A stretch of 64,000 bases of DNA from Notolepis coatsorum (lineage: Eukaryota > Chordata > Actinopteri > Aulopiformes > Paralepididae), in assembly GCA_963971535.1 (NCBI GenBank), contig OZ020601.1, forward strand, positions 20,635,955 to 20,699,954. Reading direction: 5' to 3'. The notes beneath the pieces were generated by a model that was not told where the DNA came from, made no database searches, and saw only the letters and a program-made list of their open reading frames with translations. The position numbers and the translations under genes were made by a program. Shown here piece by piece: positions 1 through 64,000 of this stretch. Numbering within the stretch: position 1 is the stretch's first letter; the number at the start of each line of letters is the position of its first letter.

Positions 1-1
1 T

Positions 2-3000
2 GTGGCTCATGCGCTTATGGTCCTCATTTCAGAAGATGTTGATGTCACCAACATAGAAAAGACCCTGGAGACAGTAAAATGTCTGGGGCGAGTGCGTGTC
101 AGAGGCAGGTTGTTCAGTACACAGCGAAAAAAGTTTATGATCCTGTGTGAATGTCGGGAAAAGGTAACGGGTGAGAATGTTCCCCCTGAAGTTATGCCTA
201 CGGATGGTGGCGAGGCGTGGCCTATAATCATAGTAGGAGAGACCCCCTCAGCCCCTGTGGATGATGCTAAATTCTACGAGAAGTTAGCAGGACTACTGTT
301 TGCTGAGGGGAAGACGGAGGAAGACCTCCAGAACATGTTTCAGAGAGCAGACTCTCCCGTTAGCCCAACCGAATCCATCCTGCGCGCACTTAGTGAGTTG
401 ATGGACAAAGTAAAACCCCCCACTGAGCATAACAGCTATCGGCGCCTACGTCTGTTTTCTGGGACCTTGCCCACTCCATCAGGTGAAGAACAGTTTGAAC
501 ACTGGTTAGAGCAAGCACGACTCATGGTAGAAGAAAGTGATGGCTCTGATAAAGAGAAGAGGCGGAGGCTGATGGAAAATCTCAAAGGCTCTGCACTAGA
601 AATAGTGAAATCTGCACGAGCCAGCAACCCTGATGTTAGTCCTGGAGAATGCCTGGAAGCCCTGGAACATGTGTTTGGAACTGTGCAGTCTGGAGAAGAC
701 TTGTACATCTCGTTCCGAATGATGCAGCAGCAGCCAGGTGAGAAACTCTCTGACTTCCTGAGGCGTCTGGAGCAGTCACTAGACAAGGTGAGCCAGCGAG
801 GTGGTATTCTACCAACAAATGTGGACAGAGCACGGATAGAGCAGTTGTTGCGAGGTGCAGTGGCCTCTGATCTAATGCTCGTTAATCTCCGCCTAAGAGA
901 GAGGAAAGCAGCACCGCCCACCTTTCTTCAGCTATTGAAGGATATACGCTCAGAGGAAGAGTATGAGGCCTCAAGGAAGAAACTCTTCCCCGCTGTGCAG
1001 TGTGTTCCGGTGATGACAGAAATTGACGGAAAACAGGCTGAAATACAGAGCCTGAAAGCTGAAGTAAAGGAGCTAAAGTCCTTAGTTGCTGCAGTGGCGA
1101 CTAGGCCAGACCGAGGCAGGCAAGATACTGCAGAGAACATGGCTCTCAATGTAGCCACACCCAGTGAGCTTCGTCCTGACTCCGAGTTAGCGGCATTGAG
1201 GAAACAGATGAAGCGACTCCAAAACAAAGTCGACCAAAGAGTGACTCCCAGAGAAACTGCGGCTGCAGTCTCGACGTTGGACGTGTCAAGACCTGTCTCC
1301 AGCTATCCCCGAAGATCGCCAAAGGGTGCAGAGGAGAAATTCTGCTACCGGTGTGGCGAGGGTGGTCATTTTGCAGGGAAGTGTCAAAACCCTGAGAACC
1401 AGGCTAAGGTTATCAAGAGACTAATTCATGCCCTGAGAATAGCAAAAGACCAGCAGCAGACAGGTAGTGTCACCCATGGTAACAAGAACTGTGACGTGAA
1501 AAAGAGTGCAGTTACCTTACAGAGTCCATCTATCCCTGAGGGTTTGGTAGGGCCACCTAGCCTTGTAAAGTTGAAGGTTAGTGGACAACCTTGCACCGCC
1601 CTGTTAGACAGCGGCTCCCAGGTGACTATAATTTTTGCACCCTGGTATCAGAAGTACTTATCTCATGTCCCAATCCAGCCTGTCTCTGGGCTAGCCCTCT
1701 GGGGTCTAAGTGAATCCAATATGAGTTACCCCTACCTTGGCTATGTAGTCGTAGATGTAGAGTATCCAGCAGAGGTGGTAGGTACCAGTCAGACTATGAC
1801 AGTCCTTGCACTCATCTGCCCGAGCCCTAAGACTGCAGACCAGACATCTGTCATTGTAGGGACCAATGCTAGTCATGTAAGACAATTGGTGAAGCAGTGC
1901 AGAGACGGTGGGATTGATGTGACTTCGACCTTAGGCGTCCAAGCTTGTGCTGTAGGAGACCAGGCTACTTTGAAGCGCTCAGATGAGATGGTGGAGGGAG
2001 AAGATAGAGTAGGCTCAGTGCGGTGGAAAGGACCAGGTCCGTTGACTCTACCCGCTGGTGGTGATGTGCAGGCTGTGTGCAAAGTTGAGCTAACACAGGC
2101 AGTAGGCCAGGAGATCCTAATGCTAGACGCCTCACCAATAGCCCCTCTCCCTGCTGGTGTGTCACTGCAGCCCATGGTAGTGTGTAGCCAGGCCATGGAC
2201 AGCAACAGTTTCAGAGTCCTACTAAAAAATGACTCTCTGAGAGAAACAAGGATAGCAGTGGGAACGGTGATTGGGTATCTGCACCTGGTGGATTCAGTCA
2301 CTGTCATCCCGCCCAAAGAGACAACCTCATCAGAGTTTGATGAGAGCAGAATCAACTTCGGAGACTCGCCTATCTCAGAAGAGTGGAAATCCCGTCTTCG
2401 CCAAAAACTGTCGCAAAGATCTCATGTCTTCTCCATGGAAGAGTGGGATGTCGGACTAGCTAAAGGGGTAGAACACCAGATCCGTCTCTCTGATCCTCGC
2501 CCATTCCGTGAGCGTTCACGACGACTGGCACCTGCAGACATTGAGGACGTGCGAAAGCACCTACAAGAGCTCCTGCAAGCCGGGATCATAAGAGAGTCTC
2601 GGAGCCCCTATGCCTCACCAATCGTGGTTGTGAGGAAGAAAAATGGAACAGTCAGGATGTGCATCGATTACAGGTTGCTCAACAGTCGTACCATCCCAGA
2701 CCAATACACAACCCCTTGCATTGATGATGCGCTGAATGCCCTGACAGGAAGTCAATGGTTCTCCGTCCTCGATTTGCGAAGCGGCTATTACCAGATCGCC
2801 ATGTCGGAGGAAGACAGAGAGAAGACGGCGTTCATCTGCCCATTAGGGTTCTACGAGTTTGAGAGGATGCCACAGGGCATAAGTGGAGCCCCAGCAACCT
2901 TTCAGCGGTTAATGGAGAGAGCAGTAGGTGACATGAACTTACTCCAGGTGTTGGTGTACCTTGACGACCTGATTGTCTTCGGGAGGTCTCTAGAGGAGCA

Positions 3001-5830
3001 CGAAGAAAGGCTGCTCAAGGTCCTGGATCGCCTCGGAGAAGTCGGACTGAAACTCTCCATAGACAAGTGTCAAATCTGCCTGCCGAGAGTGAAATACCTG
3101 GGTCACATTGTGTCCGCAGAGGGTGTCGAACCTGACCCGGAAAAGATAGAAGTGGTTACCAACTGGACTCGCCCGACGAACCTGAAGACCTTGCAATCCT
3201 TCTTAGGGTTCTGTGGCTACTATCGGCGTTTCATAGCCAATTACGCTGCCATTGTGCGACCACTGACTGAGCTGACAAAGGGTTATGCACCCACGCAGAA
3301 GAGCAGAAAGAACGCCCACGATAGGAGTAAGGCGTACATCAAAGAATCAGAGCCTTTTGGAGAACGATGGGATCAGCCTTGCACAGATGCGTTTCACCAG
3401 ATCATACAATGTCTGACGCATGCACCTGTGTTGGCATTTGCAAACCCCCAAAAGCCTTACATCCTACATGTTGACGCTAGCTTGAAGGGACTTGGAGCAG
3501 TGCTCTACCAAGAGTACACAGAGGGCCTGCGACCAGTGGCTTTCGCAAGCAGAAAACTGAGTGCATCTGAGCAGAACTATCCAATCCACCAGTTGGAGTT
3601 CTTGGCGCTAAAGTGGTCTGTAGTAGACAAATTGCATGATTATCTCTACGGAGCCAGATTCACAGTACGTACGGATAACAATCCCCTTACCTACGTGCTC
3701 ACCACAGCAAAGCTCAGTGCAGTAGGGCATCGATGGCTGGCTGCCCTGTCCACCTATGAATTTGATGTACAGTACCGCCCGGGCCGACACCATATAGATG
3801 CAGACCTACTGTCCCGGATCATGCCTGAGGAAGAAACCCGTAATGAATGGGTGACTCTATCACAGACTGGAGTAAAGGCCATCGGCCAGCGAATCTCTAT
3901 CCCTGAGACTCACGGCTGCCCACAGAGGTGTGTCGACCAGTTGGGAGCTTCCCCTCAGTGCATCCCAGACATCTATGCGTTTCCAACCCACTTGGAATCC
4001 GAGTCGTTGAGACAGATGTCAAAGCAAGAGCTTAAGAGAGCTCAGGAAAAGGATGTCGATATAGGACCTGCTATCAAGGCCGTGAAGCAGGGGAAATGGC
4101 TTGAAGATGAGGATGCAAGTCCAGAACTCTCTAAGCTCAAACGAGAGATGGGAAAGTTGACCATGAAAGAAGGTATGTTGTATCGGTTGAGCAAGCGACC
4201 TTCTGGAGATGTTGTCACTCAACTTGTACTCCCAAAAGAGTTCAGAGAAATAGTGTTGAAGGCCATGCACAACGATTTAGGACACCTTGGCATTGAGAGA
4301 ACTGTCGACCAACTGAGGAGCAGATTCTTCTGGCCGAAGATGTCTGTAGAAGTGGAACAGTACATTAAGAACTGTGGAGAGTGCATCACTCGTAAGTCCC
4401 TTCCTCAGCGAGCAGCTCCACTACACCAGATCTTGAGCAAAGGTCCAATGGATCTTGTGTGTATTGATTTTCTCTCAATGGAACCCGACAGTAAAGGCAT
4501 AAGCAATGTGTTGGTGGTCACAGACCATTTTACTCGCTATGCTCAGGCTTTCCCCACCAGAAGCCAGAAAGCACATGTTGTCGCAAAAGTACTGGTGGAG
4601 AAATACTTTGTACATTATGGGCTGCCAGCAAGAATCCATTCGGACCAAGGCCGTGACTTCGAAAGTCGACTGATCCGGGAGATGCTGCAAATGATGGGAG
4701 TACGGAAATCCAGAACCACTCCGTATCACCCACAAGGAGACCCACAGCCCGAACGCTTTAACCGCACGCTATTGTCAATGCTGGGCACGCTGAGTCAAGA
4801 AAAGAGGCGGCAGTGGAGTCAGCAAGTACCTTACTTAGTGCATGCATACAATAGCACCAAGTGCGACTCCACCGGATACTCTCCGTACTTCTTGATGTTC
4901 GGAAGAGAAGCAAGACTTCCTGTGGATGTGTGTTTTGGTACGTCACCGGATGGCAAGGAAAGAGGTCACCACATCAAGTATGTGGCTAAGCTGAAAGACG
5001 ACCTGCAAAGAGCCTTTGAACTAGCTTCTGCCGCAGCTGACAAAGTACACCAGCGAAACAAGAAGTCCTATGACAAGAGAGTGACCTGCCAAACCTTGGA
5101 ACCTGGTGACAGAGTGTTGTTAAGAAACCTGGGGTTGAGAGGAAAACACAAACTCCAAAGCCGATGGAGTGCTGTTCCTCACGTGGTGGTGAGCAAAATG
5201 CCCAACTTACCTGTTTACAGAGTGAGTCCTGAAGATGGAATAGGACGCACAAGGACCCTACACAGAGATCATCTCCTACCCATTGGACAACTGGTACGGA
5301 TGCCAAGAACGGAGAGTGACCACAACACACCTGTGAAACCAAGAACTAGGGCAGGAACTATCAAGAAGCAACAACGTATACCGTCTCCTCCTACAACAGA
5401 AGAGAGTGAGCCGACGTCTGACTCATCCTCTGAAGTAGAGTATGTAAGGGAGCGCAGACCCTACAGTACCTACCTGGAAGGGATCCTGAAGAAAAGGACT
5501 GTGCGAGAGCCAGCTGTCGTCATCCCTGATGAAGAACCAGTCAGAGCTCCTGACACATACGAGGATGAACAGAGCGGAGAGGAGCCATCTCCTGAGTCAG
5601 AGTCTACCGAGTCAGAGTCTCCTGAGTCAGAGTCTCCTGAGTCGGGGTCGGACATACAAGGAGGGCACGCTAGCAGCTCTGAAGAAGAAGTTGTGCCTGA
5701 GACACAAACCAGGCCTAAACGAGCAGTAAAGCCAATAATTAGACTCACCTATGATGAGCCAGGTAAATCCAGAGACAAACCGTTGACCATAGTGCACAGA
5801 GGTATGGTTATAAAGATCAAACAACGTTAA
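2..5830 (+). CDS. Ty3/gypsy retrotransposon Gag-Pol polyprotein, intact single frame, 5' end outside window
   Basis: One uninterrupted 1942-codon frame carries both Gag and Pol with no frameshift between them. The frame is open at the window edge. The first ATG is at 17, so the true start may lie upstream. Residues 1-60 and about 140-330 resemble the N-terminal and capsid domains of the PNMA family (domesticated gypsy Gag genes). A CCHC zinc knuckle starts at Cys448 (CYRCGEGGHFAGKC). The aspartic protease motif LLDSGS has its Asp at 536. Reverse transcriptase has VLDLRSGYY (Asp924) and YLDD at 986-989. RNase H begins with HVDAS (Asp1158). Integrase has an HHCC zinc domain from His1423 and a D,D-35-E triad at Asp1489, Asp1548 and Glu1584, followed by GDRVLLRN and LHRDHLLP motifs. 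An acidic Ser/Glu-rich tail of about 180 residues ends the protein. All catalytic residues are present, so the copy looks young and possibly competent. Gag similarity to PNMA is from recognition, not alignment. Confidence 0.95.
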   Translation: MAHALMVLISEDVDVTNIEKTLETVKCLGRVRVRGRLFSTQRKKFMILCECREKVTGENVPPEVMPTDGGEAWPIIIVGETPSAPVDDAKFYEKLAGLLFAEGKTEEDLQNMFQRADSPVSPTESILRALSELMDKVKPPTEHNSYRRLRLFSGTLPTPSGEEQFEHWLEQARLMVEESDGSDKEKRRRLMENLKGSALEIVKSARASNPDVSPGECLEALEHVFGTVQSGEDLYISFRMMQQQPGEKLSDFLRRLEQSLDKVSQRGGILPTNVDRARIEQLLRGAVASDLMLVNLRLRERKAAPPTFLQLLKDIRSEEEYEASRKKLFPAVQCVPVMTEIDGKQAEIQSLKAEVKELKSLVAAVATRPDRGRQDTAENMALNVATPSELRPDSELAALRKQMKRLQNKVDQRVTPRETAAAVSTLDVSRPVSSYPRRSPKGAEEKFCYRCGEGGHFAGKCQNPENQAKVIKRLIHALRIAKDQQQTGSVTHGNKNCDVKKSAVTLQSPSIPEGLVGPPSLVKLKVSGQPCTALLDSGSQVTIIFAPWYQKYLSHVPIQPVSGLALWGLSESNMSYPYLGYVVVDVEYPAEVVGTSQTMTVLALICPSPKTADQTSVIVGTNASHVRQLVKQCRDGGIDVTSTLGVQACAVGDQATLKRSDEMVEGEDRVGSVRWKGPGPLTLPAGGDVQAVCKVELTQAVGQEILMLDASPIAPLPAGVSLQPMVVCSQAMDSNSFRVLLKNDSLRETRIAVGTVIGYLHLVDSVTVIPPKETTSSEFDESRINFGDSPISEEWKSRLRQKLSQRSHVFSMEEWDVGLAKGVEHQIRLSDPRPFRERSRRLAPADIEDVRKHLQELLQAGIIRESRSPYASPIVVVRKKNGTVRMCIDYRLLNSRTIPDQYTTPCIDDALNALTGSQWFSVLDLRSGYYQIAMSEEDREKTAFICPLGFYEFERMPQGISGAPATFQRLMERAVGDMNLLQVLVYLDDLIVFGRSLEEHEERLLKVLDRLGEVGLKLSIDKCQICLPRVKYLGHIVSAEGVEPDPEKIEVVTNWTRPTNLKTLQSFLGFCGYYRRFIANYAAIVRPLTELTKGYAPTQKSRKNAHDRSKAYIKESEPFGERWDQPCTDAFHQIIQCLTHAPVLAFANPQKPYILHVDASLKGLGAVLYQEYTEGLRPVAFASRKLSASEQNYPIHQLEFLALKWSVVDKLHDYLYGARFTVRTDNNPLTYVLTTAKLSAVGHRWLAALSTYEFDVQYRPGRHHIDADLLSRIMPEEETRNEWVTLSQTGVKAIGQRISIPETHGCPQRCVDQLGASPQCIPDIYAFPTHLESESLRQMSKQELKRAQEKDVDIGPAIKAVKQGKWLEDEDASPELSKLKREMGKLTMKEGMLYRLSKRPSGDVVTQLVLPKEFREIVLKAMHNDLGHLGIERTVDQLRSRFFWPKMSVEVEQYIKNCGECITRKSLPQRAAPLHQILSKGPMDLVCIDFLSMEPDSKGISNVLVVTDHFTRYAQAFPTRSQKAHVVAKVLVEKYFVHYGLPARIHSDQGRDFESRLIREMLQMMGVRKSRTTPYHPQGDPQPERFNRTLLSMLGTLSQEKRRQWSQQVPYLVHAYNSTKCDSTGYSPYFLMFGREARLPVDVCFGTSPDGKERGHHIKYVAKLKDDLQRAFELASAAADKVHQRNKKSYDKRVTCQTLEPGDRVLLRNLGLRGKHKLQSRWSAVPHVVVSKMPNLPVYRVSPEDGIGRTRTLHRDHLLPIGQLVRMPRTESDHNTPVKPRTRAGTIKKQQRIPSPPTTEESEPTSDSSSEVEYVRERRPYSTYLEGILKKRTVREPAVVIPDEEPVRAPDTYEDEQSGEEPSPESESTESESPESESPESGSDIQGGHASSSEEEVVPETQTRPKRAVKPIIRLTYDEPGKSRDKPLTIVHRGMVIKIKQR

Positions 5831-5894
5831 GAAGCGAATGGGTCAACTCCTTAGTCTGTTAAATGTTGTGTCTTATGGGGACATACAGACCTTT

Positions 5895-5907
5895 GGAAGG
5901 GGGAGGG
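5895..5907 (+). other. Polypurine tract of the gypsy element
   Basis: GGAAGGGGGAGGG lies 65 bases after the Gag-Pol stop and directly before TGTAACCC, the inferred LTR start. This is the expected position of the plus-strand primer of an LTR retrotransposon. Confidence 0.85.
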
Positions 5908-7268
5908 TGTAACCCTGGTAATATTAACTAACCCTGGTAATATTAACCCAGTGGTTATCCTGTTAATATAATATATGTTAAATATATGTTATTATTTTGT
6001 ATTTTGTATATCTTATTTACCTCTGGGTAATGTGTTCTACATATACCATTATTTCATGTATGGGTAATATGTAGAACTCCTGTCTATGTGAACTGGGAAC
6101 TGTGGCTTGGCCAATCAGGAAAAAGGTCAGGGTTGATGGGACTGGGTTTAACCAGGTGTGGGGATTGAGCTCTCGAGACCAGGAAGGGAGAGGTTGAGAG
6201 AAGCAGGTGGAAGAGTGTGCAAATGTTTGACACACCATTGCTAAGTTGTATCCAGTATAGTGTTATCAAGTGTTCTGGCCTAGAACACACGCTGAACATT
6301 ATATGTGATGTCGGGGAATTGTGCATGTTAGATAGGCATGCCTAATCAATTGCTCCACATTGGACTGGGTCTTGAGGCTAGCTGGCTAAGCTAGGTAAAC
6401 AGTAGCAGGGCCCGGATAGCTAACCCGGAAACCCACTACATTCAAGAACAGGATAAGCGGTCTGTGCTACCAGGGCCTGTACAGACTTCGAGAACAGGAT
6501 AAGCGGTCTGTGCTACCAGGGCCTGTACAGATTTCGGGAACCAGATAGCAGTCTGTGCTACCAAGGCCTGTACAGACTTCCTCTGGCAGCGTGGGAGGCC
6601 CACCAGGACTTCACATTGCATCGTGCTCAATCTCCACTTTCTCCTTTCCCCCCACCTGAACACTGACTCCGGACCGTGAGTACTTTGGCTCATTAGAGCT
6701 GAAGATTAAATGGGATTGTGAGTTTCCCATCAATCAGGCCTGCAACGGGGGTTTTTGTTTGTTTGTTTTTGTTTATTAGATGCCGGCTTAGGTATATTAG
6801 TATATTGTATTATTGTACAGGATATTTCATTTGTAATTAGCTGTATCATTAATGCCATTTTGGATATAGGTTTTCATTTATATTTCCTTTTTTGATATTG
6901 AGCACATGGTGCCTTTGAGTTTGAACCTGAGTACAGAGTAACAGCTCTGTTATTTTGTTTTCCTTTTTTGATAGTGAGCACACGGTGCCTTTGAGAGACA
7001 ATACTCTATTTATTAACTAACTAACATTTTCTTTATTCGGTAATGTGTATATATATACACACGGTGTATGTAATATATAACACTATGTTCAATACAGATT
7101 ATTTTTATATTTAAAGTTAAGTGTCTGGCTTGATCATTTCTATTTCAAAGGTATTGATGTTATATACCAAACAGATATTCGTATATTTCTATTATTAGAT
7201 TAGTAAGAGCTAGGTGTTACGAACCTAGGGCCCTGCCCTCTAAGTCAACTGGGGTAAAAGGGGCTACA
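5908..7268 (+). mobile_element. 3' LTR of the gypsy element (about 1.36 kb)
   Basis: It starts TGTAACCC just after the polypurine tract. The best end is GGGCTACA at 7261-7268, the near-perfect inverted match expected of gypsy TGT...ACA ends. It contains an AT-rich TATA-like stretch (about 5960-5995), a direct repeat of ACCCTGGTAATATTAA near the start, a triple 46-bp repeat (6441-6577), an ATTAAA at 6705-6710 and a twice-repeated motif TGAGCACAYGGTGCCTTTGAG-like at about 6898 and 6975. The 5' LTR is outside the window, so the right boundary is inferred from termini alone. It is long for a gypsy LTR. Confidence 0.75.
6441..6577 (+). repeat. 46-bp tandem repeat, three copies, inside the LTR
   Basis: Copies begin at 6441, 6487 and 6533, each with TTC(A/G)(A/G)GAAC, GGTCTGTGCTACC and GGCCTGTACAGA blocks. 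The third copy is more diverged. Tandem repeats in the U3 part of an LTR often carry enhancer elements; that role is inference here. Confidence 0.9.
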
Positions 7269-7270
7269 CA

Positions 7271-7668
7271 TATATGGTAATTAAATACCGCCATGGGAAC
7301 ATGCTTGTTTGTGGAATGTGGAATAATGGCTATAAGCGAACTATAAAGATAGACTTCACTGAGAGTGAGATTGATCACGGAGGTCATCTAATGAACAAAT
7401 TGAAGGTAGAAAGCATTTCGTTGTGAACAATCTTATTTGGAAACATGACACACAAAATAATATTCAGCTTTCTATTAAAAACAATAATTATTTAATCGTA
7501 GGATTTTAAATATTTTTTGAGAATAAATCAATCCAATGAAGTTGTCCATTCCAGTGGACACCCAGGAGGAAGGGGAGTCTAAGGGTGTTGACTGACGCAG
7601 TACTACAGAACCAGCACATTGACAGAAATAATGACAAGCTGAGCCGACATTTGCACTGTAATGACTGA
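7271..7668. other. Flanking sequence after the gypsy element, nothing recognised
   Basis: AT-rich sequence without a convincing coding frame or repeat signature on either strand. It is the right flank of the retrotransposon. Confidence 0.5.
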
Positions 7669-7815
7669 AATGAACGAATGAATGAATGAATGAATGAATG
7701 AATGAATGAATGAATGAATGGATGGATGAATGAATGAATGAATGAATGAATGAATGAATGAATGAATGAATGAATGAATGAATGAATGAATGAATGAATG
7801 AATGAATGAATGAAC
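7669..7815. repeat. (AATG)n tetranucleotide microsatellite
   Basis: About 36 near-perfect AATG units with one GGATGGATG interruption near 7720. It abuts a LINE 3' end on the minus strand and most likely grew from that element's short tandem tail. Confidence 0.97.
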
Positions 7816-7930
7816 GAAAACTTTATTTAACAGATTGCAGAATGGGTACAATACAGTGCGGCTCACTGAGTCGCTGAAGCACATTGCTACGTGTGCAACC
7901 CAATGGAGAATAAAAACTCGTAACCACAAT
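7816..7930 (-). mobile_element. LINE 3'-end fragment, minus strand
   Basis: AACAGATTGCAGAATGGGTA at 7829 recurs almost identically at 60467 (AACAGATTGCACAATGGGTA), where it follows a recognisable LINE coding tail on the minus strand. On the minus strand the fragment ends in an AATAAAG-like signal and runs into the TTCA tail. Confidence 0.65.
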
Positions 7931-8790
7931 TTTGTGCTTGCGTTTTCCATATACCATATACTGCAAAATAAATGCCTTTTTTCGTTGATGTTTTTTTTTT
8001 TTTAAGTTAGATTAACCTCATGCGGGCAGAAAAGTGGCCATTTTTGTTTTCGTTTTTTGAGGACTGCATACTTTTTTTGCAGATTAAGACCTTGCAAGGG
8101 TAGACTTACTTAAAACTGCTGTATGTAATTGTAATAACATTAAATAAATGAATTAAATAAAATTAGGCCTGAATGGGTAACGCTCACTAATAAGCCACCC
8201 GTCTTCAACAGTATCTCCATGGACACGAAGGCCCACAGAACTGTTCTGCACTATCAGCAGAACGTATCAGCCAAATCTGCATTGCAGATTATCTGTACAT
8301 TGACCGAGTATAATCTCTTTCTATTCACATAACTGAATTGAGTTGATTGATGGAGCTTTGACAGCTACATAGGTACACATTCTATTGCTCCGATGGGAAA
8401 TGCCAGAGCGATATCCAATCTCACGCCGAGAAGAATCCCAGGGTGGAGAGGACTTGAATGTGCACGGATGGCATTTGTGCGCGTTGTTTCATGCTCCAAT
8501 TTGTGTCCCGGCTAGCGGACTCTACTTATATTCTCTCTGCAAATAGACCGGCATATCCGTGACAAGTCTTCCGATAACGCAAGACAAACCATGCTTCATT
8601 CATTCGGAAAGACCTATTCTAAATGCTATTTATAGGGTTTGGCAATAATTACACTCATGTCTCTGTTTTACAATTAACTATAATTAATTATGAGTCATAC
8701 CGAACACGTCTTTGTTGGAACTCTAATGCATGAAAGCTTATTCCGTCCTTCTGCAGTCTTCCTATTCTACAGCTTGGTGACATGTACGTG
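7931..8790. other. Non-coding stretch, nothing recognised
   Basis: No convincing coding frame, inverted termini or tandem repeat. A poly-T run lies near 7990 and two short A/T tracts near 8150. Confidence 0.45.
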
Positions 8791-8794
8791 CGGT

Positions 8795-9185
8795 CGGAGC
8801 TGTGCGTAGATACACTCACTTTAAACAAACACTCACCTTACCACTCACTTTACTCACTTTAGACACTTTATATTTATCTATTATTAAAGAGATTTGCACT
8901 ATTTGCACCCTACCCTACGTGTTGTACCTCATCTCATTTCTGCATTGTCACTGTTACTCATCTTACTCTGTATTGTATATTGTATATATATATTGTATAT
9001 ATGTATATTGACTGAACATTCCTTTACTTACTTTTTACTTACTTCTTAATAACTTTTTTTTGTACTTACTTTTTTTTGGTACTGTATGTAGCACACTCTC
9101 AGGGGCTCATACAGAAACAAGCATTTCATCATAAAGTATTCTATATTTTGTTGTGACAAATAATAAACAAACTTGAAACTTGAAC
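8795..9185 (+). mobile_element. Retroelement 3' UTR-like fragment
   Basis: The stretch runs from ACTCACTTTA repeats through CTCAGGGGCTCATACAG and CAAGCATTTCATCATAAAG to AATAATAAACAAACTTGAAACTTGAACTTG. The layout (poly-T patches, a 'fat finger' before an AATAAA-like signal and a short repetitive tail) matches fish LINE/SINE 3' ends. Family not assigned. Confidence 0.5.
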
Positions 9186-9371
9186 TTGTATACCTCTGTG
9201 TACTCATGATTTACTCCTGTGCACCCTACATTACTGCTACCCTACTCTACATTACTGCACACCAGTCTATTTCTCCACCTTACAGATTCAGATTCAGTAT
9301 TAAATATTGATGACTTGCTCTAATACAAAACTAGAGTTGGGTTTTCAACATATACACAATTATTTGATTCA

Positions 9372-10193
9372 ATGGTGGGTTCTGTTTTGTTTTATGCTGC
9401 TGGAGTATGGGGTTTTGATGATGCTCCTGAATGTAATGCGATCCAGAACCGGGCCATAAGATACTTTTTAGGAGTCCATAAATACACACCAAAAGGGGCT
9501 ATAGAAGGGGACATGGGGTGGGATTCTTGCTTGGTCAAGCAAAAGGGTGAAATGGTGAGGTTATGGAACCGCCTGGTCCAGCTGCCAAATGGCAGGGTGA
9601 CTAAAAAGATTTTTAATTGGGACAGAGCACACGGTCATCCCTGGTCAAGAGAGATGTCTATGATTTTTTCTTCTACTGACTTGAGTATGATTTTTATGAA
9701 CAATTTGCAGTGTAAGGTTCACATAATTAAAACAAAATTATCAACAATCCATCAGGATAAGTGGAAGGTGGAGATTTTGAAAAAACCTAAACTTAGAAAA
9801 TATATTGCAATTAAAAATGAGTATTTTACTGAACCTTATGTAATGTTAAACTTAAAGAGAAGACGGAGGTCTCTGTGTGCCCAGTTGAGGTCTGGCACCC
9901 TGCCATTGGCTGTGGAAGTGGGTAGATTCCAGGGTAAACCTGAGGAGGAGCGGTTGTGTGTTCTGTGTGATCTGGGAGTGGTGGAGGATGAATATCATTT
10001 TGTTTTTTATTGCCCTTTGTACACCACTTTGAGGAGGGCTTTATTTGAAAAAATTCAAATTGCAAACCCAGATTTGTTTTGGCAGTCTGAGAGCTGTATG
10101 TTGAGTTGTTTTTTTGTGGAGGACATCTTCGGTTTTGCAGGATTTTTGGAGAAGGCATGGCACCTGAGACAAAACACACTGTATCCTATATAA
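9372..10193 (+). pseudogene. LINE ORF2 C-terminal fragment (non-LTR retrotransposon)
   Basis: An open frame of 273 codons reads GVWGFDDAPECNAIQNRAIR and FLGVHKYTPKGAIEGDMGW, a block typical of the region after the reverse transcriptase in vertebrate LINE ORF2 proteins. Around residues 197-215 is LCVLCDLGVVEDEYHFVFYC, the C-x2-C-x9-H-x4-C zinc-knuckle-like motif at the C-terminus of many LINEs. The endonuclease and catalytic RT parts are missing upstream, so this is a 5'-truncated copy. It is followed by a 3' UTR and an ATCAA tail. The intact frame over 820 bases suggests fairly recent insertion. The exact LINE clade is not assigned. Confidence 0.85.
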
Positions 10194-10437
10194 TTGTATT
10201 TGAATTCACCTTGTTTTTCTGTTTATTTACATTGAGTACAGCTTGTGTTATATTACGTTTTCTTGTATTTTTCTTTTTTTATGGCCATCTTGGTCTATGT
10301 CATTTGTTAAGTAATTGGTAAAGTATATTATTATATACTTATTGTTATGTGTCTTGTAAGCCCATATGGGCTGGGCATACATCTGTATGTAAGACACGAA
10401 AATAAAAAATATCAAATCAAATCAAATCAAATCAAAT
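10194..10437 (+). mobile_element. 3' UTR and (ATCAA)n tail of the LINE
   Basis: The sequence includes GCCCATATGGGCTGGGCATA, AAGACACGAAAATAAAAAAT and then ATCAAATCAAATCAAATCAA (10411-10437). The same pentamer tail ends the LINE at 12082-12885. Confidence 0.8.
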
Positions 10438-10771
10438 AAAAAATGTAGTGACGAAGACACTTGTTTACCAAAGGACTCGTGGTGCTAGAACACAGATGTG
10501 TCACCAGATAACATGTATTTCTCACGGAAAGAGGAACAGAGTTGATTCCTCAAAAGAGGATTGCGTGATAAGACACGCTGGCAAAAAGAGGAAGTTGGTA
10601 TTTGTAACAGCAGTCACCAAAAAGAACCCTGAATGGGTGGGTGGAGGCTCCTGTTTATATCCCTGTTGAGATGTGAGGGGGCACGCTCACTGCATCCAGA
10701 TTTAACTCTCAGGCATAGAGCTAAGGAGCGTGAGTCAGGCCCCAAGGCTTAGCCTACATCCGGGCCGGTTG

Positions 10772-11107
<336 letters not shown>

Positions 11108-11254
11108 TATTTCTTATTTATGATCATATAACTGGAAAATAGAAACGGGTCGGTATGCTTTAAAGGGAGGATTGTTGTTATCCTACACCAATGAGTAAAA
11201 CAGTGTTTTTTTATGACCATCTAATGGGGAAGAAAGACTCCGGTTTGAATCTGT

Positions 11255-11375
11255 GTTCATATTTGTATCATTATTACCTTTTTCTTAGTCTCTGCACCGC
11301 TGTGAAGCACTTTGGGCTGCAATTCTTGTATGAAAGGTGCTAAACAAATAAGGTTTATTGTTATTATTATTATCA
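11255..11375 (+). mobile_element. SINE/LINE 3' end with ATT tail
   Basis: GTGAAGCACTTTGGGCTGCA followed by TTCTTGTATGAAAGGTGCTA and AACAAATAAGGTTTATTGTT, then ATT repeats. This is the common fish retroposon 3' end, and the ATT tail explains how ATT arrays here can arise. Confidence 0.65.
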
Positions 11376-11389
11376 TTATATAACTACTT

Positions 11390-11715
11390 ACACATTCATA
11401 TGACCCCGCTGCAGCGTCCACCTGGAATGACCTGACCCTGAAGCTGAAGGTCCTTCCTTCTCTTGAATGACCTGACCCTGAAGCTGAAGGTCCTTCCTTC
11501 TCTTGTTGCATTTAAAAGTATGATCTCCGACCACTGTGTGTCGACTTGTAACTGTCTTAACTGATTTGTATTCTTTATTCTTATTTATTGTGTCTATATG
11601 TATGGATTTGCTGATAACTGTGTCTTGTCCTGTAAGCGTGTCATCACTGTAGATGAGGGTAAACCTCAGGGTCTCGCAAGGTGAAATAAAGGTTTGAAAT
11701 GAAAACACATTATTC
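11390..11715 (+). mobile_element. LINE 3' end with C-terminal ORF2 remnant
   Basis: The plus strand reads STWNDLTLKLKVLPSL then a Phe-Lys-Ser stretch, the typical end of L2-group-like ORF2 (a W-N-x-L motif near the C-terminus). The 3' UTR ends CAAGGTGAAATAAAGGTTTG. A 40-base segment of the coding tail is duplicated exactly in tandem (about 11425-11505). Confidence 0.7.
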
Positions 11716-12081
11716 TGATAGCCCAGTTTGTCCTGAAAACAAACATGTAACATGATTGTACATTTCAGTGTTGATGTTATACATTATTACACAATTACAC
11801 CAGGCTAACCAAAAATGTCTTTGTCCCCCAGAGGATTAAAGTGAGGATCAACAGTTTAATCTAATCTTAGCGCGATGCCGATTGATGACACACAGCAGCG
11901 TCGAGGTTCAACACATCGAGACATCAACACACACGGGTTGTGTAATGTCTGCTCTGCGAGACCTGGCTGTTATTAAGAGCTGAGAGACTGAAGACCAGAC
12001 CACACACAACTAGAACTGGGAAGGAGTACACAGTACACAGCTATATTTGACTGTACTGTACGTACAGTACTCTGGTACCCG
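11716..12081. other. Non-coding stretch, nothing recognised
   Basis: No clear repeat or coding signal in this stretch between two LINE fragments. Confidence 0.4.
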
Positions 12082-12888
12082 GTGAGGGGCCGGGGCCCCC
12101 GTGATCATGTTGGGTGGAGTCATTTTCAGGAGCTCAACTGGATACCAATTGAGGCCAGAGGAGCCCAGCTTAGGCCCACCATGGTGCACAAGATAATCAA
12201 TCACAGGGCCCCCACATATCTTTGCAACTACAGTATGTTCCCAGTGTTCACACATCACACAGCCAGAGACCCAGATCTAGCTTAGCAACCCTGCATCCTC
12301 CAAGGTGGAGAACCAAGATGATCTTGTGGAATTTTAAACGGCACAATTAATGTATAAAGCAAAAAGTCATGCACTTCCAAGAAACATTCAAGAATTGTTC
12401 TTTGATAGGGAGGGGGGTTATAATCTGAGGGGAGAACACAATTTAAAAGTGCTAAATGTACGCACTACCATGAGAAGACACTGCATCTCGATATGTGGAG
12501 TGAAACTGTGGAACAGTCTAAATGTGGTGCTAAAGCAATGTCCAAACATGAGACAATTCAAACTGATGTATAAGGAAATTATGTTCACAAGGTACAGGGA
12601 TGAGGAAGGGACTTGATATTCACGGGTGTTTACATTTTTATTTAATTTCTTTCATGTTTTACATATATAGTTTTTTTTGCATATATATATATATATATTT
12701 TTTTTTTTTTAATAGTACACTCATTTGAGTAGTGGACAAGGGGTAGGATTAAATAAGTGTATACTTCTTCCTACTCCTTTTCAAACATGTAGATTGAGTT
12801 GTGTTTTGCTTTTGTTATTGTTTGTTTGTATTCATTGCATGTTTGAAATAAAGATTTCAAATCAAATCAAATCAAATCAAATCAAGAT
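12082..12888 (+). pseudogene. LINE ORF2 C-terminal fragment, frameshifted, with (ATCAA)n tail
   Basis: Two frames carry the remnant. 12082-12285 reads ELNWIPIEARGAQLRPTMVH then KIINHRAPTYLC, and 12350-12616 reads YNLRGEHNLKV and ISICGVKLWNSLNVVLKQC. Both blocks are standard for the C-terminal part of L2/CR1-group LINE ORF2. At least one frameshift and stop lie between them. The 3' UTR ends GTTTGAAATAAAGATTTC and ATCAA repeats (12857-12885). A second LINE with similar C-terminal wording is at 48166-49768. Confidence 0.82.
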
Positions 12889-13285
12889 GGGACAGTGCCC
12901 ATTGGCTCACACAGGAGCACAGGAGTGGAATGAGTTGCCTTTGACCATCAAACAGGAGTTGAACCTGTATAGTCTCAAGATGAACGTTGGGAAGCGGCTC
13001 CTAGAAAATATCCCAGAGTAACTCAGGACACCGACAGTGGAAGGAGGCGTCCTGCTTTAGTGTGTGAGATCTGTACATTTTGTACATATTAACAATGGCG
13101 TATTTGTTTAATTTGACTTTTAGCGATATACTGTGGGCTGATGATAATCATGTTTATGCAAATACCGAGACCAAGGACCACAATGGAAATACGTCTGTGA
13201 CATTTTTGTGCCATCCTTGATAATCTTAGCATGCATGACTTGTTGTAACGTGTATTTTAATAATTGTCAAATAAACTAAACTACC
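12889..13285 (+). mobile_element. Second LINE 3' fragment
   Basis: Directly after the ATCAA tail the plus strand reads GQCPLAHTGAQEWNELPLTI and KQELNLYSLKMNVGKRLLEN, another LINE C-terminal tail with a W-N-E-L-P motif, then a stop and a 3' UTR ending CAAATAAACTAAACTACC. The first LINE may have inserted into it. Confidence 0.7.
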
Positions 13286-13287
13286 TA

Positions 13288-14909
13288 AAACTTCTATAAT
13301 CACAGTCAGACAGTAGGTATATTGTCTGCACTCTATAATCACAGTCAGACAGTAGGTACACTATCTACACTCTATAATCACAGTCAGACAGTAGGTACAC
13401 TATCTACACTCTATAATCACAGTCAGACAGTAGGTACACTGTCTACACTCTATAATCACAGTCAGACAGTAGGTACACTGTCTGCACTCTATAATCACAG
13501 TCAGACAGTAGGTACACTGTCTACACTCTATAATCACAGCCAGACAGTAGGTACACTATCTACACTCTATAATCACAGTCAGACAGTAGGCACACTGTCT
13601 ACACTCTATAATCACAGTCAGACAGTAGGTACACTGTCTACACTCTATAATCACAGTCAGACAGTAGGTACACTGTCTACACTATATAATCACAGTCAGA
13701 CAGTAGGTACACTGTCTGCACTCTATAATCACAGTCAGACAGTAGGTACACTGTCTACACTCTATAATCACAGCCAGACAGTAGGTACACTATCTACACT
13801 CTATAATCACAGTCAGACAGTAGGTACACTGTCTACACTCTATAATCACAGTCAGACAGTAGGTACACTGTCTACACTCTATAATCACAGTCAGACAGTA
13901 GGTACACTGTCTGCACTCTATAATCACAGTCAGACAGTAGGTACACTATCTACACTCTATAATCACAGTCAGACAGTAGGTACACTATCTACACTCTATA
14001 ATCACAGTCAGACAGTAGGTACACTATCTACACTCTATAATCACAGTAGGTACACTGTCTACACTCTATAATCACAGTCAGACAGTAGGTACACTGTCTA
14101 CACTCTATAATCACAGTCAGACAGTAGGAACACTGTCTACACTCTATAATCACAGTCAGACAGTAGGTACACTGTCTGCACTCTATAATCACAGTCAGAC
14201 AGTAGGTACACTGTCTGCACTCTATAATCACAGTCAGACAGTAGGTACACTGTCTACACTCTATAATCACAGTCAGACAGTAGGTACACTATCTACACTC
14301 TATAATCACAGTCAGACAGTAGGTACACTGTCTGCACTCTATAATCACAGTCAGACAGTAGGTACACTATCTACACTCTATAATCACAGTCAGACAGTAG
14401 GTACACTGTCTACACTCTATAATCACAGTCAGACAGTAGGTACACTATCTACACTCTATAATCACAGTCAGACAGTAGGTACACTGTCTACACTCTATAA
14501 TCACAGTCAGACAGTAGGTACACTATCTACACTCTATAATCACAGTCAGACAGTAGGTACACTGTCTGCACTATATAATCACAGTCAGACAGTAGGTACA
14601 CTATCTACACCCTATAATCACAGTCAGACAGTAGGTACACTATCTACACTCTATAATCACAGTCAGACAGTAGGTACACTGTCTACACTCTATAATCACA
14701 GTCAGACAGTAGGTAGCTACATTGTCTACACTCTACAGTCAGACAGTAGGTACACTATCTACACTCTATAATCACAGTAGGTACACTGTCTACACTCTAT
14801 AATCACAGTCAGACAGTAGGTGTCTACACTCTATAATCACAGTAAGTACACTGTACACTTTATAATCATAGTCAGACAGTAGGTACACTGTATAATCACA
14901 GTCAGACTG
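13288..14909. repeat. 39-bp minisatellite, about 41 copies
   Basis: The unit contains CTCTATAATCACAGTCAGAC then AGTAGGTACACTGTCTACA, total 39 bases. Main variants are GTCTAC/ATCTAC/GTCTGC. Units become shorter and degenerate after 14700. Because 39 is divisible by three, a 13-residue repeat frame stays open for 249 codons; I treat that as an artefact. Confidence 0.97.
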
Positions 14910-15279
14910 TACAGTAGGTCTCTTGAGTTGGGTTTGAAAGCAGTCCTCTCACACGGTGTGAATACAGAGACACTGTGTTTTCACCCATGCCAGATTACGT
15001 TGATGTGTTGTACACACTCCTCACAACTAGAACATCATGTGTGCTGCCAGAAGTGAAGGTGCCAGGTGGCAGCGGCAGTATATTGAGTTGGTATACTGAT
15101 CAGTGCCAAGGCATCACGCCACCACTCCGAACTCACATGTACATCTCTCTCCCGCAGCTTGTTTACACAAGATGTTAACAACCTTCAACAAACGCAACAC
15201 AAAATGTCACGTGTGCTTTTACTTGGAAATGGGAAAACAAGACCAAAACAACTCAGTTTCTTTCACAATGCAAAGTACA
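14910..15279. other. Non-coding stretch, nothing recognised
   Basis: No repeat or coding evidence beyond short chance frames. Confidence 0.4.
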
Positions 15280-15336
15280 TTATTATTATTATTATCATTA
15301 TTAGTATTACTATTATTATCATTATCATTATTATTG

Positions 15337-15389
<53 letters not shown>

Positions 15390-15400
15390 ATTTTTTGTTT
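15280..15400. repeat. (ATT)n array, interrupted
   Basis: Trinucleotide ATT units broken by CATT, GTT and AGT variants. Confidence 0.95.
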
Positions 15401-15404
15401 AATA

Positions 15405-15545
15405 TTTTATTATTTTTAGCATTTTTACAGCTTTATTGGTCACGCAGGACCGACAGAGGAGAGGGCAAACGGGAGGAGAGGTGGGGAGGACATGCGACAA
15501 ATAACGACGGGAGCTGGGATCGAACCCGGGTCGGCCGCGTAGGTT
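15405..15545 (-). mobile_element. tRNA-derived SINE-like fragment, minus strand
   Basis: On the minus strand, ACGCGGCCGACCCGGGTTCG then ATCCCAGC contains a pol III B-box match (GGTTCGATCC), and the other end carries CAATAAAGCTGTAAAAAT. No clean A box is seen, so it is probably 5' truncated. Confidence 0.6.
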
Positions 15546-15850
15546 AATTATTATTATTATTAATATTCTTAATATTATTATTGTTGTACCATGCAGACAG
15601 CACCATGTGACACACTCCCTCTGAATAATAGAATGTTGCGCAGGCGTTCTGATGTTGAGACAAAACTCATGAATAAACATGGCCTTTAAAAGATAGTTCA
15701 TCAATATTGATTGGAATACAACCCTCCTGCTGAATCCATTATAAACAGGATGACATCATGGAGTTCAGCATTGTTGCAATAATCTTTGCAAGTATAAAAA
15801 AAAGAAGAAAAAAAAGGTTCTTACTGTCTTTTACTATTATTACTTTGTAC

Positions 15851-16155
15851 TTTGCTACTATGTCTATACTACTATCTACTATGTACTATGTTACCATGTC
15901 TATACTACTATCTACTATGTACTATGTTACCATGTCTATACTACTATCTACTTTGTACTATGCCATTATGTCTATACAACTATCTACTATGTACAGTACT
16001 ATGCTACTATCCCTATACTACTACCTACTAATGCTTATATGTCTATACTACTACCTGCTATACTAATATGTCTATACTACTATCTATTATGTACTATGCT
16101 ACTATACCTATACTACTACCTACTATGCTAATAATACTAATATGTCTATATTATA
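15851..16155. repeat. Degenerate ACTATCTACTATGTACTATG minisatellite
   Basis: Repeats of about 33-36 bases built on TATGTCTATACTACTATCTA with internal CTA/ACT shuffling, about nine imperfect units. Confidence 0.85.
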
Positions 16156-16413
16156 ATGCACTCAGACTAGTGTAACACTCAAGTTCGACACTGCTAGATG
16201 AAAAATATCATTTACCCTGAGCTGCCAGAGATGTACCCTTCCTGCTGACTTTGGACCCCTAGCACTGTTTCCTGCCAACAGTACGGATGATGTTGTTGAT
16301 AGAGTCCTTTCTCAGCACAATCCATGCTCTTCTTTGCACAGCGGCAACTAAAGCTAGTTAGCCACAAAACTGATGGGAAAAGAAATGGGGCCATTACGCT
16401 GAAATAAACACCG

Positions 16414-17675
16414 GGGGCGAATTCACAAAGGGATTGCGTGGCTTTTTCTGACGCAATGCCTGTGCAAATAGCCCCAAAACAAACCTTGCTATTCACAAAG
16501 CACTCGCAAAAAGGGTGAAATACCGTGCTAACTGCGTTGCCATCATCATTGCGTCTCTGTGCGTCAGTGCTATTTCCGGGTATTTAAATGAGGTAATAAT
16601 GGGTAATATTCAATTCTCTAACAGTCTAACTAAACATTAAATACAACTTAATTTCTCAATTAAAAAAATATTCCTGAGTCTGAAATAATTGTCACTGGCA
16701 TACAGAGACTCAGGTGCATACAAATTTTGAGCATGGCCATGTTTCTAGTACCCCCACAACCCGACCTACGAGCAAATCTATGTAGGGGAGCAAAATATGG
16801 CAGGAGACTTATCACAAAATCACATCTAGAATTTTCCCACCCAATTGGTACCAAAAAAGTGTTTGGCCCAAGAACTGGAAGAGCTACAGTATTGATTCGT
16901 CAGGACTTCCAATTTGCGATCAGAGAATTGAAGCTTCTGTTTTCTGTCTGCCATTGTTCTTGGTATCTAGGGACATCTATGGATCTCAGAGAATGTATCC
17001 CCAGTGTCAGAAATATTGTGTCTGTTACTAGGCTTGAGTAAATTGTAATGAACCAAAGGAGAATATCAATTCAATAATTTTTTCATTTTCTTTTAACATT
17101 TTTGACGGTGAATAACACCAGCTAAAAATGAAACAGAAGGTTTGGTACTGTACAGTGCTGAATTCTGCCATCCGGACACATGCCATTTGAAATATTATTA
17201 TAGAATATAGAATATCAGGCCTATAAATTACCTTATTATAGCCACGTCGCACATCTATGAATCGGGCCAAATCTCCTCTTTCCAATGGCAGAGTTCAATC
17301 TGGATTTAGTATCACCAGGCGTGCAGCAAGTACCGTGAATGAAATCTACTGTAAGTACAGTTACTTTTCTATTATGTAGATTCCTCCGCCATTTTGCATC
17401 AGATTGCAATGCCGTTTTTTGATAGACGTTCACAGAAAGGTAGATAAACTAACTGTGTTCTAATTTATGCCAATAATGTTCAGGTTTGTGGTAGATAATC
17501 CTGAAAAACAAGATAAATAAAAAGGTTAATCAGCAAAAACGCGACATTAATTCATACAGTCTGTAGAGATGGATTTATGGCGTGATGTCATTTGCAGGTC
17601 ACCACCGGACCGCTCGGGCTTAAGAGGTTAAGGGTGCTATTAGCGGGCGCAATCCATTCTTTGTGAATTCGCCCC
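16414..17675. mobile_element. Harbinger-like DNA element with terminal inverted repeats
   Basis: The left end GGGGCGAATTCACAAAGGGA and the right end, read on the minus strand GGGGCGAATTCACAAAGAAT, are inverted copies, followed on both sides by an ATTGCG block. The GGGC..ATTCAC..AAAG style end is typical of PIF/Harbinger-type elements, but I cannot find a clean 3-bp target duplication. Internal frames (for example 16727-17041 plus) show no transposase motif I recognise. Non-autonomous derivative of 1262 bp. Confidence 0.7.
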
Positions 17676-17779
17676 TGAGACCATTGCAATTAGTTTTGTG
17701 GCAAACCACTGACCAGGGATGAGCTGAGTGTCCAGTATGAAGCACAGCATGGATTGACCTGAGATGGAAATCTACTAAG

Positions 17780-17890
17780 ATAAGATATTCCTTTATTGAC
17801 CCCTTGGGGAAATTCGGGGCACCATAGCATCATGGGGGAGGGGGGAGGGGAGGTACAGATATGGACAGGGTAATAGTAGAAAGACATGAA
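17780..17890 (-). mobile_element. LINE/SINE 3'-end fragment, minus strand
   Basis: AGATATTCCTTTATTGACCC then CTTGGGGAAATTCGGGGCAC is the reverse complement of a very common fish retroposon 3' end (GAATTTCCCC...GGGTCAATAAAGG style). Confidence 0.6.
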
Positions 17891-18509
17891 TATAGGCTCT
17901 TCGACAACATCATCGATGAGCAGGAAATAGGGCTAGAGGTCCCAAATTGTACCCTTTAATTCTGCCTCTGACACTGTCACTAGGGAACAAGCATCCCTTA
18001 AATTACTTAAAAGATCACATAAAATGCTTTCATCTATGCACACACACCTTAATGAAAAGGTCAATGTGTGCCCCTTCATTTTACTTAGTCTATGCACAAT
18101 TCTACTTAATGTTTTTCTTAACTTACCTTAATTCTTATTAAATAATAAGGATATTTTAAGGGTTTATTATGGTGAAAAACGTCCCTACCCACATTACATT
18201 ACAATGTAACTATGCAATTACCGGTAAGTCAATACAGTTCTAACACAAATCCCGCTGGGATAAGGGAATCTCTGAGGATTTAAAACAATAGCCATTGTTG
18301 TCATGTCCTCCATTCCTGCCAGCACTCTCGGTAGGAGGCCAGCCAGTTCCTCCCATCCAGGCTCCACACACAGGATACAGTATGGATGGTTGGGGGAGGA
18401 ATAGTCAACTCTAACATGCACATCTATCTTTATTTGCCGATGCTGTCACGTTCACTCAGGAAGCAGAGCCCACAGTATCAGGCAGAAAACACGCATGTTA
18501 TACTGAATT
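17891..18509. other. Non-coding stretch, nothing recognised
   Basis: AT-rich, no coding or repeat signal that I can name. Confidence 0.4.
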
Positions 18510-18785
18510 TACACCCTGCCCAGACCGACAGAGGAGGCATGTGGTAGTCTACACCCTGCCCAGACCGACAGAAGAGGCATGTGGTGGTCTACACCCTCCC
18601 CAGACCGACAGAGGAGGCATGTGGTAGTCTACACCCTGCCCAGACCGACAGAGGAGGCATGTGGTAGTCTACACCCTCCCCAGACCGACAGAGGAGGCAT
18701 GTGGTAGTCTACACTCTCCCCTGACTGACAGAGGAGGCATGTGGTGGTCTACACTCTCCCCAGACCGACAGAGGAGGCATGTGGT
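18510..18785. repeat. 40-bp minisatellite, seven copies, similar to an internal SINE segment
   Basis: The unit is TACACCCTGCCCAGACCGAC then AGAGGAGGCATGTGGTAGTC. The SINE at 44100-44548 contains GGAGGAAGCATGTGATAGCC followed by TCCGCCCTCCCAGACCGACT, the same order of blocks. The array therefore looks like an amplified piece of that SINE family. Confidence 0.92.
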
Positions 18786-18992
18786 AGAAGAGAAGAGAAG
18801 AGAAGAGAAGGGAAAAGAGAAGAGAAGAGAAGAGAAGAGAAGAGAAGAGAAGAGAAGAGAAGAGAAGAGAAGAGAAGAGAAGAGAAGAGAAGAGAAGAGA
18901 AGAGAAGAGAAGAGAAGAGAAGAGAAGAGAAGAGAAGAGAAGAGAAGAGAAGAGAAGAGAAGAGAAGAGAAGAGAAGAGAAGAGAAGAGAAG
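18786..18992. repeat. (AGAAG)n pentanucleotide microsatellite
   Basis: About 41 units of AGAAG, nearly perfect, directly following the 40-bp array. Confidence 0.97.
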
Positions 18993-19068
18993 AGAGGCGG
19001 AGGACAGACACAGTGAGATAGGAAATATTGGGGGGAACAAGGGAGGATGAGAAAGAGGAAGGAGAGGA

Positions 19069-19070
<2 letters not shown>

Positions 19071-19136
<66 letters not shown>
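19071..19136. repeat. (GA)n microsatellite
   Basis: About 33 uninterrupted GA units. Confidence 0.97.
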
Positions 19137-19140
<4 letters not shown>

Positions 19141-19504
19141 CAGACATGCAGCCTCAGTGTACCTGGGCTACAGTGTACAGTCCATGCATCATCCAAAGCA
19201 CAGTGTGTCAGGCCAGGCCTCCTAGGAGATTAATTAGCAGAGGAGGTGCTGAGGTAGGAGCCTCTACTCAACACACAAGATGAATTACCTTCTGCCGAAA
19301 GCTCAAAGTTCAGCTATTTCACCACGTACAACACTCTTTAAGTCTGGGGACTTAGGAGGGCCGAATCTACGTCAGAACGAAGCTAGTGCATACACAATGG
19401 ATTCTTGCAGTATACAGTAGTACACAGGCCTATTTCAGGAATGGTATGTGATACAAAGTATGATAGAAAATATGCGGGGCCTGGGTAGTGTAAAGGTAGT
19501 GTAA

Positions 19505-19722
19505 AGGTTCAATTGGTGGCAGTGGTACCTCCAGCTGGTTCAGTCGTCCCTACAAACACAATTGTCATTGATCGCGGGTGGGTTATGAACTTATGAGTGG
19601 GGTATGAGTCCTGGTCGTTTCATTAGCGACTCCTACTGGTCGGTCGGAGCGTCTGTTCAGCTGCGTGTTACGTTCTCCCAGTGAAACTCCTCCTTTGCCA
19701 GGTGAAAAGAAGCGGCTGGCGT
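19505..19722 (+). mobile_element. Diverged tRNA-derived SINE copy
   Basis: Shares TCCTGGTCGTT, AGCGACTCCTAC(T/A)GGTCGGT, CCAGTG and GCCAGGTGAAAAGAAGCGG blocks in order with the SINEs at 37464, 44100 and 53157. It is the most diverged of the four. Confidence 0.7.
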
Positions 19723-19948
19723 CTCGATTTAACAAACATATTAAGCATATAGTGTACATCACCAATATTGAACATGAAACAACAGCTCCATACAGTATAT
19801 ACTGCATCATTTTCAAAGTGGATCTCCTGTATTTGAGCCTGGCCGTGTCAGCTCTGCTCCCTGCTGAAGCAGCATCAAGACTATCATGAACACTTTTAAA
19901 GCTGCTATACTGTAGAATAGATCACATTTTAAGTAATCTTTTTTAAAT

Positions 19949-20059
<111 letters not shown>

Positions 20060-20229
20060 TATTTTAAATCATACATCCAAAGAGCTTTTAGAAAGGTGTG
20101 GTATAAAAGTATTGCTTTCCTACCCAAAAGAATATCGATTAATGAATTTATCATAAAAAACCTTTTGTGCAGGTCCAAAATTAATACTTTCCCAATGTGG
20201 AATGCACCTGATAAGATAAATGTCATGCT

Positions 20230-20518
20230 TAGGGATGCTCGATATTGGCTTTTTTACCGATACCGATATTCCGATATTGTCCAACTCTTAATTTCCGATA
20301 CCGATATCAACCGATATCAACCGATACCGATATATGCAGGGTTTCCCCCCCAAAAAAACTGAATAATTTCAGGTAACTAATAATTTCACTGGATATTATA
20401 TAACAAATATTGTTATTGTTTTTTTCTTTTTTTAAACCGATACCGATATTTTCCGATATCACATTTTACTGCCGATATCGGCCGATAATATTGGTCGGCC
20501 GATAATATCGGACATCCC
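20230..20518. mobile_element. hAT-type MITE, 'CCGATATCGG' family, copy A
   Basis: It starts TAGGGATGCTCGATATTGGC and ends with ATATCGGACATCCC, nearly inverted copies, flanked by TCATGCT on both sides (20223-20229 and 20519-20525). The 289-bp body is full of CCGATACCGATAT repeats. It carries no gene. It preserves the uninterrupted sequence CCAACTCTTAATTTCCGATA, the empty site for the piggyBac-like insertion seen in copy B at 41638-42721. Confidence 0.9.
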
Positions 20519-20537
20519 TCATGCTGGTACTCTAGTG

Positions 20538-20901
20538 CAGCGGTTCTCAAACCACGGGTCGCAACCCAAAGTGGGGTAGCGGGTAGGTGACAGTGGGGTA
20601 GTGCATTGGCAAGTAAAAAATTAATTAAAATTAAAATAAATAAACTATATACAGTATATTTTTTTTGTGTTCTGGCAACATATTTTATGCCTAAATATGC
20701 CTCGTTTTATAAATGTGTATTGATAACATACAGTAGTGCTGTACTAAAATGTTCTAATAAATATGCATGATCAAGTTCAACAACGTGTGCTTTTATTTTG
20801 ATATTCCTTAATTCCACATTGAAATTACGCAATACATTAAGTGTGGGGTCGCTAAAAGAAATCCTAAATAAAATGGGTATAAAAAAGTTTGAGAACCCCT
20901 G
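20538..20901. mobile_element. hAT (Charlie-like ends) non-autonomous element
   Basis: Ends CAGCGGTTCTCAAACC and GTTTGAGAACCCCTG are inverted, matching the CAGNGGTTCTCAAAC ends of hAT elements. The flanks CTCTAGTG (20530-20537) and CTCTAATG (20902-20909) form an 8-bp target duplication with one mismatch. 364 bp, no coding content. Confidence 0.9.
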
Positions 20902-21063
20902 CTCTAATGTGACATCTAGTGGCTGAATGTTATCTATAGCACCTTTAAAGCCACACTGTGTCCGATTCTTTTCGTTAGAATTTTGTTATCTTATTTTAAC
21001 GTGGACACACTGACTCACCGTTTACTCTGAGGTTAAGCACAGGTGTAATTAATAACATTAATC

Positions 21064-21163
21064 ATGGCCCGTTCCATTTAGGTGTGTCACAACCGTTCCG
21101 GTGAGACGGCATGCACGGTAGCAGGGCCCTGGCCCCTGGCACGCCTAAATGGAACGGGGCCAT
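21064..21163. repeat. Imperfect palindrome (about 23-bp arms)
   Basis: ATGGCCCGTTCCATTTAGGT and its inverted partner CCTAAATGGAACGGGGCCAT flank about 53 bases. Similarity continues outward (GGTGTAATTAATAA versus TTATTACACATG inverted), suggesting a small foldback MITE. No target duplication was identified. Confidence 0.7.
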
Positions 21164-21839
21164 AATAATTACACATGTGTTTACCCTGCAATGACATGTC
21201 TGGATGGCTTCTGTGAAATAGGCCTATGTATTCCAAAGTGCTGAGATGAACCGCGTGGTGGCCATGTGCACCTGGCAAATTTACTGTGCAACAAGTGTGT
21301 TAGATACACACAGTATACAGGAAGCAGGAGATTTAGGACACAACCTTCATAGGCTATAATGCACTACAGCATATGACTGTTGTATGTCATGTTCTGCCAC
21401 GGAGTGTCTCTCACTCAGAACAATAAGAAAAGAGGGCGTTTGATGACGTGGTGAAGGAGCGTGAGAGCGTTGAAGTTGATGTCTTCATTGTTAAATTGCA
21501 CTTCTCTTTCCATACCGGACGCATCACGCTACGCGACCACAGGACACGCCGCCTGGTCTGCCAGGAAGTAGAAGAAAAACACAGAAAGCACTCCATGTTC
21601 CTGGTTGAACTTACAGATTTCTCAGGGTTTGAACATTGGACCTCATTCTCGTCAAACATCTTCTCATGAACTACGTAAGACGTAAAAAACTCTTAAACAG
21701 CCAATGTGTTCTCAGCTGCGCTCTCCTGGATAATGAATGCCACTGATTCTTGAATTGAATGCACGTTCGCGTACACCTCTGCCCACATCTGTCTGTACAT
21801 ACCTGCATATAATCCTTTTTACATATCTGTAGATACTAT
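21164..21839. other. Non-coding stretch, nothing recognised
   Basis: Includes short opposing frames at 21411-21669 with no recognised domain. Confidence 0.4.
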
Positions 21840-22245
21840 ATATATACTTGTCCCTTACCTACTCTTACTAGTTACGCTGCTGGCCAGTATGACTTACTAC
21901 CACCATAGTGTCTTTATACCTGTATACTATATCTATATCTGTACATATCCCTTACCTACTCTTACTAGTTATGCTGCTGACCAGTACGACATAGTGTCTT
22001 TATACCTGTATCACTGTACATAATAATAATACTAAAACTCTGGACATACATCCGATTTGCACTATTACTCAGTAGTACTAATTTATATATTTTATATCCA
22101 GTTTAATCACATTCACCTGTACATTGTTTATTACTATTGCACTTTACTGTTACTTTTACTGTTGCACTTTGGTTAGATGCCAAACTTATTTTCATTGTAC
22201 TGTACTTGTGCTGTATAATGACAATACATTGAATTTAATCTAATG
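21840..22245 (+). mobile_element. LINE 3' UTR, copy A of a dispersed family
   Basis: Runs from CTTACCTACTCTTACTAGTT through TAGTGTCTTTATACCTGTAT, TCAGTAGTACTAATTTATAT and TTGGTTAGATGCCAAACTTA to TGACAATACATTGAATTTAA and a TCTAATC-type tail. Other copies are at 34205-34345, 41548-42885 (interrupted) and 53610-53895. A tandem repeat of the first 100 bases is present in this copy. Confidence 0.85.
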
Positions 22246-22289
22246 TAATATTACATATTTAAGTTGTTCTATTCACACATCCTTTAAAT

Positions 22290-22850
22290 CACTGGTCACC
22301 AACCCGTCGATCGCGATCGACTGGTCGATCTTGGAGATTTTCCCTGTAGATCTTTCCCTGAAAATAAATAAATAAATAAATAAAAAATAATAATAATAAT
22401 TTTTTTTGATCTTTCATGAGAGTCCACATTACAGTTCTACTTTTGTTTTGATGTGAAAAGTGATGCTGCATAAGATTACTGCACTTAGCACTGACTGAGA
22501 AAGTACATATTACAGTTCTACTTTGACAAACATATTTACAATTAGCATTTTATAATGTTAATAATATGAGAGTCCACATTACAGTTCTACTTTTGTTTTG
22601 ATGTGAAAAGTGATGCTGCATAAGATGACTGCACTTAGCACTGACTGAGAAAGTACATATTACAGTTCTACTTTGACATTTTAATGTTGGACCAAAGCAT
22701 TACATGTAATTAGAATACAGGCAAATAAAAGTCATTACGTTTAAAGTACAATATTGGCTGTCTTTTTCTCTCAATGCTTCAATAGGTAGATCTTACCTTC
22801 ACCAAGGCCGAGGTCAGGGATCTTGGGCTTAAAAAGGTTGGTGACCACTG
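22290..22850. mobile_element. hAT non-autonomous element with perfect 8-bp duplication
   Basis: Ends CACTGGTCACCAACC and GGTTGGTGACCACTG are inverted copies with one mismatch, and CTTTAAAT flanks both ends (22282-22289, 22851-22858). 561 bp. A segment of about 95 bases (GAGAGTCCACATTACAGTTC onwards) is duplicated inside it, starting near 22418 and 22567. Contains (AAATA)n near 22362. Confidence 0.93.
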
Positions 22851-22858
22851 CTTTAAAT

Positions 22859-23139
22859 GATTAGATTCTGAAATTCCTGTGTTTACATGATGTTCATTAT
22901 ATCATGACCAACTCTCATCTCATTTTTCCCCCAGAGACCAGTGTAGGGAAAGGATTTAATACTGTATGAAGGTACTGTAACTCTGGTAATTCTGGTAACT
23001 GGTTTTCCATTAAATCCTCTTTATTAAAATGGTTTGAGTGAACAAGACGTTACATTCATTACCTTCCAATGACAGGTGAGTTTTTAATGGAGTGAGTCAT
23101 CTGTTGGAGGTCAGTGTGACAAGGTCGGTCGTACCTTGT
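22859..23139. other. Non-coding stretch, nothing recognised
   Basis: No coding or repeat signature seen. Confidence 0.4.
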
Positions 23140-24316
23140 GCACTAAAAGCCTTTAAAACACAAGGACAAGCACTGCTACGATAAACAATAAACGATTTCA
23201 TTTCCGTTTTATACCATTTTGAAAAACACTCGTTTCTTGAAACTGTTACAATCCCAGACCTGCTCAGGTCTGGGAGAATCAATGCCCCAGTGTCAAGTCG
23301 CCATCTAGTGGTCACCTGCAGAAGCTGCAGTCAACATTGACCCTGCTTGGTCATATTAATAACATTCTTTTGTGGCAATTAGTGTCTATATTACAAGTGT
23401 TGTCTGTTTAGGGTTTCTTTGTGTTGGCATTTTGATTCTGTGTGTTGTATTAGCCTAGTCCTTGTTCCGGTATTGTTGTTTATTGTATTAGTTCTAGTGT
23501 CTTCTTCCCCTAGGTGTTTTCCATTGTTAATCAGTGTTAATTAGTGTCAGTATATATTGCTTGTGGGTTGTTGGGATCATTGTGGCGTCATTCTGTGATA
23601 AACGCCCTTTACTGTAATACACAAAAAAAAAAAAATTCTGCCTATTTATGAATCGTTTTCAAATAAACGCTAGATTATCGATAGTATATGTGTACTTATG
23701 CACGCTATAGAAGCGAGCTGAGTTTTAAAACCATAGACAGTGGACAGACTTGTCTTTCTTGCCTGCAACTTAAAGTAATGGCTTTGCTTGTCCAAATGAC
23801 AATACTGACCAAATTGAGATTTTTTTCTCTTGTCCATTTATTTTGTTTGCTTTCTAATTTAAAATATAGTTTGAAACCGTCTGTACACAGTAGGCTATGT
23901 GTGCTAGCAGAGCTAGACTCCAGTCATGAGTCACGGTGCACATGTGCGGTGGTTTGTCCACCAAAAAAGCGCCAAAAGATAGAAAAGAAACTAGCAGAGC
24001 CAGAACTGTTCAACTCCCCTGGAGCCACAGCCAGCAGAGAAGCCGGTTTACTTTCGCTTTTAAACCAGCTGCAGCCTGAGAACTGGAGTGTGAGGGGATG
24101 TAACACTAAAGATGGCGGCAACGACAAAGAAATATATATATATATTTTTTACTTATAACAATTTCGATAATTATCGATATCGAGTGATATGATAACATTA
24201 TCATATCGTTATCGCAATATAATTTTTTGCCATATCGCCCAGCCCTACTCTCGTCTCTCTGGCACTCAACGGTTGGCATGAACTAACGAGTAATCTCGTT
24301 GTTGGCACTGAAAGTG
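23140..24316. mobile_element. Composite, interrupted piggyBac-like element
   Basis: Two blocks match the element at 54723-55652: CATTTCCGTTTTATACCATT (about 23200 versus 54907) and TTTTCAAATAAACGCTAGAT (about 23655 versus 55029). The right end TTGGCACTGAAAGTG followed by TTAA (24317-24320) is the inverted form of the CACTTTCAATGCC end of that element. A block of about 340 bases between the matches and a hAT-type piece near the right end are absent from the other copy. The left terminus was not found. Confidence 0.65.
24160..24243 (-). mobile_element. Right end of a hAT-type element
   Basis: The plus strand reads ATTATCGATATCGAGTGATA to GCCATATCGCCCAGCCCTA. On the minus strand this is TAGGGCTGGGCGATATGGC, a common hAT-type terminus. 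The partner end is not visible within 1 kb, so it is truncated or rearranged. Confidence 0.65.
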
Positions 24317-24333
24317 TTAAGGTTTGAAATTAA

Positions 24334-24798
24334 AGGGGACTGCATTATAAATGGCCTTTTCCAGTGATTAGCATGTTTTCCTAGCAATTGGGGATTATGT
24401 CAATGTGGTCTGTGTCGTTAATTATCATATTGACTCATCAGTCTAGTCTCGAGTTCACGAGATCCTCCCTCACTCAACTAAGCTGTTCTGATTTTACAGT
24501 TTTGTTGACGTGAATATAGCACTGATTTGCATAACTAACGCCCCATCTATGGTTGACAGCGACAGCAGAGCGAGTGGAAATATCTTCACTTCCTCAAACA
24601 GAGCGAGGCAGAGAGTGCATAGTGTAACCCGACACTTCCTCAAACGGGTTTTGACTGCGAGGCACACAACCTGTGTAAACGCTCCGTGTGTGTGTTTGAG
24701 AGAAGATGGGTCCCTCTCTCTCTCTCTCCATCTCTCGCTCGTCCGCAGACAAACGTAAGCGGATGAGCGAGAGAGAGGGAGGGAGGGAGAGAGATGGA

Positions 24799-24868
<70 letters not shown>

Positions 24869-25444
24869 CCCGTCTTCTCTCAAACACAAACACGGAGCGT
24901 TTACACAGGTTGTGTGTAAGTGCTCCGTGTGTCCCTCTCTCTCTCTCTGTCTCTCTCTCTCCCTCTCGCCCTCTCTATCTCTCCCTCTCTCTCCCTCGCA
25001 GTCGGGAGCATCAGCATATCACTGTAATATCTTTGCGCATGCTCCCACGTGCAGGCCCGTATTCCGATCCATACAATAATATTCACAGGGGTATATATTG
25101 TCATTTGAAACAAGTTACCAATGCATTGTCCCGTGGGATTATTCCCCCCCCCCCCCCCCCCCCCGCGGCGAAATTAATTAGTATCCCCCTCAGTCTATCT
25201 ATCTCTATCTCTCTCTGTGCCAGTCGCAGACTGTGTGGATGACTGTCACTCAAAGTGCTTATGGACGGAGCCAAGCCAACACGGCCTGAAATCCAAAGTG
25301 AGAAAAATGTGGCTTTTGAGTACTTGATTAGAAATATAAAACAATGAATTTATTTGAATAAAACCTTACAGATGTGTTCAATAGACTCACAGGAATTGTG
25401 TAAAGTTGCCCAAATAGTGCTAGGAATAGCAATGCATGTCCCCT
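24334..25444. mobile_element. TTAA-flanked (piggyBac-type) element, 1.1 kb
   Basis: Starts AGGGGACTGCATT directly after TTAA (24330-24333) and ends AATGCATGTCCCCT directly before TTAA (25445-25448), so the ends are inverted and the target duplication is TTAA as in piggyBac-type transposition. There is no transposase. The centre holds a long GA-rich inverted repeat (24667-24912) and a 20-base poly-C at 25145. Confidence 0.82.
24667..24912. repeat. Long inverted repeat with GA/CT arms
   Basis: CAACCTGTGTAAACGCTCCG at the left is mirrored by CGGAGCGTTTACACAGG...TTG at the right. The arms continue through TTTGAGAGAAGATGGGTCCC versus GGGACCCGTCTTCTCTCAAA, into CT and GA tracts, and finally CTCGCTCGTCCGC versus GCGGATGAGCGAG around 24750. 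The right arm holds the expanded (GA)n at about 24803-24865. Confidence 0.88.
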
Positions 25445-25724
25445 TTAATGTAGCATTGAATTATTGGAATGCATGAATAGTGAAATATACATACAGACAA
25501 ACCAGACTATGAACTTGCTCAAATGATTTACAATAAAACGTGGGTGGATGTCTCTTCTTCACAGTTGGATATGGAAAAGTAGGTCACAGGAGGAGAGTCA
25601 GGCTGGAGTTCATGTGCTCTGAATAAATTAGACGGCAGTACAGCTCCTGCGAATGAACAGAATGAACCTGCGTGTTTCTCTACATGGGCTATGGCTGCAG
25701 GTGTTATGACGTCAATGGTAAAAT
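25445..25724. other. Non-coding stretch, nothing recognised
   Basis: Right flank of the TTAA element; no coding signal. Confidence 0.4.
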
Positions 25725-25965
25725 GGTGCATTTATATAGCACTTTTGTCCAAAGTGCTTTAAGATTTGCTCCTCACATCTTACCCATGCACTCACACATT
25801 CACACACTGACGGCAAGGTGCCAACCTGCTCATCCGGAGCAGTTAGGGGTTAAGTGTCTTGCTCAAGGACACTTCGAAACACTGCCCGGGAGGAGCGGGA
25901 ATCGAACCGGGAACCTCCGGATTACCAGACGACTGCTCTACCTCCCGAGCCACTTTCGCCCCATA
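25725..25965 (-). mobile_element. tRNA-derived SINE, full head and tail, minus strand
   Basis: On the minus strand it begins GGGGCGAAAGTGGCTCGGGA, with an A-box-like TGGCTCGGGAGG and a B box GGTTCGATTCC, a nearly complete tRNA-like fold. The body carries TGTCCTTGAGCAAGACACTT and the tail AAAGCACTTTGGACAAAAGT then GCTATATAAATGCACC. This is a well-known fish SINE layout. It is not a functional tRNA gene. Confidence 0.88.
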
Positions 25966-26189
25966 TAACGTATTAAAGACACGCTCCGCCAATCTCCTGT
26001 TCTTCCTGCCTGGACTGTTCTGCACCACCATAACGACAGTCGTCAAAAAACCTTCCAAAATGGCTTCCCACGTTGCCACGGGGAGTCGCATTGTACCAGG
26101 CGTTTACTGTTTTATTTATGAGTAAAAGAGCAGAGAGGCCTGACCCAGCTTCTTCTCATAGTTCTGGATTCTTCAAGAGAGACAATACA

Positions 26190-26590
26190 GGAGAGAGCTA
26201 TACAGAGAGAGAGAGAATACAGATTAGAGAGCTATACAGAGAGAGACAATACAGCAGAGAGCTATACAGAGAGATGCTATACAGAGAGAGACAATACAGA
26301 GAGAGACAATACAGAAGAGAGACACTATAGAGAGAGAGACAATACAGAGAGAGACAATACAGAGAGAGACAATACAGAGAGAGACAATACAGAGAGAGAC
26401 AATATAGAGAGAGACAATACAGAGAGAGACTATAGAGAGAGAGACAATACAGAGAGACTATACAGAGAGAGACAATACAGAGAGACACTATAGAGACAAT
26501 ACAGAAGAGACTATACAGAGAGAGACTATACAGAGAGAGACAATACAGAGAGACACTATAGAGACAATACAGAAGAGAGCTAAACAGACA
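26190..26590. repeat. GAGAGACAATACA minisatellite
   Basis: About 26 short units of 12-16 bases based on GAGAGACAATACA, with CTATAGA and AGAGCTATACA variants. Confidence 0.93.
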
Positions 26591-26644
26591 CAGCAGTTCC
26601 TCACTCCCTCTACTCCAGCTGGACAGGCAGTGAGACACTCAGGG

Positions 26645-26875
26645 AACCTGTCTGTGGTAAACATGGTGTTACTGGCATGTATACTGGGGCATCCTGCACG
26701 CACAGCAGAGGGTGAGAGGGCAGGTCTGTACGCTGGTAAACATGGTGTTACTGGCATGTATACTGGGGCATCCTGCACGCACAACAGAGAGCAGGTCTGT
26801 ACGCTGGTAAACATGGTGTTACTGGCATGTATACTGGGGCATCCTGCACGCACAGCACAGAGCCGGTCTGTACGC
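26645..26875. repeat. Tandem repeat of about 66 bp, three copies
   Basis: Each unit has GGTAAACATGGTGTTACTGG, CATGTATACTGGGGCATCCT and GCACGCACA, followed by a variable AGAG(C/G)(A/C)GGTCTGTACGC piece. Confidence 0.93.
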
Positions 26876-27379
26876 ACTTTGAGCATAAATAAGATCGCAA
26901 AGCACCGCAGCCAATAACCATGCAGTGTGATACCGACATGAGATTATGAGCAGCAGGACAGTCTACTGCTGCCGACAGCAACTCACACCCTGAGAATAAT
27001 GCGGCGCAGATAGTCAAAATTGCCATTGACATCCACATTCATTCAATTCAGAAGTCATCATGTTTTGCAAGATTTTTTTTTTTTAACATTGGACCTCATT
27101 GCAAGATTGTGCAGGGGGTAGGGGGTGGGGTTGAAGTGGTTGAATGAATTTGCAATGGACTTGCAAGATGTGAGCTGGTACCGTATGCGTTTTTTGGCTG
27201 AGTCAGGTTGTGCATTAGCAGTTCGGGGGTGGGGGGGGGTGGAGGGAGGTTTGGGAGTGAGACTGTATTCCAGTGAGGTTAGAACATAATTACCAGGGAC
27301 TTTTCAGAACGCAGAGTGGTGAACGGGACAATCAGCCATTATAAATCCAACTCTATGTTTCAGCTTGGTCATCATGACA
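26876..27379. other. Non-coding stretch, nothing recognised
   Basis: G-rich patches at 27110-27130 and 27220-27240; no coding signal. Confidence 0.4.
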
Positions 27380-27538
<159 letters not shown>

Positions 27539-27794
27539 TTAATTGCTCATACCACAAATGTGCATAGATACACAAACACAAAAATACACACACACAGGTT
27601 TGCAATGCAATTAATCAATTAATGAAGGCAGTCTGCTAATAGAGTTCCTAAACTAAACATCTTCCTACTCAGATGTGGCGACACATTTTCTATTTCCAAA
27701 GTGTTTTTGACTTGGACCGAGAATACTGAGACGATAGTGGGAAGAGACAGCTGAGAGGAAGGTCTGTGCAAAGTCCCCTGGGAACACTCCTCAA

Positions 27795-28046
27795 TAGGGA
27801 TGTCCCATATTATCGGCCGATATTGGCATTAAAATGTGATATCGTAAATGATCGGTATCGGTTTAAAAAAAACATTTTTTTTTTGAATTTTTTCTTTTTC
27901 TTTTTACATTTTTTTCAACTTTATTTACCCAGGCAAGCAAGTAAGAACTAATTCTGATTTAATTTATTGTCAAAAGTATGCATAATGTTGTGTTAATTCC
28001 ATGACAAGATATATGTAATGTTAATTACCTGAAATTATTCAATTTA
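27795..28046. mobile_element. Partial hAT MITE, same family as 20230-20518
   Basis: Begins TAGGGATGTCCCATATTATC and shares GGTATCGGTTTAAAAAAA and TTACCTGAAATTATTCA with copy A read on the other strand. It stops at a 23-bp minisatellite, so the far terminus is missing. Confidence 0.8.
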
Positions 28047-28165
28047 AACCACCCGACCTGCTGTTTATCAACCACCCGACCTGCTGTTTATCAACCACCC
28101 GACCTGCTGTTTATCAACCACCCGACCTGCTGTTTATCAACCACCCGACCTGCTCTGTTTATAAA
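28047..28165. repeat. 23-bp minisatellite, about five copies
   Basis: Units read ACCACCCGACCTGCTGTTTA plus TCA; the last is altered to CTCTGTTTATAAACCA. It lies where the hAT MITE breaks off. Confidence 0.93.
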
Positions 28166-28204
28166 CCATCCAGTACAATGGTTAGTATATATATATATAT
28201 TTTG

Positions 28205-28520
28205 TCAATGACAGGATATTGAGCTGGTTTCAGCTGTCCTGACTGTAGTGGGAAGTTCGTTCCACCATTGTGGAGCAAGGACTGAGAATAGCCGGCTTCT
28301 TTTTGATGACCCCCCCAGAGCTCGGATAGGAGTGAGTCTGAGGTGACCAGAAGATGTAGAGTGTAGGGGTCTTGACGGTGTGTAGTTAGAGACCATTGAC
28401 TGGAGGTAGGAGGGAGCCCTCGCTGTATGGTATGACCGGTCAAGGACCTTGAAGCAGATTTGTGCGGCAATGGGAAGCCAGTGCAACTCTCTGATGAGTG
28501 AGGTGACGTGGGCTCCACTG
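28205..28520 (-). pseudogene. L2-group-like LINE ORF2 C-terminal fragment
   Basis: On the minus strand the 93-codon frame reads HWLPIAAQICFKVLDRSY, then APSYLQSMV, RLTPIRALGGSSKRSRLFSV and LAPQWWNELPTTVRTAE. This block (HWLP..., SRLFSVLAPQWWNELP) is the standard C-terminal part of ORF2 in abundant fish LINEs of the L2/CR1 group. The catalytic RT domain is absent and the tail breaks off after the W-N-E-L-P motif. Confidence 0.85.
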
Positions 28521-28714
28521 TACTGTAGTAATACTAAGGTGACTCACAGTATTTGTCTGGTAAATCTGTATTGAGTATGTGTATGAAGAAACCACAGGAA
28601 TACCCTAGGCTTTACTATAATTTATTTTCTTATGCAGCTGCTTGGCTGGGCAGTAAAAACATCAAGTAACAGACACCACTGAATGAAACACAACCAAGTA
28701 GACAGAAGGAACGC

Positions 28715-28850
28715 TTGGCAGAGGTTCTGACAATGCATGGTTCTGACGACACAGAGGTTCTGATGACGCAGAGGTTCTGACGACACAGAGAGTCTGACGA
28801 CACAGAGGTTCTGACGACACAGAGGTTCTGACGACACAGAGGTTCTGGGC
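28715..28850. repeat. 17-bp minisatellite
   Basis: About seven units of GGTTCTGACGACACAGA with a few substitutions. Confidence 0.92.
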
Positions 28851-28950
28851 CAGACATCTCACACATCCACAGAGACAGATAGACAAACAGACATAAAGAG
28901 AGACAGAAACATCGATAGATAAAGAGACAGACAGATAGACAACCTGACAG

Positions 28951-30185
<1,235 letters not shown>

Positions 30186-30600
30186 CCCCCCTGCTGCCTG
30201 ACAGCTCATCTATCATCCATCTATCATCCCTCCATCCCTCCCTATACTGCCTGACAGCTCCACATCCACCATCTATCATCCCTCCATCATCCATCCCTCC
30301 CTCCCTATACTGCCTGACAGCTCCATATCCACCATCTATCATCCCTCCATCATCCATCCCTCCCTCCCTATACTGCCTGACAGCTCCATATCCACTATCT
30401 ATCATCCATCTATCATCCATCCATCCCTCCCTATACTGCCTGACAGGTCCACATCCACCATCTATCATCCATCTATCATCCATCCATCCCTCCCTCCCTC
30501 TACTCCCTGGTACAGCTCCATATCCCCCATCTATCCTCCATCCACCATCTATCATCCATCCATCAATCCACCCCTCCATTCATCCCTCCATCCCTCCCTC
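30186..30600. repeat. Minisatellite of about 62 bp
   Basis: About six units with TATACTGCCTGACAGCTCCA, TATCCACCATCTATCATCCC and TCCATCATCCATCCC blocks of variable length, rich in ATCC/CCTC submotifs. Confidence 0.9.
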
Positions 30601-31032
30601 TATTCTCTGCTCCATATCCACCCATCTATTGTCCATCCATCCATCCATCCACCCACCCATCCATATCCACCCATCTATCATCCCTCCAACCATCTATTCA
30701 TCCACCCATCAATTCATCCCTCCATCCCTTCCTCTATCCATCCATCCATGCATCCATCAATATATCCATCCACCCATCCATACCATTATCCACCCATCTA
30801 TCATCCATACATCCATCCCTCCAACCATCTATTCATCCACCGATCCATTCATCCCCCCATCCCTCCCTCTATCCATCCATTCATCCACCCCTCTATCCAC
30901 CAATCTATCCAACCATCCCTCCCTCCCTCCCTCCCTCCCTCCCTCCCTCCATCCCTCCCTCCCTCCCTCCCTCCCTCCCTCCCTCCCTCCATCCATCTAT
31001 TCATCCATCTCTCCATCACTCCTCCACCCATT
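30601..31032. repeat. Degenerate (ATCC)n/(CCTC)n simple-sequence region
   Basis: Continues from the previous array with mixed ATCC, CACC and CCTC units. The purest CCTC tract is at about 30917-30988. Confidence 0.93.
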
Positions 31033-31167
31033 AAGCTAGATGAGTAGAGGTGTTTATGGAGCGTGTTAAAGAGATGGATGAACAGAGATCTGACAGCATG
31101 GACATTCTAAATGTTGTTCTCCTCCCGCTGCAGTGGTTGCTAACGTCAACAGCTGGACTGAAGCTGT

Positions 31168-31242
31168 TCCCCTAGCAACACAATTCCCCTGTTCCCCTAG
31201 CAACACAATTCCCCTGTTCCCCTAGCAACACAATTCCCCTGT
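31168..31242. repeat. 25-bp tandem repeat, three copies
   Basis: The unit is TTCCCCTAGCAACACAATTC plus CCCTG, exact in all three copies. Confidence 0.93.
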
Positions 31243-31844
31243 AAAGGCCCATGGGGACGCACACCTCCCGGAGGCCACAGCTGAGGAGGTGAATAGAGGA
31301 GGCAAATGGGGACACGCCTCCAGGAGGAGCCACGACGCTGACCTCCACGTCAACAGACCAGACCTCAATCTGCCGCCTAATGCCTCTGACAAGCCCCCCC
31401 GCTGGGCCGCGTTTCACACCGTCTAGAAATAATACAACTCCACCGTGTACACAAAGGACGCCACAGCACATCTGAAAAAACAGGTCTTTCGTTTGGCAAA
31501 AATAAATGAACTGAAAACTGCAGAATAACAAAAGCAGTGGTCTGCGATTACCTGCGATTACCTGTGATTACCTGTGACTGACATGTCATGTCATCTGTAC
31601 ACTCCCTTCTAACCAGTGACAGAAAAAAAAACAAATAGGCTGTGTGCTTGAATAGAGGACAAAACATCTTCCTGGACAGGCAACAGGCACATGCACGCAA
31701 ACACAAATATACATATAATCAATACTGCCCCCCATCCCCATCTACCACCTTAACTAACAAGGAACCCCCCCCCCCCCCCCACACCCACACACACATTTGC
31801 AATGTTCTTTACAAAAACAAACAAAGTGCACAGAGAACCGGATG
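31243..31844. other. Non-coding stretch, nothing recognised
   Basis: Contains a short GATTACCTGC tandem at about 31538-31568 and a poly-C run near 31767-31782. No gene recognised. Confidence 0.45.
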
Positions 31845-32766
31845 TCTTTATTGCAGGACAGAAGATCCAAATAGTGAAAGAATATAAATATCTAGGTATT
31901 GTGATTGACTGTCACCTCACATTCAAAAATCATATCTCAAACATTATGTAAAAATCTCAAGTTCACTCTGGCGAATTTTCGGCATCTCAGGAACCACATG
32001 TCCACAGAGGCAGCGAAAAATTTACATGTTTTCTCTCATACTATATCCTACATAAACTACTTGGTCTACTGCTAACATCACCACAATAACACCGGTTATT
32101 TCTCTATACAAACAAGCACTCAAAATGCTAGATAAAAAACCAAGATCTTTCCATCATTGTGCAATTTTACAAAAATATAGATTATTAAGTTGGGAAAACC
32201 TTGTACTCTTTAAGAACTGTTGCCTAATGTACAAAATCTGACATAACTTGGCACCACCTCCACTCTGCAATCAAGTCCATTTTGGCTCCTCTGTAACTGG
32301 TGCTACTGGACGGGATGCCAGAGTCGCCAGAGGGACAGCCAGAGGAGACTGCGAAATCCTGTTTCGAAGGAGTGTATTTGGGCAATCACTTTTCTCTTAC
32401 AAAACTGCGCCTGAGTGGAATAAAATCCCACAGAACATTTCATTCAACGCCTTCAAATTTTATCTTAGGAATTGGTTGATAAATAACCAAAGATGTGAAC
32501 GCTGGTGTGTATACTGTGTGGGGATTGAACTGTGTATATTGCTGTGTATATAAGGGCTCAATTATGTATGTTATTGCTAATGTGTTTGTACTTGTGTTTT
32601 AATCTTTTTTGTACTAGGTACTAGCCCATTATTTCTGGCCGGGGGACTGTCGATGTAAACTAGCCTTTTGGCTACAATTGGGCACATTTACATTCTATTT
32701 TATAAAATGCTCCTTAATGTATGTTGTCCCTCTCTAACAAATAAACTGAAACTGAACTGAACTGAA
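31845..32766 (+). pseudogene. LINE ORF2 C-terminal fragment with (TGAAC)n tail
   Basis: The plus strand reads VKEYKYLGIVIDCHLTFKNH then a stop near 31950, the post-RT YLG-I-ID block of many LINEs. Later frames read LAPPPLCNQVHFG, ARVARGTARGDCEILFRRS and APEWNKIPQNISFNAFKFYL, the usual C-terminal block with a W-N-x-I-P motif. Several stops and frameshifts show decay. The 3' UTR ends CAAATAAACTGAAACTGAAC then TGAAC repeats. Confidence 0.82.
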
Positions 32767-32775
32767 CACACACAC

Positions 32776-32844
<69 letters not shown>

Positions 32845-32846
32845 GG
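32767..32846. repeat. (CACATA)n hexanucleotide microsatellite
   Basis: About 13 units following the LINE tail, probably seeded by it. Confidence 0.95.
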
Positions 32847-33063
32847 GGAGAAAGCTAACTTTTTGGCTTACCAGCCAACTGGCGAGTATATGATTTTTTT
32901 TACCAGCCAAACTGATTTTTTTACCAGCCATAAATAAATCGCTAATTGTGATAATTACTTCTTTGTATGTCTTCGTCTAAATTGATTTTCAATCATAGTA
33001 ATAATCACACCGTGTCTCTACTCTTTAAAATATTTATTACCATAAAACATTAATAAGTGTCTC

Positions 33064-33963
33064 TAGGGTGACCAGGTGTCCCCCTTTTGGTTGTACTGTC
33101 CCACCATTTGACCAAATGTCCTGCGTCCCTCATATTGAGAGGATGTCCCTCTTTTCGAAGCCAAAAAAAAACATGCGTCTAAAAGCCCCTCCCTACAGAC
33201 AGTAAACGTAGCAACCCGCCTCTTGTCCACACACATTGCTCTGATTGGTTATAGTACTTTAGCGCGCTGCTTGCCTGCTTGTGACGTGACTGAGTCGTGA
33301 CGCTACCTCATATCGCAGATCTGATTGGTTATAGTAATTTAGCGCACTGCTCTGCTCGTGAGAGTTGAACTTGTGACGCTACCTCATATCGCAAATCTGA
33401 TTGGTCAAAAAAAACACAACAACATTACAAGCGAACTAGTTCAAGATGGAAAGCAGTAAAAAGAAACTGACCTGCAGTTACAACCAAGACTGGCAAACGA
33501 CACATGACTGGGTGAGGCAGATGGCAGGCAATCCGCAGCAGGCTTTCTGTGTTTTGTGTCATAGTTCGTTTTCAATTGCGCATGGAGGAGAATACGACTT
33601 GAAGCGCCACAGTGGACGTGAGTCTCACTTGAAAGTGGTTCACCAAAAAGAAACATCCAGATCTATGGATACGTTTCTTTTTAAACCAAACAATGATAGC
33701 CAGACGGACAAGGTCACTGCAGCTGAGATAACAAGTGTCTATCACACAGTACAACACTCCCATTCATACAGGTCAGCCGACTGTGGTATGAAACTAGCTC
33801 CTGTCATTTTGCCAGACTCAGTTATTCTAATAAAAAAATTACATTATCTATCTGTCCCACTTTGTCCCACTTTGTCCCACCAAAATCTTACTGTTGTCCC
33901 ACTTTGTCCCACCAAAATCTTACTGTTGTCCCACTTTTGGACTTTTTGCATCTGGTCACCCTA
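33064..33963 (+). mobile_element. hAT element, internally deleted, keeping a BED-finger exon
   Basis: Ends TAGGGTGACCAGGTGTCC and GCATCTGGTCACCCTA are inverted. GTCTC flanks both sides in a locally repetitive target. From ATG at 33446 the plus strand encodes about 130 residues including DWVRQMAGNPQQAFCVLCHS and a C-x2-C...H-x5-H arrangement typical of the BED zinc finger at the start of hAT transposases, then ITSVYHTVQHSHSYRSADCG, a block that follows it in such proteins. The catalytic part is missing. Segments near 33240 and 33320 (CTGATTGGTTATAGTA) and GTCCCAC units near 33855-33930 are duplicated. Confidence 0.85.
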
Positions 33964-34049
33964 GTCTCTACTCTTCACAATATTAGCATAAAACATATAT
34001 TAATCACACCGTCTCTACTCTTCAAAATATTAGGATATCACATATTAAC

Positions 34050-34195
34050 ATGAAAGAGGGAACTATTCTGGACTGGGTTGGGCTCAACTGGGCAGTGAAA
34101 GATGCTGGGCTGGACTGGGTTGGGCAGGGAAAGTTGGGCTGGTCTAGGTTGGACTGGGTTGGGCTGGACTGGGCTGGGCTGGGCAGTGAAAGAAC
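34050..34195. repeat. Degenerate GGGCTGGACT repeat
   Basis: Units such as GGACTGGGTTGGGCTGGACT and GGGCAGTGAAAGA repeat irregularly. Confidence 0.8.
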
Positions 34196-34204
34196 CAAGC
34201 ATTT

Positions 34205-34345
34205 CACTGTAATGTAATAGCTAAATAAAACAAAACTTGAACTTGACTTGTTACATTTGCACTCTGGTTGGATGCCAAACGTATTCTGGTTGTACTGTAC
34301 ATGTGCTGTATGATGACAATACATTGGAATCGAATCTCATGTCAA
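34205..34345 (+). mobile_element. LINE 3' UTR copy D (short)
   Basis: Carries TTGGATGCCAAACGTATTCT and GATGACAATACATTGGAATC, matching 22170-22245. Confidence 0.75.
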
Positions 34346-34926
<581 letters not shown>

Positions 34927-35028
34927 TTGAATATCTATTTCGAGGCAGGATTTAATTTGACAGATCACAGACGTAATGAGATCACATCAAGAGAAACGTG
35001 GCAAAAAGCGCAACGTGAGGCGCCACGA

Positions 35029-36300
35029 GTGAAGGAGGTCAGCGCTCTACACAGGAACTACAGAGCTCTTACAGTGAAGGAGGTCAGCGCTCTACACAGG
35101 AACTACAGAGCTCTTACAGTGAAGGAGGTCAGCGCTCTACACAGGAACTACAGAGCTCTTACAGTGAAGGAGGTCAACACTCTACACAGGAACTACAGAG
35201 CTCTTACAGTGAAGGAGGTCAGCGCTCTACACAGGAACTACAGAGCTCTTACAGTGAAGGAGGTCAGCGCTCTACACAGGAACTACAGAGCTCTTACAGT
35301 GAAGGAGGTCAGCGCTCTACACAGGAACTACAGAGCTCTTACAGTGAAGGAGGTCAACACTCTACACAGGAACTACAGAGCTCTTACAGTGAAGGAGGTC
35401 AACACTCTACACAGGAACTACAGAGCTCTTACAGTGAAGGAGGTCAGCGCTCTACACAGGAACTACAGAGCTCTTACAGTGAAGGAGGTCAGCGCTCTAC
35501 ACAGGAACTACAGAGCTCTTACAGTGAAGGAGGTCAACGCTCTACACAGGAACTACAGAGCTCTTACAGTGAAGGAGGTCAGCGCTCTACACAGGAACTA
35601 CAGAGCTCTTACAGTGAAGGAGGTCAACACTCTACACAGGAACTACAGAGGTCTTACAGTGAAGGAGGTCAGCGCTCTACACAGGAACTACAGAGCTCTT
35701 ACAGTGAAGGAGGTCAACACTCTACACAGGAACTACAGAGCTCTTACAGTGAAGGAGGTCAACGCTCTACACAGGAACTACAGAGCTCTTACAGTGAAGG
35801 AGGTCAGTGCTCTACACAGGAACTACAGAGCGGTTACAGTGAAGGAGGTCAGCGCTCTACACAGGAACTACAGAGCTCTTACAGTGAAGGAGGTCAGCAC
35901 TCTACACAGGAACTACAGAGCGGTTACAGTGAAGGAGGTCAGCGCTCTACACAGGAACTACAGAGCGGTTACAGTGAAGGAGGTCAGCGCTCTACACAGG
36001 AACTACAGAGCGGTTACAGTGAAGGAGGTCAGCGCTCTACACAGGAACTACAGAGCTCTTACAGTGAAGGAGGTCAGCGCTCTACACAGGAACTACAGAG
36101 CGGTTACAGTGAAGGAGGTCAGCGCTCTACACAGGAACTACAGAGCTCTTACAGTGAAGGAGGTCAGCGCTCTACACAGGAACTACAGAGCTCTTACAGT
36201 GAAGGAGGTCAGCGCTCTACACAGGAACTACAGAGCTCTTACAGTGAAGGAGGTCAGCGCTCTACACAGGAACTACAGAGCTCTTACAGTGAAGGAGGTC
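35029..36300. repeat. 45-bp minisatellite, about 28 copies up to a gap
   Basis: The unit is GTGAAGGAGGTCAGCGCTCT, ACACAGGAACTACAGAGCTC and TTACA. Variants AACACT, AACGCT and CGGTT are interspersed. 45 is divisible by three, so a 15-residue repeat frame stays open through the array; I regard the 620-codon frame as an artefact with Ns in it. Confidence 0.98.
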
Positions 36301-36500
36301 NNNNNNNNNNNNNNNNNNNNNNNNNNNNNNNNNNNNNNNNNNNNNNNNNNNNNNNNNNNNNNNNNNNNNNNNNNNNNNNNNNNNNNNNNNNNNNNNNNNN
36401 NNNNNNNNNNNNNNNNNNNNNNNNNNNNNNNNNNNNNNNNNNNNNNNNNNNNNNNNNNNNNNNNNNNNNNNNNNNNNNNNNNNNNNNNNNNNNNNNNNNN
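36301..36500. other. Assembly gap (200 N)
   Basis: A run of exactly 200 N that interrupts the 45-bp array, most likely a placeholder of arbitrary size. Confidence 0.99.
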
Positions 36501-37463
36501 CCTTATACATGCAGGTATCGAGGATAAAATGACTGGTAAAAAGGTCATTTTAGGTAGGTGGGGAAAAAAATATGCACCGGGGCTTATGATGTCATAATGT
36601 CATGAGTGCGTGATAGGTCTATTGGGGCCTGGAGGCCATGGCCTGGGTGAATACTCTACTCTGATTGGCTGGAGGGGTGTTGATTCATTTAAGATATACT
36701 GCATGCTGGAGCCTCATCACAGTTCAAAATGAATGCACTTGTACACAACCACTACAACCCTGCTCAGCTCTTCAGGTCCAGCTTTCTGACAGCAGGCAGG
36801 TGGTATACTCTGTATCAAGTGTTGTGCACCGATTCATGAATGTAAAACTATTCTGTTGGACACCGGTGTGACAGAAAGTGCAAATAGGATTGTGGGAAAT
36901 GTAGTAAACTGCCATGAGAAATGTAGGAAATTGGTACGCGCCGGTGGTACGCTCAACTGAAACCTGAAACGACTGCGGCCATACCGTGCCGAGTTCGGTC
37001 CACTGACAGTATGTCCGACTATGTGGGAGCCTTTAGTCATTCATTAAGATTGAGCTAGCGAAGCACTTTGGCATTTGGAGAGGCAGTATGTATTTAGTTT
37101 AACATGATCACAAAGTGGTGAGCTTAGCAACATGGCACTTGGGTAAAGAATACCGGCTCTAGCTAAATAAAGCACACAGCACATTTTGTGCATATTTGTT
37201 TGTGGAAAAAATATATTGATTTGGGGACAATGAGATGTCTTTATATAGCAAGCCAGCCTTGTAGTCAAACATACTGTCAGATCATATTCACTTGCTAGCA
37301 TAAAGTTAGCTTTCTGGGTCATCGTCACTGGCATCGGTCAGGTGTCAGTCAGGTGGTTGCGAAGCCGTTGCTAAGGTGGTGCAGAGGGACAATAATGAAA
37401 GTCAGCAGTGAGCAAAGCATAAATAATGTATTCTATATATTTTGACAGAAAATATGAGTAAAT
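36501..37463. other. Non-coding stretch, nothing recognised
   Basis: No coding or repeat family recognised. The right side of the gap does not resume the 45-bp unit. Confidence 0.45.
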
Positions 37464-37912
37464 GGGCGGCTGAGTGGCGCAGTGGGCAAGGCTCTCGCCA
37501 CTAACGCAGGAGATGCTGGGTTCGAGCTGGGCTTGGCCGGTCGTCATACTAACACAATTGGCAGTGTTAGAGGGTGGGAAAGCCGGTGGTTGGGATTGGA
37601 CGTTGTGGACAGCGACTCCTACAGGTCGGTTGGTGGGCCTGTACAGCAGAATCAGGAAGTATCGGGGGCAGCGTGAGCCTCCCACGCGTTACTCCTCGCC
37701 ACTGAGAGATCGCGCTGTTCAGGTGAAAAGATGCGACAGCTGCCTCCTCGTGTACCGGAGGGGACACGTGATGCAAGGCTTCGTCCTCACTGCAGCCGAC
37801 CAGTGGGAGGTATAGTCTAGCAACGTTCGAGACAGGGGAGGGTAGAATTGAAGGGAGAATTGGCCAGGCGAAATTGGGATCGGCTTTGCCTCGTGGGGTA
37901 ATTAGCCGATAC
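37464..37912 (+). mobile_element. tRNA-derived SINE, nearly full length
   Basis: Starts GGGCGGCTGAGTGGCGCAGT; TGGCGCAGTGG fits a pol III A box and GGGTTCGAGC a B box. The body has CACTAACGCAGGAGATGCTG, AACACAATTGGCAGTGTTAG, AGCGACTCCTACAGGTCGGT and CAGGTGAAAAGATGCG, shared with 44100-44548. The 3' part continues through AGGCGAAATTGGGATCGG. The tRNA head is degenerate and not a tRNA gene. Confidence 0.88.
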
Positions 37913-38625
37913 GTTGTGCGTTAATATTTCTATAACTGCACACCTCGCTGTGTATCATCTCTTACATGACACTCGCCATGGCTTGGCAGCTGGCGTTGCA
38001 ACAATCCAGATGCTCTATAAACAACTCCCCCAGCAGACAGATGAGCAGCCAGTGAGTCCATGCCAGTCCTCATGCTAGCGAGCTCTGCTCTGCCTCTGCT
38101 CTGCCTCAGCTCTGCCTTCACTGCTGCTTGAAATACTCAATGCTTTTTGGAGGTAATAGCGCCTTTGATCAGATAATGAACCCTAGAGGCTTTGAAGGGA
38201 ACTTCACCACCACATTGACTTTACTGCTCACTCACACCTCCTTACATAATCCTACTATGGGGGTCAACATTAGGAAAAATACTGTAAATAGTCTTACTGC
38301 AAAGGTGGGCCATTCAAAGCATTAATAAGATAAATCCACTGTTTATAAAGTCCCATGTTATGAAAAGTAATGATTTTTAGTTGTAGATTAATGCAAATAG
38401 AGCTTAAACAAAGTTACTCCCAGATTGTGTGCGAAGGTTTTAATTTTTTTTTCAATACAAGAGCAAATATGATTTGAGGGATGTTTGTAAATGTACTGTT
38501 GAAAAAGCAAAGAAAGGATTAAAGGAGAAGTACTTCTATTGTCGGGTTAAGTTGTGGGGAAATTATTATATAAATCTAAGAATGAGTAATTTGCCTTTAG
38601 TAAAAAAAGATTTATATGTTTATTT
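37913..38625. other. Non-coding stretch, nothing recognised
   Basis: Short tandem CTCTGCTCTGCCTC near 38080-38115; otherwise plain. Confidence 0.4.
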
Positions 38626-39929
<1,304 letters not shown>

Positions 39930-41243
39930 CCTGCCTGGATCTTGGCTCTCAGGTCTGGCTGAAATACTCAGTCTCTCCAGGGAGTCCTGATTTCCACTCT
40001 TAGCTCCGTGAACATAATGTTCCCCGTCATACAGATTGTGCTCCTTGCATTTTCATCTAGGCCAAGATGTTCCCAACACACAAACAAAACCCTGACATTT
40101 TGTCGTCTCGTCGATTTGGCTCAGTTAAGTCCTCTGTACAGTCTTTTAAGTGAGATAGAGTGTATGGTCAGTATAATCTGTGCAGTCTTTTAAATGGGAT
40201 AGAGCGTATGGTCAGTATAATCTGTGCAGTCTTTTAAGTGGGATAGAGCGTATGGACAGTATAATCTGTGCAGTCTTTTAAGTGAGATAGAGCGTATGGA
40301 CAGTATAATCTGTGCAGTCTTTTAAGTGAGATAGAGCGTATGGTCAGTATAATCTGCGCAGTCTTTTAAGTGGGATAGAGCGTATGGACAGTATAATCTG
40401 TGCAGTCTTTTAAGTGAGATAGAGCGTATGGTCAGTATAATCTGCGCAGTCTTTTAAGTGGGATAGAGCGTATGGACAGTATAATCTGTGCAGTCTTTTA
40501 AGTGGGATAGAGCGTATGGACAGTATAATCTGTGCAGTCTTTTAAGTGGGATAGAGCGTATGGACAGTATAATCTGTGCAGTCTTTTAAGTGGGATAGAG
40601 CGTATGGACAGTATAATCTGTGCAGTCTTTTAAGTGGGATAGAGCGTATGGACAGTATAATCTGTGCAGTCTTTTACGTGGGATAGAGCGTATGGACAGT
40701 ATAATCTGTGCAGTCTTTTAAGTGAGATAGAGCGTATGGTCAGTATAATCTGCGCAGTCTTTTAAGTGGGATAGAGCGTATGGACAGTATAATCTGTGCA
40801 GTCTTTTAAGTGGGATAGAGCGTATGGTCAGTATAATCTGTGCAGTCTTTTAAGTGGGATAGAGCGTACAGTATGGACAGTCGAATCTGTGCTCTGTCTG
40901 TGGTTCTATTAGAACCCGGATGGTTCCAGAAGTTTGGCGGGTTTAGAGCAGTGTCTGGTAACCCATGTTTTCAGTCTTTGACCTTTGATCTCCTGCAGTT
41001 CAGAGGTAATTTTGAAATTAACAAAATGATCAGTTGTGACTTTCTTTCACCAGAAATGTGCTCCTTCATATTGTCCAGAGCCTCAGGCTGCCCTCTGGAA
41101 CAGCTCACTGAAGGAACACAACCACACACCACCCAAACAAGACACCACACACCAGAGGAGTGGGGTCCAGCATTATGAAGAGGATGATGTTATTTTCTGA
41201 ATCATGACTGCCCTACCGATCAGAGCTCCGTATTCTCTCTCTC

Positions 41244-41310
<67 letters not shown>
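39930..41310. repeat. Tandem duplication, copy 2, with expanded internal array
   Basis: Same order of blocks as copy 1 with only a few substitutions (for example ACCAGTTTGG versus AGAAGTTTGG). The internal 44-bp array (40139-40870) has about 17 units instead of four. It ends in its own CT tract (41233-41310, with one TATC interruption). Confidence 0.95.
40139..40870. repeat. 44-bp minisatellite, about 17 copies
   Basis: The unit is CAGTCTTTTAAGTGGGATAG, AGCGTATGGACAGTATAATC and TGTG. Variants alternate GAGATAG/GGGATAG and GGTCAG/GGACAG. Confidence 0.96.
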
Positions 41311-41312
<2 letters not shown>

Positions 41313-41637
41313 TCCTATCCTCTCACCTGGTCCTCCAGAACCAGTAGCGCCAGCTCCTTTCCACGGGAGGCCGAGGTGAGGCAGAAATGAAAGGGTCTCT
41401 ATGGCAACTGTTCCCCAGGCCAACCGCGGCCGCACACGTGTCTGTCTCCACCCGGTGCATGGCCACGGTCACCAACCTCAACCGTTTCACCGACTAATAA
41501 GCATTTGATCAAACTCTTAACAGGAGATTGTAGAGAATGTGATTAAATCCCTTACCTACTCTTACTAGTTATAAATACAGCAACGTATGGTAATACTACC
41601 ATAGTGTCTTTATACCTGTATCACCATACATAATAAC

Positions 41638-42721
41638 TAGGGATGTCCGATATTATCGGCCTACCGATATCGGTATCGGTTGATATTGGTTGATATTGGT
41701 ATCGGAAATTAACACTTTAATCGCCAAGGACGCCTTAACTCGTCATTCCCCGCCATGCTAATTCTGCCAATGACGCCGTAACACGTCATTGAGATCAATA
41801 TTTCAAAAATCTGTGATCGCAATCATATTTCTCCCGCGGAGACTTGAGATCTACTGTTGATCCCCTCTCAACTCTCCAACGGTTCAAGAGCGCCATCTGG
41901 TGGCCGATCGGCGGATCGCCCAAACCGGAAACGGAAACTGGTGCTCATCCAAATTCGGTCCGATCACTCGCTATAGGTCCCGGGACTCGAGCTCGACACA
42001 ATGGATAGCGATCCGTTACCAATAACTTGATAAACAACATGATTTGGACGTATATACTATTATACAACCTGGAGATGGATCGCATATTTCAACATCCCAT
42101 AATAGGAATATTTTTGCTCCACGCTCATCGCCCAACAGCCCGAGGAGACTGGGGTAAGTTTCAGCGTTTATTTTTACCGTGTTCGATACAAACTGTTCTA
42201 ATGATCATATCACCTACACTACATGAATCATCTAACGTTGGCCACGGAATTATAAACGACCCCCCCCCCCCCATCCGGTCAACATCAGATGATAAGTAGT
42301 AACTTCTAGAAGCACGTCCATTTGAAATTTTCTATCTGGCGCCAATCGCTATCAAACTATATTTAATCATCAATATAATGCATTTAGGGCTATAAATCAC
42401 GTTCTGCAGAATGCTGCAGAAAACGATAAAAACATATTTATACTTTAGACCGTATTTTAGTATGAATATGTGAATGAAAAAGTATAACGTTCCTACATCC
42501 TGAACGATAGATAATTGACGTTGAATGGGCCATAGTAATGTCAATTTAGCAATACAATTTAAAAAGTTATAGCCCTGCAAAGAAGGGGAACTTCTCCATA
42601 GACAAATAGAGCTGGCAGAGGATGGTATAAGGATGTACATAAGCGTGGCAAAGAAAGTGTTAAGAGTTGGACAATATCGGTATATCGGTATCGGTAAAAA
42701 AGCCAATATCGAGCATCCCTA
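41638..42721. mobile_element. hAT MITE copy B, itself interrupted
   Basis: Starts TAGGGATGTCCGATATTATC and ends AATATCGAGCATCCCTA. ATAATAAC flanks it at 41630-41637 and 42722-42729, a perfect 8-bp hAT duplication. Of the 1084 bases, 951 belong to a piggyBac-like insertion plus its duplicated TTAA; the rest matches copy A at 20230-20518. Confidence 0.93.
41713..42659. mobile_element. piggyBac-like non-autonomous element in the hAT MITE
   Basis: Starts CACTTTAATCGCCAAGGACG after TTAA (41709-41712) and ends GCAAAGAAAGTG before TTAA (42660-42663). The uninterrupted hAT copy A reads GGAAATTAAGAGTTGG (minus strand) at this position, so TTAA was duplicated on insertion. 947 bp. Related termini occur at 54723-55652 and at 24316. 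No intact transposase; ATGGATAGCGATCC near 42001 begins only a nine-codon frame. Confidence 0.92.
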
Positions 42722-42885
42722 ATAATAACACTATACATCTGATTAGCACTATTACTCAGTAGTATTTTATATCCAGTTTAATCATTGTATATTACTATTG
42801 CACTTTACTGTTACATTTGCACTTATTTTCGTTGTACTGTACTTGCTGTATGATGACTAATACATTGTAATCTAATCTAATCTGA

Positions 42886-43375
42886 ATAGCATCCAGTGCT
42901 GTATATACGTGAAGTTAGAGGTTATACGTGAATCTATAGAGGCATGGCTTCCTCTCTCCTTCCAGCAGACTGAGTGTTGTTGGAAGGTGAAGCCCCCCCC
43001 CTCCCTGTCTCGTTAAGGATCGTCACCGTCACTCTTTATACTTTCCCTCACATGGATGAGCCGTTACCGTGGCAACCGTGATGGATGGGAGAGACGGTGT
43101 GTAGAGGGACCGCAGGGACAGAGGGATTTGAAAGTGCTGATCGAAAGCTCCTTATATCCTGGACACTGTGTGTGCACGTCTTTGTGCACAGCCGTGATGC
43201 GCATGACAAAACAGCATGCGTATGTAATAAGTAAATATATAACTAGCATATATATAGTAAATATATGGAATTTTTCACCACTAGTTGATCAAATTGGCGC
43301 TATAGCACACACTACGAGAACATTGTGTATCACGTGTTCTTCCAACACAAGCATCGGGGGTGATGTAGGATTCTT
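42886..43375. other. Non-coding stretch, nothing recognised
   Basis: No repeat family or coding signal recognised. Confidence 0.4.
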
Positions 43376-43588
43376 CTTTGAAACAAAGTGAACCAACGTT
43401 GCTCTTAGAAGATGTTTCTTTGAAACAAAGTGAACCAACGTTGCTCTTAGAGGATGTTTCTTTGAAACAAAGTGAACCAACGTTGCTCTTAGAAGATGCT
43501 TCTTTGAAACAAAGTGAACCAACGTTGCTCTTAGAGGATTCTTCTTTGAAACAAAGTGAACCAACGTTGCTCTTAGAAGATGCTTCTG
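43376..43588. repeat. 42-bp minisatellite, five copies
   Basis: The unit is TTTGAAACAAAGTGAACCAA, CGTTGCTCTTAGAAGATG and TTTC. The 14-residue reading frame stays open on both strands; artefact. Confidence 0.95.
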
Positions 43589-43649
43589 TGTGAGGGTAGG
43601 AGCACCACAGACAAACAGATCATTTCTAGTGTCAAACAGCGTTCCAGGG

Positions 43650-43848
43650 ATCCATACTTTATGTATTCAATACAAAATATATACCATACTTTATGTATTC
43701 AATACTAAAGATATATCATACTTTATGTATTCAATACTAAATATATATTGTACTTTATGCAATCAATATTAAAAAAATATCATACTTTGTTTATTCAATA
43801 CTAAAGATATATCATACTTTATTTATTCAGTACTAAAGATCATACTTA
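43650..43848. repeat. 30-bp AT-rich minisatellite, about seven copies
   Basis: Units based on CATACTTTATGTATTCAATA plus CTAAAGATAT with progressive substitutions. Confidence 0.92.
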
Positions 43849-43869
43849 TCGGTTAATCTACCTGGTGCA

Positions 43870-44015
43870 GCCAGATGGGCAGGTTGGCATTGGCACCTTG
43901 CATGGTTTCCTCCACCGTCGGTGTGAGAATGTGTCAGTGAATGGGTGAATGTGAGGAACAAAATTGTAAAGCGCTTTGGATAAAGGCACTATATAAATGC
44001 ACCATTCACCATTTA
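43870..44015 (+). mobile_element. SINE 3' portion, plus strand
   Basis: TGAATGGGTGAATGTGAGGA then AAAGCGCTTTGGATAAAGGC and ACTATATAAATGCACCATTC is the same 3' part as the SINE at 25725-25965. The tRNA head is missing. Confidence 0.8.
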
Positions 44016-44099
44016 GACTTATCTTTGGCATTAAGTGCATAGCTTCTCTAAAATAATGTGTCTCGCTGTTTGGGATTCAGACTGAGAACAGGTTTCTTC

Positions 44100-44548
44100 T
44101 GGCGCAGTGGGCAAGGCGCTCGCCACTAGTGCAGGAGATGCTGGGTTCGAGCCCAGCTCTCTGCATTGCTACCAGCTTGGCTGGTCGCTCATACTAACAC
44201 AATTGGCAGTGTTAGGGGTGGGAAAGCTGGTGGGTGGATCCTGGTCGTTGTAAACAGCGACTCCTACAGTTCGGTCGGGGCGCCTGCTCAGCTAGGAAAG
44301 GATCTAAGGGGATCTAAGGGGATCTGATCCTTCCACACGTTACACCCTCTCAGTGAGAGTCCGCACTGCCAGGTGAAAAGAAGCGGTTGATTGGCTACAC
44401 ATGTGTCGGAGGAAGCATGTGATAGCCTCCGCCCTCCCAGACCGACTGTAGGGGGTAGGTGCACAGCGACCAGGAAGGGGATTGGGAATTGGCATAACGA
44501 CTAACATTGGGATGGGAGAAAAAAGGAGGAAAAAGGAGGGGGGAAAAG
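44100..44548 (+). mobile_element. tRNA-derived SINE, nearly full length
   Basis: TGGCGCAGTGGGCAAGGCGC carries the A-box-like motif and GGGTTCGAGCCC the B box. It matches 37464-37912 and 53157-53508 in order. GGATCTAAGG is tandemly repeated twice inside. The 3' end is A- and G-rich (GGGATGGGAGAAAAAAGGAG). Confidence 0.88.
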
Positions 44549-44742
44549 ATAATAATAAAAAATAAAAAATAAAGTCCCAGATCAATTCTCCTTTTCTATG
44601 TCATATTCATCTAGAATGAGTTGCCTACCGGGCGGTGATTTTAATATTTCAGATTGTGACTTGACCTATCTCAAACCACCGGATCAAGAGAAGAGGACAG
44701 GGTTTGAAATAGGCCAATTGGTGGATGACAGTCAGATAGGAG

Positions 44743-44921
<179 letters not shown>

Positions 44922-44946
44922 GGGGGAGGGTGTTTGTCGTTTGTCA

Positions 44947-46940
44947 CGGTGGTAGACGGTATGTGGGTGGTTTGAGGTGGTAGACAGGGGGCAGCATGTG
45001 GAGGTTTGAGGTGGTAGACAGGGGGCAGCATGTGGAGGTTTGAGGTGGTAGACAGGGGGCCGCATGTGGAGGTTTGAGGTGGTAGACAGGGGGCAGCATG
45101 TGGAGGTTTGAGATGGTAGACAGGGGGCAGCATGTGGAGGTTTGAGGTGGTAGACAGGGGGCAGCATGTGGAGGTTTGAGGTGGTAGACAGGGGGCAGCA
45201 TGTGGAGGTTTGAGGTGGTAGACAGGGGGCAGCATGTGGAGGTTTGAGGTGGTAGACAGGGGGCAACATGTGGAGGTTTGAGGTGGTAGACAGGGGGCAG
45301 CATGTGGAGGTTTGAGGTGGTAGACAGGGGGCCGCATGTGGAGGTTTGAGGTGGTAGACATGGGTCAGGAGGTGGAGGTCGAGGTGGTAGACAGGGGGCA
45401 GCATGTGGAGGTTTGAGGTGGTAGACAGGGGGCCGCATGTGGAGGTTTGAGGTGGTAGACAGGGGGCAGCATGTGGAGGTTTGAGATGGTAGACAGGGGG
45501 CAGCATGTGGAGGTTTGAGGTGGTAGACAGGGGGCAGCATGTGGAGGTTTGAGGTGGTAGACAGGGGGCAGCATGTGGAGGTTTGAGGTGGTAGACAGGG
45601 GGCAACATGTGGAGGTTTGAGGTGGTAGACAGGGGGCAGCATGTGGAGGTTTGAGGTGGTAGACAGGGGGCCGCATGTGGAGGTTTGAGGTGGTAGACAT
45701 GGGTCAGGAGGTGGAGGTCGAGGTGGTAGACAGGGGGCAGCATGTGGAGGTTTGAGGTGGTAGACAGGGGGCAGCATGTGGAGGTTTGAGATGGTAGACA
45801 GGGGGCAGCATGTGGAGGTTTGAGGTGGTAGACAGGGGGCAGCATGTGGAGGTTTGAGGTGGTAGACAGGGGGCAGCATGTGGAGGTTTGAGGTGGTAGA
45901 CAGGGGGCAGCATGTGGAGGTTTGAGGTGGTAGACAGGGGGCAGCATGTGGAGGTTTGAGGTGGTAGACAGGGGGCAGCATGTGGAGGTTTGAGGTGGTA
46001 GACAGGGGGCCGCATGTGGAGGTTTGAGGTGGTAGACATGGGTCAGGAGGTGGAGGTCGAGGTGGTAGACAGGGGGCAGCATGTGGAGGTTTGAGGTGGT
46101 AGACAGGGGGCCGCATGTGGAGGTTTGAGGTGGTAGACAGGGGGCAGCATGTGGAGGTTTGAGGTGGTAGACAGGGGGCAGCATGTGGAGGTTTGAGGTG
46201 GTAGACAGGGGGCAGCATGTGGAGGTTTGAGGTGGTAGATGGGGCAGCATGTGGAGGTTTGAGGTGGTAGACAGGGGGCAGGAGGTGGAGGTTTGAGGTG
46301 GTAGACAGGGGGCAGCATGTGGAGGTTTGAGGTGGTAGACAGGGGGCAGCATGTGGAGGTTTGAGGTGGTAGACAGGGGGCAGCATGTGGAGGTTTGAGG
46401 TGGTAGACAGGGGGCAGGAGGTGGAGGTTTGAGGTGGTAGACAGGGGGCCGCATGTGGAGGTTTGAGGTGGTAGACAGGGGGCAGGAGGTGGAGGTTTGA
46501 GGTGGTAGACAGGGGGCAGCATGTGGAGGTTTGAGGTGGTAGACAGGGGGCAGGAGGTGGAGGTTTGAGGTGGTAGACAGGGGGCAGCATGTGGAGGTTT
46601 GAGGTGGTAGACAGGGGGCAGGAGGTGGAGGTTTGAGGTGGTAGACAGGGGGCAGGAGGTGGAGGTTTGAGGTGGTAGACGGGGGGCAGCATGTGGAGGT
46701 TTGAGGTGGTAGACAGGGGGCAGGAGGTGGAGGTTTGGACAGCTTCACTGAGGGAGCTCGGGTCAGGAGGTGGAGGTTTGGACAGCTTCACTGAGGGAGC
46801 TCGGGTCAGGAGGTGGAGGTTTGAGGTGGTAGACAGGGGTCAGGAGGTGGAGGTTTGAGGTGGTAGACAGGGGTCAGGAGGTGGAGGTTTGGACAGCTTC
46901 ACTGAGGGAGCTCGGGTCAGGAGGTGGAGGACACGTAAAG
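44947..46940. repeat. 34-bp minisatellite, about 57 copies, with 339-bp higher-order period
   Basis: The unit is GGTGGTAGACAGGGGGCAGC then ATGTGGAGGTTTGA. A distinctive one-base-shorter unit with TGGGTCAGGAGGTGGAGGTC recurs at 45361, 45700 and 46039, giving a 339-base (10 units minus one base) superrepeat three times. A different 3' variant (GGACAGCTTCACTGAGGGAG) appears three times at 46735-46940. Minus-strand frames of 699 and 615 codons span the array because the unit has no stop in any phase. Confidence 0.98.
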
Positions 46941-48049
46941 CATAATAACATAGCGGTCCAAACGCTGAGCAGCACAGACAGAAGGCAAAGTGACCTATAG
47001 TGAGGTACTATAGACTGCTGTCTTTTGGATGAAATTTCCCATCTACAGTTGAGGTTATGGTGGGGTGTGAGGTCTCCAGTAAGGTTAGGGTTAGAATTAA
47101 GGTAAGAGTTAGGTTTATTAAGAGCAAGGTTAAAGTAAACACTCGACAAAGTGCTACGACTATTAGTGGAACTACTGTAAGAACGTCTTTAATGGAGGAC
47201 AGCCCATAGTCTTCATCGTCTTTCGGTAAATACTATACTAATGCTACGGTATAACTGTGTGCATTTCAACGCAGAGGGCCGTGATTCTACCTGGTGTTTT
47301 CACAGTATTATACATACATGACAACAATTATATATATTATATATAATTGTTGTCCTCATCAGCCAGTAGACTAAGACCTTGATGAGATGTTCCTCGTGCG
47401 TAAAGGGTAAGGTAGGCTTTTAGGTTAATGTGTTTTCTCTCCAGTGGAAGGAGGCAGTACTATACGGCTGGTGAAAAGCACCTACTTAGGTCCTGCTGTG
47501 AATGCAATTAGATCCTGATGACATTTCACCAGCGAGCCGAGCTAATCTCTCACCCCGCAGAGAGATAACCCGCTGGGTTCCAAATCAATTTGCTCTTGAC
47601 ACACTTTTCATAATAATATGTATTAACCCCCACGCTAGCGATGAAATTACAGCGTAGTCCCTGGTGGATACATTGAAACTGTGGCAGTAATCTGTTAATA
47701 ACGCTGAACACTCGACGGTCCCGATCTGATTCCATTCTGCACATCTTTTGATCTTTTTGTGTTTGTTTATAACCCTAACCCTTACCTTAACCCGCTGGAT
47801 TGGAGCACTGGACCCTTATCATACTGGCGCTGGTGATTACACTTAAGGTTCACCAGAGTTTGCACTGAATTAGGAAAATCTGCTTTTAGCTTCTGTGCCC
47901 CAGGAAACATGGAACGTTTTGCAATGCACTTTAATAGAACTCAATTCATTAGTATCAATTAAAATCTTTAACAGCAAACTATTTCACCACAGTCTGCAGT
48001 TGTTTTGAATTATTTTAATGTTTAATTGATTGACTTTCTGTTTCTATAT
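46941..48049. other. Non-coding stretch, nothing recognised
   Basis: Contains degenerate GGTTAGGGTTAG-type bits at 47085-47130 and a TATATAATTATATATAATTG palindrome-like patch near 47330. No coding signal recognised. Confidence 0.45.
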
Positions 48050-48150
48050 TGTTTTTGTATATAGTATGTGTTGTATTTCTCACTGTCATGGTAAGTGAGT
48101 GCTTGCTCCCAAGGATCCTTGGAGATTAAATAAAGATTGAATGAATGAAC
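48050..48150 (+). mobile_element. LINE 3' end with TGAA tail
   Basis: TGGTAAGTGAGTGCTTGCTC, CAAGGATCCTTGGAGATTAA and ATAAAGATTGAATGAATGAA form a typical short LINE 3' end. Confidence 0.65.
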
Positions 48151-48165
48151 CCTAACCTTAACCCT

Positions 48166-49768
48166 TACCATAACCTCACTGGAGGAGACCTATAATCTTA
48201 GAGGGAAACAGAAACTCCAGCAACCGGGTGTAAGAACCACTCTAAAATCTATGTGTATATCTGTTTGTGGAGTAAGATTATGGAATGGATTGGACGAGGA
48301 GGTTAAATTGAGTAAAAACATATACCAGTTTAAAAGAAAGTAAAAAAAAAAAGGAATATTGGAAAGGTATAAAGGCCTCTGCATGCTACAGAAACTTCAA
48401 AGCAACTGCAACACAACATCGACAAAGCAACGGTGTTGCAGACACTCTGCCTTTATGCTTCTGCAACATCGACGCGCAAAGTTAGTTTAACTAAAGTTAG
48501 TTTAGGTTCGTGTTAACGTTAGATAATGTACAAAATAAACTTATTTCCGGTGCTTTTAGACGTCGCTCTTTTATTTTGAAATCCCCCGACCGGAAGTGTT
48601 ATAGTGTCTGTTGCTAGCAGCTTAACTTAGTCATTAGTTTCCAATGGAGAGGAGAGAAAGACCTCGGCTCACATGCAGCTCAAACTACCTGTTGGAATAA
48701 ATTAATTGATTGATGTTTAACTTGTCCCTGTGTGTGTCCAGTCATTTTGACTAGCAAACGTTGTATTTAACGTTACCTCAGGATACCATTGTATTTAGTT
48801 GGTTAGCTATGTAGCTAATGTGGATAGCATTTTGAATAGCACCAATGCTAGCTGGCTGGCTACAGCTTTATTTACTAAATTATGGAGGCTTTTTAATCGT
48901 CAAGGTAAGAGAGGATTTGTCATGATCAACTGAAGGCGTATGCTATGGAACAATATGTGCTTGGGTTTTCAGAAAAAGGCCAGCTATGTGACGCTAATTA
49001 TTTAGCATCAACGCTGGCTGGCTACAACAATGGAGGATGGTATTCTCTGGGGGACCAATATTATTCTATGACAGCCCCGCCCCCATTCGCTAACCAACCA
49101 ATCACTGCTACGCAATATCAACACAACGGTTGTTTAGATTAGATTTTGGAGACAGGTACGCAACATCCTCGCAACACAGTCTACAAGACCCTCTGCAACA
49201 ACCGCGTTGAAATCGCGCTGATGTTGTGTTGAAGTTGCTTTGAAGTTGCTGTAGCATGTAGAGGCCTTAAGGAGGAGGGTGAACATGATGTTTGGCATCA
49301 AAAGGAGTACAGTATGTATATAAAATATGTATCGACTGGTCAGACTCATGTGTGTCTTGTTGAGATGTCGGGGGAATGTGGGAAGCGGAGCTGTGTTACA
49401 TGTTGTGTGTGTAGCGGTTGATGGTCGGGTGAGGGGAATGGAAGTTCACAGGCTTGGCTTCTTCCATCCCACTTTTCGGACCATGGGTGGTGTCTGTTGT
49501 TGCTGTTGTCTATTGTTTTGTGGTGGTTGTAGTGCTGTTTTGTGGTTGTCTTGTATTGTATAGGTTGTATGGTTTGAAATGAACAAATGAAACTGATACT
49601 GATACTTGTTTAGTTTAAGAATAGGGGGCAGGTAACCATGAGATGTATTCTTCTTCCTGCTCCTTTTGCCCATGGTAGAACTGTATTTATGATTTTGTAT
49701 GAAAACTGTATGAGTGTATTGCTTCCATGTGGCAAATAAAAACTCTGAATCTGAATCTGACCTAAAAT
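48166..49768 (+). pseudogene. LINE ORF2 C-terminal fragment split by a Harbinger-type element
   Basis: 48180-48372 reads NLRGKQKLQQPGVRTTLKSM then CISVCGVRLWNGLDEEVKLS and KNIYQFKRK, with a stop, ending GILERY; the frame resumes at 49268 with KEEGEHDVWHQKEY. That is the same L2/CR1-group C-terminal block as at 12350-12616. The 3' UTR runs to about 49768 and ends GGCAAATAAAAACTCTGAAT plus CTGAATCTGA. Confidence 0.85.
48373..49267. mobile_element. Harbinger-type non-autonomous element with TAA duplication
   Basis: Starts AGGCCTCTGCATGCTACAGA and ends CTGTAGCATGTAGAGGCCT. The inverted ends extend about 50 bases (CTTCAAAGCAACT...AACACAACATC). TAA flanks both sides (48370-48372, 49268-49270), as in PIF/Harbinger insertions. 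895 bp, no transposase recognised. It interrupts the LINE frame exactly. Confidence 0.9.
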
Positions 49769-49894
49769 AGAGATTGCTTCCTGAAATTCAGCCAGACACT
49801 TGGCAGCACATTCATTATTTTATTTAATTAATCCTTTGGTTAAAAGGATCCTGGACCGGCGGCAGCTGTAGTGTGTTTTCCTCTCACATTTACT

Positions 49895-50560
49895 CATCAC
49901 CACCAGTATGATGTGTTACTGGGTCACAGAGAGAGACTCATCACCACCAGTATGATGTGTTACTGGGCCACAGAGAGACTCATCACCACCAGTATGATGT
50001 GTTACTGGGTCACAGAGACTCATCCCCACCAGTATGATGTGTTACTGGGTCACAGAGACTCATCACCACCAGTATGATGTGTTACTGGGTCACAGAGACT
50101 CATCACCACCAGTATGATGTGTTACTGGGTCACAGAGACTCATCACCACCAGTATGATGTGTTACTGGGTCACAGAGACTCATCACCACCAGTATGATGT
50201 GTTACTGGGTCACAGAGACTCATCACCACCAGTATGATGTGTTACTGGGTCACAGAGACTCATCACCACCAGTATGATGTGTTACTGGGTCACAGAGAGA
50301 GACTCATCACCACCAGTATGATGTGTTACTGGGTCACAGAGAGAGAGACTCATCACCACCAGTATGATGTGTTACTGGGTCACAGAGAGAGACTCATCAC
50401 CACCAGTATGATGTGTTACTGGGCCACATAGAGAGACTCATCACCACCAGTATGATGTGTTACTGGGTCACAGAGAGAGACTCATCACCACCAGTATGAT
50501 GTGTTACTGGGTCACACAGAGAGAGACTCATCACCACCAGTATGATGTGTTATCTGTTAC
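49895..50560. repeat. Minisatellite of 38-44 bp, about 16 copies
   Basis: The unit is TCATCACCACCAGTATGATG, TGTTACTGGGTCACAGAGAC, with two, three or four GA dinucleotides at its end, so unit length varies by a nested dinucleotide repeat. Confidence 0.96.
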
Positions 50561-52084
50561 TGGGTCAGTGGGTCAGTGGGTCAGTGGGTCACTGCACTGC
50601 GGTCGCCGATCAGGTCGTAGCTGTACAGGCTTGCTGCACTGCCGCAGGATTGTATTCCACCCCCCCCCCCCCCCCCCCCCCGAGAGGAATTGTTTGGAAA
50701 ACAAATACCTCCTTCTGTACTGACGCAGGACAGACACAGGCTTGTGGGCATATTTAGCCCCTACAGTATTATGTCAATCTGGCGTCTTGTCTGTTTACTA
50801 CAGCAGCTATTTTGGGGGCACTGACGTGTTGTGACGTCAGTTCCACTCTCTCTGCCGTCTCCCCACCTACAGTAGACTAAATCATATCTGACAACAAGTA
50901 GCCTCTCGGATAGTGGACAACAGCTTATCAAATGGCAGCCCGATCTCGCTTCAAATGTGTAAATAAAGTACTGTAGCCTACTTGTCGAGCACAGGAAAAG
51001 GGTACATTATTGTACGTTATGTTATAGCCATATGTAATATATTGACGTATTTACGAAAATGTACAATGTGTACATATTACAAATAAGTAATATATTGACG
51101 TATTTAAAAATAAGTACATAGTACATACTGTATATTACATATCAAATTAATCTGAAATGCAGGTAATATTGTCATGTAGTCTTTTTTACACATTCCCGGC
51201 CATTGGGGGCCGTCTAATCTCACTCTATACGGCCAGCATTTCAAAACAAACTTTCATTGTGCGTGAGGCTGTTTGTAGAGCTACATCTATATACTTTATA
51301 GTATTGCTATCTGTCCATTCTCATTGTCAATTGACACCATAAACCGTCCCTTCAAAATGGGTTAAAGAAATAATTTTTTCATCAATACGTTCCCATTTTA
51401 TAGCGTCTTGAATATAAGCGTTATATGGTATTTGGTCTAGTATATTTCCTGGAAGGCGAGATACAGGGCGCTAAGCTAATAACATTAAATCGAATGGCGT
51501 TTCGGCACTACAGAAGCTAGAGCTAAAACTCAAAATGCATATTGTTGGTATTCATGGTCCACCATGAATGCATGAAAGGGGGGGGGGGGGGGGGGGGGGG
51601 GGGCGGGGGGACGTTGTTTCTGATTATTGATTACCAATAACGGCGTTAGCCTCAGTAGTCGCTGATCGGCCGGCTGAGTATGATAACAAGGCCTGATCAG
51701 CATGTAATTTACGTGAAAAAGATCTTACCGTGGCCCGGTTGGATCCCCAAAAGGATTTCCCAGTTATCGATCGCCATCTGGTAGATCGATATGTCCATTG
51801 GCTGATGATATATTCCTTTACTGCATAGTGAATTCGGCGTCGCAAAAGGTATTCCATGCTACATGCTACACGTATAGATTCCAGCTAACAGGAAACTCCA
51901 TTCAAAGTCAAGAAAAATAAAAGACCGTTCTGCCACAGGGAACACTGCATTATCGAGACAGCGCCCCTACGAGGATCTAGCCGGTAATGCACTTTTCAGA
52001 ATTCCAAGAGTAGGGTAAATCTGCAGTGCCGCTCGGTGACATTGAGTAGGTTATTAAAATGGAATAAAAGCCAAAACAACCTTG
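50561..52084. other. Non-coding stretch, nothing firmly recognised
   Basis: Holds poly-C (50661-50681) and poly-G (51579-51607) runs. 51690-51800 has a weak block resemblance to 55185-55275 of the piggyBac-like element (GTGAAAA...CTTACC...TCC(A)AAA(A)GGAT...GATCGCCAT), so a diverged relative may be present. Confidence 0.4.
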
Positions 52085-52144
52085 CCACGGACATGTCCGT
52101 GGTTGGCCCTCTACCGTTGGATCCGAAACACGGACATGTCCGTG
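52085..52144. repeat. Two perfect CACGGACATGTCCGTG palindromes
   Basis: The first (CCACGGACATGTCCGTGG, 52085-52102) and second (52129-52144) palindromes lie 43 bases apart start to start. Each core, GGACATGTCC, also fits the p53-family decamer pattern RRRCWWGYYY. Whether they are subterminal repeats of a decayed transposon or binding sites is unknown. Confidence 0.8.
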
Positions 52145-52169
52145 GCCGGTCCTGAATGAGATGTTTTCA

Positions 52170-52336
52170 TGTAAATATCTGTATCTGTATGTGTATTGTA
52201 TTGTATTGTCCCAGTAACATCAATGTCCATGATGGAAATAAGTGGACTTTATCATGTTATCATTGGCACTGAATGAAAGTTGTTTTTTATGACTTGTGCT
52301 TTTTGTCAACTAAACTAAACTAAACTAAACTAAACT
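52170..52336 (+). mobile_element. LINE 3' end with (TAAAC)n tail
   Basis: TGTCCCAGTAACATCAATGT, TTATGACTTGTGCTTTTTGT and CAACTAAACTAAACTAAACT form a 3' UTR and pentamer tail. Confidence 0.65.
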
Positions 52337-52562
52337 GCCAATGTAGTCATGGGGTGAAATTGCTTCCTCCCCTACAGCACCTCTGGGTTGAAACTAACAT
52401 GATGAAGTAACATTATAAAAAGTTCAAATTTGCTTTTCAAAACAGTAATGTTCACCTGTCGTCACATGCCTTCATATGGCATCACCTTGATGTATGATGC
52501 TAGCTTAGCATCGTAAATGGCTAGCTAGCCGTGATGGCTGACGTTCGCTAGCTAACCGTTAA

Positions 52563-53126
52563 AGGGATATTTCACTTTAGTAGAACTCAAAGATCAGCAG
52601 GCTTACCTCTATGTAAACTAGTGTCATCTGCTGTCAACACCACCATTCCTCCCAGGTGTCAGGCTCCTCATTCACTTCCATTCATTTTGGGGACCTAGTC
52701 TAAATATCATACTTCTGAATAATAAAAAAAAAAAAAAAACTACTGCTGTGAAGATTTCAATAAAATTGAAAATTCTGAGTCAAATGTGCATGTTTGTTTT
52801 GTCATTTGATCTGTGTTTACAGATTTATGACTTTTGAAAGATTTACATTTTGTTGTAGGTTTGAGTGTGCTGTGTATCTTTGCCTTGCATGGGATGTTGG
52901 GGAGTGGTTACCATGGTTAACTGCTGCCTTGCTGGAAGAACGATACTAAACATTCTGTGAGATGTTGACATTTGGTCAAACTACACCTCACACTGACCAT
53001 TTGAAAATGGCAACATTAGCTAAAAAAAAGTATAGTTTGTTTATAATTCAGAAGTGTTATATTTAGACTAGTAGTAGACTTTTACATAGAGGTAAGACTG
53101 AAGTTCTACTAAAGTGAAATATTCCT
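52563..53126. mobile_element. TTAA-flanked MITE with long inverted repeats
   Basis: Starts AGGGATATTTCACTTTAGTA after TTAA (52559-52562) and ends ACTAAAGTGAAATATTCCT before TTAA (53127-53130). The arms match for about 47 bases (to CTTACCTCTATGTAAA) and again at CTAGTCTAAATATNANACTT. 564 bp, no coding capacity. The duplication fits piggyBac-type mobilisation. Confidence 0.92.
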
Positions 53127-53156
53127 TTAACTTCTCTATCAGCAGTCTGTCTGTGT

Positions 53157-53508
53157 CAGCGGGGAGGGAAGCCGGTGGGTGGTAATCTGGTCGTTGTAAA
53201 CAGCGACTCCTACAGGTCGGTCAGGGCGCCTGCACAGCGAGGGAGGGAAATGGTTAAGGTAGTGTGACCTCCCACGCATTACACTTCACCAATGAGAGTC
53301 CTCGCTGCCAGGTGAAAAGAGGCTGCTGGCTGTCTCCTATGTATCGGAGGAAATATGTGATAGACTTCAGGGCCCCCTAGACCGGCCAGTGGGGGGCACA
53401 TGCACGCAACAACCAGGAAGGGGAGGGGGGAATTGGCATAACGACTAAATTGGGATGGGAGGAAAATACAGAAAATAGGAGGAGAAAAAGTGGATACAAA
53501 AAAAGAAA
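53157..53508 (+). mobile_element. 5'-truncated SINE with perfect 16-bp target duplication
   Basis: AGCAGTCTGTCTGTGT occurs at 53141-53156 and 53509-53524, directly flanking a SINE copy that begins at GTCAGCGG/GGGAGGGAAGCC and ends with an A-rich tail. The body shares AACAGCGACTCCTACAGGTC and CAGGTGAAAAGAGG with 44100-44548. The tRNA head is missing. Confidence 0.93.
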
Positions 53509-53609
53509 AGCAGTCTGTCTGTGTTTGTACATACAGTGGAAACTGATTGTAGCTTCATATGATGACAGGTTGCCTTTACTTTTATTTTTTTCCATCTATA
53601 TCTGTATAG

Positions 53610-53895
53610 GCTACATATCCCTTACCTACTCTTACTAATTACACTGCTGGCCAGTACGACTTAATAATGTCTATATACCTGTATCACTGTACTACAACTC
53701 TGTGCATACATCTGATTAGCACTATTAATCAGTAGTACTCATTTATATATTCTATATCCAGTTTAATCACCTGTACATTGTATATTACGACTGCACTTTA
53801 CTGTTACATTTGCAACATTTGGTTGGATGCCAACTTCTTTTCGTTGTACTGTATAATGACAATACATTCCAATTGAATTAAATCTAATCTAAACT
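53610..53895 (+). mobile_element. LINE 3' UTR copy C
   Basis: Contains CCCTTACCTACTCTTACTAA, TATCACTGTACTACAACTCT, CAGTAGTACTCATTTATATA and TGACAATACATTCCAATTGA, collinear with 21840-22245. Confidence 0.85.
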
Positions 53896-54518
53896 CATCT
53901 AAATGCAAATATGAAGGTTATATAGTTATATATGTAGTTTATTAAAGTAGGGTAGGAAGGAAACCACAACATATCAGCCCAGTGTTGTTAGCCAGCTGTG
54001 GTGAACGCTGCTGGTCACCAGGTGGTTGGTGGGGGTTACTCTGGCAACCATAAGGTTAAAGGTTAGAGGTCAAGGTTAGAGGATGAAGGATAAAGGTTAT
54101 CACACTGCCATTGGAGGGGTGGGTGCACGACCGGTTCACCACACGACAGTTACAGGTAGCGGGCCATAGGGGGGGCTAGAGGTACTGGTAACTGTTAGTA
54201 AGAGTCTAAGGTGAAAGGTCACCACCATAGAGTTTGAATGGATAGAACAGTCTTTCCCATTTAACTCAACCACGTGTCGTCATGGAAACCAGTACCACCG
54301 GGAGACGAGACACGTTGCAGGGCGTAGCGTGGTCTCCCAGTGCTGGATGACCTCCGTGAGAACGTTGTCACTGTGGCCCATCCTGCTCTTCTAGACTCAG
54401 AGAGCTGGACCAAGCAAGGCATCATTTGGGTGAACATTTGGGTGAGCCGCCATTTGAGGCGGATGTCACTCGTTGGCCAAGCTGCAACGCCAGAACTCAT
54501 CATACTTTGGTCACCTAT
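53896..54518. other. Unclassified stretch
   Basis: The minus strand is open at 54261-54503 in one frame, and a second minus frame reads RMGHSDNVLTEVIQHWETTL before a stop near 54288. I do not recognise either and could not tie them to the RIMS gene. Confidence 0.4.
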
Positions 54519-54722
54519 CCCCTACCTTAACCTCCATGGAGACCTCATGTCCCACCCTAACCCTAACCCCTACCTTAAGCTCCATGGAGACCTCATGTCC
54601 CACCCTAACCCTATCCCCTACCTTAACCTCCATGGAGACCTCATGTCCCACCCTAACCCTATCCCCTACCTTAACCTCCATGGAGACCTCATGTCCCACC
54701 CTAACCCTATCCCCTACCTTAA

Positions 54723-55652
54723 CACTTTCAATGCCCAAGCTTAATTCCTTTTTACCTCCTTGAATGCCCAGCACCACTTCAATGTTAACGTTAATATCAC
54801 CTAATCTATGTTTTAAATTATGGCTATGTGTCTAATCTGCCCGTCGCTTATCAAAGACTCATTTTCCAGTCAACATTGTCGTAGCAGATTGTTTTTTTAT
54901 CGCTTCATTTCCGTTTTCTAGCATTTTGAAAAGCACTCGTTTTCATGGAAAAATGAAGACATTCCATGATAATCGCCCTTTACTGGAATACTCTAGAACG
55001 TTGTCATTCCTCGGCCCATTCACGAATTGTTTTCAAATAAACGCTAGATCATCGATAGTACATGTGTACGCACGCACGCTCTGGCCGCGAGCTGAAAATC
55101 GATTCTTCTATTTCCTGACCGCTCGCACAGTCAATCAGCCATATCACATAATCACATAAAAGCGTATATCTCCGTGAAAACGAGTCTGATTATCCTAAGA
55201 CTGGTAACATAGATTCCTTACCTGAGATCAAATGGTATCCAAATGGATTATTCCAATTCCTGATCGCCATTAGAAAAAATCTATCCTTTTATTGATTCAC
55301 CGTGTATACTGTAAAAACACATAATCCCCGCTGCTCTGAGGCTCACTAGTGGAGCTGATCGACCCCGGCTGCGTGAGTGAGAAGTAAAATGTGGAGTCAG
55401 GGATTTTTTTTTCTCATAAATTTTTATTGAGTTCAATCCAAAAGGGTGAATTACCATCTGGGAGACGATAGGGGGCGCTTTTTTCACATCTGAGCGCCTG
55501 GAGTGGCTGCATTTCCAACGGTAGACTCGGTTGATGAAATATGATTTCAGATCGCTAATAAAAAAAAAACGAGAAAATACGAGAATTCTCGTGAGTGGGC
55601 ATTCAACCCGCGGGGGTAAAACCGAGAAAACTCGGGTTGGGCAATCAAAGTG
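54723..55652. mobile_element. piggyBac-like non-autonomous element inside the minisatellite
   Basis: Starts CACTTTCAATGCCCAAGC after TTAA (54719-54722) and ends TTGGGCAATCAAAGTG before TTAA (55653-55656). The native unit has a single TTAA at this place. 930 bp. Shares internal blocks with 23140-24316 and ends with 41713-42659. No transposase frame. Confidence 0.93.
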
Positions 55653-55701
55653 TTAACCTCCATGGATACCTCATGTCCCACCCTAACCCTATCCCCTACC
55701 T

Positions 55702-56617
55702 CAGGGATCGGCAATAGGCGGCCCGCGGGCCGAAATGGGCCCGCCAGCAATAATTTCTGGCCCGTCAGGTTATTTTGAGAATATGATGTTTATTTTACGC
55801 GCAGGAAATATTCACTCGTTGTGACGCCAGAGTGTCTTTTGAAGCTGTATCTATCTATTCATCATATCTATGGCTGTCACTATAGCCAATTGAAATGCTA
55901 GAAATGGTCACATGGACTGGGAGAACCAATGGAATTTCACTTTCACTTCCGCGTTTGGGATGCCGGGCTGCCGGCGAGCGAACGTTTGCAAAAACAAAAC
56001 AAACGTCTTTGAATAACTTCTTTGCAATGCAACGGGGAAATATGATGAGCCAGAAGAGGAGCTTACGACCTATAAAGCTTATTTTAATAAACAGGTGTCA
56101 TTCTTAAAATACGGGTTTATCGCAACAGGTAACTCTTGCAATAAGCAACCGGTGACTCTCGCTTGTTGACATGGCAACACGAGCAAGCAACTGTTCAAGT
56201 TGGGTGGGCATTCAACGCGAGTGGACATTTAACATGTTATTAACATGGATTTTGGAGGACCGAAGCAGAAACAATATCAAGTCCAGGGCAGGGCTGCCTG
56301 CATTATGCCGGTGAGTGTTGTGTTTTAATAATAATAATAATACATTCGATGTATAATACACCCGCTGTGGTGCTTAAAATCAAATGCACCCTACTGATCT
56401 CGATTTATAATGCGAGCACCTGCATTAAAATCAAATTACTGATCTGTTCATGTGTAATGCACTGTCTGAGAGGCACTTTATAATAGAAAAAAGACAGTGC
56501 AAACATGTATATGTCGTTTTTTTTTTTACAGTTAAAAAATGTTCACTTATCATTGGCCCGCCACAAAATGGCTTGGGGAAAATTTGGCCCGTGGGCAAAT
56601 CTAATTGGCGACCCCTG
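55702..56617. mobile_element. hAT element inside the minisatellite, with transposase 5' remnant
   Basis: Starts CAGGGATCGGCAATAGGCGG and ends AATTGGCGACCCCTG, inverted-type ends. CCCTACCT flanks both sides (55694-55701, 56618-56625), a perfect 8-bp duplication. Around 56052-56155 the plus strand reads TYKAYFNKQVSFLKYGFIAT, resembling the start of a hAT transposase-type protein; the rest is lost. 916 bp. Confidence 0.93.
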
Positions 56618-56900
56618 CCCTACCTTAACCTCCATGGAGACCTCATGTCCCACCCTAACCCTAACCCCTACCTTAACCTCCATGGAGACCTCATGTCCCA
56701 CCCTAACCCTAACCCCTACCTTAACCTCCATGGAGACCTCATGTCCCACCCTAACCCTATCCCCTACCTTAACCTCCATGGAGACCTCATGTCCCACCCT
56801 AACCCTATCCCCTACCTTAACCTCCATGGAGACCTCATGTCCCACCCTAACCCTATCCCCTACCTTAACCTCCATGGAGACCTCATGTCCCACCCTAACC

Positions 56901-57123
56901 GAAAACTAAGTATTTTTGTCATCATCGATTTTCCAAAATATAGCGATGTGTAGCTGCAACCAGCAGCTCTATAACTCTGTCTCCGTTTTTACTTTGCAGC
57001 TTGGCCATTTAGTGACAACCATCCAAAGTGTACTGATGGAAATGACCGTGGAGCGCTGGGAGAAGCTGATTCTAGCCATTCAACCTCTGTGGTCACCAAC
57101 ACGTCAGGTCAGCGGTGGTTTAC
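56901..57123 (-). other. Putative intron sequence after the acidic exon
   Basis: Directly 3' of the GT donor at 57122-57123 on the minus strand. No further exon of the RIMS-like gene was recognised from here to position 1. Confidence 0.4.
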
Positions 57124-57363
57124 CTGAGATCAATCTCTGAGACACTCCTCTGGTGACAGTCCTCTTCATCCTTCTCCTCCTCCTCCTCCTGCCGCTCTTT
57201 CTCTCTCTCTACCTCCCCCCCCGACCCCTTCCTCCCTTCCTGCGCGCCTCCTTCATCATTCCCACCCCTTCCCGCTCCCCCCCCTGCCTTCTGCTCTTCC
57301 TCCTCTACCGCTTCTCCTAAGTCCTCGTCCCCCTCTTGAGACTGGCTCCTTGATGGTAACAGG
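57124..57363 (-). CDS. Glutamate-rich exon candidate of the RIMS-like gene
   Basis: On the minus strand a pyrimidine-rich tract ending GTCTCCGTCCTCAG precedes the exon, and CTCAG/GTAAAC is a good donor. The length is 240 bases, divisible by three, so it could be included or skipped without shifting frame. It starts with one base that completes the CG left by the previous exon (R), then reads LLPSRSQSQEGDEDLGEAVE, a Glu/Gly/Lys-rich middle (REKERQEEEEEKDEEDC) and HQRSVSEIDL plus AG of a split codon. It is probably disordered. Splice sites, phase match and an open frame support it; I do not recognise the peptide as a known RIMS segment, so it may be fish-specific, alternative or spurious. Confidence 0.55.
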
Positions 57364-57861
57364 CTGAGGACGGAGACAGAAGCGCCAGCGTGGCACGCAT
57401 GCAGAGCAGAAAGAAAGCCAAACAAAGCAGACAGGAAGTGAAGGATGAGAGAGATAATAATAAACAGAAATGACAGATTGAGAAGTGACTGAAAACAGGA
57501 ATGCAGACTTACGGTAAAACATGAAACAACGCGGTAATGAGGACTCGTTGCCAGGAACGGACCGACCCCCCCCCCGAACCAGAGGGAGCGGAGTTCAACC
57601 ATTTAGCTCCAAATTATTCTAGACGGAGCCAAACCTGAACTCAAGCGAGAGTGGGATAAATAACACTCCATGCTAGTGGGTGTTATTCCCTCTTTGTAGT
57701 TCAACCAAGTGCAAACAGTTTCCAATTTGAAAATGTCTGAACGGGGCAACGTGTGTTTCAAGACTTGTCCTTTGGATTAGGGGGGGGGGTTTGCCCATTC
57801 CTGGTAAGACTGTTTGGCCAGCCTATCGTGGGGTCAGGGGTCAGTGTGTATGTGAGCCTAC
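57364..57861 (-). other. Intron between the two RIMS-like exons
   Basis: 498 bases bounded on the minus strand by GTAGGC after the upstream exon and CTCAG before the downstream one. No repeat family recognised; a poly-G run sits at 57780-57789. Confidence 0.55.
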
Positions 57862-58007
57862 CGGATCTTGCGGTTTCCTTGCGGCCGCTCTGATTGGACA
57901 GACATGTAGCTCGTGCTGCTGAACCGAGAGGCACTACTGGTTCTCGACACAGCGGACACGTCACTCACATCACTGTCCGAAGACCTGGCCGACAGGTTGT
58001 CTGAACG
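57862..58007 (-). CDS. rims: RIMS1/RIMS2-type exon (presynaptic active-zone scaffold)
   Basis: RIM proteins organise synaptic-vesicle priming and calcium channels at the presynaptic active zone. On the minus strand this 146-base exon is in phase 0 and encodes RSDNLSARSSDSDVSD, SAVSRTSSASRFSSTSYM and SVQSERPQGNRKI plus CG of a split codon. The Ser-rich stretch ending SVQSERP-x-GNRK is, from memory, the conserved linker before the C-terminal C2B part in RIMS1 and RIMS2; I cannot tell which paralogue. The acceptor is (CT)n-TAG and the donor ATCCG/GTAGGC. No zinc-finger, PDZ or C2 exons were found in the window, so they lie outside. The gene runs right to left, so most of the window would be downstream intron. 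Only this conserved exon supports the gene call. Confidence 0.85.
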
Positions 58008-58008
58008 C

Positions 58009-58009
<1 letters not shown>

Positions 58010-58094
<85 letters not shown>
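58010..58094. repeat. (GA)n microsatellite forming the exon's polypyrimidine tract
   Basis: About 42 GA units on the plus strand, so (CT)n on the transcribed strand, ending in TAG one step from the RIMS-like exon. It is the only pyrimidine tract available to that acceptor. Confidence 0.96.
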
Positions 58095-58097
<3 letters not shown>

Positions 58098-58157
58098 GAA
58101 AAAACTCAATTTAGATAACCTTTTCAACGGAGTAAGTTTAGTGAAAACGCACTGGGT

Positions 58158-59394
58158 CAGGAGTAGAGTAGAACAGGGTAGAACAGAGTAGAGTAGAACA
58201 GAGTAGAGTAGAACAGAGTAGAGTAGATCAGAGTAGAGTAGAGTAGAGTAGAACAGAGTAGAGTAGAGTAGAACAGAGTAGAGTAGATCAGAGTAGAGTA
58301 GAGTAGATCAGAGTAGAGTAGAGTAGAGTAGAGTAGAGTAGAGTAGAGTAGAGTAGAACAGGGTAGAACAGAGTAGAGTAGAACAGAGTAGAGTAGAACA
58401 GAGTAGAGTAGATCAGAGTAGAGTAGAGTAGAGTAGAGTAGAGTAGAACAGAGTAGAGTAGAGTAGATCAGAGTAGAGTAGAGTAGAGTAGATCAGAGTA
58501 GAGTAGAGTAGAGTAGAGTAGAGTAGAGTAGAGTAGAACAGAGTAGAGTAGAACAGAGTAGAGTAGAGTAGAGTAGAACAGAGTAGAGTAGAGTAGAGTA
58601 GAATAGAGTAGAGTAGAGTAGAGTAGAACAGAGTAGAGTAGAACAGAGTAGAGTAGAGTAGATCAGAGTAGAGTAGAACAGAGTAGAGTAGAGTAGAGTA
58701 GAATAGAGTAGATCAGAGTAGAGTAGAGTATATCAGAGTAGAGTAGAGTAGAGTAGAACAGAGTAGAGTAGAGTAGAGTAGATCAGAGTAGAGTAGAATA
58801 GAGTATATCAGAGTAGAGTAGAGTAGAGTAGAGTAGATTAGATCAGAGTAGAGTAGAACAGAGTAGAGTAGAGTAGAGTAGAGTAGAGTAGAGTAAAACA
58901 GAGTAGAGTAGAACAGAGTAGAGTAGAGTAGAGTAGATCAGAGTAGAGTAGAGTAGAGTAGAACAGAGTAGAGTAGAACAGAGTAGAGTAGAGTAGATCA
59001 GAGTAGAGTAGAGTAGATCAGAGTAGAGTAGAACAGAGTAGAGTAGAGTAGAGTAGAGTAGAGTAGAGTAGAACAGAGTAGAGTAGAGTAGAGTAGAACA
59101 GAGTAGAGTAGAACAGAGTAGATTAGAACAGAGTAGAGTAGAGTAGAGTAGAGTAGAACAGAGTAGAGTAGAACAGAGTAGAGTAGAGTAGAACAGAGTA
59201 GAGTAGAACAGAGTAGAGTAGAGTAGAACAGAGTAGAGTAGAGTAGAGTAGAGTAGAGTAGAGTAGAATAGAGTAGAGTAGAAAAGAGTAGAGTAGAGTA
59301 GAGTAGAATAGAGTAGAACAGAGTAGAGTAGAGTAGAGTAGAGTAGAGTAGAGTAGAGTAGAGTAGAGTAGAGTAGAATAGAGTAGAGTAGAGT
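58158..59394. repeat. (GAGTA)n pentanucleotide array, 1.24 kb
   Basis: Pentamers GAGTA alternate with GAACA, GATCA, GAATA and TATCA variants throughout, about 247 units. Clusters such as GAGTAGAGTAGAACA recur, giving a weak 15- and 20-base periodicity. It lies in the intron upstream of the RIMS-like exon. Confidence 0.97.
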
Positions 59395-60208
59395 ATATGT
59401 GTTGTATTAGTGTTTGAGTAAGTGTGTTGTTTCTGTGTTATGTGGAGAGCCACAGTCACATGACTCAGTTTAAAAAACAACAAAATAAGGTAAATGGTAC
59501 TTTATTGTCCTCTGCATTTCACCCATAACCACAGGAACAGTGGGGGCCACAGGTGACCAAATGCAGTGGTGATACCAGTGCCTTTTGGTCAAGGGTCATG
59601 TCAGGAGTGTGTACCTAACATGCCTAGTCTTTTACGGTGTGGGAGGAAGTACCCAGAGAGGAACACAAGATTTGTGTAGCTTTTGCAGGTGCTGAAGATA
59701 TAAAGGTGTGGAATTTTGTTTGATGAAAATGATAACAAACTCCTTCATACATTCTGTACTAACGACTTCTAGGGGAGCAACGTCTTGTGGGATCCTGTGG
59801 CGTTAAGTGCCTGTACTTGTCCCGAGGGTACACTCAAGAGCGTGATACATGAGTAGAAACCCCAAGCCAAAAAGCTTCAAATTGTTTACGTGCCTTTGGC
59901 TTTTTAAGGAGGCTGTTCCTTGAGAGGGTAACTTTTGCCCAGAAACATGGGCTGATAGATGTCTTAGCCATGTATCCTCTGAGGACAGCGATACTAAGGA
60001 ACACAGTGTTACATAAGGACATTAATGAGATGCTTGTGGTCTGACAACACATTATGTACCAGACGTAGCTTTTCAAAGGCCACAATTTACCTAAGAATAA
60101 CATGAATATAAAGTGTCTCCTCTGTGTTCAGATGAATTTAACCAATTAACCTCCAAATTGTCATCTCTGTCAAAGTGATCCAACAAATTATGTAAACATT
60201 TTGAAATA
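59395..60208. other. Unclassified intron stretch
   Basis: 59490-59600 (TAAATGGTACTTTATTGTCC, TGCATTTCACCCATAACCAC) looks like a diverged retroposon 3' end on the minus strand. The rest has no recognised signal; a minus-strand frame at 59834-60103 has no known domain. Confidence 0.45.
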
Positions 60209-60433
60209 AAGATATAGTCCTAAACTACTGAGCTCCAGCTTCCTGCTTTATAAATATATAGTTCTAAACTACTGAGTTCCAGCTTCCTGCTTTATAAATA
60301 TATAGTGCTAAACTACTGAGTTCCAGCTTCCTGCTTTATAAATATATAGTCCTAAACTACTGAGTTCCAGCTTCCTGCTTTATAAATATATAGTCCTAAA
60401 CTACTGAGTTCCAGCTTCCTGCTTTATACAGAT
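60209..60433. repeat. 44-bp minisatellite, five copies (left block)
   Basis: Units read TATAGTCCTAAACTACTGAG, TTCCAGCTTCCTGCTTTATA and AATA. It is the same unit as the large array from 61811, with AAATATATAG instead of AAAGATATAG joins. Confidence 0.95.
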
Positions 60434-60439
60434 ACAGTA

Positions 60440-61200
60440 TTGATTGATTGAATTTAAACTTTAATTAACAGATTGCACAATGGGTACAGTACAGTACAAC
60501 TCAATACACACAATTGTTAAGAGATGCAGACGAGAGAAAGACTTTTATCTTGTTTATGACATTTATAATGACATGTATGACATACACAACATACAGGTAT
60601 ACAGATATATATTAAAAAAAAACTAAAATCGAATCGAATCATCTAATCTAATCATGACATTTATGACATACATGACATACAGATATACAGTAGGCCTACT
60701 GTTACATTTGTGACATACAAGATATGCAAATATACAGTACTACAGATATACAGAGATCCTAACAGTAAATATATACGAGGGGGAGGGAAATGTAGGCTAC
60801 ATTAGGAGGGGGTGGGTGGGTGGTAGAGTGTTCGGACATTTACGGGGGCCAGTTTCGAATTGCAGCCTCCCGTAGGTGCTCTTTTAGAGCGGTTTTGAAG
60901 GTGGGTAGGGATTCACATTATTTTACGGCTGTGGGTAGGGCGTTCCACATTGATGTTGCATAATTGCGAAATGTGTTTAGTCCCTTGTTTGTGCTGAATC
61001 TGGGTTGCACATGATTTGTGCAACTCCCTCTGGTGTTGTGGTCGTGGTATTCACTGATCTTTGGGAAGTACCTCGACATGTACATGGGTAGCTTAATGGT
61101 GTAGTGTATCTTGTAGACCAGTCCCATTGCAAGTTGCTGTACTCTGTCGTCTACTCTAAGCCATCCTAGGTTGTCAAAGTGGGTAGGGGTGAGGTGGGTT
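60440..61200 (-). pseudogene. LINE 3' part, minus strand, with ORF2 C-terminus
   Basis: On the minus strand 61127-60918 reads MSRYFPKISEYHDHNTRGSC then NHVQPRFSTNKGLNTFRNYA and TSMWNALPTAVK before a stop, the standard H-N-T-R-G and S-M-W-N-A-L-P block at the ORF2 C-terminus of fish LINEs. The 3' UTR follows down to a TTCAATCAATCA tail at about 60443. It shares its last part with 7816-7930. Confidence 0.85.
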
Positions 61201-61489
61201 TTATCATCAACCTTTATTTATTCTCGAAATTACAATTGAGATCACCCTCATTTTCAATGTAGTCGAGACGTTACAGACATTTCAATGCACACATTTCTAC
61301 AATATAACAATAATAAATATTAATAGCTATCTACATAGTACTCTCAGTCCAGAGTGCATCACAGCAATTAGTATTAAAGATTAAAAATAAAATAAAAATA
61401 AAAATTAACATGGGCATAAAATCAGCACAGACATTTTTTTTTAGGAGTAAGGTCAAGCAGTAGTGTTGAAGTCAGAGGTTCTATGTAGG
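61201..61489. other. Probable retroposon remnant, unclassified
   Basis: TTATCATCAACCTTTATTTA and GAGATCACCCTCATTTTCAA resemble a reversed LINE 3' end. A/T-rich, no coding signal. Confidence 0.4.
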
Positions 61490-61760
61490 ATTGTTAGTAA
61501 CTGTCTAACTGCATATATAACTGTTTCCACTAGAGGGCGCTCTAGGCGGAGCCACTCAAGACACCACCAGGTGGCGAGTATAAATAGAGCTGTCTCCTCC
61601 TACTGTACCTCTTTCCCCCCAGCCTCTCAGTGAGAGGAGACCTCATGTGCTACTGCTCATACCATGTGAATGAATAAACCACACCGCTTAAAGGCTAAAG
61701 ATAAAAACCATGCCTCTTGACCACATTATTGTCGCCCTATAGCCGGATTCTGTCAACAAG
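61490..61760 (+). mobile_element. Solo LTR-like fragment
   Basis: From TGTTAGTAACTGTCTAACTG to GATTCTGTCAACA, with a TATA box context GGCGAGTATAAATAGAGCTG at about 61573, an AATAAA in GAATGAATAAACCACACC at about 61667 and a CA end. This promoter-then-polyadenylation order is that of an LTR. No target duplication was identified. Confidence 0.5.
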
Positions 61761-61810
61761 TAGTCTGACCAGTTTGTTTTGTGATGTTTGTAATCTTGTT
61801 TTTACTGCCT

Positions 61811-64000
61811 TTGAGGTAGTATAGTCCTAAACTACTGAGATCCAGCGTCCTGCTTTATAAAGATATAGTCCTAAACTACTGAGATCCAGCTTCCTGCTTT
61901 ATAAAGATATAGTCCTAAACTACTGAGATCCAGCATCCTGCTTTATAAAGATATAATCCTAAACTACTAAGCTCCAGCGTCCTGCTTTATAAAGATATAG
62001 TCCTAAACTACTGAGATCCAGCGTCCTGCTTTATAAAGATATAATCCTAAACTACTAAGCTCGAGCTTCCTGCTTTATAAAGATATAGTCCTAAACTACT
62101 GAGATCCAGCATCCTGCTTTATAAAGATATAATCCTAAACTACTAAGCTCGAGCTTCCTGCTTTATAAAGATATAGTCCTAAACTACTAAGGTCCAGCTT
62201 CCTGCTTTATAAAGATATAGTCCTAAACTACTGAGATCCAGCTTCCTGCTTTATAAAGATATAATCCTAAACTACTGAGATCCAGCTTCCTGCTTTATAA
62301 AGATATAATCCTAAACTACTAAGGTCCAGCTTCCTGCTTTATAAAGATATAGTCCTAAACTACTGAGATCCAGCTTCCTGCTTTATAAAGATATAGTCCT
62401 AAACTACTGAGATCCAGCATCCTGCTTTATAAAGATATAGTCCTAAACTACTAAGCTCCAGCGTCCTGCTTTATAAAGATATAGTCCTAAACTACTAAGC
62501 TCCAGCATCCTGCTTTATAAAGATATAGTCCTAAACTACTAAGCTCCAGCTTCCTGCTTTATAAAGATATAGTCCTAAACTACTAAGCTCCAGCATCCTG
62601 CTTTATAAAGATATAGTCCTAAACTACTAAGCTCCAGCTTCCTGCTTTATAAAGATATAGTCCTAAACTACTAAGCTCCAGCTTCCTGCTTTATAAAGAT
62701 ATAGTCCTAAACTACTGAGATCCAGCGTCCTGCTTTATAAAGATATAGTTCTAAACTACTAAGCTCCAGCTTACTGCTTTATAAAGATATAATCCTAAAC
62801 TACTAAGCTCCAGCGTCCTGCTTTATAAAGATATAATCCTAAACTACTGAGATCCAGCGTCCTGCTTTATAAAGATATAGTTCTAAACTACTAAGCTCCA
62901 GCGTCCTGCTTTATAAAGATATAATCCTAAACTACTAAGATCCAGTTTCCTGCTTTATAAAGATATAGTCCTAAACTACTGAGCTCCAGCGTCCTGCTTT
63001 ATAAAGATATAATCCTAAACTACTGAGATCCAGCGTCCTGCTTTATAAAGATATAGTCCTAAACTACTGAGCTCCAGCGTCCTGCTTTATAAAGATATAA
63101 TCCTAAACTACTAAGCTCCAGCGTCCTGCTTTATAAAGATATAGTCCTAAACTACTGAGCTCCAGCGTCCTGCTTTATAAAGATATAATCCTAAACTACT
63201 AAGCTCCAGCGTCCTGCTTTATAAAGATATAATCCTAAACTACTAAGCTCCAGCGTCCTGCTTTATAAAGATATAGTCCTAAACTACTGAGATCCAGCGT
63301 CCTGCTTTATAAAGATATAATCCTAAACTACTAAGCTCCAGCGTCCTGCTTTATAAAGATATAGTCCTAAACTACTGAGATCCAGCATCCTGCTTTATAA
63401 AGATATAATCCGAAACTACTAAGCTCCAGCTTTTTGGTTTATAAAGATATAGTCCTAAACTACTGAGATCCAGCTTCCTGCTTTATAAAGATATAATCCT
63501 AAACTACTAAGATCCAGCGTCCTGCTTTATAAAGATATAGTTCTAAACTACTAAGCTCCAGCGTCCTGCTTTATAAAGATATAGTCCTAAACTACTGAGA
63601 TCCAGCGTCCTGCTTTATAAAGATATAGTTCTAAACTACTAAGCTCCAGCTTCCTGCTTTATAAAGATATAGTCCTAAACTACTGAGATCCAGCTTCCTG
63701 CTTTATAAAGATATAGTCCTAAACTACTAAGCTCCAGCGTCCTGCTTTATAAAGATATAGTCCTAAACTACTGAGATCCAGCGTCCTGCTTTATAAAGAT
63801 ATAGTTCTAAACTACTAAGCTCCAGCTTCCTGCTTTATAAAGATATAGTCCTAAACTACTAAGATCCAGCGTCCTGCTTTATAAAGATATAGTTCTAAAC
63901 TACTAAGCTCCAGCGTCCTGCTTTATAAAGATATAGTCCTAAACTACTGAGATCCAGCTTCCTGCTTTATAAAGATATAGTCCTAAACTACTGAGATCCA
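61811..64000. repeat. 44-bp minisatellite, about 50 copies, running off the window
   Basis: The unit is TATAGTCCTAAACTACTGAG, ATCCAGCGTCCTGCTTTATA and AAGA. Linked variants occur: AGTCCT/AATCCT/AGTTCT, GAGATCC/AAGCTCC/GAGCTCC and AGCGTCC/AGCTTCC/AGCATCC. Units with GAGATCCAGCG are repeatedly followed by AGTTCT...AAGCTCC units, hinting at a two- or three-unit higher-order repeat. Confidence 0.98.

Follow-up and report, generated by a model that had tools for sequence, protein, structure and literature searches.

A base-exact three-layer nest of a LINE-like tail, a hAT-type MITE and a piggyBac-like element in Notolepis coatsorum

Nested transpositions serve as a chronometer in TinT, which derives the order of retroposon activity from insertion frequencies (PMC3014933). 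In corals, the CMITE family consists of piggyBac-type MITEs that duplicate TTAA and carry terminal inverted repeats (TIRs) such as CCCTTTCACTGCCA and CCCTTTAAGCCCTA; the same report gives TTAA together with the terminal motif CC(C/T)T as hallmarks of piggyBac (PMC2872659). TTAA is likewise the target of PiggyBac-1 of cichlids (PMC11753138) and of Kolobok (PMC6004289).

The locus described here lies in a 64,000-bp stretch of the N. coatsorum genome (C46:20635955-20699954; "the window" below). As in TinT, element-in-element insertion is read as an order of activity, but TinT works with frequencies and retroposons (PMC3014933), whereas this is a single three-layer case that combines a retroposon tail with two DNA transposons. 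The inner layer resembles coral CMITE-IN in being a TTAA MITE inserted into another element; it differs in that its host is a hAT-type MITE, and from the coral CMITEs as described, which are ∼100 bp with mostly CCCT termini, in its 947-bp length and CACT termini (PMC2872659). Cichlid PiggyBac-1 is comparable by description only (a fish genome, a TTAA target, and a CCCTT-type end) and by description is also set apart, having a (mutated) transposase gene and ends CCCTTGTATGG... (PMC11753138). The nest is thus ordinary, a clean textbook case without real novelty: the N. coatsorum genome has dozens of similar nests, and both nesting as a clock and TTAA MITEs inside other elements (corals) are already published (PMC3014933, PMC2872659). 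While the focal locus alone changes nothing, it provides a clean case of relative dating from nested insertions, one that can be checked.

The nest is base-exact: a LINE-like 3' tail contains a hAT-type MITE (41638-42721), which in turn contains a piggyBac-like element (Table 1). hAT elements are defined by an 8-bp target duplication and short TIRs. The focal MITE has both, as ATAATAAC stands directly on either side of it and its ends (TAGGGATG from 41638, CATCCCTA up to 42721) are inverted repeats that extend as TAGGGATGTCCGATAT versus TAGGGATGCTCGATAT. Rejoining the focal sequence yields a 133-bp hAT with one TTAA and a LINE-like tail with one copy of the 8-mer. In BLAST searches of the window, the right part of the LINE-like tail matched 21840-22245 (E = 3e-25) and also 53596-53888; the right half of the hAT matched 20229-20520 (E = 2e-26), as did the inner 46 bp of its left half (E = 4e-16). 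Such low E-values mean that these pieces are related copies and not chance matches. The initial annotation had proposed this three-layer nest, with an 8-bp duplication around the hAT MITE and a TTAA duplication around the inner element, and our analysis bears it out: both duplications are exact, the LINE and hAT halves are collinear with their siblings, and both hosts rejoin at single-copy sites.

Table 1. Coordinates (window positions) of the nest and of its uninterrupted relatives
Feature	Position	Strand	Remarks
LINE-like 3' tail, left part	41548..41637	+	Includes one copy of the 8-bp hAT target duplication (41630-41637)
hAT-type MITE, left part (TAGGGATGTCCGATA...)	41638..41712	+	Runs through the TTAA common to the inner element
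piggyBac-like non-autonomous element with both TTAA copies	41709..42663	+	955 bp; termini CACTTT...AAAGTG
Inner element proper, without TTAA copies	41713..42659	+	947 bp
hAT-type MITE, right part (GAGTTGGACAATATCGG...GAGCATCCCTA)	42664..42721	+	
Second ATAATAAC copy (42722-42729) and right LINE-like tail	42722..42881	+	Ends in ATCTA-rich stretch
Uninterrupted LINE-like tail, same window	21840..22245	+	Site reads ATAATAAT; 5' part tandemly duplicated
Second uninterrupted LINE-like tail	53596..53888	+	Lacks the bases of the site
Uninterrupted hAT MITE, same window	20229..20520	-	Single TTAA at 20288-20291

The outermost layer fits a LINE in shape. Its copies in the window have a common ATCTA-rich 3' end, and similarity beside the tail mostly ends within ∼180 bp upstream (six copies compared), although two copies (L149 and L152) have further partial tail repeats up to ∼1 kb upstream. 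From six 4-kb stretches upstream of LINE tails we scanned six of the longer frames, which come from four of the loci, and none encodes a reverse transcriptase; for these six frames Pfam returned a single DUF5641 match and an integrin match that fell below its cut-off. We therefore retain the earlier label in the weaker form "LINE-like," since the shape agrees with it but the frames upstream of four copies do not add a reverse transcriptase.

The tail at 21840-22245 had been put forward as the uninterrupted LINE. Its site is indeed single, but it reads ATAATAAT rather than ATAATAAC (7 of 8 bases); the site adjoins a small indel, and the tandem duplication of the 5' part is partial. We searched the organism's own genome (3.42 Gb, 4787 contigs) with the rejoined tail. 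Forty places were scored, one of which is the focal right half; 37 of the 39 others extend across the join, and all 20 copies that we fetched run through it. In these 20 the site reads ATAATAAT in 6, ATATTAAT in 6, and other variants in 8; the exact ATAATAAC was found in none of them, nor among the tails compared. Immediately to the right of the site, the focal tail is missing ∼15 bases that are present in most copies, and a similar gap is seen in one other copy (L132). The LINE relatives thus show the site as single, though not letter for letter.

For the middle layer, the copy at 20230-20518 had been presented as the uninterrupted hAT. It has the single TTAA in matching context (the adjacent sequence, GGAAATTAAGAGTTGGACAATATCGG, on the minus strand agrees with the focal copy), but it also carries ∼157 bp absent from the 133-bp nested MITE. 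Short forms without that insert do occur: among the best 40 scored places for the rejoined 133-bp hAT, 5 match over nearly the whole length at 91 to 94%, and the other 35 match bases 30 to 133 at 99 to 100%. TTAA is kept in four of the five short empty forms, all of which were fetched; the exception is the closest of them (L153, 94%), which has TGAA. The unoccupied target, ATCGGAAATTAAGAGTTGGACAA, has 17,254 exact occurrences in the genome (control, 0). Another short hAT MITE (L155) is flanked by the same 8-mer, ATAATAAC, in unrelated surroundings, which hints at a target preference.

The inner element belongs to a family whose best 40 scored places in the genome, focal copy included, are at 94 to 100%. 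Its target duplication is that of piggyBac: across 30 loci TTAA adjoins 30 of the 31 placed left ends and likewise 30 of the 31 right ends, and the exact empty sites in the genome fit a TTAA duplication by this element. The ends themselves do not show the piggyBac motif CC(C/T)T: on the left (n = 31) we counted CACTTT 26 times, CACTAT 3 times, and CCCTTT twice, and on the right (n = 31) AAAGTG 27 times, AAAGGG 3 times, and AAGGTG once, with the canonical CCCTTT...AAAGGG at both ends of two copies (L027 and L030). Because TTAA agrees but the CACT ends do not, we keep the annotated name "piggyBac-like" and do not file the family as a member of piggyBac. The TIRs are short and imperfect (CACTTTAATCGCCA versus CACTTTCTTTGCCA, 11 of 14 matching; those of piggyBac are 12 to 19 bp). 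Across 30 copies the longest stop-to-stop frame is 144 amino acids, and Pfam found no family in any of ten window frames scanned. A Kolobok origin was considered and rejected: the TTAA target is alike, but Kolobok ends are described as AG/RR (PMC6004289) and those of the focal element are CA. A literature search for TTAACACTTT together with piggyBac found no paper.

By far the most probable account of the nest is that three ordinary transpositions hit the same locus one after another, in the order LINE, hAT, TTAA element. A LINE-like element would first have left a short tail; a hAT transposase acting in trans would then have put a short hAT-type MITE into ATAATAAC, giving the 8-bp duplication; later, a piggyBac-type transposase would have put a non-autonomous element into the TTAA of the MITE. 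In the last two steps the structure is observed, and the enzyme is the presumptive part. The initial annotation took this order as fixed; it is the best supported, but the nested structure by itself does not tell which of the last two events came first, as a hAT already carrying the inner element could have entered the LINE in a single step.

Such a move, with the TTAA element first inserting into a hAT MITE at another locus and the loaded MITE then entering the LINE tail as one unit, is permitted by the structure, since neither the outer duplication nor the hAT ends show any damage. Exact junctions of the hAT left side with TTAA and CMCTTT number 48 in the genome, the focal one included (control, 0). 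For each of the 48 we read as much as 170 bp on the left, the only side fetched for 38 of them, together with 70 bp at the start of the inner element. The 47 other exact junctions at the same TTAA include no second copy of the focal composite, a count of exact junctions only, in which a diverged composite copy could be missed. One other junction, L063 (also scored as L032), has an inner end at least 0.90 identical to the focal one in the same orientation; the next closest are L105 (0.89) and L092 (0.87). On the side of a loaded hAT, L063 has an element of the focal family, oriented alike, at this TTAA of another hAT; against it, the hAT at L063 belongs to a longer variant (277 bp to the left of the TTAA versus 71 bp in the focal copy) and lacks the right half. 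We left out of use the 0.64 identity between the stretches upstream of the focal junction and L063, in which LINE and hAT letters are mixed. In view of the missing second composite and of the differing hAT at L063, insertion of the inner element in place is the simplest reading, though not a proof, and we regard movement of a loaded hAT as improbable. Far less probable still is an assembly or recombination artefact joining unrelated repeat fragments by chance: repeats do abound in the region (the window has 93 tandem-repeat rows, overlapping rows included), but the 8-bp and 4-bp duplications are base-exact at the element ends, the halves are collinear, and the inner junction has many further examples, with none in the control.

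At L063 (C1:230819313-230819459 plus upstream sequence), the left hAT half runs up to the TTAA and the right flank is unrelated, possibly through recombination between two element copies or through loss of the right half.

The other junctions also speak to how composites generally arise. Over 70 bp the 48 inner elements form 13 groups at a threshold of 0.80, 21 at 0.85, 29 at 0.90, and 35 at 0.95, which does not favor composite jumping as their usual origin. One inner element is common to L114 and to L125 and L126, the latter two on one small contig, so that moved or duplicated composites may exist, a point on the side of a loaded hAT. At L027, an element of the focal family (95.7% along its full length) occupies this TTAA in a different hAT copy, in the opposite orientation; the inner end at L089 matches that of L027 at 0.99. 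We inspected the hAT ends of nine composites, focal included: the 8-bp duplication is exact in five and matches at 7 of 8 bases in one, the 8-mer is displaced by 4 bases in another (L062), and no duplicated 8-mer was found at the remaining two (L061 and L067). The left 8-mers of the nine are all different, and we count these separate hAT duplications, like L027, in favor of insertion in place. A further locus (L017) has a pair of TTAA elements in opposite orientation, 97% and 80% identical to the focal one, whose flanks resemble each other, as if another repeat had received an insertion at the same TTAA in each of two copies.

TTAA-element insertions into the hAT MITE are routine in the N. coatsorum genome. 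The focal TTAA is occupied by CMCTTT-type elements at 48 of 17,302 exact sites (0.28%), and another TTAA, found in longer hAT variants, at 123 of 11,573 (∼1.06%; 11,450 empty); these absolute rates are too high, because the patterns for empty sites (23 bp) are stricter than those for occupied ones (18 to 19 bp). We rejected a hotspot role for the focal TTAA within the MITE, since its occupancy is below that of the other TTAA (odds ratio 0.26, p = 3e-17). We fetched 20 of the 123 occupied sites; 19 have hAT-like sequence upstream (L076 does not), and here too many different inner elements are present. For the genome as a whole, the mean TTAA occupancy by CACT-type elements is very roughly 0.06 to 0.08%, as estimated from TTAA density and the 18 places of CACTTT type among the first 100 listed for TTAACMCTTTNNNNGCC. 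The estimate is rough because those 100 places, all on C1, are mostly TTAACCCTTTCACTGCC, often in tandem; TTAACMCTTTNNNNGCC has 143,885 matches in the genome (control, 40). Copies of TTAACCCTTTCACTGCC abound among these listed places, often with a satellite-like spacing of ∼30 or 61 bp, and the sequence resembles the coral CMITE-VI end CCCTTTCACTGCCA (PMC2872659).

A MITE with many thousands of copies and fixed TTAAs amounts to a natural, replicated assay of TTAA-element insertion. It is conceivable, if doubtful, that these elements form a lineage in which both ends changed together from CCCT to CACT, for which the TTAAs of an abundant young hAT MITE, occupied at 0.28% and ∼1.06% against the very rough genome mean above, are frequent landing pads; if so, the joint CACT ends would imply a transposase whose recognition of the ends had changed. 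We offer the joint CACT ends and the uneven use of TTAAs within the MITE as leads only, and as mildly interesting ones.

Divergence within each family suggests relative ages for the layers, with the caveat that scoring kept only the best of 814 to 4979 first-look candidates, which biases the figures toward young ages. Leaving out gaps, the focal LINE tail is 80.4 to 91.0% identical to 22 other copies; 35 of the 40 places scored for the rejoined hAT match its bases 30 to 133 at 99 to 100%, and the sibling hAT in the window is one of the best 40 scored places at 99 to 100%; and the focal inner element differs by 0.84% from the majority of 30 copies (range, 0.42 to 3.35%). Judged by these identities, the LINE tail appears old and the hAT MITE and TTAA element both young. 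Since the MITE and the inner element both come from young families, the hAT and TTAA-element insertions were probably separated by little time.

The window contains further elements of these kinds. Left-type ends, TTAACMCTTT, occur in it only at 41709 and 54719, and a lone right-type end (GGCACTGAAAGTGTTAA) lies at 24304-24320, ending at 24320. The end at 54719 belongs to a second TTAA element (54719-55656; 930 bp without TTAA; CACTTTCAATGCCCAA...TTGGGCAATCAAAGTG) inserted in the TTAA of a 48-bp minisatellite unit, with undamaged units on both sides. About 45 bp away, in the same minisatellite, is a 916-bp hAT-like element (55702-56617; CAGGGATCGG...GACCCCTG) with the 8-bp duplication CCCTACCT; one array thus holds two transposons with undamaged target units nearby. 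Long minisatellites are abundant in the window, including those at 13293-14891, 35028-36300, 44961-46737, and 61820-64000, among others.
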